Shown: one piece after another, positions 1 to 64,000 of the stretch
How positions within the stretch are numbered: position 1 is the first letter of the stretch
Layout: the number at the start of each line of letters is the position of its first letter
From: Betaproteobacteria bacterium
Lineage (GTDB): Bacteria > Pseudomonadota > Gammaproteobacteria > Burkholderiales > SG8-41
Assembly: GCA_016192825.1 (NCBI GenBank)
Contig: JACPTK010000074.1
Coordinates: 62,001 to 126,000 of the forward strand
Length of the DNA stretch: 64,000 nucleotides
Direction: 5' to 3'
Position numbers and translations under genes: made by a program
The notes under the pieces: model-generated
The model's input: only the letters and a program-made list of their open reading frames with translations
Told to the model about the DNA's origin: nothing
Database searches by the model: none

Positions 1-1053
1 TTAAGCCTGACCCCGGGCCTCGGCGGTGCGGGCGCGCGCAGGCTGCTCACCGCATTCGGCGATCCGAAGCGCGCGGTCGGCGCGAGTCGCACCGCGCTCG
101 CGCGACACGTTCCGGATAAGGTTGCGGCCGCGATCCAGCAAGGCGGCATGCATGAGGCGGTTTGGCACGTCGGCGCGTGGCTGGAGGACCCGACGAATCA
201 TGTCGTGACCCTCGCAGACGCCGGCTATCCCGGACAACTCCTGCAGCTTGCGGATCCGCCGTTGCTCATCTACGTCAAGGGGCGCCTCGAATTGCTGTCG
301 CGACCGTCGCTGGCGGTGGTTGGCAGCCGCCATGCAACCGCCCAGGGCGCAGCCAATGCGGAGTCCTTCGCCCGAACGCTTTCCGACTCCGGTCTGACCA
401 TCGTGAGCGGGCTCGCGCTTGGCATCGACGCCGCGGCGCACCGCGGCGGTCTCGGCGGCGCCGCGAGCAGCATCGCCGTGCTCGGCACCGGCGCCGACAT
501 CGTTTATCCGGCGCGCAACCGCGCGCTCGCGCACGAGCTTGCCGCCCGCGGCGCGCTGGTGTCCGATTTTCCGCTCGGCACGCGCCCGCTTCCCGCCAAC
601 TTCCCGCAGCGCAACCGCCTCATCAGCGGCCTCGCGCTCGGCTGCCTGGTGGTGGAGGCGGCGGCGGACAGCGGCTCGCTCATCACGGCGCGCCTCGCCG
701 CCGACCAGGGCAGGGAGGTGTTCGCGCTTCCCGGCTCGATCCACTCGCCGCTCGCCAAGGGCTGCCATGCGCTGATCAAGCAGGGGGCGAAGCTCGTGGA
801 AAGCGCGAGCGACATCCTGGAAGAGTTGCGCCTGCCGGCGCCCGCGCCGGCCGAGTCGGCGCCCCATCCCGCCGCCGATGCGCGCGCGCAAGCGCTGCTC
901 GACGCGCTGGGTCACGATCCCTGCGACCTCGATACGCTCGCCGCGCGCTGCGGCCTTGCCGCCTCCGAAATCGCCGCGCTGATCACGCAACTCGAGCTCG
1001 ACGGTCGCATCGCTCCCCTGCCCGGCGGCTTGTATCAACGCCTGCGCCGTTAG
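1..1053 (+). CDS. dprA: DNA processing protein DprA (5' end outside window)
   Basis: DprA binds incoming single-stranded DNA during natural transformation and loads RecA on it. The frame is open from base 1, and codons before the Met at 148 already look like the family's N-terminal helical region (TPGLGGAGARRLL), so that Met is internal and about 350 codons are present. The Rossmann-like core is clear: VVGSRHAT, SGLALGIDAAAHRG, GTGADIVYPARN and NFPQRNRLISGLA. A short winged-helix-like domain closes the protein after an Ala/Pro linker. The smg gene that often follows dprA in betaproteobacteria is absent; topB follows. The pilMNOPQ operon in the same window fits a competence role. The family assignment is firm; only the start is missing. 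Confidence 0.95.
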   Translation, partial: LSLTPGLGGAGARRLLTAFGDPKRAVGASRTALARHVPDKVAAAIQQGGMHEAVWHVGAWLEDPTNHVVTLADAGYPGQLLQLADPPLLIYVKGRLELLSRPSLAVVGSRHATAQGAANAESFARTLSDSGLTIVSGLALGIDAAAHRGGLGGAASSIAVLGTGADIVYPARNRALAHELAARGALVSDFPLGTRPLPANFPQRNRLISGLALGCLVVEAAADSGSLITARLAADQGREVFALPGSIHSPLAKGCHALIKQGAKLVESASDILEELRLPAPAPAESAPHPAADARAQALLDALGHDPCDLDTLAARCGLAASEIAALITQLELDGRIAPLPGGLYQRLRR

Positions 1054-1083
1054 CGGCTCGCGGCAGCGCCTGTTGCGAAAAAC

Positions 1084-1112
1084 TTGCCTGGACAGTTTTT
1101 TGTACTTATCAT
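1084..1112 (+). promoter_or_regulatory. Candidate sigma70 promoter for topB
   Basis: TTGCCT (1084-1089) and TATCAT (1107-1112) are separated by 17 bases, 40 bases before the topB start. This is a consensus match only. Confidence 0.4.
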
Positions 1113-1151
1113 CGTGCGCTCTTTTGCCACGCCCTCGTCCGCGCTGCGCGC

Positions 1152-7307
<6,156 letters not shown>

Positions 7308-7506
7308 AGACTAGGTTCTAACTTAAGAGTAATAAGCTTAATAGAGCCGCTCTCTTGCTGTGGGCAAGTGGACGCAGGCCAGTGTGCAGGCGCCGGAGCG
7401 GGGAGGACAAGGATGTGCAGAAGCCGGTAAAAGATGTGGAAAATTTGTGAACGAAAAACCGTGCCTGAAGGCAGCTGCCGGATATCCACAAAGCGCACAG
7501 AGGAAA
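7308..7506. other. dnaA-dnaN intergenic region, possible oriC
   Basis: This 199-base gap has an A/T-rich stretch next to the dnaN start (about 7311-7350). It also holds near-matches to the DnaA box TTATCCACA: ATATCCACA at 7482-7490 and TGTGGAAAA (reverse TTTTCCACA) at 7435-7443, each with one mismatch. The dnaA-dnaN gap is a common origin location, but no perfect box is present here, so the call is tentative. Confidence 0.35.
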
Positions 7507-8841
7507 TCAACTTCTCAGGACGTTGAGCAGCGAGTTGAAGTCACGGGTGAGCTCGCTGTTGGTTGATTTGAGAAGCGCGACCTTGCGGCAGGCGTGCAGC
7601 ACCGTCGTGTGATCGCGCCCGCCGAAGGCTTCGCCGATGTCCGGGAGGCTCAACTGCGTCAGTTCCTTTGCGAGCGCCATCGCGATCTGGCGCGGGCGGG
7701 CGACGTTGCGGCTGCGTTTCTTGGAGTACATCTCTGAGACCTTGATCTTGTAATAGTCGGCGACGGTCTTCTGGATGTTTTCGATGGAAATCTGGCGGTG
7801 CTGGATGGCGAGCAGGTCGCGCAGTGCCTCACGGCACAGTTCCACCGTCAACTCGCGACCGGAGAAGCGGGAATAGGCCAGCACGCGCTTGAGCCCGCCT
7901 TCCAGCTCGCGCACGTTGGACTGGATGTGCTTCGCGAGGAAGAAGGCCACCGCCTCGTCCAGGCGGACGCCCTCGACCTCCGCCTTCTTGAGCAGGATGG
8001 CAACCCGCATCTCGAGCTCCGGAGGCTCGACGGCAACGGTCAGGCCCCAGCCGAAGCGCGAGATAAGGCGATTTTCGATGCCGGCGATCTCCTTGGGATA
8101 GGTATCGCAGGTGATCACGACCTGTTTGTGCGCCTCGATCAGCGCGTTGAATGCGTAAAAGAATTCCTCCTGAGTACGGCTCTTGCCGCTGAAAAACTGG
8201 ATGTCGTCGATCAGCAGCAAGTCGAGGGAATGGTAATAGCGCTTGAAGTCGTCGAAGGCCTTGTGCTGATAGGCGCGCACGACATCAGAGACGTATTGTT
8301 CGGCATGGATGTAGCGAATCTTGGTTTCAGGGGCCTGTTCACGCAGGCGGTTGCCGATCGCCTGTATCAGGTGTGTCTTGCCGAGGCCGACGCCACCGTA
8401 GATGAAGAGCGGGTTGTACGCCGCGCCGGGCCGCTCCGCGACCTGGGCCGCGGCAGCCCGCGCCAGTTCGTTGGCCTTGCCGGTGACGAAGGTGTCGAAA
8501 GCGAATGCCGGATTGAGCCGCGACACCTCGCGGCTGCTCGGTTTCGCCCCGCGATCCTTCGGCGCATGCGGGGGGGGGCGCGGCAGAGGCGCGGGGGCAT
8601 GCTCCTTGTCCGCGAGAGTGAGCAGCACCTCGATCTTGCGCTTGAGTTGCTCGCGCGCGAGCGACTCGATGCGAGGCAGGAATTTGTCGCGTATCCACTG
8701 GAGCACGAACCGGTTCGGCGCGACCAGGGTCAAGCGGTCTCCCTCGGCGTGGAATCGCAGGGGCTTGATCCAGGTTTGGTACTGCTGGGGCGGCAGCTCG
8801 TTCTCGAAGCGGGTCAGACAGAAGCGCCAGAAACTGTTCAT
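7507..8841 (-). CDS. dnaA: Chromosomal replication initiator DnaA
   Basis: DnaA is the AAA+ ATPase that binds DnaA boxes, melts the origin and starts replication. Domain I (residues 1 to about 85) opens [21 protein letters not shown] short Pro-rich linker follows, then the AAA+ domain with Walker A GVGLGKTH (Lys155) and Walker [11 protein letters not shown]. The C-terminal helix-turn-helix has the signature [14 protein letters not shown]. At 444 residues it is slightly shorter than the E. coli protein (467), mainly in the linker. The linker coding sequence contains a run of nine G on the plus strand (8570-8578). A DnaA box lies 82 bases upstream, suggesting autoregulation. Confidence 0.98.
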
Positions 8842-8922
8842 CGGCGTCGCGTTGGAGTTGGAATTCGGACCCGGACGAAAGCGTGCTTTTTCAAGGAGAG
8901 ATTTTATCCTTTTTGAGGATGG

Positions 8923-8931
8923 TTATCCACA
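8923..8931 (+). promoter_or_regulatory. DnaA box upstream of dnaA
   Basis: TTATCCACA is a perfect consensus DnaA box in the 194-base gap between the divergent dnaA and rpmH. It could serve dnaA autorepression or be part of an origin. Only one perfect box is seen in this gap. Confidence 0.6.
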
Positions 8932-8974
8932 GAAACCGCGTCCCTGAGTGGCGATGCGGGCGCGTACGAAAAGG

Positions 8975-9004
8975 TTGACACGACGGAGAGTTAGAGGTTG
9001 TAAT
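8975..9004 (+). promoter_or_regulatory. Candidate sigma70 promoter for rpmH-rnpA
   Basis: A perfect -35 TTGACA (8975-8980), an 18-base spacer and TGTAAT (8999-9004) lie about 30 bases before the rpmH start, as expected for a strongly expressed ribosomal protein gene. Confidence 0.6.
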
Positions 9005-9035
9005 AGCGCGCTTTTCAGCAGCCGGATGAATCGCG

Positions 9036-9170
9036 ATGAAACGGACCTACCAGCCGTCGGTGACACGCCGCAAGCGGACCCACGGATTTCGTGTGCGTAT
9101 GCGGACCCGTGGCGGACGTGCGGTCGTGCGCGCCCGCCGTGCCAAAGGACGCGCACGGTTGAGCGTCTGA
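9036..9170 (+). CDS. rpmH: 50S ribosomal protein L34
   Basis: This 44-residue, highly basic protein starts [20 protein letters not shown] and ends KGRARLSV, the standard L34 pattern. It is a structural protein of the large ribosomal subunit. It is transcribed away from dnaA and sits immediately before rnpA, the near-universal bacterial arrangement. The last bases of the gene (CTGA) overlap the likely start of rnpA. Confidence 0.97.
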
Positions 9171-9532
9171 ACGCCGCCGGAGCAGCCACCCTGCCGCGCA
9201 GCGCGCGGCTGCTGCGGCGCGAGCAGTTCACGGAAGCGCTGGCAACCAGGGCGGCTGCACGGCGGCGCTATTTCACCTTGTTTGCCAGGCCCAATGGCCT
9301 GCCGCTAGCGCGCATCGGCATCATTGCCAGCAAGCGGGTGGCGCCCAGGGCAGTTGATCGCAATCGCGCCAAGCGATTAGTGCGGGAAACTTTCCGCAAG
9401 CTCCGCCATCGCTTAGGGGGTATGGATTTGGTGGTGGAATTGCGCCGCTGCCCGGCGCAGGGGTTCAACGAGGCGGCGGGCGCGGAATTTGCCAGAATGC
9501 TGGAAGAACTCGGCGCCCGGCCAAGCGGCTAG
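9167..9532 (+). CDS. rnpA: Ribonuclease P protein component
   Basis: RnpA binds the RNase P RNA and helps it remove 5' leaders from precursor tRNAs. The core reads [20 protein letters not shown], followed by [10 protein letters not shown], the RnpA RNR signature region. The start is uncertain. No ATG, GTG or TTG lies in frame between the promoter region and the first conserved residues. The best candidate is the CTG at 9167, which overlaps the rpmH stop as CTGA and gives 121 residues, a normal length. The TAG stop (9530-9532) lies inside the CTAG edge of a repeat element. No yidD gene follows. Confidence 0.88.
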
Positions 9533-9740
9533 CAGCCTGTCGGACTTGGCATTCCGACAGGCTGCTCACGGCAAAACCGCCTGCGAATTTCGAAGGAAAT
9601 ACGGGATGACGACCCTTATTAGCCTCGAACGGGCACGCGAGCAGGCTGAACATAAGGTTTTCGCTGCCTTTTTCTTTCGTTTTCGCGCAGGCGGTTTTGC
9701 ATTTAGGAGTTTGTCGGCCTTAGGGCCGATAAACTCCTAG
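9529..9740. repeat. CTAG-bounded foldback repeat, copy 1
   Basis: This 212-base intergenic element has CTAG at both ends. From left to right it has an A-type hairpin (CAGCCTGTCGGA / TCCGACAGGCTG), GCAAAACCGCC (9571-9581), a unique centre, GGCGGTTTTGC (9690-9700), and a B-type hairpin (GAGTTTGTCGG / CCGATAAACTC). The centre is clearly similar to copy 4 and to the reverse complement of copy 2. Its left CTAG contains the rnpA stop codon. Confidence 0.9.
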
Positions 9741-9768
9741 GGCAGCAGGTCCGCCGGCAAGCACGGTT

Positions 9769-11424
9769 ATGGATTCACAGCGCCTCATTCTTTTTTTCGT
9801 TTTCTCGTTTTCCGTGTTCCTGCTGCTGGACGCCTGGCAGCGCGATCAGCAACCGGCGCAGCCGGCCGCATCCGCCAGCGCGCCGGCAGGAAAATCGGTT
9901 TCCCCTAGTGCGCAAGCGCCGGTACCCAGCGAAAAGCTCACCGTGCCGCAGACTGCGGTACCGCTGCAGGAGCCGCGGGCTGCGCAGCCGGGCACCACGG
10001 TGCGGATCGAGACCGACCTGGTCATTGCCGAGCTCAGCACCACGGGCGGGGATCTCCGCCACCTGCAGTTCAAGAAGCACCGCGATACCCTGGACAAGAA
10101 GAAGGACTTCGTGTTGTTGGAGGCGTCCGCGGAGCGTACCTATATCGCGCAGTCCGGGCTGATCGGCACCGGCCTGCCCAATCACCGCTCGACGTATACC
10201 GCGTCCCGTGAGCGCTACCAGTTGGCCGAGGGTCAGGACAGCGTGGAGGTGCGCCTCGTCGCGCCTGCGGCCGACGGTATGCAGGCGGCCAAGATCTATC
10301 GGTTCCATCGCGGCAGCTACTTGATCGACGTGGGTTTCGAGATCGCCGGCAGTGGAGCGGGAGCGGCGCAACCATTCGCCTATTTTCAGATCGTGCGGGA
10401 CGGAAAACCGCCGGCCGGCGATTCGCAAATGGTGCCGACGTACACCGGCGCGGCCGTCTATACCGAGAAGGAGAAATTCCAGAAGGTCGCGTTCTCGGAC
10501 ATCGACAAAGGCAAGACGTCGTATCCGAAGCACAGCAACGACGGTTGGATCGCCATGCTCCAGCACTATTTCTTCAGCGCGTGGTTGCCGAAGAATGGCA
10601 CCCCGCGCGAATTCTATACGCGCCGGCTGGAGGAGAATCTCTACGCCGCGGGCGTGATCATTCCGGCGGGGACCGTCGCCGCCGGCGCGAGCGCAACCGT
10701 GATGGTGCCGTTCTATGCCGGACCCGAGGAGCAGGAAAAGCTCGCGAAGATCGCGCCGGGACTGGAACTCACAATCGACTATGGGTGGTTGACCGTGATC
10801 GCGGTGCCGCTGTTCTGGGTGCTTGCTTGGCTCCACCAATGGGCGGGCAACTGGGGCATTGCCATCATCCTGCTTACCGTGATCATCAAGCTCCTGTTCT
10901 ATCCCCTGTCTGCTGCAAGCTACCGCTCGATGGCCAAGATGCGGGTGCTGGCCCCCAAGCTCCAAAAGCTCAAGGACCAGTACGGCGACGACCGCCAGCG
11001 CATGCAGCAGGCAATGATGGAGATCTACAAGACGGAGAAGATCAATCCCCTCGGTGGATGCATGCCGATAGTAATTCAAATACCTGTTTTTATTGCACTT
11101 TATTGGGTATTGCTGGCCAGCGTCGAGCTGCGGCAGGCGCCGTTCATGCTTTGGATCAATGATCTTGCCGCGCCGGATCCCTGGTTCATCCTGCCGATAC
11201 TGATGGCGCTCACCATGTTCGTGCAGACGTGGCTCAATCCGGAGCCGCCGGATCCGGTGCAAGCCAAGGTGATGAAGATCATGCCGATCGTATTTAGTAT
11301 CTTCTTCTTCTTCTTTCCCGCCGGACTGGTGCTGTATTGGCTGGTGAACAACGTCCTTTCGATCGCGCAACAATGGCAGATCACACGCACGTTGGAGCGC
11401 GGAGCCGCGCCGCGGAAACGCTGA
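9769..11424 (+). CDS. yidC: Membrane protein insertase YidC
   Basis: YidC inserts and folds inner-membrane proteins, alone or with SecYEG; the F0 subunit c encoded downstream is a classic substrate. The 551 residues start with an N-terminal membrane segment (LILFFVFSFSVFLLL). A large periplasmic domain of about 310 residues follows, then the conserved 60KD_IMP core of about five membrane segments, with GIAIILLTVIIKLLFYPLS and INPLGGCMPIVIQIPVFIAL. It ends with a short basic tail. It is flanked on both sides by copies of the CTAG repeat in opposite orientation, so it may be transcribed independently of rnpA and mnmE. Confidence 0.97.
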   Translation: MDSQRLILFFVFSFSVFLLLDAWQRDQQPAQPAASASAPAGKSVSPSAQAPVPSEKLTVPQTAVPLQEPRAAQPGTTVRIETDLVIAELSTTGGDLRHLQFKKHRDTLDKKKDFVLLEASAERTYIAQSGLIGTGLPNHRSTYTASRERYQLAEGQDSVEVRLVAPAADGMQAAKIYRFHRGSYLIDVGFEIAGSGAGAAQPFAYFQIVRDGKPPAGDSQMVPTYTGAAVYTEKEKFQKVAFSDIDKGKTSYPKHSNDGWIAMLQHYFFSAWLPKNGTPREFYTRRLEENLYAAGVIIPAGTVAAGASATVMVPFYAGPEEQEKLAKIAPGLELTIDYGWLTVIAVPLFWVLAWLHQWAGNWGIAIILLTVIIKLLFYPLSAASYRSMAKMRVLAPKLQKLKDQYGDDRQRMQQAMMEIYKTEKINPLGGCMPIVIQIPVFIALYWVLLASVELRQAPFMLWINDLAAPDPWFILPILMALTMFVQTWLNPEPPDPVQAKVMKIMPIVFSIFFFFFPAGLVLYWLVNNVLSIAQQWQITRTLERGAAPRKR

Positions 11425-11435
11425 CGCGGCCTGAC

Positions 11436-11646
11436 CTAGGAGTTTGTCGGACTTAGCCCCGACAAACTCCTGATGCAAAACCGCCCGCGCGATAACGGGA
11501 GTCAATAGCAGTGAAAACCTTATTTCCAGCCTGCGCGCGTGTCCATCGGAGGCCAATCGGGGCCGTTACACCGGGGCTCAGTCGAAATTCACGGGCGGTT
11601 TTGCTGTTAGCAGCTTGTCGGACACCTAAGTCCGACAGGCTGCTAG
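11436..11646. repeat. CTAG-bounded foldback repeat, copy 2 (inverted)
   Basis: This 211-base element between yidC and mnmE has CTAG at both ends. It is reversed relative to copy 1: the B-type hairpin (GAGTTTGTCGG) comes first and the A-type (CAGCTTGTCGG) last. The inner GCAAAACCGCC / GGCGGTTTTGC pair is intact. The reverse-complemented centre shares the block GCAGGCTG-AATAAGGTTTTC with copy 1. Confidence 0.9.
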
Positions 11647-11676
11647 CACGGGCGGCATACGCATCGCCGCAGGCCG

Positions 11677-13017
11677 ATGCCAGAAAATGACGTCATTGCC
11701 GCTATCGCCACGGCGCCCGGGCTCAGCGGTATCGGCGTTATCCGGGTCAGTGGTCCGCGTCTCGATGCCGTCATAGCCGGAGTCGTCGGCAAGCCGTTGC
11801 CACCCCGCCATGCCGTGCTGGTGGCGTTCCGTGATGATCGAGGTGAGGCGCTCGATCAGGGCCTTGCACTATTCTTCCAGGCGCCACACTCGTACACCGG
11901 GCAGGACGTATTGGAGCTGCAGGGGCACGGAGGACCGGTGGTGTTGCAGCTGCTGCTGAAGCGCTGTCTTGAACTGGGGGCGCGGTTGGCCCAGCCGGGC
12001 GAGTTCACTCGACGCGCCTATCTCAACGACAAGCTCGATCTTGCCCAAGCGGAAAGCGTGGCGGATCTCATCAGTGCCGCGACGGCCGAAGCAGCCCGCG
12101 GCGCACTACGCTCCTTGCAGGGCGCGTTTTCACACGAAGTCGATGGGCTGGTGAACAGCCTCGTTGAATTGCGGATGCTGGTCGAGGCGACGCTGGATTT
12201 CCCCGACGAGGAAATCGATTTCCTGAAGCAGGCTGACGCTCAAGGCAGGCTCACGGCGGTCAGCACCAAGCTTTGCAGCTTGTTATCGGCCTCGCAGCAG
12301 GGCAGCCTGTTGAGAGAGGGGGTCCATGTCGTGCTGGCGGGCCGCCCCAACGTCGGCAAGTCGAGCCTGCTCAATCGGTTGACGGGAGAGGAGCTGGCCA
12401 TCGTCACGGACATTCCCGGGACCACCCGCGATGCGATCCGCCAGACGATCAACGTGGAGGGGATTCCGGCCCATATCATCGATACCGCCGGCTTGCGCGA
12501 ATCGACTGACCCGGTGGAGCGAATTGGAATCGAGCGCACATGGGCCGCAATCGATCAGGCTGACGTGGTCGTGTTGCTCATTGACGCGACCCAGGGCGAG
12601 AGCGACGCGGACCGAGACATCCTGAAAAAGCTTCCCTCCGCACTGCCATGCATCCGAGTGATGAACAAGGTGGACCTGCTGACGGGCTCTGCCGCTATCG
12701 CACGACGCGATGGCCCGGGCAAGGTATGGCTATCGGCCAAAACAGGGTCAGGCGTCGACCTGGTGAGGGAGGCATTGCTGGAAAAGGTGGGCTGGCAGGG
12801 CACAGGGGAAGGCCTATTCATGGCACGCGAACGGCACATAGAGGCGCTGGCGCAGGCCCAGGCACACCTGGAGAACGCGGCGCAAAGGACACGTCATCTT
12901 GAACTGCTTGCAGAGGAATTAAGGCTCGCCCAGGAAGCGCTCGGCACCATCACGGGGGAGTTCACCTCGGACGATTTGCTCGGCGAAATATTCAGCCGGT
13001 TCTGCATCGGAAAGTAA
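11677..13017 (+). CDS. mnmE: tRNA modification GTPase MnmE
   Basis: With MnmG, MnmE makes the 5-carboxymethylaminomethyl group on U34 of certain tRNAs. The N-terminal tetrahydrofolate-binding domain starts at [21 protein letters not shown] helical domain surrounds the inserted G domain, with G1 GRPNVGKSS (Lys228), G3 DTAGLR and G4 NKVD. The protein ends with the conserved FCIGK, whose Cys is essential in the family. The length, 446 residues, is normal. Its partner mnmG follows after a short gap that holds two parS sites. Confidence 0.98.
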
Positions 13018-13029
13018 TGTTTCCTCCCA

Positions 13030-13045
13030 TGTTTCACGTGGAACA
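13030..13045. promoter_or_regulatory. parS centromere site 1
   Basis: TGTTTCACGTGGAACA differs by one base from the bacterial parS consensus TGTTTCACGTGAAACA. It is the loading site for ParB, encoded 3.5 kb downstream. Confidence 0.9.
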
Positions 13046-13083
13046 TGAGCCATGATTGGTAATGCTGCACTGCAGTATCACTC

Positions 13084-13099
13084 GGTTTCACGTGAAACC
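13084..13099. promoter_or_regulatory. parS centromere site 2
   Basis: GGTTTCACGTGAAACC is a perfect 16-base palindrome with the parS core TTTCACGTGAAA. It lies 54 bases from site 1 in the same mnmE-mnmG gap. Confidence 0.9.
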
Positions 13100-13168
13100 C
13101 TCCACCGGTTCTGCTAACTGGCGATGTACGGTATCATTACGAGCCGCAATGGCAAGCCCATTATATTC

Positions 13169-15097
13169 ATGCAACCCATTGAAACATTTGATGTTATAGT
13201 TATTGGCGGAGGCCACGCCGGGACTGAGGCAGCCTTAGCTGCCGCACGCATGGGTTGCGAGACGTTGTTGCTCACCCATAGCATCGAAACGTTGGGCCAG
13301 ATGTCCTGCAACCCTTCGATCGGCGGCATTGGCAAAGGCCATTTGGTCAAGGAAGTCGACGCCCTGGATGGCGTGATGGCGGCGGCGGCCGACGAGGCGG
13401 GCATCCAGTTTCGCGTGCTCAACTCGCGCAAAGGCCCGGCGGTGCGGGCGACGCGCGCGCAAGCAGACCGGGTGCTCTACAAGAAGGCCATACGCGGCCG
13501 CATCGAAAGCCAGCCGGGTCTTCGCGTCTTTCAGCAGGCGGTGGACGATCTTCTGCTGGAGAACGACCGCGTGACGGGCGTCGTGACCCAGATCGGACTG
13601 CGGTTTTCCGCACGTGCCGTCGTGCTTACTACCGGAACTTTTCTTTCCGGACTGATCCACATCGGTTTGAAGAATTACCAGGCAGGCCGGGCCGGCGACC
13701 CGCCGTCGCTCATGCTCGCGCAGCGGCTGCGCGAGTTGAAACTTCCCGTAGGTAGGCTGAAAACCGGGACGCCGCCGCGCCTCGATGGACGCAGCATCGA
13801 CTTCTCGGTGATGGGGGAACAACCCGGCGACGAGCCGACGCCGGTATTCTCGTATCTCGGTCGCCGCGACCAGCACCCGCGGCAGGTGCCGTGCTGGATC
13901 ACGCACACCAACGAGCGCACGCACGATATCATCCGCGGCGCGCTTGACCGGTCACCGCTTTACGCCGGCGTGATCGAAGGCATCGGCCCGCGCTATTGCC
14001 CCTCGATCGAGGACAAGGTAACGCGTTTTGCCGCGAAAGCTTCTCATCAGATCTTTCTGGAGCCGGAGGGACTCACGGTCAGCGAGTTCTATCCCAACGG
14101 TATTTCGACCAGCCTGCCGTACGACGTGCAGCAGGCATTGGTGCGCTCGATCCGGGGCCTGGAGCGCGCGCACATTACGCGGCCCGGCTACGCCATCGAA
14201 TACGATTACTTCGATCCACGCGGTCTGAAGCGCTCGCTTGAGACCAAGGCCATTGGCGGCTTGTTTTTCGCCGGGCAGATCAATGGCACCACGGGGTACG
14301 AAGAAGCCGCGGCGCAGGGGATCCTGGCGGGCATCAATGCGGCGCTGTTCGTGAAGGAACGCGAAGCCTGGTGCCCGCGGCGCAACGAAGCCTATCTGGG
14401 CGTGCTGGTGGATGACCTCGTCACCCGCGGCGTGTCCGAACCGTATCGCATGTTCACGAGCCGCGCGGAATACCGGTTGTCCCTGCGCGAGGACAATGCC
14501 GATCTGCGCCTGACGGAAACAGGCCGCCGCCTGGGCGCGGTCAGCCATGCGCGCTGGGAGGTGTTCTCGCGCAAGCGCGACGCCATCGCGCGGGAACAGG
14601 AACGCTTGAAGAATACCTGGATCAATCCGCGGTTGCTGGCGCCGGAAGCGGTCCTCCCGGTTATTGGCCAACCGCCTGAAGGTGAACACTCACTTACAGA
14701 GTTGTTGCGGCGCCCTGAAGTTGATTATGCGATGCTCATGACACTGCCCGGCGCGGGGCCAGGTGTAACCGATCCGCAAGTTGCCGACCAGGTCGAGATC
14801 CAGTCGAAATATCAGGGATATATCGAACGCCAGCGCGAGGAAATCGCGCGTCACGAACATTGCGAGAGCCTGCGGCTGCCGGAGGGCGTGGACTACCGCG
14901 AGGTACGCGGGCTTTCGGTGGAAGCGCAGCAAAAGCTCAATCAGCACCGCCCCGAGACCCTGGGCCAGGCATCGCGCATCTCGGGCATCACGCCGGCGGC
15001 CATCTCGGTGCTGCTGGTTTATCTCAAGCGCGGCGCAACAGCCAACCGGAACAGCGCCCGTCCCGCGACCGGCCGTCCGAACGCCAGGACGGCATGA
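13169..15097 (+). CDS. mnmG: tRNA uridine-5-carboxymethylaminomethyl modification enzyme MnmG
   Basis: MnmG is the FAD- and NADH-dependent partner of MnmE (older name GidA). From Met 13169 it reads [20 protein letters not shown], the standard N-terminus with the FAD-binding GGGHAG. An in-frame ATG at 13124 would add 15 residues unlike the family. Other hallmarks are the conserved [17 protein letters not shown] and [11 protein letters not shown], and a C-terminal helical domain ending in an Arg/Asn-rich tail. At 642 residues it is slightly longer than the E. coli protein (629). Its TGA overlaps the rsmG start (ATGA), so the two are translationally coupled. Confidence 0.97.
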
Positions 15098-15717
15098 GCC
15101 TTGAGGCGGAACTCGAGCAAGGCATCGCCGGACTCGATCTCACGCTGCCGCCGCAAACCCAGGCGCGACTGCTTGAGTATCTGGCGCTGCTGCAAAAATG
15201 GAACCGGGTCTACAACCTCACCGCGGTACGCGAGCTCTCGAAGATGGTGAGCCATCACCTGCTCGACTGCCTGGCGGTCGCGCCCCACGTGACGGCGAGC
15301 GCGATACTGGATGTGGGCAGCGGCGCAGGGCTGCCGGGCATCCCGCTTGCGCTCGCCCTGCCGCATGCTCATGTGACGCTGCTGGAGTCGAGCCACAAGA
15401 AGGCGGCCTTCCTTCAACAGGCGAAATTCGAGCTGAAGCTCGACAACACCACCGTGGTCTGCGAACGGGTGGAAACCTGGCGGCCCGGCCGAGCGTTTGA
15501 ATTGGTGATCTCCCGCGCCTTCTCGGATCTCGCCGAGTTCGTGACCCTGGCGGGGCGCCACGCGGCTCCCGGCGGCCGGCTGGCGGCGATGAAAGGAGTC
15601 TACCCGCACGGGGAGACTGCCCAGTTGCCGTCCGGATGGCGTTTGCAGAAAGCCATCGCCCTTTCGGTGCCCGGCCTGCACGCGCAGCGCCATCTGCTGA
15701 TGCTGGAACGGGAATGA
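15094..15717 (+). CDS. rsmG: 16S rRNA (guanine-527-N7)-methyltransferase
   Basis: RsmG (GidB) adds an N7 methyl group to G527 of 16S rRNA; loss of this enzyme gives low-level streptomycin resistance in other bacteria. The SAM-binding motif [17 protein letters not shown] is clear. The family hallmarks [13 protein letters not shown] and [12 protein letters not shown] are present. The start ATG at 15094 overlaps the mnmG stop and gives 207 residues, the normal length. Its own stop overlaps the parA start (ATGA), so the mnmG-rsmG-parA-parB genes are tightly coupled. Confidence 0.97.
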
Positions 15718-16514
15718 CCATGCCCCGAATCCTCGCCATTACCAACCAGAAGGGAGGCGTCGGCAAGACCACTACCGGGGTCAATCTCGCCGCCAGCCTA
15801 GCCGCAGCGCACCGGCGGGTGCTGTTGGTGGATCTCGATCCCCAGGGCAACGCCACCATGGGCAGCGGCGTGGAAAAGCGCACCCTCGGCGCGACGGTTT
15901 ATCACGTGCTGCTCGGCACCCGGCGCATTACGGAGGTAAGAACGCGCTCGGAAAATGGCGAGTACGATCTGGTGCCGGCCAACCGCGAGCTGGCGGGCGC
16001 CGAGGTGGAGCTGGTGGAGGTGGAACACCGCGAAACGCGCTTGAAGGACGCTATCGCGGCGATCGCGGACGAGTACGATTTCATCCTGATCGACTGCCCG
16101 CCGGCGTTGAACCTCCTCACGGTCAACGGGCTCACCGCCGCACAGGCGGTGATGATCCCCATGCAGTGCGAGTATTACGCGCTGGAAGGCCTGAGCGATC
16201 TCGTGCAGACCATCAGGAAAGTGCGCGCCCATCTCAACCCGGGGCTGGAAATCGAGGGGTTGCTGCGCACGATGTACGACCCGCGCAACACCCTTGCGCA
16301 GCAGGTCTCGGATCAGCTGCTCGAGCATTTCGGCGACAAGGTCTATCGCACCGTGATCCCGCGCAACGTGCGGCTGGCGGAAGCGCCCAGCTATGGCGTG
16401 CCTGCCCTCAAGTTCGATATGAACTCCAAAGGCGCGCAGGCGTACCTCGCGCTTGCGGGCGAGATGTTGAACCGCGCCGGCAGCCTGACGGAATCCGGTT
16501 CGACCATCTCCTAA
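15714..16514 (+). CDS. parA: Chromosome partitioning ATPase ParA (Soj)
   Basis: ParA binds DNA non-specifically in its ATP state and moves ParB-parS complexes apart during chromosome segregation. The deviant Walker A motif QKGGVGKTT carries the signature Lys13 and the catalytic Lys18. Walker B is FILIDCPPALN. The start at 15714 overlaps the rsmG stop; a second Met two codons later is equally possible. The 266 residues and lack of an N-terminal HTH mark the chromosomal type. parB follows after 18 bases. Confidence 0.97.
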   Translation: MTMPRILAITNQKGGVGKTTTGVNLAASLAAAHRRVLLVDLDPQGNATMGSGVEKRTLGATVYHVLLGTRRITEVRTRSENGEYDLVPANRELAGAEVELVEVEHRETRLKDAIAAIADEYDFILIDCPPALNLLTVNGLTAAQAVMIPMQCEYYALEGLSDLVQTIRKVRAHLNPGLEIEGLLRTMYDPRNTLAQQVSDQLLEHFGDKVYRTVIPRNVRLAEAPSYGVPALKFDMNSKGAQAYLALAGEMLNRAGSLTESGSTIS

Positions 16515-16532
16515 CGGATGAGGAGCAAGACG

Positions 16533-17378
16533 ATGGCCAAGGTCAAGGGATTGGGACGGGGACTGGACGCGCTGCTGGGCGCGGTCGACGAGCCGGCGGG
16601 CGGCGAAACGCTGGCCACTCTTGCGGTCGACGCATTGCAGCCGGGACGCTATCAGCCGCGCACGCGCATCGATCCGGAGGCGCTCGCCGAGCTCGCCGAA
16701 TCGATCAAGGCGCAGGGCGTGATGCAGCCGATACTCGCGCGCCCGCTGGGAGCGGGCCGCTACGAGATCGTCGCCGGCGAACGGCGGTGGCGCGCAGCGC
16801 GCATGGCCGGGCTTGCGAGCGTGCCGGCCCTGGTGCGCGAGGTGCCCGACCGGCATGCGCTCGCCATCGCGCTGATCGAGAATCTCCAGCGCGAGGACCT
16901 GAACCCGCTCGAGGAGGCCGCGGGCGTCAAGCGCCTGATCGGGGAATTCGGCATGACGCACGCCGAGGCAGCGGAAGCCTTGGGCCGCTCGCGCGCGGCC
17001 ATCACCAATGCCCTGAGGCTTCTGGAGCTGGCGCCGCCGGTCCAGGAACTGCTGCGCGAAGGCAAGCTCGACATGGGGCATGCGCGCGCATTGCTGGCGC
17101 TGCCGGCCTTGAAGCAAATCGAACTCGCGCGCCAGGCGGTGGCGAGGCAACTTTCGGTGCGCCAGGTCGAGCAGAAGGTGGCCGGCGTAGCGAGGCGGCC
17201 ACCCGCCGGCGCGCGCGCGAGGCCCGACCGCGACGTCGCGCGACTCGAGGAGGAGTGGAGCCAGCGGCTCGGCACCACGGTACGAATCCAGTCCGCGACC
17301 CGGCCGGGAAGCGGCAGGCTGGTGATTCATTACGGCTCGCTCGATCAACTGGAAGCGTTGTTGCGCAAGCTCGGCTAG
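16533..17378 (+). CDS. parB: Chromosome partitioning protein ParB (Spo0J)
   Basis: ParB is a CTPase clamp that loads at parS and is pulled by ParA. The start at 16533 ([16 protein letters not shown]) is preceded by an AGGAG at good spacing and is preferred over the Met five codons earlier. The N-terminal domain has the box II region [13 protein letters not shown]. The central HTH covers [22 protein letters not shown]-terminal dimerisation segment ends the protein. The TAG stop lies in the CTAG edge of repeat copy 3. Two matching parS sites lie upstream of mnmG. Confidence 0.97.
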
Positions 17379-17584
17379 GAGCTTGTCGGACTTGGGTCCG
17401 ACAAGCTCCTTAGGCAAAACCGCCCCGCATAAAAATGCGAATGTGCCATCAAAAACCTGCCGAAACACCATCTGTACGCGTTTCCCGCGGTGAAACGACC
17501 GTGGAATTAAACGTTATTCAAAAAAAGTGGGGCGGTTTTGCTTTTAGCAGCCTGTCGGACCATCAAAGTCCGACAGGCTGCTAG
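17375..17584. repeat. CTAG-bounded foldback repeat, copy 3 (inverted)
   Basis: This 210-base element has CTAG at both ends, with the B-type hairpin first (GAGCTTGTCGG / CCGACAAGCTC) and the A-type last (CAGCCTGTCGGAC / GTCCGACAGGCTG). The inner GCAAAACCGCC / GGCGGTTTTGC pair is intact, but the centre is more diverged and A/T-richer than in copies 1, 2 and 4. The first CTAG holds the parB stop codon. Confidence 0.9.
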
Positions 17585-17623
17585 CCCGCCGCATAAAAAA
17601 CCGCTCTGCCGCAACGCAGCAAA

Positions 17624-17653
17624 TTGACCCGTTCCGCGCCGTATGGCTATACT
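17624..17653 (+). promoter_or_regulatory. Candidate sigma70 promoter of the atp operon
   Basis: TTGACC (17624-17629), an 18-base spacer and TATACT (17648-17653) lie 36 bases before the atpI start and just after repeat copy 3. An in-frame TTG within the -35 box is therefore unlikely to be the atpI start. Confidence 0.6.
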
Positions 17654-17689
17654 GGCGGGGCTTTGCTCGGCGCGGAGAATACCAACGCC

Positions 17690-18058
17690 ATGCTTCGCGG
17701 ACTGGGCAAGCCGATACGCACCGTTCTCCGGTGGCAACTGCTGGCCACCGTCGCTTTGACGCTCGTTGCCGGAGCCTGGGTGGGCACCCCCGGCGCTCTG
17801 TCCGCGGCTCTCGGCGGCGCGGTCAGCCTCTTCTCCGGACTGGCGTCTGCGATCGTGGCCGCAGTGGGCAACGCGAAGTCAGCAGGGGGGGTAGTCGTGG
17901 CCGCGCTCACGGCTGAAGCCGTCAAAATCGGCTTGATCGTGATGCTCCTGTGGCTCGTGCTGGCGAACTACGACGGTGTCATGGTGCCCGCCTTCATCGG
18001 GTCGTTCCTGGTGACGGTCCTGATTTTTGCCATGGCGTTCTTTGTGCGCGAATACTAG
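17690..18058 (+). CDS. atpI: ATP synthase protein I
   Basis: AtpI is a small membrane protein that helps assemble the subunit c ring and is usually the first gene of the atp operon. The 122 residues from the ATG at 17690 (MLRGLGKPIRTVLRWQLL) hold four hydrophobic segments. These include an early Ala/Gly-rich pair and LIVMLLWLVLANYDGV followed by VPAFIGSFLVTVLIF. A longer in-frame start at 17624 falls inside the predicted -35 box and is rejected. The sequence is weakly conserved, as is normal for AtpI; position and topology carry the call. Confidence 0.85.
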   Translation: MLRGLGKPIRTVLRWQLLATVALTLVAGAWVGTPGALSAALGGAVSLFSGLASAIVAAVGNAKSAGGVVVAALTAEAVKIGLIVMLLWLVLANYDGVMVPAFIGSFLVTVLIFAMAFFVREY

Positions 18059-18076
18059 GACGGGAACATTCGAGCG

Positions 18077-19202
<1,126 letters not shown>

Positions 19203-19237
19203 ATCGCGGCGCGCTCCGCATCTCCAGGGGGAACCGT

Positions 19238-19711
19238 ATGAGCTTCAATCTGACGCTGCTGACACAGATGCTCGCCTTTGCGGCGTTCATCCTGTTTACC
19301 GTGAAGGTGGTGTGGCCGTACCTGCTGCGCGCGATTGAAACGCGGCAGAAAACGATCGCAGACGGGCTTGCCGCCGCCGAGCAGGGCAGGAAGTCGCTCG
19401 AGGTTTCGACCCGGCAGTCTGAAGAGACGGTCAGGCAGGGGCGCGAGCGGGCCGCAGAGGTCATCGCGCAGGCCGAGAAACGCGCCGCGCAGATGATCGA
19501 CGAAGCGCGCACGCAGGCGAAGGAGGAAGGCGACCGCGAGAAAACGGCGGCGCGGGCCGAAATCGAGCAGCAGGTCGCGCGCGCGAAGGAAGCGCTGCGC
19601 GAGCAGGTCGCGACGCTCGCCATGGCCGGGGCCGAGAAGATCCTGCGCCGCGAGGTCGACGCAAAAACGCACGCCGATCTGCTCGTGCGGCTCAAGCAGG
19701 AACTGCGCTGA
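19238..19711 (+). CDS. atpF: ATP synthase F0 subunit b
   Basis: Subunit b is the peripheral stalk that holds the catalytic hexamer against the membrane. The start at 19238 (MSFNLTLLTQMLAFAAFILF) gives 157 residues, close to E. coli (156). One N-terminal membrane helix is followed by a long charged coiled coil rich in Ala, Glu, Arg and Lys. The stop shares one base with the atpH start (TGATG), so the two are coupled. Confidence 0.97.
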   Translation: MSFNLTLLTQMLAFAAFILFTVKVVWPYLLRAIETRQKTIADGLAAAEQGRKSLEVSTRQSEETVRQGRERAAEVIAQAEKRAAQMIDEARTQAKEEGDREKTAARAEIEQQVARAKEALREQVATLAMAGAEKILRREVDAKTHADLLVRLKQELR

Positions 19712-20244
19712 TGGCCGAAGCCGTCACTGTTGCGCGTCCCTACGCCGAGGCGGTATTCGCGCTCGCCGACGCGGACGGCACGCTCGGAAAATGGTCGCAG
19801 ATGCTGGGAGTGATGGCGACGGTGGCGGCGGCGCCCGAGATGGCAGCCGCGACCGGCAATCCCAATCTCGCCTCCGAGCAGATCTACGGCCTGTTCGCCG
19901 GCGCTTGCGGCGATCTCACGACCGAGGCGCAGAATTTCGTGCGCGTGCTGATCGAGAACGACAGGCTCACGCTCCTGCCCGAGATCCGCGACAACTTCGA
20001 GGAACTCAAGAACGCGCGCGAGGGCGTGGTGGACGCGGTGATCACGACCGCCTATCCACTCGACGGCGGCCAGCTCGCCGCGCTGGTGGCGGAGCTGGAG
20101 AGCCGCTTCAAGCGCAAGGTAAATCCGCAGGTCCAGGTTGACGCGGAACTGATCGGCGGCGCGCGCCTGCAGGTCGGCGACGAGGTCATAGACGGCTCCG
20201 TGCGCGGCAAGCTCGCCGAGATGGCAGCCGCGCTGATGAAGTAG
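19711..20244 (+). CDS. atpH: ATP synthase F1 subunit delta
   Basis: Delta connects the b stalk to the top of the alpha3-beta3 hexamer. The 177-residue protein starts [19 protein letters not shown], as is typical. It ends with the OSCP-type region [20 protein letters not shown] followed by [12 protein letters not shown]. It overlaps atpF by one base, and atpA follows after 17 bases. Confidence 0.97.
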
Positions 20245-20261
20245 GCAAACGAGGAAAACGC

Positions 20262-21812
20262 ATGCAACAACTCAAACCCTCCGAGATCAGCGATCTGATC
20301 CGCTCCCGGATCCAGAGCATGGCGCTCAGTGCGGACATCCGCACCCAGGGCACGGTCGTATCGGTGACTGACGGCATCTGCCGCCTCCACGGTCTGTCGG
20401 ACGTGATGCAGGGCGAGATGCTGGAATTCCCGAAAAACACCTTCGGCCTGGCGCTCAACCTCGAGCGCGATTCGGTCGGGGCAGTGATACTGGGCGAGTA
20501 CGAGCACATTACCGAGGGCGATACCGTCAAGTGCACCGGCAGGATCCTTTCGGTGCCGGTAGGGCCCGAACTGCTCGGGCGCGTCGTCGATTCGCTCGGC
20601 CAGCCGATCGACGGCAAGGGCCCCATTCCCGCCAAGATGACCGACGTCATCGAGAAAGTGGCGCCCGGGGTCATCTGGCGCCGGTCGGTGTCGCAGCCGG
20701 TGCAGACGGGCCTGAAGGCGATCGACTCGATGGTGCCGGTCGGCCGCGGCCAGCGCGAGCTCATCATCGGCGACCGCCAGACCGGCAAGACCGCGGTCGC
20801 GGTGGACACCATCATCAACCAGAAGGGCAAGGAGCTGATCTGCGTCTACGTCGCGATCGGTCAGAAGGCCTCCACTATCGCCAACGTGGTGCGCAAGCTC
20901 GAGGAGCACGGCGCAATGGCCTATACCATTGTGGTGGTGGCTTCGGCCTCGGAGTCGGCGGCGATGCAGTACATCGCGCCCTATTCGGGCTGCACCATGG
21001 GCGAATACTTCCGCGACCGCGGCCAGGACGCGCTCATCATCTACGACGACCTGACCAAGCAGGCGTGGGCGTATCGCCAGATCTCGCTGCTGCTGCGCCG
21101 GCCGCCGGGACGCGAGGCGTATCCGGGGGACGTGTTCTATCTGCACTCGCGCCTGCTCGAGCGCGCCTCGCGCGTGAACCAAGAGTATGTCGAGCGCTTT
21201 ACCAAGGGCGCCGTCAAGGAAAAGACCGGGTCGCTGACGGCGCTGCCAGTGATCGAGACGCAGGCGGGTGACGTGACCGCCTTCGTGCCGACCAACGTGA
21301 TCTCGATCACCGACGGACAGATCTTCCTCGAGACCGATCTTTTCAACGCCGGCATCCGGCCCGCGATCAATGCAGGCATCTCGGTATCGCGCGTCGGCGG
21401 CGCCGCGCAGACCAAGATCATGAAGCGGCGCGACACCGGGGGCGGCGTGCGCCTGGCGCTGGCGCAGTACCGCGAGCTCGCCGCCTTCGCGCAGTTCGCG
21501 TCCGACCTCGACGAGGCGACCCGCAAGCAGCTCGAGCGCGGCCGCATGGTGACCGAGCTCATGAAGCAGCCGCAGTACCAGCCGCTGCAGGTGTGGGAGA
21601 TGGCGTTGACGCTGTTCGCCGTGAACAACGGCTACTTCGACGACGTCGACGTCAAGAAAGCGCTCTCCGCCGAGCGCTCGATGCGCGATTACGTCAAGGA
21701 CAAGTACGGCGACCTGGTGAAGCGCATGGAGGACGTGAAGGACCTGTCCAAGGACGACGAGCAGAAGCTCAACGAGGCGATCAAGGATTGGAAGAAGAAC
21801 GGCAGTTTCTAG
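20262..21812 (+). CDS. atpA: ATP synthase F1 subunit alpha
   Basis: Alpha is the non-catalytic nucleotide-binding subunit of F1. The 516 residues include the P-loop [13 protein letters not shown]. The ATP synthase alpha/beta signature region reads [17 protein letters not shown], including the arginine that reaches into the catalytic site. The N-terminus [17 protein letters not shown] is standard. A 112-base gap separates it from atpG, in which I see no gene. Confidence 0.98.
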
Positions 21813-21924
21813 ACGTGCTGCGCACGCAGAAACTGCTGCGCGCGTTGGAGCGGACGATGCGATCACCAGGAGCAGATAGCGACCGTTAGCAGAACGCCGC
21901 TCAACGCGCGCGGGACAGAGTGAC

Positions 21925-22788
21925 ATGCCAGGAACCAAAGAAATACGAATGAAGATCCGGAGTGTGCAGAACACCCGGAAGATCACCAAGGCGATGGAGA
22001 TGGTCGCGGCCTCCAAGATGCGGCGCGCGCAGGAGCGCATGCGCGCCGCGCGCCCCTATGGCGAGAAGATCCGGAACGTCGCGGCGCACATCAGCCACGC
22101 CAATCCCGAGTACCGCCATCCCTTCATCGTCTCACGCGAGACGGTCAGGAAAGTCGGCATCATCCTGGTCACCACCGACAAGGGACTGTGCGGAGGGCTG
22201 AACACCAACGTGCAGCGCCTCGCGCTCGCCAGGATCAAGGAGTGGGAAGCGCAGGGCGAGAGTTTCGAGGTGTGCTGCATCGGCAACAAGGGACTCGGCT
22301 TCATGCAGCGCCTGGGCGCCAACATCGTGTCGCAGGCGACGCAGATCGGCGACCGGCCGCAGATGGAAAAGCTGATCGGCGCGGTCAAGGTGATGCTCGA
22401 CGGCTACATCCAGGACCGCTTCGACCGGCTGATGATCTTCTACACCCGGTTCATCAACACCATGAAGCAGGAACCGGTAATGGAGCAGCTGCTGCCGCTC
22501 TCCGGCGAGCGGCTCGGTTCGCCCGCGAGCCAGTGGGACTACATCTACGAGCCCGAAGCCAAATCCGTTCTGGATCAGGTGCTGACGCGATACGTCGAAA
22601 CCCTCATCTTCCAGGCGGTGGCGGAGAACATGTCCTCCGAGCAATCGGCGCGCATGGTGGCGATGAAGGCGGCTTCGGATAACGCCGGCAGCGTGATCGA
22701 CGAATTGACGCTCATCTACAACAAGTCGCGTCAGGCGGCGATTACCAAGGAACTCTCGGAGATCGTCGGCGGGGCGGCGGCCGTCTAG
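21925..22788 (+). CDS. atpG: ATP synthase F1 subunit gamma
   Basis: Gamma is the rotating shaft between the c ring and the catalytic head. The N-terminus [20 protein letters not shown] and [13 protein letters not shown], and the C-terminal helix [18 protein letters not shown] and [17 protein letters not shown], are textbook gamma sequences. The length is 287 residues. Unusually, the next gene is a lipoprotein, not atpD. Confidence 0.98.
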
Positions 22789-22807
22789 CACTTCAGGGAG
22801 AACGACC

Positions 22808-24801
<1,994 letters not shown>

Positions 24802-24850
24802 AACGGCATCCAGCCACGAACCGCGAGCCGCGAGTCACGCGCGAATAGCG

Positions 24851-25270
24851 ATGGCGAACACCATCCACATCGACGTCGTCAGCGCCGAGGAATCCATCTT
24901 TACAGGCGAGGCGGAGTTCGTCGTGCTGCCGGGCGAGGCGGGGGAGCTCGGCATCTATCCCCGCCACACGCCGCTCATCACGCGCATCAAGCCGGGCGCG
25001 GTGCGCATCCAGAAGCCGGGCGGCGAGGAGGAATTCGTGTTCGTCGCGGGCGGCATCCTGGAGGTGCAGCCCGGGCTGATCACGGTGCTCGCCGACACCG
25101 CGATCCGCGGCCACGACCTCGACGAGGCGAAGGCGAGCGACGCGATCAAGCGCGCCGAGGAAGCGCGCGCCAAGGCGCGCGACAAGCAGGAAGTCGCGGC
25201 GGTCGAGGCGGAGCTCTCCACCCTCGCCGCGCAGCTCGCCGCCATCCGCAAGCTGCGGCAAAAGAAGTAG
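24851..25270 (+). CDS. atpC: ATP synthase F1 subunit epsilon
   Basis: Epsilon links gamma to the c ring and inhibits ATP hydrolysis. The 139-residue protein has the N-terminal beta-sandwich ([20 protein letters not shown], then [17 protein letters not shown]). A C-terminal Ala/Lys/Glu-rich helical hairpin follows. It closes the atp operon. The 185 bases after it hold overlapping hairpins but no gene. Confidence 0.96.
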
Positions 25271-25288
25271 CGCGCCGGAGGGCGGAAC

Positions 25289-25331
25289 GGGGACCGCCGA
25301 AGAGAGGAAGAGGGTCCCCACTAACGTGGGG
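25289..25331 (+). promoter_or_regulatory. Two mutually exclusive hairpins after atpC
   Basis: GGGGACC (25289-25295) can pair with GGTCCCC (25313-25319). The same CCCC also belongs to CCCCAC-TAAC-GTGGGG (25316-25331). The two folds cannot coexist in one RNA. No U-tract follows either, so neither is a standard terminator. Confidence 0.35.
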
Positions 25332-25428
25332 ATGCGACCGCGGAGACGCGTGTAGCAGCCGACGCGACAAGTCCAGCGAGTTCGAACGGACGCACGCGCC
25401 GTTCAACTCGCGGGAAGAGCAAAATAGA

Positions 25429-25450
25429 GGGCAGCCCAGGCTGTCCTTTT
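25429..25450 (+). terminator. Terminator-like hairpin just before glpD
   Basis: GGGCAG-CCCAGG-CTGTCC followed by TTTT ends five bases before the glpD ATG. The stem is short, with one G-U pair. It could be a weak terminator of the atp transcript or an attenuator for glpD. Confidence 0.3.
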
Positions 25451-25455
25451 CCTTC

Positions 25456-26958
25456 ATGGCAATCCGCATACCCAGTCAGGTTGACCTGCTCGTCATCGGC
25501 GGCGGGATCAACGGCGTCGGCATCGCGCGCGACGCGGCGGGGCGCGGCCTCTCGGTGCTGCTGGTCGAAAAGGACGATCTCGGGGCGCATACCAGCTCCG
25601 CGAGCAGCAAGCTGATCCACGGCGGGCTGCGCTATCTGGAACACTACGAGTTCCGGCTGGTCGCGGAGGCGCTCGAGGAGCGCGAAGTGCTGCTGCGGAT
25701 CGCGCCCCACCTCGTGTGGCCCGCGCGGTTCATCATGCCGCACGTGCCGCAGTTGCGCCCGCGCTGGATGATCCGCCTGGGGCTGTTTTTCTATGATCAC
25801 CTGGGACGGCGCACCACCCTGCCCGGATCGCGCGCGGTGCGGCTCGATCGGATGCCGTTTCATGCGGGGCTCAAGCCCGAATTCCGGCATGGCTTCGAGT
25901 ACTCCGACTGCCGGGTGGACGACGCGCGGCTGGTGATCGCCAACGCCCTCGACGCGCGCGCGCGGGGCGCGATCGTGCTGACCCGGACGGAGTGCGTGAC
26001 GGCGCGCCGCGAAGGCGGCGCATGGCGGGTGGCGTTGCGTGGCCCGCAGGGCGAGCGGACAATCGTCGCCCGCGCGATCGCCAACGCGGCCGGGCCGTGG
26101 GTCAAGCAGGTGCTGAACGAAAAGCTTGGGCAGCCGAGCGGCGACGCCGTGCGGCTGGTCAAAGGCAGCCACGTCGTCGTGCCGACGCTCTACGAGGGCG
26201 CGCACGCCTTCATCCTGCAGAACGACGACCGCCGCGTCGTGTTCATGATCCCCTACGAGGCTCGCTTTACGCTGGTCGGAACGACGGATGTGCCGTTCGA
26301 TGGGGATCCCGGCAGACCCGAGGCGAGCGAGGAGGAGGTCGCGTACCTGTGCCGCGCGGCAAGCCGCTATCTCGCGCGGCCGCTCGAGCCGAACGCGGTT
26401 CGGTGGCGTTACGCCGGGGTCAGGCCGCTTTACGATGACGGTTCGAGCGACCCTTCGTCGATCACCCGTGATTACACGCTGCGGGTGGATGGCGAGAGCG
26501 TGCCGGTACTGTCGGTGTTCGGCGGCAAGATCACGACCTACCGCCGGCTCGCGGAGCAAGTGCTGGCCAGGCTGGCGCCCTGGTTTCCGCAGATGCGCGG
26601 GGCATGGACCGGCACCGCAGCGCTGCCGGGTGGCGACCTGCGCGGCGCCGACTTCGAATCGTTTGCCGGCATCCATTTGCGAAGCGATTTTCCCTGGCTC
26701 CCGGAACCGCTGCGGCACGCCCTGGCGCGACGGCACGGGCGGCTCGCGTACGACGTGCTCGGACAATCCGCTTCGGTCAGCGACCTCGGCGAGGAATTCG
26801 GCGCGGGCCTGTACGCGCGGGAGATCGACTATCTGGTCGAGCGTGAGTGGGCGCGCACTGCGGAAGACGTGTTGTGGCGCCGCACCAAGGCAGGGCTGCA
26901 TCTTGCGGCAGGGCAGCGCGAGGCCGTTGCCCGCTATCTGGCTCAGCGTGTAAGTTGA
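25456..26958 (+). CDS. glpD: Aerobic glycerol-3-phosphate dehydrogenase
   Basis: GlpD is a membrane-bound FAD enzyme that oxidises glycerol-3-phosphate to dihydroxyacetone phosphate and passes electrons to quinone. The FAD-binding motif is LLVIGGGINGVGIARDAAGR. The family signatures SSKLIHGGLRYLEHYEF and SVFGGKITTYRRLAEQ are present. The length of 500 residues matches E. coli (501). There is no clear Shine-Dalgarno; the bases before the ATG are a small hairpin and a pyrimidine tract. No glpF or glpK is near. glmU follows closely. Confidence 0.95.
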   Translation: MAIRIPSQVDLLVIGGGINGVGIARDAAGRGLSVLLVEKDDLGAHTSSASSKLIHGGLRYLEHYEFRLVAEALEEREVLLRIAPHLVWPARFIMPHVPQLRPRWMIRLGLFFYDHLGRRTTLPGSRAVRLDRMPFHAGLKPEFRHGFEYSDCRVDDARLVIANALDARARGAIVLTRTECVTARREGGAWRVALRGPQGERTIVARAIANAAGPWVKQVLNEKLGQPSGDAVRLVKGSHVVVPTLYEGAHAFILQNDDRRVVFMIPYEARFTLVGTTDVPFDGDPGRPEASEEEVAYLCRAASRYLARPLEPNAVRWRYAGVRPLYDDGSSDPSSITRDYTLRVDGESVPVLSVFGGKITTYRRLAEQVLARLAPWFPQMRGAWTGTAALPGGDLRGADFESFAGIHLRSDFPWLPEPLRHALARRHGRLAYDVLGQSASVSDLGEEFGAGLYAREIDYLVEREWARTAEDVLWRRTKAGLHLAAGQREAVARYLAQRVS

Positions 26959-26979
26959 TGTTTGTGCGATAATTTCCCC

Positions 26980-28356
26980 ATGCCTTCCGGACTCAATGTG
27001 GTGATACTTGCCGCCGGTCAGGGCAAGCGCATGCGCTCGCGCCTGCCCAAAGTGCTGCATTCGCTGGCGGGGCGTCCGCTCATTACACATGTGATCGAGG
27101 CCGCGCGGGCCTTGAAACCCGCGCGCATCTGCGTGGTGTACGGCCACGGCGGCGAGCAAGTGCCGCAGGCGCTGCCCTCCGACGGCGTCACGTTCGTCAA
27201 GCAGCAACCCCAGCTCGGCACCGGCCACGCCCTCGCCCAGGCGCTGCCGCACCTGGGATCAGGCGCGCTCACGCTGGTGCTCTACGGCGACGTGCCGTTG
27301 ATCGGCGAGGAAACGCTGGCGGCGATGATCGCGGGCGGCGGCGACCGACTGACCCTGCTTACCGCGGAGCTCGAGGACCCCTCCGGCTATGGCCGCATCG
27401 TGCGCAGCCGCCGCGGCTCGATCACCGGCATCGTCGAGGAGAAGGATGCGAGCGCCGAGCAGCGCAAGATCCGCGAGATCAACACCGGAATCATGGCTTT
27501 GCCCGGCGCCCGGCTCGCCGGCTGGCTCGCGAAGCTGACCGACCGCAATGCGCAGCGGGAGTACTACTTGACCGACGTCGTGCCGCTGGCGCTGGCCGAC
27601 AGGGTGCCGATCGCGAACGTCAAGGTGCGTTCCACCTGGGAAATTCTGGGGGTGAACAGCAAGCAGCAGCTCGCCCAGCTCGAGCGCATCTACCAGTGGC
27701 AGCACGCGACGCGGCTGATGGAGGCCGGCGTCACGCTCGCCGATCCGATGCGTCTCGACGTGCGCGGCCGGCTCGCGTGCGGCGCCGACGTGCGCATCGA
27801 CGTCAATTGCGTGTTCGAGGGGGAGGTCAAGCTGGCGGACCACGTCGAGATCGGCGCGAACTGCGTGCTGAGGAACACCGAAGTCGGCCCGGGCACGCGC
27901 ATCGAGCCGTTCACCTACATCGACACCGCCCGAATCGGCGCGCACTGCCGCATCGGGCCCTACGCCCGCCTGCGTCCGGGAACCCGGCTCGCCCAGGAGG
28001 TGCACATCGGCAACTTCGTGGAGGTGAAGGAGGCGGAATTTGGCGCGCGCTCCAAGGCCAACCATCTCGCCTACATCGGGGACGCCACGGTCGGCCGCGA
28101 CGTGAACGTCGGCGCCGGCACGATCACCTGCAACTACGACGGCGCCAACAAGCATCGCACCGTGATCGAGGATGACGTCCAGATCGGCTCCGACGTGCAG
28201 CTCGTCGCGCCGGTCACGATCGGCAAGGGGGCCACCATTGGCGCGGGCACCACAGTATGGAAACCGGCTCCGGCGGGCGAGCTGACCGTCAACCAGAAGT
28301 CGCAGGTCACCAAGCCGGGGTGGAAACGGCCCCAAAAGAAGAAAAGTGACTCGTGA
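26980..28356 (+). CDS. glmU: Bifunctional UDP-N-acetylglucosamine pyrophosphorylase / glucosamine-1-phosphate acetyltransferase
   Basis: GlmU makes UDP-GlcNAc from glucosamine-1-phosphate, the last two steps of the precursor pathway that glmS begins. The start ATG at 26980 ([20 protein letters not shown]) is preferred over a TTG six codons earlier. The uridyltransferase domain has [15 protein letters not shown]. The C-terminal left-handed beta helix shows hexapeptide repeats, ending with [20 protein letters not shown]. The 458 residues match the family. It is followed directly by glmS, giving a complete branch to UDP-GlcNAc apart from glmM. Confidence 0.97.
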
Positions 28357-28431
28357 CTCGCGACGCGTGAGTCGAACATGACGCAAGTAAAGGCTCTTTA
28401 CGTGACGTTTTTGTCTCCAGTCACGAGTCAC
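28346..28431. repeat. Inverted repeat of GTGACTC micro-repeats between glmU and glmS
   Basis: GTGACTCGTGACT (28346-28358) and its exact reverse complement AGTCACGAGTCAC (28419-28431) flank a 60-base loop. More partial copies of the same units (GTGAGTC, CAGTCACCGGTCAC) lie alongside. The left arm overlaps the last codons of glmU. It could form a stem in the glmU-glmS transcript. Confidence 0.5.
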
Positions 28432-28457
28432 CAGTCACCGGTCACGCCCTTCTAGCC

Positions 28458-30299
28458 ATGTGCGGCATCGTCGGCGCGGCCTCCAGGCGCAACATCGTCG
28501 ACCTTCTGATCGAAGGCATCCGCAAGCTCGAGTATCGCGGCTACGACTCGACCGGCGTTGCCTACGTCAAGGACGGGCGGCTGGAACGGCTGCGCTCGAC
28601 CGGGCGCGTCTCGCACCTCGAGGAGCTGGCGCGCGAGAAGCGCGTACAGGCCACCACCGGACTTTCTCACACGCGATGGGCGACGCACGGCGCGCCCACG
28701 GAGGCCAACGCTCACCCTCACCTCTCCGCGCGCGCCGGCGTGGAGATCGCCATCGTGCACAACGGGATCGTCGAGAACCACGATCCGATCCGCGCCCGCA
28801 TGAAGGCGCTCGGCTACGATTTCGCCTCCGAGACCGACACCGAGGTGATGGTGCACCACGTGCATTCCCTCGTGGCGGGGGGCGTCTCGCTGTTCGAGGC
28901 CGTCAAGAGCGCGAGCCGGGAGTGGGAAGGCGCCTTTGCCGTTGGTTTCGTCTCGAACCGGGAGCCGGGCGTGGTGGTGGGCGCGCGCAAGGGCTCGCCG
29001 CTGCTGGTGGGGCTCGGCCAGGGAGAGAATTTCCTTGCCTCCGACGCGAGCGCCGTGCTCAGCAAGACCCGCGACGTGATCTATCTCGCGGATGGCGACA
29101 TCGTCGAAATACGCCCGGAGGGCATCCGGATCTGCGATCGCAATGGCGTTTTCGCCGAACGCGAGCCCACGCGCAGCGGCCTGAGCGCCGACGCCGTCGA
29201 GCTTGGACCCTACGCCCACTACATGCAGAAGGAGATCTTCGAGCAGCCGGGCGCCGTGGGGAACACCCTCGAGATGGTGGCCAACGCGCAGTCCCTGCAA
29301 CCCAACCTGTTCGGCGCCGAGGCCGGGGCGGTGCTCGCGCGAACCCGCCAGGTGCTGATGCTCGCCTGCGGCACCAGCTATCATGCCGGACTGGTCGCGC
29401 GTTACTGGCTGGAGGCGATCGCGGGCGTGCCCGCGGCGGTGGAAATCGCGAGCGAATACCGCTATCGCGATCCGGTGGTGTTGCCCGGAACCCTGGTAAT
29501 CACGATTTCCCAGTCGGGAGAGACAGCGGACACGATCGCGGCCCTCAAGCACGCGCAGGCACGCGGCCTCGACGATACGCTCACGATCTGCAACGCGCCG
29601 GAATCGGCGTTGATGCGGCATTCGAAGCTGCGCTTTCTCACCCGCGCCGGCCCCGAGATCGGGGTCGCCTCGACCAAGGCGTTCACCACTCAGCTCACGG
29701 CGCTGTCGGTGCTGGCGCTGGTGCTGGCCAAGATGAAGGGGCGGCTGTCGGAGGCGCGCGAGCGGGAGCTGATCGCGCAGTTGCGCCACCTGCCCGCCGC
29801 GATGGAGGCTGTCCTCTCCGTCGAGCCCCAGGTGAAAGCCTGGGCGCAACGCTTCCAGCCCAAGCATCACGCGCTGTTCCTCGGGCGCGGCGTGCATTTC
29901 CCGATCGCGATGGAAGGGGCGCTCAAGCTCAAGGAGGTCTCGTACATCCACGCCGAGGCCTACGCGGCCGGCGAGCTCAAGCATGGGCCGCTCGCACTGG
30001 TGGATGCCGATATGCCGGTGGTGACGGTAGCGCCCAACGACCAGCTGCTGGAGAAGCTCAAGTCCAACATGCAGGAAGTGCGCGCCCGGGGCGGCGAGCT
30101 CTACGTTTTCGCCGACCGCGATGCCGCGCTCGCCGAAGGCGAGGGCGTGCATCTGATCCGGCTCGTGGACCATGCCGGGCCGCTCTCGCCGATCCTGCAC
30201 GTGATCCCGCTGCAACTCCTCGCCTACCACGTCGCGGTGCTGCGCGGCACCGACGTGGACAAGCCGCGCAATCTCGCCAAGTCCGTCACGGTGGAGTAG
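28458..30299 (+). CDS. glmS: Glutamine-fructose-6-phosphate aminotransferase
   Basis: GlmS makes glucosamine-6-phosphate from fructose-6-phosphate and glutamine, the entry step to amino-sugar synthesis. The glutaminase domain begins [12 protein letters not shown] with Cys2 as nucleophile. Two SIS domains follow, with [16 protein letters not shown] and [10 protein letters not shown]. The C-terminus ends [19 protein letters not shown], the family's universal ending. The length is 613 residues (609 in E. coli). No glmS ribozyme is expected or seen in the short leader. It converges with the SDR gene, with only 11 bases between them. Confidence 0.98.
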
Positions 30300-30310
30300 C
30301 GCTACCGAGG

Positions 30311-31075
30311 CTATCGCCGTGGCTTGCGCGGCGCGCGCGCGGCGAGCCGATCGTAGAGCCAGCGGGGCATCACGTGCAGCAAGCGGGCCACGACCGCCAT
30401 CTGCCAGGGAATGACCGCATACGTCCTGCCGCGACCGATCAGCGCGACGAGCTTGGCGGCCGCTCCGTCTGCGCTCATCAGGAACGGCATCGGGTACGGG
30501 TTTTTCTCCGTCATCGGGGTCGCGATGTAACCGGGGCAGAGGGTGATCACCTTGATGCCGCTTCCAAGCAGCTCCACGCGCAGGCTCTCGAGGTAGGCGA
30601 TCGTCGCGGCTTTCGAGGCGGAGTACGCGGCTGCGCCGGGCAGGCCGCGGTAACCCGCGACGCTGGCGATACCCACAAGCGCCCCGCCGCCGCGTTCGCG
30701 CATGGCGGCGACGAACGGCTGGAAGGTATTGACCATGCCAATCACGTTGGTATCGATGACATTCTGAAAGACGCGGATATCTTCCGCGGCATCAGCGAGC
30801 GTGCCGACGCTCACTCCGGCATTGGCGATGACAATGTCAGGGCACCCGTGCCTGTCGATGAAATGGCGTGCCGCCGCGGCGAGTGCCGCGGCATCGCGCA
30901 CGTCGAGAGGGTAGATCTCGCGCGGCGCGGAGAATGCCGCGCAGTGGCGCTCGAGCTCGGATTGACGCCGCGCGATCAGCCCCAGCGTCGCGCCCGCGGC
31001 CGCATAGCGCCGCGCCAACGCCGCGCCGATGCCGCTGGAAGCCCCGGTGACGATGACGCGCAGCGGCTGCGCCAC
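30311..31075 (-). CDS. Short-chain dehydrogenase/reductase
   Basis: This classical SDR of 254 residues binds NAD(P) through TGASSGIG (residues about 10-17). It has the catalytic Tyr-x3-Lys in AYSASKAA, with the serine about 13 residues earlier (IASVAGYRG). An Asn in IANAGVSVG completes the motif set. The C-terminal part has a hydrophobic stretch and a basic end, which suggests membrane association. The substrate cannot be read from the sequence. It is the last gene of a long minus-strand run after two dsbA-like genes, 19 bases after the nearer one. Confidence 0.88.
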   Translation of the reverse strand: MAQPLRVIVTGASSGIGAALARRYAAAGATLGLIARRQSELERHCAAFSAPREIYPLDVRDAAALAAAARHFIDRHGCPDIVIANAGVSVGTLADAAEDIRVFQNVIDTNVIGMVNTFQPFVAAMRERGGGALVGIASVAGYRGLPGAAAYSASKAATIAYLESLRVELLGSGIKVITLCPGYIATPMTEKNPYPMPFLMSADGAAAKLVALIGRGRTYAVIPWQMAVVARLLHVMPRWLYDRLAARAPRKPRR

Positions 31076-31094
31076 GGAGCGGTGGGCCGCGCCG

Positions 31095-31751
31095 CTACTT
31101 GCCGCGGCTCTGGCGAGCGAGGCGGACCAAGTCCTCGACCACCGGTATCACGCCGCCCAGCGTGGGCGGCATGTTGCCCGAGGTGAGGTAACGCCCGTCC
31201 ACCACCAGGCTGGGGGTGCCCTGTATGTCGTAGCGCTTGGTGAGCTGGTGCGCCCGCGCCACCCGGGCATCCACTTCGGGGGAGTAGTAGGCATCGAGCC
31301 ACTTCCTGCGTTCAATGCCGTTTCTGGCCGCCCACTGCTCCATCACCTCGGGTTTGCTCATGTGCAGCTCCTCGACGTGATAGCTGTAATAGACCTGCTG
31401 GTGCAGGCGCTCGGCTTCGCCCAGCAGCTCGAGCGTGTAATAGATGCGCGCGTGCGGCGCCCAGGCGTCCTTCAGGATGACCGGGATGCGGCGCAGTGCC
31501 ACGTCGGAGGGCTTGCGCTTTATCCATTCCTCGAGCGCCGGCTGCAGCCGGTTGCAGTACGGGCAGCCGTACCAGAAGAAGTCGATGACCTCGATCCTTT
31601 CCCCGGTCTCCACCGGCTGCGGCGCGATCAGCCGGTATTCGATGTTCTGCCGTGCGCGTATTTCCTGCGCCTGCGCGACTCCCGCGAGACACGCGAGGGC
31701 AAGCAGCGGCAGCAGGCCGCGCGTGAAAGTGGCGAGACGGTCCCTTACCAT
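31095..31751 (-). CDS. dsbA: Periplasmic thiol:disulfide interchange protein, DsbA family (CPYC)
   Basis: DsbA introduces disulfide bonds into exported proteins. The signal peptide is followed by AQA (about residue 28). The thioredoxin-fold active site is FFWYGCPYC with Cys63 and Cys66. The cis-proline loop is in IQGTPSLVVDG. The 218-residue length is typical of DsbA. CPYC differs from the CPHC of the adjacent paralogue (the E. coli DsbA motif), which changes redox potential in this family. The two genes lie 11 bases apart, so they are co-expressed, probably with different substrates. Confidence 0.92.
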   Translation of the reverse strand: MVRDRLATFTRGLLPLLALACLAGVAQAQEIRARQNIEYRLIAPQPVETGERIEVIDFFWYGCPYCNRLQPALEEWIKRKPSDVALRRIPVILKDAWAPHARIYYTLELLGEAERLHQQVYYSYHVEELHMSKPEVMEQWAARNGIERRKWLDAYYSPEVDARVARAHQLTKRYDIQGTPSLVVDGRYLTSGNMPPTLGGVIPVVEDLVRLARQSRGK

Positions 31752-31762
31752 CGGAATTGCCG

Positions 31763-32428
31763 CTATTTCTTGCCGGCGCGCTCCCTGCGCGCCATGGCGA
31801 TGACCCGGTCGAGTACTCGGAAGAAACGCTCGTAGTCCACGCTGTTGTCCGACCTGAGAGTCATTGAAGGCGACAGCAGGTATTTGCCATCGACCGCCAG
31901 CGCCGGGGTCCCCGGGATGTCGTAGTTGCGTGTCATCTCGATCGAGCGGCTGGCGCGGCTTTTCACGCCGAAGGAATTATAGGTGTCGGCGAACTTCTGG
32001 CGGTCAACGCCGTGCTTGGCGACCCAATCAAACATCACCCGTGAGTCCGTAAGCCGGAGTTTCTGCTGGTGAATGGCGGCGAACACGTCGTAGTGCAGCT
32101 TCTCCACCATGCCCATCGCATCGAGCGCGTAATAGGACTGGGTCAGCGGAAGCCAGGAATCGCCAAGCACCGCCGGAACGCGCCGGAACTCGACATCGGC
32201 CGGTTTACCCTTGAGCCAGGCGCGGAGCGGAGCCTGCAGGTTGCTGCAATGCGGGCAGCCATACCAGAAGAACTCCAGCACTTCGACCCGCTTGCCGCTG
32301 TCGGTGGGCTGGGCGGGATTGATGAGGCGGTAGTCCTTGCCCGGCGTGAGTTGCGCCGAGGCGGCGGCGCAGTAGGCGAGCGCCAGCAGGCATGCCACGA
32401 GCCGCAAGGAGGATGCGAAGCGATTCAT
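31763..32428 (-). CDS. dsbA: Periplasmic thiol:disulfide interchange protein DsbA (CPHC)
   Basis: This second DsbA of 221 residues has a signal peptide ending at ASA (about residue 25) and the canonical active site FFWYGCPHC (Cys58, His60, Cys61). The cis-proline loop is IPGTPALAVDG. It is clearly a paralogue of the next gene (similar LINPAQP/LIAPQPV and EVLEFFWYG/EVIDFFWYG), so a tandem duplication is likely. It follows the SPOR-domain gene by 31 bases. Oxidised substrates in this genome could include the pilus and cytochrome proteins encoded in the window. Confidence 0.95.
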   Translation of the reverse strand: MNRFASSLRLVACLLALAYCAAASAQLTPGKDYRLINPAQPTDSGKRVEVLEFFWYGCPHCSNLQAPLRAWLKGKPADVEFRRVPAVLGDSWLPLTQSYYALDAMGMVEKLHYDVFAAIHQQKLRLTDSRVMFDWVAKHGVDRQKFADTYNSFGVKSRASRSIEMTRNYDIPGTPALAVDGKYLLSPSMTLRSDNSVDYERFFRVLDRVIAMARRERAGKK

Positions 32429-32459
32429 GTTTTGTTCCCGATGAAAGTAGCAAGCGGCG

Positions 32460-33032
32460 CTATTCGCGCACCTTGACCAGGGTGGTCTCGACGCCGTTCT
32501 GCTTCAGAGTATCGCGCGTGCGGTTGAGTTCCTCGACGCTGGTGTACGGGCCGACGCGCACGCGGTGCCATACGCCCCGGTCCGGCAGGGTGGTCGTCTG
32601 TATCTTCGCCTCGATTCCAAGCAGCGCCAGCCGGGCCTTGAGGCCGTCCGCATCCGGTGCGCTCTGGAACGCTCCCGCCTGCAGGAAAAACGCTTCCCGC
32701 CCCGCCGCGATTGACTTTTTCTGGGCATCCCTCAATTGCTGGTCGCTGGCGGGCTCCTCGGTGCCGGGCAGGATCTTGTAGAAGTCGAAGCGCGGCTTGA
32801 CCGCTGCCGCCTTGTCCTCGACCTTTGACGGCGCGGACGCCGGCGCGTCCCTGGCGGCGTCGCTCTTGGCGGCAGGCGGGCGGGTAAGGAACGGGCTGGG
32901 CATCTTGTTGATGTACCACGCCACCCCGAGCGCAATGCCCAGGCCCAGCACGAGCCCGATCAGGATGCCGATCAGAAAGGAGCTTGCGCTGCCGCGGGGT
33001 TTCGGCTCCGGGCGCTTGTAGTCCTTGGACAT
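32460..33032 (-). CDS. SPOR-domain cell-division-type membrane protein (FtsN-like)
   Basis: The 190-residue protein has a short basic cytoplasmic end, one membrane helix (FLIGILIGLVLGLGIALGVA), a Pro/Ala/Lys-rich periplasmic linker and a C-terminal SPOR domain starting about residue 112 (FFLQAGAFQSAPDADGLKAR). SPOR domains bind denuded glycan strands at the division septum, and this architecture matches FtsN. It lies 9 bases after argS and upstream of dsbA. FtsN identity is by architecture; other SPOR proteins share it. Confidence 0.85.
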   Translation of the reverse strand: MSKDYKRPEPKPRGSASSFLIGILIGLVLGLGIALGVAWYINKMPSPFLTRPPAAKSDAARDAPASAPSKVEDKAAAVKPRFDFYKILPGTEEPASDQQLRDAQKKSIAAGREAFFLQAGAFQSAPDADGLKARLALLGIEAKIQTTTLPDRGVWHRVRVGPYTSVEELNRTRDTLKQNGVETTLVKVRE

Positions 33033-33041
33033 GCGGCTATC

Positions 33042-34787
33042 TTACATTTTCTCGGGCGCGGCGACACCCAGCAGCGCGAGGCCGTTGCGCAGCACCTGCC
33101 GCACCGCGCAGGCGAGCGCGAGCCGCGCGCGCTTGACGGCTTCCTCCTCCACCAGCAGGCGTGTGGCATTGTAATAGCTGTGAAAATCCGCAGCGAGCTC
33201 ACGCAGGTAGAAAGCGATGAGGTGCGGTGAAAGATCGCGTGCCGCGTTCTCCACCACCTCCGGATACTCCATCAGGCGCGCGAGCAACGCCAGTTCGTGC
33301 GTCGAGGCCAGCGCCGCCGTATCGGCCGCCGCGAGACCCGCCGCGTCGCCGCCCCACTGCTCGAGCACGCTGCATACCCGGGCGTGCGCGTACTGGACGT
33401 AGTAGACGGGGTTTTCATTGCTCTGCGACTTGGCGAGATCGAGGTCGAAGTCGAGGTGCTGGTCGCCCTTTCGCAGCACGTAGAAAAAGCGCGCCGCGTC
33501 ATTGCCGACCTCGCCCCTCAACTCGCGCAGGGTGACGAACTCTCCCGCGCGCGTTGACATGGATACCTTCTGCCCGTTGCGGTAGAGCACGGCAAACTGC
33601 ACCAGCGCGATGGTGAGACGCCCGGCATCCAGTCCGAGCGCCGACAGCGCGCCCTTGACGCGCGGCACGTAACCGTGATGGTCGGCGCCCCACACGTCGA
33701 TGACCACGTCGAAGCCGCGCTCGAACTTGTTCAGGTGATAGGCGATGTCCGAAGCGAAGTAGGTATACTGGCCGTTCTCGCGCTGCACGACGCGGTCCTT
33801 CTCGTCGCCGAAGGCGCTGGAGCGGAACCATCTCGCCCCGTCCTGCCTGTAAACGTGATCGCGTTCCTCGAGCATGCGCACCACCCGCTCGACCAGCCCG
33901 GAATCGTAGAGCGAACGCTCGGAGTACCAGTGGTCGAAGGTGACGCCGAACTCGGCCAGGTCGGAGCGGCAATCCTCGAGCTGCTCGTTGAGCGCGAAAT
34001 CGTGAATATAGGCGTAATCGACACCCAGCTTTTTCTTGGCAAGGTCGATCAGCGCGTCAAGGCGCGCCTCTTCGTCCACTTCCGCGCCGGTTGACGCGAT
34101 CGGGTCGGGAATCCCGTCGTGCCGAAACCGCGCCCCGTGTTCCGCGTGGATGGCGCGGGCCATGGCGCGCACGTACTCGCCTTGGTAGGCATTGGCGGGA
34201 AACGGCACGGTATCACCACACGCCTCGAGATAGCGCAGCCAGGTCGACAGCGCCAGGATGTCCATCTGCCGCCCGGCATCGTTGACGTAAAACTCGCGGC
34301 TGACGTCGAATCCCGCCGCGGCGAGCACGTTGGCGAGACTCGCCCCGTACGCCGCACCGCGTCCATGGCCGACATGCAGTGGGCCGGTGGGATTGGCGGA
34401 CACGAACTCGACCTGCACGCGCTTGCCCCGGCCGAGCGCGGTGCTGCCGTACGCCGCGCCCGTCCGGAGAATGCGGTTGACCGCCTGCTGCTTGAACGAG
34501 CGCTTCAGATGCAGGTTGACGAATCCCGCGCCCGCGACCTCGGCCTTCTCGAGATACGGTGAAGCGGGCAGCGCCGACACGATCGCGGACGCAATCTCGC
34601 GCGGCGCGCGCTTCAGCGCCTTGGCCAGCGGCAGCGCAACGCTGCAGGCGTAATCGCCGTGATCCGCGAGCTTCGGGCGCTCGAGCACTACCGCCGCGTC
34701 CGAGCATCCGGGGGCCACGGCGCGGAGGGCCTCCGAGACCAGCGCGGCGAGATGCGCCCTCGCGTCGTCTACTGGCGGCGTCGCCAT
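33042..34787 (-). CDS. argS: Arginyl-tRNA synthetase
   Basis: ArgS charges tRNA-Arg and is a class I synthetase. The HIGH-type motif is NPTGPLHVGHGRGAAYG and the KMSKS-like loop is NGQKVSMSTRAGEF. The C-terminal DALR anticodon-binding domain (RLALACAVRQVLRNGLALLG) is present. The length, 581 residues, matches E. coli (577). It begins 7 bases after the oxygenase-like gene and ends 9 bases before the SPOR gene, so it is part of the priA-to-SDR run. Confidence 0.98.
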   Translation of the reverse strand: MATPPVDDARAHLAALVSEALRAVAPGCSDAAVVLERPKLADHGDYACSVALPLAKALKRAPREIASAIVSALPASPYLEKAEVAGAGFVNLHLKRSFKQQAVNRILRTGAAYGSTALGRGKRVQVEFVSANPTGPLHVGHGRGAAYGASLANVLAAAGFDVSREFYVNDAGRQMDILALSTWLRYLEACGDTVPFPANAYQGEYVRAMARAIHAEHGARFRHDGIPDPIASTGAEVDEEARLDALIDLAKKKLGVDYAYIHDFALNEQLEDCRSDLAEFGVTFDHWYSERSLYDSGLVERVVRMLEERDHVYRQDGARWFRSSAFGDEKDRVVQRENGQYTYFASDIAYHLNKFERGFDVVIDVWGADHHGYVPRVKGALSALGLDAGRLTIALVQFAVLYRNGQKVSMSTRAGEFVTLRELRGEVGNDAARFFYVLRKGDQHLDFDLDLAKSQSNENPVYYVQYAHARVCSVLEQWGGDAAGLAAADTAALASTHELALLARLMEYPEVVENAARDLSPHLIAFYLRELAADFHSYYNATRLLVEEEAVKRARLALACAVRQVLRNGLALLGVAAPEKM

Positions 34788-34794
34788 ACCATCG

Positions 34795-35580
34795 TTAGAA
34801 GGTAAAGTGGACCGCGGGTTTCGCGGCGGCCGGTTGCACGTCCGGTTCTTGTCGCGCGAGCTCGGGCGGGTTCACCACCTTGATGTCGTAAAGCAGCAGT
34901 TCGCGCCGGATATTGGGATCCGTGACCGGCTCCACGCCGTGGAACGAATTGTCGGTCCTGACGAATGCGAACAGCGTGTTCGGCAGGTAAGGCATGGTGA
35001 TCATCCGCACGAAGGCGTCGAACGGGTAATGCTCTCCAGTGGTGCTCCGGAAATCCGGATCCTTGGGCACGTAGATCGAGGTGCCAAGATGCTCCAGCGA
35101 ATCGTCGGCGGGCAGATAGTACAAGAGCGAGAGCACCTTCCTGAGGTTATCGGTGTGAGGACCGAGCACGTAGGTCGTGCAATCCTTCACGATCAGCGCC
35201 TCGTCGAAAAACTTCATGCGCCCCATGTCCCCGAAACGCAGGTTCAGAAATTCCGTGAACTTTGGCAGGATCGCGCGGCCGAACTCGCCACCGAGCATCC
35301 ATGACGCCATCTGCTTCCAGAACGCGCCATACGGCTCGGGCAGCCCGGCCAGGTTCTGGGACGTGAGCGGCAGCAGCAGACGCGAGTCGGGATACTCATC
35401 GACGACGCGCTTGAGCGATGCCGGCGTCGTGAACAAGTCCTCGGGGGGCAGGTGATCGCGCAGCGCGCGATAGTATGCCGGAGGAAAGATGTCACGCACG
35501 TAGATATGCGGGAACGGATAACGGTTGATCGGAGCGTTCGTGATCTTGTAGAGCACGTGCAGGTCAGCGTCGAAAGACAT
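34795..35580 (-). CDS. 2-oxoglutarate/Fe(II)-dependent oxygenase-like protein
   Basis: The start at 35580 (MSFDADLHVLYKITNAPINR) gives 261 residues and overlaps the preceding methyltransferase gene by 17 bases. The double-stranded beta-helix metal site is visible: His142 and Asp144 in LGPHTDN and a distal His214 in NSFHGVEPV, followed about 14 residues later by an Arg pair that could bind 2-oxoglutarate. The N-terminal FPHIYVRDIFPPAYYRALRD fits prolyl-hydroxylase-like members. The substrate is unknown. Pairing with an FkbM methyltransferase suggests a shared small-molecule or glycan target. The family call is mine from motifs and needs a profile search. Confidence 0.7.
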   Translation of the reverse strand: MSFDADLHVLYKITNAPINRYPFPHIYVRDIFPPAYYRALRDHLPPEDLFTTPASLKRVVDEYPDSRLLLPLTSQNLAGLPEPYGAFWKQMASWMLGGEFGRAILPKFTEFLNLRFGDMGRMKFFDEALIVKDCTTYVLGPHTDNLRKVLSLLYYLPADDSLEHLGTSIYVPKDPDFRSTTGEHYPFDAFVRMITMPYLPNTLFAFVRTDNSFHGVEPVTDPNIRRELLLYDIKVVNPPELARQEPDVQPAAAKPAVHFTF

Positions 35581-36325
35581 ACTCCGCAACCCCTTTGAAT
35601 GCGCCGCTCCTGCGCTCGGCCGCCGCGACCTGCGCAGGATCGTAACGGTATCCCAACGATTTGAGTTCCGATACCATTTGCAAGTGATCGGCCAGATTCT
35701 GGTTGGTCTCGATAAGAAGCGACCGCACCTTCCGGCTCTCGATCGTGCGGCGCGCGCCTGCAACCACTTTCGGCTCGATGCCGTCGACATCGATCTTGAT
35801 GTAGTCCGGCGGCGGCACGACGCCGGCGCTGACCAGGTCATCCAGCCGGGCCGCGATGCAACCCTGGGAAAAAACCGGCTTCATCGGCCGGTGTGCAAAA
35901 TCAACACGCTCGCCCAGCGAGTGGCACGAACCGCCCATTTGCATGCTGGAAAGATGCAGCTCGCTGTAGCCGGGCACATCCGAGAGCGCCAGACAATAGG
36001 CTTTGACCTGATCCGCGAGGGCGTTCATCGCGATGTTGCGGTTGAGCAGCGCGTAGTTCTGCGCTTCGGGTTCGAAGGCGTACACTTTCGCGCCCCGCGT
36101 CTTGGCCGCCCAGATCGTGTACATCCCGACGTTGGCGCCAACGTCCACCAGCACTTCCCCGCAAGCGAAGGACGCAATCCACTGAATCGTGCAGGGCTCC
36201 TTCTCGAACAACGTGTCCACCCGCCACTTGGTGCCCGTCGTGGGGGCGGCGAAAACCACCCGCAGGCCGTCGTGCTCGATTTCGCAGCGCGGATTGAGCT
36301 TTTCGTATTCTTCCAGGGTCAACAT
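35564..36325 (-). CDS. FkbM-family methyltransferase
   Basis: This 253-residue SAM-dependent methyltransferase has motif I as VDVGANVGMYTIWAAK, motif II region AFEPEAQNYALLNRNI, and the FkbM hallmark DYIKIDVDGIEPKVVAGA. FkbM enzymes are mostly O-methyltransferases acting on sugars, glycans or polyketides. Its stop overlaps the start of the oxygenase-like gene, so the two are translated as a pair. They sit between priA and argS, and by eye are less GC-rich than both. No glycosyltransferases or biosynthetic cluster accompany them. Confidence 0.85.
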   Translation of the reverse strand: MLTLEEYEKLNPRCEIEHDGLRVVFAAPTTGTKWRVDTLFEKEPCTIQWIASFACGEVLVDVGANVGMYTIWAAKTRGAKVYAFEPEAQNYALLNRNIAMNALADQVKAYCLALSDVPGYSELHLSSMQMGGSCHSLGERVDFAHRPMKPVFSQGCIAARLDDLVSAGVVPPPDYIKIDVDGIEPKVVAGARRTIESRKVRSLLIETNQNLADHLQMVSELKSLGYRYDPAQVAAAERRSGAFKGVAEYVFRR

Positions 36326-36405
36326 GAGCAGGCGGCTGGCCAGGTCGGGCTGATGCGGAAAAAGCGAATCTTATCATGGCGTTGATCCCGCGAACCCGGC
36401 GCAAT

Positions 36406-38589
36406 TCAGAACTCCAGCGGATCCACGTCCAGCGACCACCTCGCGCGTGAGGCACGCAACGGCGCGAGCTTGACGTGCCACGCGCGCAGGAACTGCTGCA
36501 GTTGCGAGCGGGATTCCGATTGCACCAGCAATTGCGCCCGCTCGCGCCCGGCCCGACGCGGCATCGCCGCGGGCACTGGGTCATAGGTGGTCACGCGCGA
36601 GTCAAGCGTGCTCCCGAGGCGCGCGGCCTCGACGAGGAACTCGAGCGCGGTGGAAAGCCGCGGCGCCTCGGCCCGCAGCATGGCTTGATAAACAAACGGT
36701 GGAAAGCCTGCCTGCCGGCGCTCGGCGAGCGCGCTGTCCGCGAACGCGCGGTAATCCTGCCGGCTAAGGGCGGCGTACAGCGGGTGCTGCGGGAACTCGG
36801 TCTGAATCAAGACGTCGCCCTGAGTCCCGCCGCGGCCCGCGCGGCCCGCGACCTGGCTCAGCAACGCGTAGAGCCGTTCCGCCGCCCGGAAATCGTTACT
36901 GTACAGCCGACTGTCGGCGTTGAGCACGCCCACCAGGTTTAAATGCGGGAAATCGTGCCCTTTGGCGAGTATCTGGGTGCCGACGAGAACGTCCACTTCC
37001 CGGTCCCGGATGCGCTCGCGCATCGCCTGCCAGGCGCGGCGCCTGCTCGTGGTGTCGCGGTCGATGCGCAGGACGCGCGCCCCGGGAAGATGCTGCGCCA
37101 GGGCGGCCTCCACGCGTTGCGTGCCTTGGCCGACCGGCGACAGGTCGGCGTTGCCGCAGCCGGGGCAGGCGACAGGCGTCCCCGAGACATGGCCGCAGTG
37201 GTGACAGCGCAGGTGGCGCTCGGCCAGATGCAGCACCAGCTGCGCGGAGCAGCGGCTGCAGCCCGAGATCCAGCCGCAGGCGCGGCACATCAACACCGGC
37301 GCATAGCCGCGGCGGTTGATGAAAATCAGCGACTGCTCGCCCAGGGTGACTCGTTCGCGCAGCGCCGCCAACAGCCGCTGCGACAGCCCTTCAACGAGAC
37401 TTTCGCCGCGTGTATCGATGCAGGCAATGCGAGGCGGCGGGGCGCCGATGCGGCTCGACAGCGTGAGCAGCGAGTAACGACCCGTGAGCGCATTGTGATA
37501 GGTCTCCAGCGCGGGCGTCGCGGAGCCCAGCACGATGGGCACGCCGCGCTGCCGGGCCCGCACCACCGCGAGATCGCGCGCGGAGTAACGGAACCCCTCG
37601 GCCTGCTTGAAGGAGCCGTCCTGTTCCTCGTCCACCACGATCAAGCCCAGGTCCGGCAGCGGCGCAAACACCGCGAGCCGCGTGCCCAGCACGATGCGGG
37701 CTTGACCGCTGCGGGCCGCCCGCCAGTGCTCCAGGCGCTCGGACTCGGCGAGCCCGCTATGCAGGCTCACCATGCGCGTGCCCGGGAAGCGTTGCGCCAC
37801 CAGCGCGTCCAGCTGCGGCGTCAGGGCGATTTCAGGCACCAGCAGCAGCGCCTGCTTTCCCGCCTTCAGCGCCGCAGCGATGGCGTGCAGGTAAACTTCG
37901 GTTTTGCCACTGCCAGTGACGCCGAGCAGCAGCAAAGTCCGGTACTCTTTCAGACGATCGCAGATCTCAGCGACAGCTCGTGTCTGCTCAGCAGTGAGCA
38001 CAGGGGTTGGCGCGATGATCGCCGATAAAGGCGGACCCGGGCTTATGTCCTCCTCAAGGGTTATCCAGCCGCGGCGGGCAAATAACCTCAGGAGCGGCCC
38101 CGCGTCGGCTGCCAGCGTCCTAGCCTCGGCAAGCGCCAACGGACCCTGCCGCAGGCGGTCCAGCACGCGACGCTGGGCGAGGGCGCGTAACGGCAGCGCG
38201 GCGGCATCGAGCGCGAGCCCCGCCGGCGTGAGCCGGTATACGCCGCGCCGTCTGGGTTGCGACAACCCGGCAACGCGGCGCAACCGCGTAGGCAGAGCCC
38301 CCATTACTGCCATGCCAAGCGGATGCCGGTAGTAGTCGGCCGCAAACCGGATCAGTTGGAGATCGTCGGAAGCCAGCGGCGGCAAGTCTCGCAGCACGCG
38401 CAGCGCCTCCTTCAGCCGTTCAGCCGGAACGGCGGCGGCGTTCGATATTTCGAGGAGGACGCCGATGGCGGTCTTGCGTCCAAACGGCACCAGCACGCGG
38501 CGGCCGATGTCGGATGCGGTCGCGTCCGGAGCCCGATAGTCGAATAACGTATCGACCGGCACATCGAGCGCGACGCGGATGATGGGCAT
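36406..38589 (-). CDS. priA: Primosomal replication restart helicase PriA
   Basis: PriA recognises stalled forks and reloads DnaB away from the origin. The superfamily 2 helicase core has Walker A GVTGSGKTEVYLHA and the DEEQ box VVDEEQDGSFKQ. The zinc-binding insert shows paired cysteines (CRACGWISGCSRCSA, then CHHCGHVSGTPVACPGCG). Motif V/VI reads VAGRAGRGGTQGDVLIQT. The length is 727 residues (732 in E. coli). It is transcribed away from a 344-base gap containing DnaA boxes and begins the long minus-strand run. Confidence 0.97.
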   Translation of the reverse strand: MPIIRVALDVPVDTLFDYRAPDATASDIGRRVLVPFGRKTAIGVLLEISNAAAVPAERLKEALRVLRDLPPLASDDLQLIRFAADYYRHPLGMAVMGALPTRLRRVAGLSQPRRRGVYRLTPAGLALDAAALPLRALAQRRVLDRLRQGPLALAEARTLAADAGPLLRLFARRGWITLEEDISPGPPLSAIIAPTPVLTAEQTRAVAEICDRLKEYRTLLLLGVTGSGKTEVYLHAIAAALKAGKQALLLVPEIALTPQLDALVAQRFPGTRMVSLHSGLAESERLEHWRAARSGQARIVLGTRLAVFAPLPDLGLIVVDEEQDGSFKQAEGFRYSARDLAVVRARQRGVPIVLGSATPALETYHNALTGRYSLLTLSSRIGAPPPRIACIDTRGESLVEGLSQRLLAALRERVTLGEQSLIFINRRGYAPVLMCRACGWISGCSRCSAQLVLHLAERHLRCHHCGHVSGTPVACPGCGNADLSPVGQGTQRVEAALAQHLPGARVLRIDRDTTSRRRAWQAMRERIRDREVDVLVGTQILAKGHDFPHLNLVGVLNADSRLYSNDFRAAERLYALLSQVAGRAGRGGTQGDVLIQTEFPQHPLYAALSRQDYRAFADSALAERRQAGFPPFVYQAMLRAEAPRLSTALEFLVEAARLGSTLDSRVTTYDPVPAAMPRRAGRERAQLLVQSESRSQLQQFLRAWHVKLAPLRASRARWSLDVDPLEF

Positions 38590-38933
38590 GCCGGAGTTTA
38601 TGCACTCGTGAACGATAATGCGCCGCGCCTACATTCCCGGCCCGCAGTAACGCCCGCACGCCGACTGGGCTGGGCGATCGGTGATTCCGAAGTTATCAAC
38701 ACCATCTTGTGGATAACTATGTTGACACCATGCTCGACTCGAACAGGAAGCTTGCCGGCGCTGATCTGGCTGAACCGGTGCCAGCCGTAAAGCCTATGTC
38801 TAATTCCCTATTAAACAATCATTTATGTTCAAGTAGCGGCATGGATCGACAACCCGTAATAAACCGGACGATGTAAAAAGCTTTGTGAATAACTCGGCTA
38901 ATTTCACCGCAAAGCCATGACTGGCGCGGTTCT
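38590..38933. other. priA-hemE intergenic region with DnaA boxes
   Basis: This 344-base gap holds no convincing gene and is much richer in A/T than its surroundings, especially 38790-38930. It contains TTATCAACA (38693-38701) and TGTGGATAA (38708-38716, reverse of the perfect box TTATCCACA). Together they form an inverted pair AGTTATCAACA / TGTGGATAACT with a 6-base centre. A third, TGTGAATAA (38884-38892, reverse TTATTCACA), lies 170 bases on. This is the densest DnaA-box group in the window; it may be an origin element, a DnaA-titration site or priA control. Confidence 0.6.
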
Positions 38934-39995
38934 TCAGTGATAGGCAGGACTTAATTCGTGCACGGTTTCCACTAGCGCCGCGACACTCTCCGGCGCGGTA
39001 TGCTGAGAGACGCCGTGGCCGAGGTTGAACACATGACCGGAACCGCGGCCAAAGGCGGCGAGCACTGCTGCGGCACCTTTACGCGTTGCCTCCGGCCCGG
39101 CGAGCAGGACGGCGGGGTCGAGATTTCCCTGCAACGCGACCCGCTGCCCGATCAGGCTGCGCGCCATGCCCAGATCCGCAGTCCAGTCCAGACCGACCGC
39201 ATCGCAGCCGCTCGCGGCGATCGCCTCAAGCCAGGCCGCGCCACCCTTGGTGAACAGGATGGCGGGAACGCGCTCGCCGTCGTGCTCGCGCTTCACGCCC
39301 TCGAGCACGCGCTGCATGTAAGCGAGCGAGAACTCGCGGTATTCGGCGGCGCCGAGCGTGCCGCCCCAGGTATCGAATACCATCACCGCTTGCGCTCCCG
39401 ATTCGATCTGCGCGTTGAGATAGGCGATGACCGCGCGGCTGTTGATCTCCAGCAAGTGGTGCAACAGGTCCGGGCGGCTGTAGAGCAGGGTCTTGATGAG
39501 TCGGAATTCGGCGCTAGCGCCGCCTTCCACCATGTAGCAGGCGAGCGTAAACGGGCTGCCGGAGAAGCCGATCAGCGGCACGCTGCCGGCGAGCGCCTTT
39601 CGCACCTGGCCTACCGTGTCGAGGACGTAGCGTAGCTGGCGGTCCGGGTCCGGTACCGTGAGGTCCCGGATCTGGCGTTCTTCGCGCAGCGGGCGCGCGA
39701 AGCGCGGGCCTTCGCCTTCGACGAACCCCAGGCCCAGCCCCATGGCATCCGGTACCGTGAGGATGTCTGAGAAAACGATCGCGGCATCGAGCCGGAAGCG
39801 TGCCAGCGGCTGCAGCGTCACCTCGGTGGCGAGATCGGGATTCTTGGCGAGCGAGAGAAAGCTGCCGGCGCGCGCCCGGGTCGCGTTGTACTCGGGGAGA
39901 TAGCGCCCGGCTTGCCGCATGATCCAGACCGGCGTGTAGGCCGTCGGCTGCCTGAGCAGCGCGCGGATCAGCGTGTCGTTCTTGAGCTTTGCCAT
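38934..39995 (-). CDS. hemE: Uroporphyrinogen decarboxylase
   Basis: HemE decarboxylates uroporphyrinogen III to coproporphyrinogen III in haem synthesis. The family signatures [15 protein letters not shown] near the N-terminus and [16 protein letters not shown] are present. The length is 353 residues, as expected. Other haem genes in the window are hemB and hemL. Upstream lie a strong GC hairpin in the leader and repeat copy 4, so it is probably a separate unit from gltD. Confidence 0.98.
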
Positions 39996-40030
39996 GTCGA
40001 TTAGTGCGCCCCGACACCGCCGCAGGGGGT

Positions 40031-40053
40031 GCGGGGGGCAGCAAGCCCCCCGC
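40031..40053 (-). other. Strong GC hairpin in the hemE leader
   Basis: GCGGGGGGC (40031-40039) and GCCCCCCGC (40045-40053) form a perfect 9-bp stem with a 5-base loop, 36 bases upstream of the hemE start. There is no U-tract, so it is not an ordinary terminator. It may influence hemE expression, but nothing else supports a role. Confidence 0.45.
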
Positions 40054-40084
40054 TCAAGCCTGTGCCGGGATCAGGAATTGCCGC

Positions 40085-40295
40085 CTAGCAGCCTGTCGGA
40101 CTTAGGTGTCGGACAGGCTGCTAACAGCAAAACCGCCTGCGGATTTCGAATGAAACCCCGGATCGCGGCACTTATTGGCCCCCAAAGGGCGCACGAGTAG
40201 GCTCGAAATGAAGTTTTCATTGCTTTTTGCCTCGATCTTCGTGCAGGCGGTTTTGCATAAGGAGTTTGTCGGATCCCAGTCCGACAAACTCCTAG
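40085..40295. repeat. CTAG-bounded foldback repeat, copy 4
   Basis: This 211-base element between gltD and hemE has CTAG at both ends. It has the same orientation as copy 1 (A-type hairpin, inner GCAAAACCGCC, centre, GGCGGTTTTGC, B-type hairpin GAGTTTGTCGG / CCGACAAACTC). The centre closely resembles copy 1. The right CTAG contains the gltD stop. The element is also flanked by an 11-base inverted pair: GGAATTGCCGC (40074-40084) and its reverse complement just after the right edge (40297-40307). Confidence 0.9.
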
Positions 40296-41767
40296 CGCGG
40301 CAATTCCGAAGACCCCATGAGGAGTTCGTCCACCGCGCGCGCGCACTGGCGTCCCTCGCGGATCGCCCAGACCACGAGCGACTGCCCGCGCCGCATATCG
40401 CCCGCGGCGAATATCCTGGGGACCGATGTGGCATAGCAGCCCCGCCCGTCGGTAGTGGCTTTGGCGTTGCCGCGAGCGTCCTTCTGCACGCCGAAGCCTT
40501 CCAGCATCGACTGCACGGGCGAGACGAAGCCCATCGCCAGCAGCACGAGGTCGGCGGGCAGCGTGAACTCGGACCCGGGAATCTCGTTCATCCGGCCATC
40601 CCGCCATTCCAGCCGCGCCGCCTGCAGTGCGGTGACCTTGCCGCGCTCTTCCCCTTCCCCGCCGACGAACGCCTTGGTGGCGATCGACCAGTCGCGGTTG
40701 ACGCCCTCCTCGTGGGAGGGGGAGGTTCGCAACCGCGTCGGCCAGTACGGCCAGGCCGGGTTCCGCTCGACGTCGGGCGGCATCGGCAGCAGCTCGAATT
40801 GAGTGATGGATCTTGCACCGTGGCGATTGGAGGTGCCAACGCAGTCGGAGCCGGTGTCTCCGCCGCCAATGATGACCACGTGTTTGTCGGTCGCCCACAG
40901 ATCGGGAACCCCGGCGTCGCCCGCGACGCGCTTGTTCTGCAGCGGCAGGAACTCCATCGCGAAGTGCACGCCGTCGAGCTCCCGGCCGGGAATCGGCAAA
41001 TCGCGCGGTTGCTCCGCACCCCCCGCAAGCACCACGGCATCGAACTCGGCAAGGAGCTTGCCTGGCGCGATCGTGCCCGTCGCCCAGTCGGGGATGCCCT
41101 TGCCGGGGCGCTGGTTCCCGACATGAACACCGGTGCGAAACGAGACGCCCTCGGCGGCCATTTGCTCCATGCGGCGGTCGATCTGCCACTTTTCGAGCTT
41201 GAAATCGGGAATGCCGTAGCGTAGCAGCCCGCCGATGCGGTCGTTCCGCTCGAACACGACGACGCCGTGTCCGGCCCGCGCGAGCTGCTGCGCGCAGGCG
41301 AGTCCCGCCGGGCCGGAACCCACGACCGCCACTTTTTTCCCGGTCTTGTGCGCCGCCGGCCACGGCGTGACCCAGCCCGCCGCCCAGGCCTTGTCGATGA
41401 TCGCGTGCTCGATCGACTTGATCCCGACCGCGTCCTCGTTGATGCGCAGCACGCAGGCCTCCTCGCAGGGTGCCGGGCAGATGCGCCCCGTGAACTCGGG
41501 AAAGTTGTTGGTCGAATGGAGCGTGTCGATCGCCGCTTTCCAGTCCTGGCGATAGACGAGATCGTTCCAGTCCGGAATGAGGTTGTCGACCGGGCAGCCG
41601 CTCATGCAGAACGGAATGCCGCAGTCCATGCAGCGCGCGCCCTGGATTTTCGCCTGCTCGTCGGTCAGGGCCGGGATGAATTCGCGAAAGTGCCGCTTGC
41701 GGCTCTCTTTCGCCTCGTAGGCCTCTTCGACGCGCTCGAACTCGAGAAATCCGGTGACTTTTCCCAT
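40292..41767 (-). CDS. gltD: Glutamate synthase small subunit
   Basis: GltD passes electrons from NADPH through FAD to the large subunit GltB. The N-terminal 4Fe-4S region has [20 protein letters not shown]. The FAD site is [20 protein letters not shown], and an NADPH site follows in the second half ([17 protein letters not shown]). The length is 491 residues (472 in E. coli). The TAG stop is in the CTAG edge of repeat copy 4, giving the C-terminus SSELPR. It is the downstream partner of gltB across a 103-base gap. Confidence 0.97.
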
Positions 41768-41870
41768 CGTATCTCTAATGCTCGGTCGTTAATACGCTGC
41801 CGGGGCGTGCCGCGCGTCTAGGAAAGGCCTCGCCGCTTGTGGCGGACGGCGCCCCGAAAGCGGCCTCCGA

Positions 41871-46520
<4,650 letters not shown>

Positions 46521-46668
46521 GAGCTTGTCCTAAAGAGCATTCATTTCAAGGAGTTGCAGAAAGTCACGTCGCGCCGCGACAACGCCAGAGGAAATCAACG
46601 GCGCAGTCGGGAAGTTTACTGGCATCAGGCACTTACATCAACCGGAATCCGGCATTAACCGCCGCCGC

Positions 46669-47796
46669 TCAGGTTTCCTCGATCGAGAACAAGCGCCGAT
46701 GTTCGAGCATCGCGTAGCGATCGGTCATGCCGGCGATGTAATCCGCAATGGCGCGCGGCGCGTCCACCCGTGCGCGCGCCTGGAATTCCGGCGGCAGCAG
46801 GCGGATGTCCGACAGGAACGCCGCAAACAGCTCGGTGACGATACGGCGCGCCTTGGTGCTCATCCGCACTACGCGGTAGTGACGGTAGAGATTGTCGTGC
46901 AGGAAGCGTTTGAGCTCCAGGCTTTCCTCGCGGATACGCGGGCTGAAGGCGATGAGCGGCGGCGCCAGGCGCACCGCTTCGACGGATGCCGGGGCATATC
47001 CGCGGATGTTATCCGCGCTGGCGCGCACGAGATCGATCACGAGGGTGCCGATCATGCGTCGCACGGTCTCGTGCACCAGGCGACGGCCCGCCACCTTGGG
47101 ATACGCGCGCAACACCGCCTTCATGTGGCGGGAGACGATGCGCACGTCCGCGAGCTGCTCAAGGCTGAGCAGCCCCGAGCGCAGGCCGTCATCCACATCG
47201 TGGTTGTTATAGGCGATCTCGTCGGCAAGGTTCGCAAGTTGCGCCTCCAGCGATGGCCGTCGCTTCTTGATGAACCGCTCTCCAACGTCGCCCAGGGCAC
47301 GCGCGTTCCGGGGAGAGCAATGCTTCAATATCCCTTCGCGCGATTCGAAGGTGAGATTGAGGCCGTCGTATGCGGCGTAGCGCTGCTCGAGCACGTCCAC
47401 CACGCGCAGGCTCTGGAGGTTGTGCTCAAAACCGCCGTAGGGCCGCATGCAGGCGTTGAGCGCGTCCTGTCCGGTGTGACCGAAGGGGGTATGGCCGAGG
47501 TCATGGGCGAGCGCGATGGCTTCGGTAAGGTCCTCGTCAAGCCGCAGGCTGCGCGCGACCGATCGCGCGATTTGCGCCACTTCGAGGCTGTGGGTGAGGC
47601 GGGTGCGGAACAGGTCGCCTTCGTGGTTGATGAAGACCTGGGTCTTGTACTCGAGGCGCCGGAACGCGGTGGAGTGGATGATGCGGTCGCGGTCGCGCTG
47701 GTATTCGCTGCGGCCGCGCGGCGGCGGCTCGCGATGGCGGCGGCCGCGGGAACGCTCCGGGTCTGCCGCGTACGGGGCGAGCTCGCGCTCAGGCAT
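46669..47796 (-). CDS. dgt: Deoxyguanosinetriphosphate triphosphohydrolase-like HD protein
   Basis: This type 1 dGTPase-like enzyme hydrolyses dNTPs to the nucleoside and triphosphate. The HD metal site is spread over [25 protein letters not shown] and [14 protein letters not shown]. The start is taken at 47796 ([20 protein letters not shown]), which has a GGAG upstream and overlaps the aroB end by 8 bases; a Met eight codons earlier is possible. That gives 375 residues, the usual length of the dgt-like subfamily. It follows aroK-aroB, a common betaproteobacterial order. Confidence 0.92.
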
Positions 47797-48877
47797 GGGC
47801 CCGGGCGGCTCCCAGCACATCCGCGAGCGCCTTAGCGGGGACCTGGTCCGTCATGAACGCCTCGCCGATGCCCTTGAGCAGAATGAAGCGGATGCGCCCG
47901 CCCTCGACCTTCTTGTCGTGGCCCATCAACCCGAGGTAGCGTTCCAGGCCGAGGTCAGGAGCCGTCACGGGCAAGCCGGCGGCCGCCAGGATGGTCGTGA
48001 CGCGCTCGACCTCGTCGCGGCCGATCAATCCGAGACGGTGCGACAGCCGTGTCGCGAGCGCCATGCCGGCGCCAACCGCTTCGCCGTGCAACCAACGGTC
48101 GTAGCCCGTGCCGGCTTCGATCGCGTGACCGAAGGTGTGGCCAAAATTGAGCAGGGCCCGCGGCCCGGTTTCGCGCTCATCGAGGGCGACCACTTCGGCT
48201 TTGTTCGCGCAGGAGCGCTCGATGGCATGGGCCAGCACGCCAGGCTCGCGCTTGACGAGCCCCGCCATATTGCCCTCCAGCCAGTCGAAGAACCCCGGGT
48301 CGCGGATCAGGCCGTACTTGATGACCTCCGCCAGCCCGGCGGCCATCTCGCGCGCCGGGAGCGTGGCGAGGGTATCGGTGTCGGAAATGACGGCAAGCGG
48401 TTGGTAGAACGCTCCGATCATGTTCTTCCCGAGCGGGTGGTTGATCGCGGTCTTGCCGCCGACCGAGGAGTCGACCTGCGCGAGCAGTGTGGTCGGCACC
48501 TGGATATACGGCACGCCGCGCTGGTAAATGGCCGCGGCGAACCCGGCGAGGTCCCCGATCACCCCGCCTCCCAGCGCGATCAGCGCGGTGCCGCGCTCGC
48601 AACGGTGCTCGAGCAGCGCGTCGAAAACGCGATTGAGCGTTTCCCAGTTCTTGTGCGTCTCGCCGTCAGGAAGCGTGATCGGCACGACGGTGACGCCCCG
48701 GGCCTCCAGCGCGCGTTGAAGCGGCATGAGGTAGAGGGGCTCGACGATGGTGTTGGTGACGACGGCGGCTTTGCCGTGAGGCAGCCGCTCCGCCATCAAC
48801 TCGGCGCGCGCGAGCAGGCCCGCGCCGATATGTATCGGATAGCTGCGCTCGCCCAGCTCCACCTTCAGCGTAAGCAT
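47789..48877 (-). CDS. aroB: 3-dehydroquinate synthase
   Basis: AroB closes the ring in the second step of the shikimate pathway, using NAD and a metal. The NAD-binding glycine motif is [20 protein letters not shown]. The conserved segments [20 protein letters not shown] and [11 protein letters not shown] are present. The length is 362 residues. It follows aroK by 23 bases, so two shikimate steps are in one unit, with dgt overlapping downstream. Confidence 0.98.
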
Positions 48878-48900
48878 GCCCCGCCTCGGTCAGCGTCCGC

Positions 48901-49500
48901 TCAGCCGGCGCGCATCGGTGCGCCCTGGTGCCGGCCCTCGCCCGCCTGGTGCCTGAACAACTGGTCTTCCAGCCGGTGCGTGAGGCTGCCCAGGCTCTGG
49001 TTGCCGGTATCGATGACAATGTCCGCAACCTCGCGGTAAAGCGGGTCGCGCTCGTCGAACAGCTGCTGGAGTTTGCGCTGGGGATCCGTCGTCCTGAGCA
49101 GCGGCCGGCGCTTGTCGTGTCGCGTGCGATGCCACAGATCGGCAGGGCTTGCTCGCAGATAGACCACGATGCCGTTGTCGGCGAGCAGCTTGCGATTGAT
49201 CGCGGAGACCACCGCGCCGCCGCCCGTGGCGAGCACGATGTCGCGGTGCCCGACCAGCTCCGCCAGGATTTTCGCCTCGCGCGCGCGAAATCCGGCCTCG
49301 CCTTCAATCTCGAAGATCACCGCGACCTTGACGCCTGTCGCGCGCTCGATTTCATGGTCGCAGTCATAGAAGGTCTTGCCAAGACGCCGCGCGAGCAGCT
49401 TCCCCACCGAGGACTTGCCTGCGCCCATCAGGCCGACCAGGAAGATGTTGCCGGGAAGGCTGCCGCGCGCCGCCTCCGGCCTCTGATTCGCGCCGCTCAT
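48901..49500 (-). CDS. aroK: Shikimate kinase
   Basis: AroK phosphorylates shikimate with ATP. The P-loop is VGLMGAGKSSVG (Lys29), shikimate contacts are in DCDHEIE and FRAREAKIL, and the GGGAV motif is in LATGGGAVVS. The lid reads KRRPLLRTTD. The length of 199 residues includes a short N-terminal extension and a basic tail (HQAGEGRHQGAPMRAG). An intrinsic terminator separates it from the pil operon upstream, so aroK likely has its own promoter in the 49501-49559 gap. Confidence 0.97.
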   Translation of the reverse strand: MSGANQRPEAARGSLPGNIFLVGLMGAGKSSVGKLLARRLGKTFYDCDHEIERATGVKVAVIFEIEGEAGFRAREAKILAELVGHRDIVLATGGGAVVSAINRKLLADNGIVVYLRASPADLWHRTRHDKRRPLLRTTDPQRKLQQLFDERDPLYREVADIVIDTGNQSLGSLTHRLEDQLFRHQAGEGRHQGAPMRAG

Positions 49501-49559
49501 GAAGCGATTCTAACGGAACGGGCGCGCGCCGCCTAACCCGCGCCGCCGCGCTAGCGACC

Positions 49560-49587
49560 AAAAAAAGGCGGCCGCCCGGCCGCCTTT
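49560..49587 (-). terminator. Intrinsic terminator of the pilMNOPQ operon
   Basis: On the minus strand GGCGGCC-GGGC-GGCCGCC is followed by seven T, directly after the pilQ stop. A-T pairs extend the stem. This is a strong Rho-independent terminator between pilQ and aroK. Confidence 0.9.
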
Positions 49588-49603
49588 CTCCCCGAGTCGC
49601 CGC

Positions 49604-51745
49604 TTATTGGCGCAGCGTCAGGTTGTCCTTGAGAACCTTCGGCGAAATGAAGATGAGAAGCTCGCGCCGGTCGTCCCGCTTCAGGTTCTGCTTGAACAGG
49701 AACCCGACATAGGGCAGGTCGCCCAGCACCGGGACCTTGTTCGTGCCGGAACTTTCTTCCTGCGTGTAGATCCCGCCGATCACCACCGTGCCCCCGTTCT
49801 CGACCAGCACCTCCGTGACGATCTGCTTGGTCTCGATCGCCGGTGGCGTGACGGCGAGGGTCGAAACCGAGTCCTTGTTGATCCTCAGGTTCATGATCAC
49901 GTTGTCGTCAGGCGTGATCTGCGGCTTGACCTTGAGGGAGAGCGTCGCCTTCTTGAACGAGACGCTGGTCGCGCCGCTTGAAGTCGCCTGCTGGTACGGG
50001 ACTTCGGTGCCCTGCTCGATGATCGCCTCCACCTGGTCGGCGGTGAGCACGCGCGGGCTGGAGATGACCTTGCCCTTGCCGTCGGCCTGCAGCGCCGACA
50101 GCTCCAGGTCGATGAACTTGGTGCGGCTCTGGTTGAACAGGATCATCGAGAACAAGCCGCCCGAGCCCGCCCCGACAGGCGCAGGAAGGTTCACGTTCAG
50201 GTTGCCGGTCGAGAATGCGGGAACGGTTCCGTCACTGCCCGCGTTCGGGGCAACCGTGCCCAACGCGCCGCCAAAGGTGACCACCGGCATGCGGTTAGTA
50301 TTACCAATCGAGTTACCCAGACCGAGGGGCGAACGGCCTCCACCTTCCTCGCGGTAGCCCAGCCTGACGCCGAGGTTGCGGCTGAACGTGTCGGTGGCTT
50401 CCACGATCCGCGACTCGATCATCACCTGGCGCACCGGCACGTCGACCTTGCGCAGCAGCTTGCGCACCTCCTCCAGCCGCGACGGCGTGTCCTGCACGAA
50501 GATCATGTTGGTGCGCGAGTCGACCACGGCGCTGCCGCGCTTGGAGAGGATGCGCTGCTGGGGATCGGACAGCAGCTTCTGGAAATCGGCGCCCTTCTGG
50601 TAGTTCAACTGGAAGCTCTCGGTGCGGGTCGGCTCCAGATCCGAGATCTGCTGCTGCGCCTCGAGCGCCAGCTTCTCGCGCGTGGCGAGCTCGTCCCGCG
50701 GGGCGATCCACACCACGTTGCCGGTCTTGCGCATGTCGAGGCCCTTGCTCTGCAGGATGATGTCGAGCGCCTGATCCCACGGCACGTCCTTCAGCCGCAG
50801 CGTCAGGCTGCCGCTCACCGTGTCGCTGGTGATGATGTTCAGCCCGGTGAAATCGGCGATCACCTGCAGCACCGCGCGCACCTCCACGTTCTGGAAATTG
50901 AGCGAGAGCTTCTCGCCGGTGTAGCCGCCGCCCCGCGCGATGCGATCCTGTTCCTGGGACTGCTGCTTCACTTCAACGATGAACCGGTTGTCGGACTGGT
51001 AGGCGGTGTGCTCCCAGTTGCCGCGCGGCTCGATCACCACCCGCGTGTTGCCGCCTTGCGTGACCGCGTCGATGGTTTGCACCGGCGTGCCGAAATCGGT
51101 CACATCCAGGCGCCGCTGCAGGTTCTTCGGCAACGCGGTGTTGATGAAGTCGACGACGATCGTCTTGCCCAGCAGCTTGAGGTCGATGCCGACGGCGTTG
51201 TCGGACAGGTCGACCACGATGCGTCCCTCGCCGTTGCCGCCGCGCCGGAAATCGATGTCTCGCAGCGCATGGCGCTGCTCCCCCGGCCTCGATTCGGCGA
51301 AACGGGTGGTCATCCCCGCGGGGCCCCCGGCCGCCACGGCGCCCTGCAGCGTAATAAGCAGCGCGCGTCCTTCGATCTGCGTGTCATAGCTCGTGGCGCG
51401 GGACAGATTGAGCACGAGCCGCGTGCGATCGCCCGCCTGCACGACGTTGATGCTGCGCAGGTCGCCTTCCCCGACCTCTTGCGCGCTGCGGCCGAGCGCG
51501 CTCCCGGTATTGGGAAAGTCGAACGCGATGCGCGGCGGGTTGTTCACCGTGAACCCGGCCGGCGGACTCGCGGGCGCGTCCTTCAGCGTCACCCTGACGA
51601 TCACTTTGCCGCCGGTCGCCGGGGACACGTTGATCGACTCGATGGTGTTCGCCTGGGCGTGTGCGGCGAAGCTCGCCGCGGCGAGCAGCAGCCCCAGCAA
51701 CCCGCTCAGGATCGGCGAAAAATTTAAAAAGCCTTGGATTTTCAT
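49604..51745 (-). CDS. pilQ: Type IV pilus secretin PilQ
   Basis: PilQ forms the outer-membrane channel for type IV pili and for DNA uptake. The start at 51745 (MKIQGFLNFSPILSGLLGLL) has an AGGAGA at good spacing; upstream in-frame Mets precede the signal peptide and are rejected. The 713 residues comprise a signal peptide, two AMIN domains, an STN-type domain (EKLSLNFQNVEVRAVLQVIA), NolW and the secretin core with VPVLGDLPYVGFLFK near the C-terminus. It is last in pilMNOPQ and followed by a terminator. dprA supports a competence role. Confidence 0.97.
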   Translation of the reverse strand: MKIQGFLNFSPILSGLLGLLLAAASFAAHAQANTIESINVSPATGGKVIVRVTLKDAPASPPAGFTVNNPPRIAFDFPNTGSALGRSAQEVGEGDLRSINVVQAGDRTRLVLNLSRATSYDTQIEGRALLITLQGAVAAGGPAGMTTRFAESRPGEQRHALRDIDFRRGGNGEGRIVVDLSDNAVGIDLKLLGKTIVVDFINTALPKNLQRRLDVTDFGTPVQTIDAVTQGGNTRVVIEPRGNWEHTAYQSDNRFIVEVKQQSQEQDRIARGGGYTGEKLSLNFQNVEVRAVLQVIADFTGLNIITSDTVSGSLTLRLKDVPWDQALDIILQSKGLDMRKTGNVVWIAPRDELATREKLALEAQQQISDLEPTRTESFQLNYQKGADFQKLLSDPQQRILSKRGSAVVDSRTNMIFVQDTPSRLEEVRKLLRKVDVPVRQVMIESRIVEATDTFSRNLGVRLGYREEGGGRSPLGLGNSIGNTNRMPVVTFGGALGTVAPNAGSDGTVPAFSTGNLNVNLPAPVGAGSGGLFSMILFNQSRTKFIDLELSALQADGKGKVISSPRVLTADQVEAIIEQGTEVPYQQATSSGATSVSFKKATLSLKVKPQITPDDNVIMNLRINKDSVSTLAVTPPAIETKQIVTEVLVENGGTVVIGGIYTQEESSGTNKVPVLGDLPYVGFLFKQNLKRDDRRELLIFISPKVLKDNLTLRQ

Positions 51746-51759
51746 TGTGTTGTCTCCTG

Positions 51760-52278
51760 TCATTCCTGGAGCAGCAGCGTTCGTTCTTCTTCCTTCCACT
51801 CGTTGCTGCTGTCTTGAACCAGTTCCTTCAGCTTGACCGCGGCCTCATTGATGTCGGTGATGCGCCCAAAGTTCTGCCCCATGAAATCTCCGGCCCTGAC
51901 CCGGTACAGGTTGTTGTCCGGCGTCTTGATCAGCGCGTAGAAATCCTTGTGCTGCTGCAGCGTGCCCACCATTTTTAGGTTCTCGAGAGGAAACGCTTCC
52001 AGCGGCCCCTTGCGGTGATCCTTTGGCGGCTGCAGGGCGCCGGGGACGTTGGAGGTCTTGGGCGGCTCGATCTTGCGCGGCACGAAGGGGTCGATGAGAT
52101 CGAACGCGGCGTATTCGAACGGTTCGTACGGCTTCACCTCCGGCAACGGCGGTATACGGCCGCGCGGCATGTTGTCGGACTCTTTAACGAATTGCCGCAG
52201 ATCCGAATGCTGCTCGCCGCCGCACGAGGCGAGCAGGAGACCGAGCAACGCGATTGCGAGGGAATGGCGCATCATCAT
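51760..52278 (-). CDS. pilP: Type IV pilus assembly lipoprotein PilP
   Basis: PilP is a lipoprotein that links the inner-membrane PilMNO complex to the secretin. The 172-residue protein has a lipobox in IALLGLLLASC with Cys about residue 19, a Pro-rich linker and the compact C-terminal beta domain (LENLKMVGTLQQHKDFYALI). The ATG at 52278 overlaps the pilO stop (ATGA). pilQ follows after 14 bases. Confidence 0.95.
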   Translation of the reverse strand: MMMRHSLAIALLGLLLASCGGEQHSDLRQFVKESDNMPRGRIPPLPEVKPYEPFEYAAFDLIDPFVPRKIEPPKTSNVPGALQPPKDHRKGPLEAFPLENLKMVGTLQQHKDFYALIKTPDNNLYRVRAGDFMGQNFGRITDINEAAVKLKELVQDSSNEWKEEERTLLLQE

Positions 52279-52916
52279 TTCTTCTTGCCCTTCGGAGATG
52301 CGGCCTTTCTCTGCGCCGCAATCTCTTCGTCGTCGAGATAGCGGAACGTCCTGGCGGTCGCGTCGAGCACCAATCCGCTGCCGCTGCCCTTGGCGGTGGA
52401 CAGCGCGATATTGTTCAGCGTGACGATGCGGGACAGCTTGCTGATGTCGCTTGCGAAGGCGCCGATGTCATGGTATGAGCCGCTGATCTTGATCGTAATC
52501 GGCAGCTCCGCGTAGAAATCCTGCCGCGTCTCTCCACCAGCGGGCTTGAACAGCTCAAACTGCAAGCCACGCCCCAGGCCGGCCTGGTTGATATCGGTGA
52601 GCAACGCGTCCATTTCGGACTTGCCCGGCAGCTGCTTGAGCAGCGCGCCGAACTGTTTTTCGATGTCCTCCAGCTGCTTCTGGTAGGCCGGCAGGTTGAT
52701 CGCTTCGCTCTTCTTGGTGAGGAAGGTCTTGCGCAGCCCTTGTTCCTCCGTGGCTTTTGCCTCGATCCGGGCCATCTGGTCGTCCCAGTCGAAATACCAG
52801 CTCGCGCCGACGATGGCCACGAGCACCAGCAACAGCACCGCCAGCTTGGGCAGGATCGGCCAGCTGCCGATCTTCTTCGGGTCGAGCCGCCTCAAATCAT
52901 CGAGCGTCATGGCCAT
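52275..52916 (-). CDS. pilO: Type IV pilus inner-membrane protein PilO
   Basis: PilO pairs with PilN in the inner-membrane alignment complex. The 213 residues include one membrane helix near the N-terminus (KLAVLLLVLVAIVGASWYF), a coiled coil (about 45-90) and a ferredoxin-like domain ending in a Lys-rich tail. It lies 6 bases after pilN and overlaps pilP. The YQKQLEDIEKQFGALLKQLP segment is typical. Confidence 0.95.
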   Translation of the reverse strand: MAMTLDDLRRLDPKKIGSWPILPKLAVLLLVLVAIVGASWYFDWDDQMARIEAKATEEQGLRKTFLTKKSEAINLPAYQKQLEDIEKQFGALLKQLPGKSEMDALLTDINQAGLGRGLQFELFKPAGGETRQDFYAELPITIKISGSYHDIGAFASDISKLSRIVTLNNIALSTAKGSGSGLVLDATARTFRYLDDEEIAAQRKAASPKGKKK

Positions 52917-52922
52917 GGCGCA

Positions 52923-53516
52923 TCACCTCTTCGCGGCCGGCTTGGGCGCCGGTTTTCCGGCTACGTCCTCGGGACTGGCGCGCGTTATGTTGATGTTCAT
53001 GATGAACTCATTGACACGCTGGCCGCGCTCCTGGGTCGATTTGATTTCGACCAGCCCGGGGCTGTCCAGGCTGAGGGAGGAATCCAGCTGGCGCATCAGC
53101 GTCGACACCCTCGCCTGGGACTGGGTAATGCCGGTGATCGCGACCCGGGTTCCGACCTGCTTGATGCTCTTGAGATAGACGCCATCCGGCAGCTGACGTA
53201 CCAGCTGGTCGAGCAAATGCACGACCTCGGAGCGGGTGCTCTGCAGGGTCTCCACCACCCGCTTGCGCGCGAGCAGGGCCGACGTCTGGTCCTTCAATTT
53301 CTGGATTTCGGCGATCTGCTTGTCGAGTTTTGCGATCTCGCTCTGGAGATACTTGTTGCGATCGACCTGGTTCTTGAACTGGTCCTCGAGATAGCTGTGC
53401 ACGGCGAACCAGATCGCGGCGCCGATGGCGACCACGGTTCCCAGCATGATGAAAAACTGCTTTTGTTGCTGCTGGCGCCGGATCTCGCGATGCGGAAGGA
53501 GGTTGATTCGGATCAT
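52923..53516 (-). CDS. pilN: Type IV pilus inner-membrane protein PilN
   Basis: PilN binds PilM through its cytoplasmic INLLPHRE segment, here MIRINLLPHREIRRQQQQ, the hallmark of the family. One membrane helix (FFIMLGTVVAIGAAIWFAV), a coiled coil and a periplasmic domain follow, for 197 residues. It overlaps the pilM end by 4 bases and precedes pilO. Confidence 0.96.
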   Translation of the reverse strand: MIRINLLPHREIRRQQQQKQFFIMLGTVVAIGAAIWFAVHSYLEDQFKNQVDRNKYLQSEIAKLDKQIAEIQKLKDQTSALLARKRVVETLQSTRSEVVHLLDQLVRQLPDGVYLKSIKQVGTRVAITGITQSQARVSTLMRQLDSSLSLDSPGLVEIKSTQERGQRVNEFIMNINITRASPEDVAGKPAPKPAAKR

Positions 53517-54619
53517 GGGTCAAACCTCCGCATGGCGAGTCCGCACGCCACCATCAGCGAAGGCGCATCCTGGGTCAGGGATTTCGCCCGGATTTTCGAG
53601 GACACCTGCATGTTGATGAACGGGTTCGCGATGATCGTGTCGACCTGCACGCGCTTCCCGACCGCCTCGTCCATCCCCGGAATCGCGGCGCATCCCCCCG
53701 AGAGCACGATGTGATGAATCTGGTTGTGCTGGGTCGAGGTGAAGAAGAATTGCAACGCGCGCGCCACTTCCAGGCCCAGCATGTCCATGAACGGCTGCAG
53801 CACATCGGACTCATAGTTCTCCGGCAACCCGCCGGCACGCTTGGCGGCCTCGGCTTCCTCTGGGCTCAGCCCGAAGCGATTCTGGATCTCCTGGGTGAGC
53901 TGGTTGCCGCCGAACGGCTGTTCGCGCATGTAGATCGATTGATCGTTGCGTAGCACATTGACCGCCATGACGGAGGCGCCCACGTCCACGATGGCGATAT
54001 TCTGGTCCTTGCCCTTTTCCTGGAACTGCGTCTCGATCAGCTCGAAGGCCGTCTGTGCCGCGAAGACGTCCACGTCCATGACACCGGCCTTGAGCCCCGC
54101 CGCCTCGGCTGCGGCCACCCGGTCGATAATCTTGTCCTTGCGGGAGGCGGCAATCAGCACCTCGACGTCGTCGGGGCTGTTGGGAGCAGGGCCCAGCACC
54201 TGGAAATCGAGGTTGACCTCTTCCAGTGCAAAGGGAATGTACTGGTTGGCCTCGGTCTCAACCTGCAGCGCAAGGTCATCCTCGGTTTGCCCGCCAGGCA
54301 CCAGAATCTTCTTGCTGATGACGGCCGCGTTGGGCAAGGCGAGCGCGAGGTTCTTGACGTTGCTGCCGAGGCGCTTGTGGCAACGCTTGAGCGCATCGGA
54401 GACCGCATCAAGGTTGTTGATGTTGCCTTCAAGGACCGAATCCTTGGGCAGCGGCTCGATGGCATAACGCTCGATCCGGTACATGCCCTTGCCGGCCCCC
54501 TCGATCTCCACCATCTTGATCGCGGACGAACTGATGTCGGCGCCAATCAAAGGGGGCATCTTGGCCTTGAACAGGCCCTCGAGGGCGTCGAGATTAAGAC
54601 TGAATTTTCCTTTGAGCAT
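53513..54619 (-). CDS. pilM: Type IV pilus actin-like ATPase PilM
   Basis: PilM is a cytoplasmic actin-fold protein that binds PilN and helps align the pilus machine. The phosphate motif is LIGADISSSAIKMVEI, with further actin-like motifs NIAIVDVGASVMAVNVL and IVLSGGCAAIPGMDEAV. The length is 368 residues. It is the first gene of pilMNOPQ and diverges from the PBP1A gene across a 239-base regulatory gap. Confidence 0.96.
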   Translation of the reverse strand: MLKGKFSLNLDALEGLFKAKMPPLIGADISSSAIKMVEIEGAGKGMYRIERYAIEPLPKDSVLEGNINNLDAVSDALKRCHKRLGSNVKNLALALPNAAVISKKILVPGGQTEDDLALQVETEANQYIPFALEEVNLDFQVLGPAPNSPDDVEVLIAASRKDKIIDRVAAAEAAGLKAGVMDVDVFAAQTAFELIETQFQEKGKDQNIAIVDVGASVMAVNVLRNDQSIYMREQPFGGNQLTQEIQNRFGLSPEEAEAAKRAGGLPENYESDVLQPFMDMLGLEVARALQFFFTSTQHNQIHHIVLSGGCAAIPGMDEAVGKRVQVDTIIANPFINMQVSSKIRAKSLTQDAPSLMVACGLAMRRFDP

Positions 54620-54717
54620 AGGTCAATGGGGAGACAATCCCACAGTTTACTTTAAATGCTAGCAACAACTATTTTGGATGTAAAGCGTTTTTACGCCGTT
54701 TTTCTGTTTGTGCGGAA

Positions 54718-54737
54718 CCCTGCCTATAATGGCAGGG
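54718..54737. promoter_or_regulatory. Hairpin with TATAAT loop in the pilM-ponA gap
   Basis: CCCTGCC (54718-54724) and GGCAGGG (54731-54737) are perfect complements around TATAAT (54725-54730). The perfect -10 hexamer makes a rightward promoter likely, although the -35 region (around 54701) is weak. The inverted repeat over the -10 box suggests a repressor or supercoiling-sensitive site. Confidence 0.45.
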
Positions 54738-54816
54738 ACAGTCGATATAGCTTAGCTTGCAATAAGTTGTTGTGGTGTAGCAGGTTTCACACATTACCGT
54801 GAATGGATCTTGTCAT

Positions 54817-54834
54817 TGTTGCAATATCGCAACA
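54817..54834. promoter_or_regulatory. Palindrome upstream of ponA
   Basis: TGTTGC-AATATC-GCAACA is an 18-base inverted repeat with perfect 6-base arms, 24 bases before the PBP1A start. Its placement fits an operator; the regulator is unknown. Confidence 0.4.
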
Positions 54835-54858
54835 GGAATTCTATAAGGCATTGAATTC

Positions 54859-57183
54859 ATGGAGATTCGCTGGTTGATCTTGCCGTTGGTTCTGTTCGCT
54901 TCGGCTGTTTTAGCTGCGATTATCCTGCTCGCCTTTGCTGCCGCGATCGTATTTCCAACGCTGCCCTCGCTTGAAGCGCTCACCGACTATCAGCCCAAGA
55001 TACCGCTGCGCGTCTATAGCGCTGACGGCAAGTTGATTGGCGAGTTCGGGGAAGAGCGGCGGGCGGTAGCGAAGATCCACGATGTTCCCCAGTCCATGGT
55101 CCACGCTATTCTCGCTGCGGAGGACGAACGTTTTTACCAGCATCGCGGCGTGGACTACGTGGGCGTCGCGCGCGCGGCTGTTTCCAACTTCATCTCAGGT
55201 GGCGTACGCCAGGGAGCTTCCACCATCACCATGCAGGTCGCACGTAACTTCTTCTTATCAAAGGAGAAAACGCTCACCCGCAAGTTCAACGAGATGCTGC
55301 TGGCCTTCAAGATCGAGGCCAATCTCAGCAAGGATCAGATCCTCGAGCTGTATATTAATCAGATTTATCTCGGCCAGCGCGGCTACGGGTTTGCCGCCGC
55401 AGCGCAGATCTATTTTGGCAAGCGGTTAGCCGAGTTGACGCTCGCCGAATCCGCCATGCTTGCCGGTCTGCCCAAGGCACCCTCGCGCTACAACCCGCTT
55501 GCCAACCCCAAACGGGCCAAGTTGCGTCAGCAATACGTGTTGCGCCGCATGCGCGAATTGGAGCTGATTTCCGACGAAGAGCTGGCCGCGGCTGACCAGC
55601 AGCCAATCGCGGTGAAGAAGGAAATGAACGACTATCCGGTGCGCGCCGAACATTTCGCCGAGATGGTGCGTCAGGCCCTGTATGAGCGGTACCAGGAAGA
55701 CACCTACACCAAAGGCATCCGGGTGTACACCACGCTACTGACCTCGCACCAGGAAGCCGCCTATTCGGCGCTGCGCAGGGGCGTGCAGAATTACGACCGG
55801 CGCCATGGCTACCGCGGATCCGAGGGCTATGTCGAGCTGCCGCTCAAGCTGACAGAGGAAACGCTCGAAGATGCCCTGCAGGAAACCGCCGACAGCGACG
55901 ATATCCGCGGCGCCATCGTCGTCGAAGCCGGCCCAAAGCAGGTGCGGGCGTACCGCAAGGGCGGAGAGTGGCTCGAGATCAAGGAGGACGGCCTCAGGTT
56001 CGCGGCCCGCATGCTGGGCGGGAAAGCGAACCCTGCCCAACGCATCCGCCGCGGCGCCATTATCCGCGTGCAGCGGGATGAAAAGGGGCGTTGGCACATC
56101 ACCCAGTTGCCCGCAGTCGAAGCCTCGTTCGCGGCGCTGGATCCACGCGACGGCGCCATACGAGCCATGGTCGGCGGTTTCGATTTCAATCGCAATCAAT
56201 TCAACCACGCCACCCAGGCGCTCAGACAGGCGGGATCAAGCTTCAAGCCTTTCATCTATTCCGCGGCCCTCGAGAAAGGCTTCACGTCGGCGACCGTCAT
56301 CAACGACGCGCCGCTCACGTTTACGGCGGCGCAAACCGGATCGGAACCGTGGGAGCCAAAAAACTTCGATGGCAAATTCGAGGGACCGATGCGCCTGCGT
56401 ACCGCGCTGGTCAAGTCCAAGAACCTGGTGTCGGTGCGCATCCTTCAGGCGATCTCCCCGCAGTACGCGCAGGATTACGTCACGCGCTTCGGCTTTGATC
56501 CCAGACTGCATCCCCCATATCTCACCATGGCACTCGGTGCGGGCAACGTAACGCCGATGCAGATGGTCGTGGCCTACGCCACTTTCGCCAATGGCGGTTA
56601 CCGCATCGCCCCCTACTTCATCGAGCGCGTTGAAGATGCGCGTGGCAACGTGTTGATGGCGGCGAAACCGGTGGCGGCGGGCTCGGACGCGGAGCGCGTG
56701 ATCGACGAGCGCAATGCGTTCATTATGACCAGCATTCTTCGCGACGTCGTGCGCGTGGGCACCGGCGCGCGCGTGATGAAGCTCGGACGCGGTGACCTCG
56801 CCGGCAAGACGGGCACTACCAACGAGTTCGTGGATGCCTGGTTTTGCGGCTACAACGCCGAACTGGTGGCGGTGGCGTGGATCGGGTTCGACACGCCGCA
56901 AACGCTCGGGCGAAACGAGACCGGTTCGCAGGCGGCGCTGCCCATCTGGATGGACTATATGGGCGCCGTTCTGAAAGGAGTTCCCGAGCACGCGCTGGCG
57001 CCACCCAACGGTGTCGTTGCGATGCGCATCAATCCGGACACGGGGCTGCGGGTGGCCGAAGCAGAGGGGGGCCTCGTCGACTATTTCTATCATGAATCCC
57101 CGCCTCCCGAGCACGAGACGTTGATCGGCGGGGTGATAGGCGGCGACCGCCCGCGCGAAGAGGTGCGCAACCAGCTGTTCTGA
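54859..57183 (+). CDS. ponA: Bifunctional penicillin-binding protein 1A
   Basis: PBP1A polymerises glycan strands and cross-links peptides in the periplasm. One N-terminal membrane anchor is followed by the GT51 domain, with the catalytic Glu in ILAAEDERFYQHRGVD and RQGASTITMQVARNFFLS. The transpeptidase domain has SSFKPF (nucleophile Ser), SKN in VKSKNLVSV, and KTGTTNEF. The PBP1A-type OB insert lies between them. The length is 774 residues. Divergence from pilM is the standard proteobacterial arrangement for ponA/mrcA. Confidence 0.97.
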   Translation: MEIRWLILPLVLFASAVLAAIILLAFAAAIVFPTLPSLEALTDYQPKIPLRVYSADGKLIGEFGEERRAVAKIHDVPQSMVHAILAAEDERFYQHRGVDYVGVARAAVSNFISGGVRQGASTITMQVARNFFLSKEKTLTRKFNEMLLAFKIEANLSKDQILELYINQIYLGQRGYGFAAAAQIYFGKRLAELTLAESAMLAGLPKAPSRYNPLANPKRAKLRQQYVLRRMRELELISDEELAAADQQPIAVKKEMNDYPVRAEHFAEMVRQALYERYQEDTYTKGIRVYTTLLTSHQEAAYSALRRGVQNYDRRHGYRGSEGYVELPLKLTEETLEDALQETADSDDIRGAIVVEAGPKQVRAYRKGGEWLEIKEDGLRFAARMLGGKANPAQRIRRGAIIRVQRDEKGRWHITQLPAVEASFAALDPRDGAIRAMVGGFDFNRNQFNHATQALRQAGSSFKPFIYSAALEKGFTSATVINDAPLTFTAAQTGSEPWEPKNFDGKFEGPMRLRTALVKSKNLVSVRILQAISPQYAQDYVTRFGFDPRLHPPYLTMALGAGNVTPMQMVVAYATFANGGYRIAPYFIERVEDARGNVLMAAKPVAAGSDAERVIDERNAFIMTSILRDVVRVGTGARVMKLGRGDLAGKTGTTNEFVDAWFCGYNAELVAVAWIGFDTPQTLGRNETGSQAALPIWMDYMGAVLKGVPEHALAPPNGVVAMRINPDTGLRVAEAEGGLVDYFYHESPPPEHETLIGGVIGGDRPREEVRNQLF

Positions 57184-57189
57184 GCGACC

Positions 57190-57792
57190 ATGCCCAGGGA
57201 CACCGGCCGCAACGACCGGCGCAGCCGCATTGCCCATCTCGCGGCGCGGCTGATGGCCGAGGACGGCATCGAAGACCACGCGATTGCCAAGCGCAAAGCC
57301 GCGCGCCAGGCGGGAACGCCGGATACGCGCGAGCTGCCGACCAACGAAGAGGTCGACGATGCGCTGCGGAGCTACCAGGAGATCTACCACAAGGACGAGC
57401 ATCGTGACCGGCTGCGCGCGCTGCGCGCCAAGGCGCTGCGGGCGATGCGGGAGCTCGCGCGCTTCAATCCGTACTTGACCGGCTCCGTCCTGAGCGGCAA
57501 TGCCGGCAAGTATGCGGACATCAACCTCCAGCTATTCACGGATAACGGGAAAGCAGTCGAGCTTTATCTGATAGATCGGGGCATTGCCTACCGGAGTGCG
57601 CAGAGCCGGCTCTACGCCGGTGAGGCGTCGCTCGTGGCGCCGAAGTACACCATTGTCGACGACGGCACCGAGATCGAGATCACCGTGCTTTCGCCGCGCG
57701 AATTGCGTGGGCCGCTGCGCGGCAGCCCCGAAGGAAAGAGCATCGAGCGGGCCAAACTGCAGGCAGTTGAGCAATTACTCGCGCAGACCTGA
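57190..57792 (+). CDS. Nucleotidyltransferase-like protein of unknown role
   Basis: This 200-residue protein is soluble, with a basic, helical first half (NDRRSRIAHLAARLMAEDG) and a mixed alpha/beta second half. The segment YLTGSVLSGNAGKYADINLQ followed by LFTDN resembles the GS...D-x-D/N-x-hydrophobic pattern of minimal nucleotidyltransferase folds, though the second acidic residue is Asn. It starts 6 bases after ponA and probably shares its transcript. Its stop abuts the hemB stop, making TGATCA. I recognise no better-known family, and the function is not established. Confidence 0.75.
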   Translation: MPRDTGRNDRRSRIAHLAARLMAEDGIEDHAIAKRKAARQAGTPDTRELPTNEEVDDALRSYQEIYHKDEHRDRLRALRAKALRAMRELARFNPYLTGSVLSGNAGKYADINLQLFTDNGKAVELYLIDRGIAYRSAQSRLYAGEASLVAPKYTIVDDGTEIEITVLSPRELRGPLRGSPEGKSIERAKLQAVEQLLAQT

Positions 57793-58833
<1,041 letters not shown>

Positions 58834-58922
58834 TCACTGAAAGGGGAACTATCGCGCATTATAGTCGTCTTATTTGGTAGACGATGTTGAGTCGTCTCCC
58901 GCTTCTCCTCCCTGAGCGGGTT

Positions 58923-58946
58923 GCCTTAATCCTAGTTAAGGCTTTT
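58923..58946 (+). terminator. Intrinsic terminator 1 of the candidate sRNA
   Basis: GCCTTAA-TCCTAG-TTAAGGC followed by TTTT. The stem is a perfect 7 bp and is shortly followed by a stronger terminator. Confidence 0.65.
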
Positions 58947-58947
58947 G

Positions 58948-58983
58948 CCCCCGGTTTTACTCCCCTTTAACCGGGGGTTTTTT
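58948..58983 (+). terminator. Intrinsic terminator 2 of the candidate sRNA
   Basis: CCCCCGGTT (58948-58956) and AACCGGGGG (58969-58977) make a perfect 9-bp stem followed by six T. It is too far from any upstream plus-strand gene to be that gene's terminator, which argues for a transcript starting in this gap. Confidence 0.9.
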
Positions 58984-59144
58984 GTGTACGTTGATGGCCG
59001 CCGGGTCCCCGTGAGCACACCCTGACGCCGCGCAACGGAGCAGCGAAAATCGTCTAGGTTGTTGTTATCGCGCCTGAAACTGGCGCGTGCGGGAGGGCTT
59101 CTGTACAATACGCGTTCCGCGTAAGCGCCAACCCAGGAGCCCGA

Positions 59145-59780
59145 ATGAACGCCCGCTGGCCCGTCATGCTGCTTGTCGGCGTGTTGTTTTCCCCGGCCGC
59201 CGCGCGCCAGGGTCTCGCTGCGGCGGATCCTTCGAAAGCGCAGGCCGTTGTGACGCAAGTCTGTGCCGCCTGTCACGCCGCCGACGGCAATAGCACCCAG
59301 GCCGCCAATCCCGTGCTGGCCGGGCAGCATGCCGATTACACGTTCAAGCAACTCATGAACTTCAAGCCGCAGGGCGGCAAGCCGGCCGAACGGCCGAGCG
59401 CGGTGATGGCGGGCATGGTGGCGAACCTTTCGGCCGACGACATGCGCAATCTGGCCGCTTACTTCGAGATCCAGAAGCGAAAGCCGCGCGCCGCGCGTGA
59501 TCCGGAGCTGGTGAAGCTCGGCCGGGCGATCTACCGTGGGGGTGTTCTGACCAAGAACGTGGCGGCCTGTGCCGCCTGCCACGGTCCGAACGGTGCCGGC
59601 ATGCCGGCGCAGTTCCCGCATCTCGCGGGCCAGTTTGCCGATTACACCGCGGCCCAGCTGAAAGCGTTCCGCTCCGGCGAGCGCGCCAACGACCTCAATC
59701 GCACGATGCGCGCGGTGGCCGAAAAGCTCTCCGACAAGGAGATCGCGGCGGTCGCGGAATATATTTCCGGCCTGCGCTGA
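59145..59780 (+). CDS. Dihaem cytochrome c4
   Basis: This periplasmic electron carrier has two c-type haem sites, both CAACH (Cys40-His44 and Cys142-His146). It is built as two similar cytochrome c domains, each with a LAGQ motif downstream of the haem (VLAGQHADYTFKQL, HLAGQFADYTAAQL) and a distal Met region. The signal peptide ends at about LAA (residue 25-27). The length, 211 residues, fits the c4 family, which donates electrons to terminal oxidases. The start has AGGAG 8 bases upstream. It is converged on by hemL across a hairpin. Confidence 0.95.
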   Translation: MNARWPVMLLVGVLFSPAAARQGLAAADPSKAQAVVTQVCAACHAADGNSTQAANPVLAGQHADYTFKQLMNFKPQGGKPAERPSAVMAGMVANLSADDMRNLAAYFEIQKRKPRAARDPELVKLGRAIYRGGVLTKNVAACAACHGPNGAGMPAQFPHLAGQFADYTAAQLKAFRSGERANDLNRTMRAVAEKLSDKEIAAVAEYISGLR

Positions 59781-59825
59781 TTCCCGCCCCCTGTCCGGGG
59801 CCGCGCACCCATGGGCAGGCGGCGG

Positions 59826-59864
59826 AAAAACGCCCCGGCAGCATCTCTCGGGGCGCGGGCGTTT
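59826..59864. terminator. Terminator-like hairpin between cytochrome c4 and hemL
   Basis: GCCCCG and CGGGGC (59832-59854), with A-rich bases before and GCGTTT after, form a GC stem in the gap between two convergent genes. It could serve both, but the T-tracts are short. Confidence 0.5.
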
Positions 59865-59934
59865 CCTCCGTTTGTTCCGAATCGGCTTTGGCGCGCGGGG
59901 TAGCCGGACGCGTCGCCTATTTTTCAATGCTCCA

Positions 59935-61218
59935 TCAGGCGCGCATCGCCCCAAAAACCTTTCTTGCGGCGTTGATCGTGCGCTCGATCTCGGCCTCGCC
60001 GTGGGCCGAAGAAACAAAGCCCGCTTCGTACGCCGAGGGCGCGAGGTAAACGCCTTCGGCCAGCATGGCGTGGAAAAAACGGTTAAACGCCTCCTTGTCG
60101 CACTGCATGACTTCCGCATAGCTCGCGGGCGGCGTTTCCCGGAAGTAGATGCCGAACATGCCGCCCACGGCGGCGGCTGAGAAGGGGATGCTGCGTTCCC
60201 GCGCGGCACGCGCGAGTCCCTCGCACAATGAGCGCGAGCTTGCCGCCAGTCTGTCGTAGAAGCCCGCGGCCTGCACGAGCTTCAGTGTCGCCAGTCCCGC
60301 GGCGACCGCGACGGGATTGCCGGAAAGCGTGCCCGCCTGGTAGACGGGACCGAGCGGTGCGATTGCCTGCATCATTTCACGCCGGCCGCCGAAGGCGCCA
60401 ACGGGCATGCCGCCGCCGATGACCTTGCCGAGCGTAGTGAGGTCCGGTTCGACGCCGTAGAGCGCCTGCGCCCCCCCCAGCGCGACGCGGAAGCCGGTCA
60501 TGACTTCGTCGAATATCAGCACGCAGCCGTGTTGGGTGCAGAGCTTGCGCAGCAATTGCAGAAAACCCGGGCGCGGCGCAACCAGATTCATGTTGCCGGC
60601 GACCGGCTCCACGATCACCGCCGCGATAGCCGCGCCCTCGCGCTCGAACGCGCGTTCCAGCGCGACCCCGTTGTTGTACTCGAGCACCAGGGTGTCGGCC
60701 GCGGTCGGCTCCGGCACGCCCGCCGAGGAAGGCTGGCCGAAAGTAAGCGCGCCCGATCCCGCCTTGACCAGCAGCGCGTCGGCATGACCGTGATAGCAGC
60801 CCTCGAACTTGACGATCCTGGACCTACCGGTGAAGCCGCGCGCCAGCCGGATGGCGCTCATCGTTGCTTCCGTGCCGGAACTCACCAGGCGCACCTGCTC
60901 GAGCGAGGGCACGAGCCGGCACAGGAGCTCCGCCATCTCGACTTCCTGCTCGGTCGGCGCGCCGAAACTCAAGCCCCGCTCGGCGGCCTGTTGAACTGCC
61001 TTCACCACCTCGGGGTGCGCGTGGCCCACGATCAGCGGCCCCCACGAGCCGACGTAATCGATATAGGCGCGGCCGTCGGCGTCCCAGATCTGCGCGCCCT
61101 TGCCGCGCTGGATGAAAAGCGGGGTGCCGCCCACCGAGCGGAACGCCCTCACCGGCGAATTGACGCCGGCAGGAATGGCGAGCTGCGCGCGCTGGAAGAG
61201 TTTCTGGCTGCGTTTCAT
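59935..61218 (-). CDS. hemL: Glutamate-1-semialdehyde 2,1-aminomutase
   Basis: HemL converts glutamate-1-semialdehyde into 5-aminolevulinate with pyridoxal phosphate, so the organism uses the C5 route that feeds hemB. The PLP lysine lies in [19 protein letters not shown]. The N-terminus [20 protein letters not shown] and [18 protein letters not shown] are typical. The length of 427 residues is standard. A 108-base gap separates it from thiE. Confidence 0.98.
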
Positions 61219-61326
61219 TTTTTACGGGTGAATGGTATCAACTTCCCGACCCGGGTCGAAATCCGGATCCGCGAAGCGCGAGCGTCGCCAAGCGGACAGG
61301 CGCGCGGGCCCCGCTCGAGCGGCCCA

Positions 61327-61959
61327 TCACGGCGTGCGCGCCGGGAAGAGCGCGCTGAAGCGCCGCGCCGCGGCGCGAACGTCGGGTGCCCCGAACAGCG
61401 CCGAGATCACGGCGACGCTGTCCGCGCCAGCCGCGATCAGCTGCGGCGCGTTGTCGAGCGTGATGCCGCCGATTGCCACCACCGGCACGGACAGCCGTGA
61501 CTTCGCCGCTCGAAGCAAGGCTAGCGGCGCCTGCACCGCCGCCGGCTTGACTCCGGACGGAAAGAAACTGCCAAAAGCGACATAGTCCGCGCCGGCGCGC
61601 TCGGCATCGAGCGCGCTTTCCATGCGGTCGTAGCAGGAGACCCCGAGAATCCGGTGTTCGCCAAGCTTGGCGCGCGCGTCCGGAAGCGGGCCATCCCCGG
61701 AACCCAGATGCAGGCCGTCGGCATCCAGGGCGAGCGCGAGATCGAGGTGGTCGTTGATGATGAGCGGAACACGGCGTTCCCGGCACAGCGCGAGCAAAGC
61801 GCGCACCTGTGTCAGTCGCAGTGCGGCGCCGGCCGTCTTGTTACGGTATTGCAGCAGGCACGCGCCGCCGTCCAGCGCCGCTTCCACCCGCGCCAGCAGC
61901 CCGGGCGTGTCGTCGATGTCGGGCGTGATGGCGTAAAGGCCGGAAACCCCGCGCTTCAC
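61327..61959 (-). CDS. thiE: Thiamine-phosphate synthase
   Basis: ThiE couples the pyrimidine and thiazole halves of thiamine. The TIM-barrel motifs LYAITPD, LLQYRNK and VPVVAIGGI are visible, with HLGSGDGPLPDAR binding the pyrophosphate. At 210 residues it is normal in length. It lies 3 bases after thiD. No thiC or thiG is seen in the window, and there is no TPP riboswitch-like leader. Confidence 0.95.
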   Translation of the reverse strand: MKRGVSGLYAITPDIDDTPGLLARVEAALDGGACLLQYRNKTAGAALRLTQVRALLALCRERRVPLIINDHLDLALALDADGLHLGSGDGPLPDARAKLGEHRILGVSCYDRMESALDAERAGADYVAFGSFFPSGVKPAAVQAPLALLRAAKSRLSVPVVAIGGITLDNAPQLIAAGADSVAVISALFGAPDVRAAARRFSALFPARTP

Positions 61960-61962
61960 GCC

Positions 61963-62802
61963 CTAACCTTCGCTGCTTCCGCCGCCGGCCTGCTCGTCCT
62001 CGCGCGCCCAGAACAGGCGGTCGGGGATCGGCTGCCCCATGCCGGGGCGGAACGCGGCTTTCAGGGTCTGCCAGGTGTACTCCTGGGCGTCCTTCACCGC
62101 GTCGCTCACATCGAGCCCGTTGGCGATGGTGGCCGCGATGGCGGATGCGAGCGTGCAGCCCGAGCCGTGATACGAGCCGGGGAGGCGCTGCCACGGGTCG
62201 CTGCGTACCACGCCGTTCTGCCCGTAGAGGGTGTTGACGACCTGCGTGGTGTTCTCGTGAGTGCCGGTGACGAGGACGTACTCGCACCCGGTCGCAATGA
62301 TCCGCCGGGCGCACTCGGCGAGGTCGGGGCCTTCGCCTTCCTCGCCGTCCTCGGCGGCGAGCCGCCGCGCTTCCAGGCTGTTGGGCGTGAGGATGGTGGT
62401 CTGGGGAATGAGGAGCTCACGCAGCGCGACCACCATCTCCTCGGTGACCAGCTCATCGCCGCGGCCCGATGCAAGCACCGGATCGAGCACGAGCGGCACC
62501 TCCGGGTAGTCGGAAACCACTTCCGCGATCGCGGCGATCTGCTCGAGGTTCCCGAGCAGCCCGATCTTGAAGGCGGCGACCGGCATGTCCTCGAGCACGC
62601 CCCGCGCCTGGTCGGCGACCCACTCGGCGTCCACCGGCGAGATGTCGTCCACGCCCACGGTGTCCTGGATGGTGATCGCCGTCACCACCGAGAGCGGATG
62701 GCAGCCCATGCTCGAGAGCGTCATGATGTCCGCCTGGAGCCCGGCGCCGCCGCTGGGATCGGTCGCCGCGAACACGAGCACGATGGGAGGCAGATCGGGC
62801 AT
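61963..62802 (-). CDS. thiD: Hydroxymethylpyrimidine/phosphomethylpyrimidine kinase
   Basis: ThiD phosphorylates HMP and HMP-P to supply ThiE. The ribokinase-type motif is FAATDPSGGAGLQADIMTL and the anion hole is GSYHGSGCTLASAIAAT. The length is 279 residues. A run of nine G (62805-62813 on the plus strand) lies immediately before the start. It diverges from the rubredoxin gene. Confidence 0.95.
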   Translation of the reverse strand: MPDLPPIVLVFAATDPSGGAGLQADIMTLSSMGCHPLSVVTAITIQDTVGVDDISPVDAEWVADQARGVLEDMPVAAFKIGLLGNLEQIAAIAEVVSDYPEVPLVLDPVLASGRGDELVTEEMVVALRELLIPQTTILTPNSLEARRLAAEDGEEGEGPDLAECARRIIATGCEYVLVTGTHENTTQVVNTLYGQNGVVRSDPWQRLPGSYHGSGCTLASAIAATIANGLDVSDAVKDAQEYTWQTLKAAFRPGMGQPIPDRLFWAREDEQAGGGSSEG

Positions 62803-62847
62803 GCGGGGGGGGGCGCCCGCGCGGTTGGTGCGGGCGGAGTGATTCGC

Positions 62848-62862
62848 TAAAATCGGATTTTA
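62848..62862. promoter_or_regulatory. A/T palindrome in the thiD-rubredoxin gap
   Basis: TAAAATC-G-GATTTTA is a perfect 7-base inverted repeat in the 79-base gap between divergent genes. TAAAAT could be the -10 box of the rubredoxin promoter. It is the only A/T-rich stretch in the gap. Confidence 0.4.
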
Positions 62863-62881
62863 TCGCAAAACGGACGCCTGC

Positions 62882-63070
62882 ATGACCTCGACCGAGACCC
62901 AGGTCTACAAGACGTACATGTGCCTAATCTGCGGATATATTTACGACGAGGCTGCGGGATTGCCCGAGGAAGGCGTCGCGCCGGGCACGCGATGGGAGGA
63001 TGTTCCGCCGAACTGGACCTGTCCGGAATGCGGCGCACGCAAGGACGATTTCGAGATGGTGGAAATCTGA
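62882..63070 (+). CDS. Rubredoxin
   Basis: This 62-residue iron protein carries a single Fe bound by four cysteines in CLICGYIYD and [12 protein letters not shown]. It is an electron carrier. The aromatic core residues (Tyr, Trp in NWTCPECG) are conserved. The start [18 protein letters not shown] is the first Met and gives a normal length with a short N-terminal extension. gloA follows after 7 bases. The thiD-rubredoxin-hemL neighbourhood is common in betaproteobacteria. Confidence 0.97.
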
Positions 63071-63077
63071 GGCGGCG

Positions 63078-63467
63078 ATGAGAATCCTGCACACCATGAT
63101 CCGGGTCGGCGACCTGCAGCGCTCGATCGATTTCTACACCCAGGTGCTGGGGATGCGGCTGCTGCGCAAGGCCGACTATCCCGGCGGCCGCTTCACCAAC
63201 GCGTTCGTCGGCTATGACGAGGAGTCCAACACGGCGGTGCTCGAGCTCACCCACAACTGGGACACCCGATCCTACGACCTCGGCACCGGCTACGGCCATG
63301 TGGCGATCGAGGTCGCGGACGCCTACCAGGCGTGCGAGGAAGTGAGAAAGCGCGGAGGCAAGGTAACCCGCGAGGCCGGCCCGATGAAGCACGGCGCCAC
63401 CGTGATCGCCTTCGTCGAGGACCCTGACGGCTACAAGATCGAGTTTATTCAGAGGAAGACCGCCTAG
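63078..63467 (+). CDS. gloA: Lactoylglutathione lyase (glyoxalase I)
   Basis: GloA turns the methylglyoxal-glutathione hemithioacetal into lactoylglutathione. The start at 63078 ([20 protein letters not shown]) gives 129 residues (135 in E. coli). Metal ligands are visible: His5 in MRILHTM, a Glu in AVLELTHNW, His in GYGHVAIEV and Glu in YKIEFI. The short form suggests the nickel type. The TAG stop lies in the CTAG edge of a lone repeat hairpin. It is likely co-transcribed with rubredoxin. Confidence 0.96.
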
Positions 63468-63500
63468 GATTTTGTCGAACGGAGTCCGACAAAATCCTCA
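63464..63500. repeat. Lone B-type hairpin of the CTAG repeat family
   Basis: CTAGGATTTTGTCG and CCGACAAAATCCT form a single B-type terminal hairpin without the rest of the element, directly at the gloA stop and 15 bases before copy 5. It looks like a half-copy or a deletion remnant. Confidence 0.75.
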
Positions 63501-63515
63501 TTGAGGTCCCCGCGC

Positions 63516-63726
63516 CTAGCAGCCTGTCAGACTTGAAGCTCTGACAGGCTGCTAAATGCAAAACCGCGCGCAGACTTGCGACAGAGCGGGGTGAAAAGAC
63601 TTGTTTTGTCCGTCAATAAGTACACGAGCGGGGCCGAATTCATCTATTTCGAATCCAATTGCGCCGTTTGCCTGCGGGCGGTTTTGCCTAAGGAGTGTGT
63701 CGAGACAAAGTCCGACACACTCCTAG
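63516..63726. repeat. CTAG-bounded foldback repeat, copy 5
   Basis: This 211-base element has CTAG at both ends and the same orientation as copies 1 and 4. The A hairpin is CAGCCTGTCAGA / TCTGACAGGCTG, where a G-to-A change is matched by C-to-T on the other arm. The inner pair is GCAAAACCGCG (one change) / GGCGGTTTTGC. The B hairpin is GAGTGTGTCG / CCGACACACTC, again compensated. The centre is diverged. Confidence 0.88.
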
Positions 63727-63807
63727 GGCGAAAGGAACCCAAACGCACATCGGGGTCAACCGCTGGCCGGCTCCACTCACGTGGAGCCGCGGAGAGCGTA
63801 ATTCTGC

Positions 63808-64000
63808 CTAAACGCGTCTGTTCCCGTTTTTTTCGGTTAAGGAATTCGCCGAACCGGTGCCCGGCGAATTCCTTGCGGCGGCGTCGGCCAGCCGCACGAA
63901 GTCCTCGAGGCGCAGGTCCTGTGCCCGCAGCCCGGCATCCACCCCGAGCCGCTCGAAGTCCGCGGCGCCGAAATGCCCCTTCAACGCGTTGCGCAGGGTT
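63808..64000 (-). CDS. rsmA: 16S rRNA dimethyladenosine transferase (C-terminal part)
   Basis: Only the last 63 codons are in the window. They read TLRNALKGHFGAADFERLGV, then RAQDLRLEDFVRLADAA, which matches the C-terminal domain of RsmA/KsgA, the enzyme that dimethylates two adjacent adenines near the 3' end of 16S rRNA. The last about 20 residues (RNSPGTGSANSLTEKNGNRR) are an unusual Ser/Asn/Gly-rich extension encoded over a perfect 13-bp inverted repeat (63839-63874). The start and catalytic domain lie beyond the window. Confidence 0.85.
   Translation of the reverse strand, partial: TLRNALKGHFGAADFERLGVDAGLRAQDLRLEDFVRLADAAARNSPGTGSANSLTEKNGNRRV

Follow-up and report, generated by a model that had tools for sequence, protein, structure and literature searches.

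Introduction

The closest described relatives of the element reported here belong to the anti-hemB RNA family (Rfam RF02837). ncS04, the family member of B. cenocepacia J2315, measures 105 nt; its start has been mapped and its 3' end confirmed by RACE (PMC5688073, Table 1), and a Burkholderia anti-hemB member has been co-purified with Hfq (PMC4603805, Table 4; PMC5688073). Regarding its regulation, ncS04 displayed no significant change in any of the seven conditions tabulated, low iron among them (PMC5688073, Table 2), and the Rfam hits of that study conveyed no function according to its authors (PMC5688073). A review lists Bc7 as one of 24 Hfq-co-purified sRNAs and gives hemB as its predicted target (PMC6321483); from the Rfam description 'Burkholderia RNA 7', we infer that Bc7 belongs to the anti-hemB family.

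Three other sRNAs are of interest for comparison. ErsA sits in the polA-engB gap of Pseudomonas (PMC8575079) and is described as strictly dependent on sigma-22 (PMC7565897), acting on amrZ without Hfq (PMC5819304) and on anr with Hfq (PMC8575079). sX13, located downstream of polA, is reported as an Hfq-independent RNA restricted to Xanthomonadaceae, with three C-rich loops that repress mRNAs carrying G-rich motifs near their start sites (PMC3771888). Finally, Spot 42 occupies the gap between polA and yihA (engB) in E. coli.

An anti-hemB RNA between hemB and a cytochrome c4 gene

In the window, i.e., the whole 64-kb stretch of DNA analysed here, a full Rfam scan returned RF02837 as its sole match above cut-off. 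This match (58895..58985, + strand) reaches 75 bits over positions 1-81 of the 81-position model, for a gathering cut-off of 49.5, and is the only copy above cut-off in its own genome, in which the next match scores 18.3 bits. Its place, upstream of and divergent from hemB (57793..58803, - strand), supports membership of the family as its score does. On the other side, a cytochrome c4 gene (59145..59780, + strand) follows on the same strand and, as a first-pass annotation made from the letters alone had stated, no plus-strand gene ends in the gap. The predicted sRNA is about 106 nt long (58878..58983, + strand), its start being deduced from the promoter and its end from the U tract, and the two models built here (R1 and R2, see below) match 58877-58985 over their full length. 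Judged by its sequence, the element is an sRNA of an already known Rfam family.

The same annotation had read this gap as likely encoding an Hfq-type sRNA and had proposed an Rfam/Infernal search together with a look for covariation in relatives. The search gave RF02837, and the match, fold, stems, loop and terminator all lie where the sRNA had been placed. Its assignment as Hfq-type is likewise supported by membership of RF02837, the Hfq co-purification reported for the Burkholderia member, covarying stems and the presence of an hfq gene in the same genome (105.3 bits).

Compared with ncS04 and Bc7, the element shares the full-length match over the gathering score, the place upstream of hemB, the C-rich loop, the terminator and a similar length. 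It differs by a sigma-E type promoter, present in the window and in most of the order loci examined and absent from the two Burkholderia loci examined, by a 5' hairpin lying ahead of the Rfam model, and by the missing engB downstream. Indeed, engB is absent between the sRNA and c4 in the window, unlike in many relatives, where it would stand at the position corresponding to 58985-59145. Moreover, its own 96%-complete genome contains no engB (YihA/YsxC) match above the TIGR03598 cut-off, and nine further genomes in which c4 closely follows the sRNA likewise lack a match over this cut-off (G111, G174, G234, G228, G164, G011, G246, G133 and G082). This absence reflects either repeated loss of the GTPase or divergence beyond the TIGR03598 model. 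Of note, a genome of the same family (G319) does have engB (TIGR03598, 223 bits).

With c4 starting 160 nt downstream on the same strand, the element might be read as a leader or attenuator of this gene and not as a free sRNA. In relatives, however, an opposite-strand engB stands between the sRNA and c4 (engB being within 1 kb in 25/30 order loci), and the terminator is conserved, which makes such a leader scarcely credible.

Distribution and gene neighbourhood

At E <= 0.001, RF02837 matched 49 of 60 genomes of the order, a set that appears to represent betaproteobacteria from its named hemB matches, and 44 of the 60 were above cut-off. In the class, 124 of 274 genomes matched at this E-value and only 14 of the 274 passed the cut-off, showing how few such loci Rfam retains. 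As three of 14 control genomes also gave matches at E <= 0.001 (none above cut-off), weak matches in the class called for other tests. Of the 44 order genomes above cut-off, the 30 that scored highest were examined at their loci. For the class, 109 loci besides the window were examined among the matches listed (29 brought by the search and 80 fetched), further copies on the same contig and single matches of at most 29.5 bits being mostly outside this examination. One of them, L009, comes from a genome of the same order; it is kept out of the 108 class synteny loci and of the 29 order loci and counted as the thirtieth order locus. It scores 65.7 bits, has a promoter of 7/12 and carries none of the neighbours discussed below.

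The R1 model was built from the 29 order loci and extended to the predicted start, and R2 was built from 106 R1 matches, R1 having been applied to 94 loci, drawn from the class set and the window. Among 80 named hemB loci, R1 matched 52, of which 51 lie within about 310 nt upstream of hemB and one (L132) at 1467 nt from it. No R1 match was obtained in the other 28 named loci, including those of Xanthomonas, Lysobacteraceae, Methylobacter, Crenothrix and Leucothrix as well as betaproteobacterial ones such as those of Polynucleobacter, Methylophilus and Comamonas.

Within the order, the arrangement is hemB(-), sRNA(+), engB(-), c4(+); hemB, engB (both at up to 1 kb) and c4 (at up to 1.5 kb) each accompany the sRNA in 25/30 loci. 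For the 108 class loci outside the order, the same distances (polA being taken, like hemB and engB, within 1 kb) gave a different picture: hemB was near none of them, while engB was near 64, polA near 58 and c4 near 51. At least one of engB, polA and c4 adjoins 86 of these 108 matches, as opposed to none of the seven weak own-genome matches used as a negative control; among the 22 matches devoid of all three, 13 have a promoter of at least 10/12. These counts point to sRNA-engB-c4 as the conserved unit, with polA or hemB on its left. The absence of hemB from the 1-kb surroundings of every class match outside the order suggests that its presence next to the sRNA is lineage-specific.

This distribution bears on the function that the family name suggests, i.e., a cis-antisense RNA regulating hemB, whose 5' part would overlap a long hemB 5' leader. 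The proximity of hemB in 25 of the 30 order-level loci and the prediction of hemB as a target of Burkholderia Bc7 (PMC6321483) are in line with such a role. However, the 108 matches away from hemB have a similar structure, loop and promoter, and the predicted RNA, whose start lies 75 nt upstream from the hemB start codon, points away from this gene. Cis-antisense control of hemB is therefore rejected as the main role, the form of the family being kept where hemB is not nearby, and we regard it as highly unlikely. The iron or respiration targets that the first-pass annotation had guessed from the adjoining genes found no support either, given the same absence of hemB beside the class matches and the lack of a significant ncS04 change tabulated for low iron (PMC5688073, Table 2).

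Several loci depart from the common arrangement. In L049, L055, L150, L156, L169, L178, L202 and L220, the match is inverted relative to engB yet beside it, and the first five of these have a sigma-E type promoter of 10 or 11/12 in the inverted orientation. Tandem sRNA copies beside polA were observed in L163 (four, 2550-3304) and L167 (five, 2561-3302; weakest E 0.008), and two tandem copies each in L013, L016, L026, L149 and L168. In one class genome, a c-di-GMP-I riboswitch is found near the sRNA locus (L020, 2037-2121).

A sigma-E type promoter

Upstream of the predicted RNA, the window contains a -35 element, GGAACTA (58845..58851, + strand), followed after 15 nt by a -10 element, GTCTTA (58867..58872, + strand). 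Together, they form a sigma-E (RpoE/ECF) type promoter of 11/12, when scored against GGAACTT, a gap of 14-17 nt and GTC(A/T/C)NA with a threshold of at least 10/12, and the arrangement GGAACTA-N15-GTCTTA puts the start near 58878, for an RNA of about 106 nt. We take GGAACTT-N15/16-GTCNNA to be the RpoE/AlgU promoter class. RpoE is encoded in the same genome (330.8 bits, over cut-off), and upstream of the rpoE gene itself the best sigma-E-like site scores only 9/12 and is not significant.

Sites of at least 10/12 occur in 29 of the 30 order loci and in 85 of the 108 class-search loci (a set which, for this count, includes L009 and drops L198, whose upstream stretch is incomplete), as compared with 20/2149 control windows and 61/2740 shuffled sequences. 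The upstream region was not part of the model that selected these loci. Among the 114 loci with a promoter, the gap between the two elements is 15 nt in 92, 16 nt in 21 and 14 nt in one, and the 67 loci picked solely by an upstream GTCNNA have a GGAACTT-like element at the expected spacing. The promoter also accompanies matches that Rfam leaves out: of the 96 below-cut-off class loci examined, 76 have a promoter of at least 10 and 76 lie beside engB, polA or c4, and an Rfam scan of 20 class loci (32-49 bits) and four loci matched by the ErsA model assigned none of them, most having both the locus and the promoter.

The first-pass annotation had placed a -10 box, here taken as being of sigma-70 type, in this region. 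The TATAGT hexamer is present (58860-58865), but it lies in the spacer of the conserved sigma-E type promoter (58845-58872) and is conserved only in the window and in L057, a locus of the same family, out of the 29 order loci (the window included, L009 not counted). A housekeeping sRNA transcribed from this sigma-70 promoter, free of stress regulation, would be consistent with TATAGT and a weak -35 element together reaching 9/12, with the sigma-70-like appearance, by eye, of several Burkholderiaceae-type relatives, and with ncS04 not being induced in the tabulated conditions (PMC5688073). Yet sigma-70-like sites of at least 9/12 occur in only 2/29 order loci, equal to the shuffled rate of 6.6%, and a sigma-E type promoter overlaps the position in 29/30 order loci. 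We thus rejected the sigma-70 promoter and regard a housekeeping sRNA as distinctly unlikely.

The sigma-E type promoter is unevenly distributed among the named loci, 24 of 52 scoring at least 10/12. Scores of 7-9 were obtained for those of Burkholderia, Cupriavidus, Variovorax and Polaromonas, in which sigma-70-like sequences are recognizable by eye, and a score of 10 for those of Paraburkholderia. It is possible that the promoter has changed within one sRNA family in the Burkholderia, Cupriavidus and Variovorax loci, and the differing promoter of Burkholderia may explain why a link with envelope stress went unseen there. Seven Burkholderia, Cupriavidus and Variovorax loci (L084, L086, L108, L116, L122, L134 and L140) have a sigma-E type score of 8 or 9. 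In the open-licence literature searched, we found neither the sigma-E type promoter of anti-hemB nor its 5' hairpin.

Four covarying stems with conserved C-rich loops

The strand from 58872 to 58985 folds at -46.3 kcal/mol, as compared with -28.2 (sd 3.25) for shuffled sequences (z -5.57, 0/200). For the 29 order sequences, RNAalifold gave four stems with double changes in 21/32 pairs. In a wider set of 105 distinct sequences, 92.3% of 3126 cells are paired, double changes occur in 32/32 pairs and the covariation score is 0.653, versus 0.184 for shuffled and at most 0.092 for slid alignments; this wider alignment (A2) was made to the model, so its pair counts lean towards structure, and it excludes the low-scoring loci L211-L226. 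The covariation in relatives on which the first-pass annotation had wished its reading to be judged is hence present in all four stems. Its 'three compact stems' do exist, their actual number being four.

Stem-loop 0, the 5' hairpin (58879..58897, + strand), is mostly outside the Rfam model and has seven pairs, all with double changes and with 89.7% of cells paired over the 105 distinct sequences. Stem-loop 1 (CCCGCUUCUCCUCCCUGAGCGGG, 58898..58920, + strand) is nearly invariant among the 29 order sequences, its stem covarying in the wider set. Its loop, CUCCUCCC at 58905-58912 (as DNA, CTCCTCCC), is the exposed C-rich, Shine-Dalgarno-complementary loop already recognized in the first reading, and CUCCC is found in 96/106 of these loops, for 24.8 expected from shuffled loops. 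Stem-loop 2 (58923..58942, + strand), with eight pairs, all showing double changes, is followed by a U run (58943-58946), and its loop contains CCCC in 82/106 sequences (33.3 expected). Stem-loop 3, the intrinsic terminator (58947..58983, + strand), combines a stem (58947-58978), the loop ACUCCCC and a U-rich tail whose U run ends at 58983; it is conserved among the 29 order sequences, and CCCC is found in 55/106 of its loops (23.1 expected). Of the two tandem terminators initially proposed, 58947-58983 is a good one and the only one listed within the gap, whereas the third stem and its UUUUG form an internal hairpin, also present in relatives. The conservation of loops on changing stems suggests that the loops are the active parts, in agreement with what has been reported for sX13 (PMC3771888).

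A conserved small ORF was considered and rejected. The window has a 28-codon frame from 58884, and an early ATG is found in only 13/29 order loci, with differing frames. The peptide RLPLLLPER is common to four of these 13 loci (the window, L045, L046 and L060) and not to the rest, its sharing arising because the near-invariant stem-loop 1 DNA encodes it in that frame.

Possible kinship with ErsA and sX13, and comparison with Spot 42

The polA-engB position of ErsA is not that of the sRNA in the window, which stands between hemB and c4 with engB missing, and is that of many class loci. With the Rfam ErsA model (RF01719), which was made from other sequences, matches were obtained in 10 of the same 274 class genomes, a single one of them exceeding the cut-off. 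Among the nine others, six overlap anti-hemB matches (G171, G267, G064, G144, G156 and G055), and the four ErsA-model loci inspected (G034, G144, G089 and G257) are all located in the polA-engB gap. The window itself scores 14.5 bits with this model, below the gathering cut-off of 50. ErsA resembles the window sRNA in its sigma-E type promoter and, on visual inspection, in a 5' hairpin and a C-rich terminator loop, and it adjoins polA, its polA-engB place being that of the wider family. It differs in having no R1 match and, again on visual inspection, in carrying a U-rich region in place of stem-loop 1 and its CUCCUCCC.

In the R2 placement search, covering 11 genomes, the best match in the Pseudomonas-like G162 was ErsA, at 25.5 bits (next 25.4), a score weak alone; this ErsA is preceded by the site TGAACTT-N16-GTCATA. 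In Burkholderia, the match at the expected place ranked first. In Xanthomonas, an R2 match beside polA (33.9 bits) came second to a match of 38.1 bits without these neighbours, and a sigma-E-like site of 10/12 accompanies the polA-side match (L293). From its position and loops, though not from the published sequence, L293 would be sX13, an RNA that has in common with the window sRNA three C-rich loops and, with the wider family, the place downstream of polA, and that differs in adjoining polA instead of hemB and in its reported Hfq independence and restriction to Xanthomonadaceae (PMC3771888). In one of two Lysobacteraceae, the polA-adjacent match took the first rank (34.6), and in the other the second (27.8); in Leucothrix, the top match (26.5) lay beside engB with a promoter of only 7/12. 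No inspected R2 match had these neighbours in Methylobacter, Crenothrix, the NORP60 gammaproteobacterium, Comamonas and Polynucleobacter. The direct R2 scores, weak alone, agree with position and promoter.

Spot 42 (spf, RF00021) shares only the polA-yihA(engB) position. Its model matched none of the 274 class genomes and gave no match in the window's own genome at E <= 0.001, and its R2 score of 20.8 bits is within the range of other terminator-like places; Spot 42 was hence rejected as a sequence relative.

The resemblance among anti-hemB, ErsA and sX13 might also stem from convergence, C-rich loops before a terminator arising often and not necessarily by common descent. Pointing this way, weak matches were obtained to ar14 (24 bits) and LhrC (21 bits), R1 matched neither ErsA nor Spot 42 at E <= 1, and R2 gave 22-38 bits at terminator-like places without these neighbours in the 11 genomes. 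Speaking against convergence, these sRNAs occupy one intergenic place and have promoters of one class at comparable distances, and intermediate sequences are matched by both the ErsA and the anti-hemB models; we deem it unlikely. The sRNA locus sRNA-engB-c4 would rather include ErsA and, less surely, sX13, for which kinship is probable. No link among anti-hemB, ErsA and sX13, nor a locus common to them, was found in the open-licence literature searched.

Proposed mechanism

We consider it likely that the window encodes an anti-hemB sRNA which would be made from a sigma-E type promoter under envelope stress, would direct its loops against Shine-Dalgarno sequences with the involvement of Hfq, and would occupy a locus common to ErsA and probably sX13. 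Transcription would most likely start at the sigma-E type promoter upon envelope stress, the conservation of the promoter being established and its use by RpoE being presumed. The resulting RNA of about 106 nt is predicted to fold into the four stems that covariation supports, with CUCCUCCC exposed in stem-loop 1 and CUCCCC in the loop of the terminator. Both loops may base-pair with the purine-rich Shine-Dalgarno regions of numerous mRNAs and keep ribosomes from binding, as judged from the conservation of the loops and from the way in which the C-rich loops of sX13 are reported to act (PMC3771888). Hfq would bind the U-rich 3' part, in line with the co-purification reported in Burkholderia (PMC4603805; PMC5688073). 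Since sX13 is Hfq-independent and the need of ErsA for Hfq depends on the target, the need for Hfq may vary. The gene would form part of a single sRNA-engB-c4 locus, flanked on the left by hemB in the window's order and by polA in 58 of the 108 class loci outside it.

Regarding possible targets, the pattern GGGAGGAG-N2-11-ATG has 29 candidate sites in the window's own genome versus nine for the reversed pattern, the corresponding figures in four relatives being 8/2, 18/8, 6/0 and 19/15. The hfq ribosome binding site of this genome contains no such run, unlike in the sX13-hfq case.

Conclusion

Beyond a member of a known family, the analysis yields three results, i.e., a conserved sigma-E type promoter, a 5' hairpin mostly outside the Rfam model and a locus common to ErsA and probably sX13. 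More broadly, we lean slightly towards the view that a single ancient sRNA gene underlies anti-hemB, ErsA and sX13, and possibly Spot 42 as its diverged remnant. This gene would have been under sigma-E control at the base of Gammaproteobacteria (taken in the wide sense) and would have stayed beside engB-c4, with hemB replacing polA on its left in the betaproteobacterial lineage. Its sigma-E control would have been lost in Burkholderiaceae, the group in which anti-hemB has been studied, and its product would act under envelope stress as a general brake on the translation of mRNAs whose ribosome binding sites are G-rich. The finding bears on a question raised in the sX13 study, namely whether the polA loci of other bacteria encode sRNAs acting alike (PMC3771888), and RF02837, a family without known function, thereby gains a testable regulator, sigma-E, and a testable mechanism.
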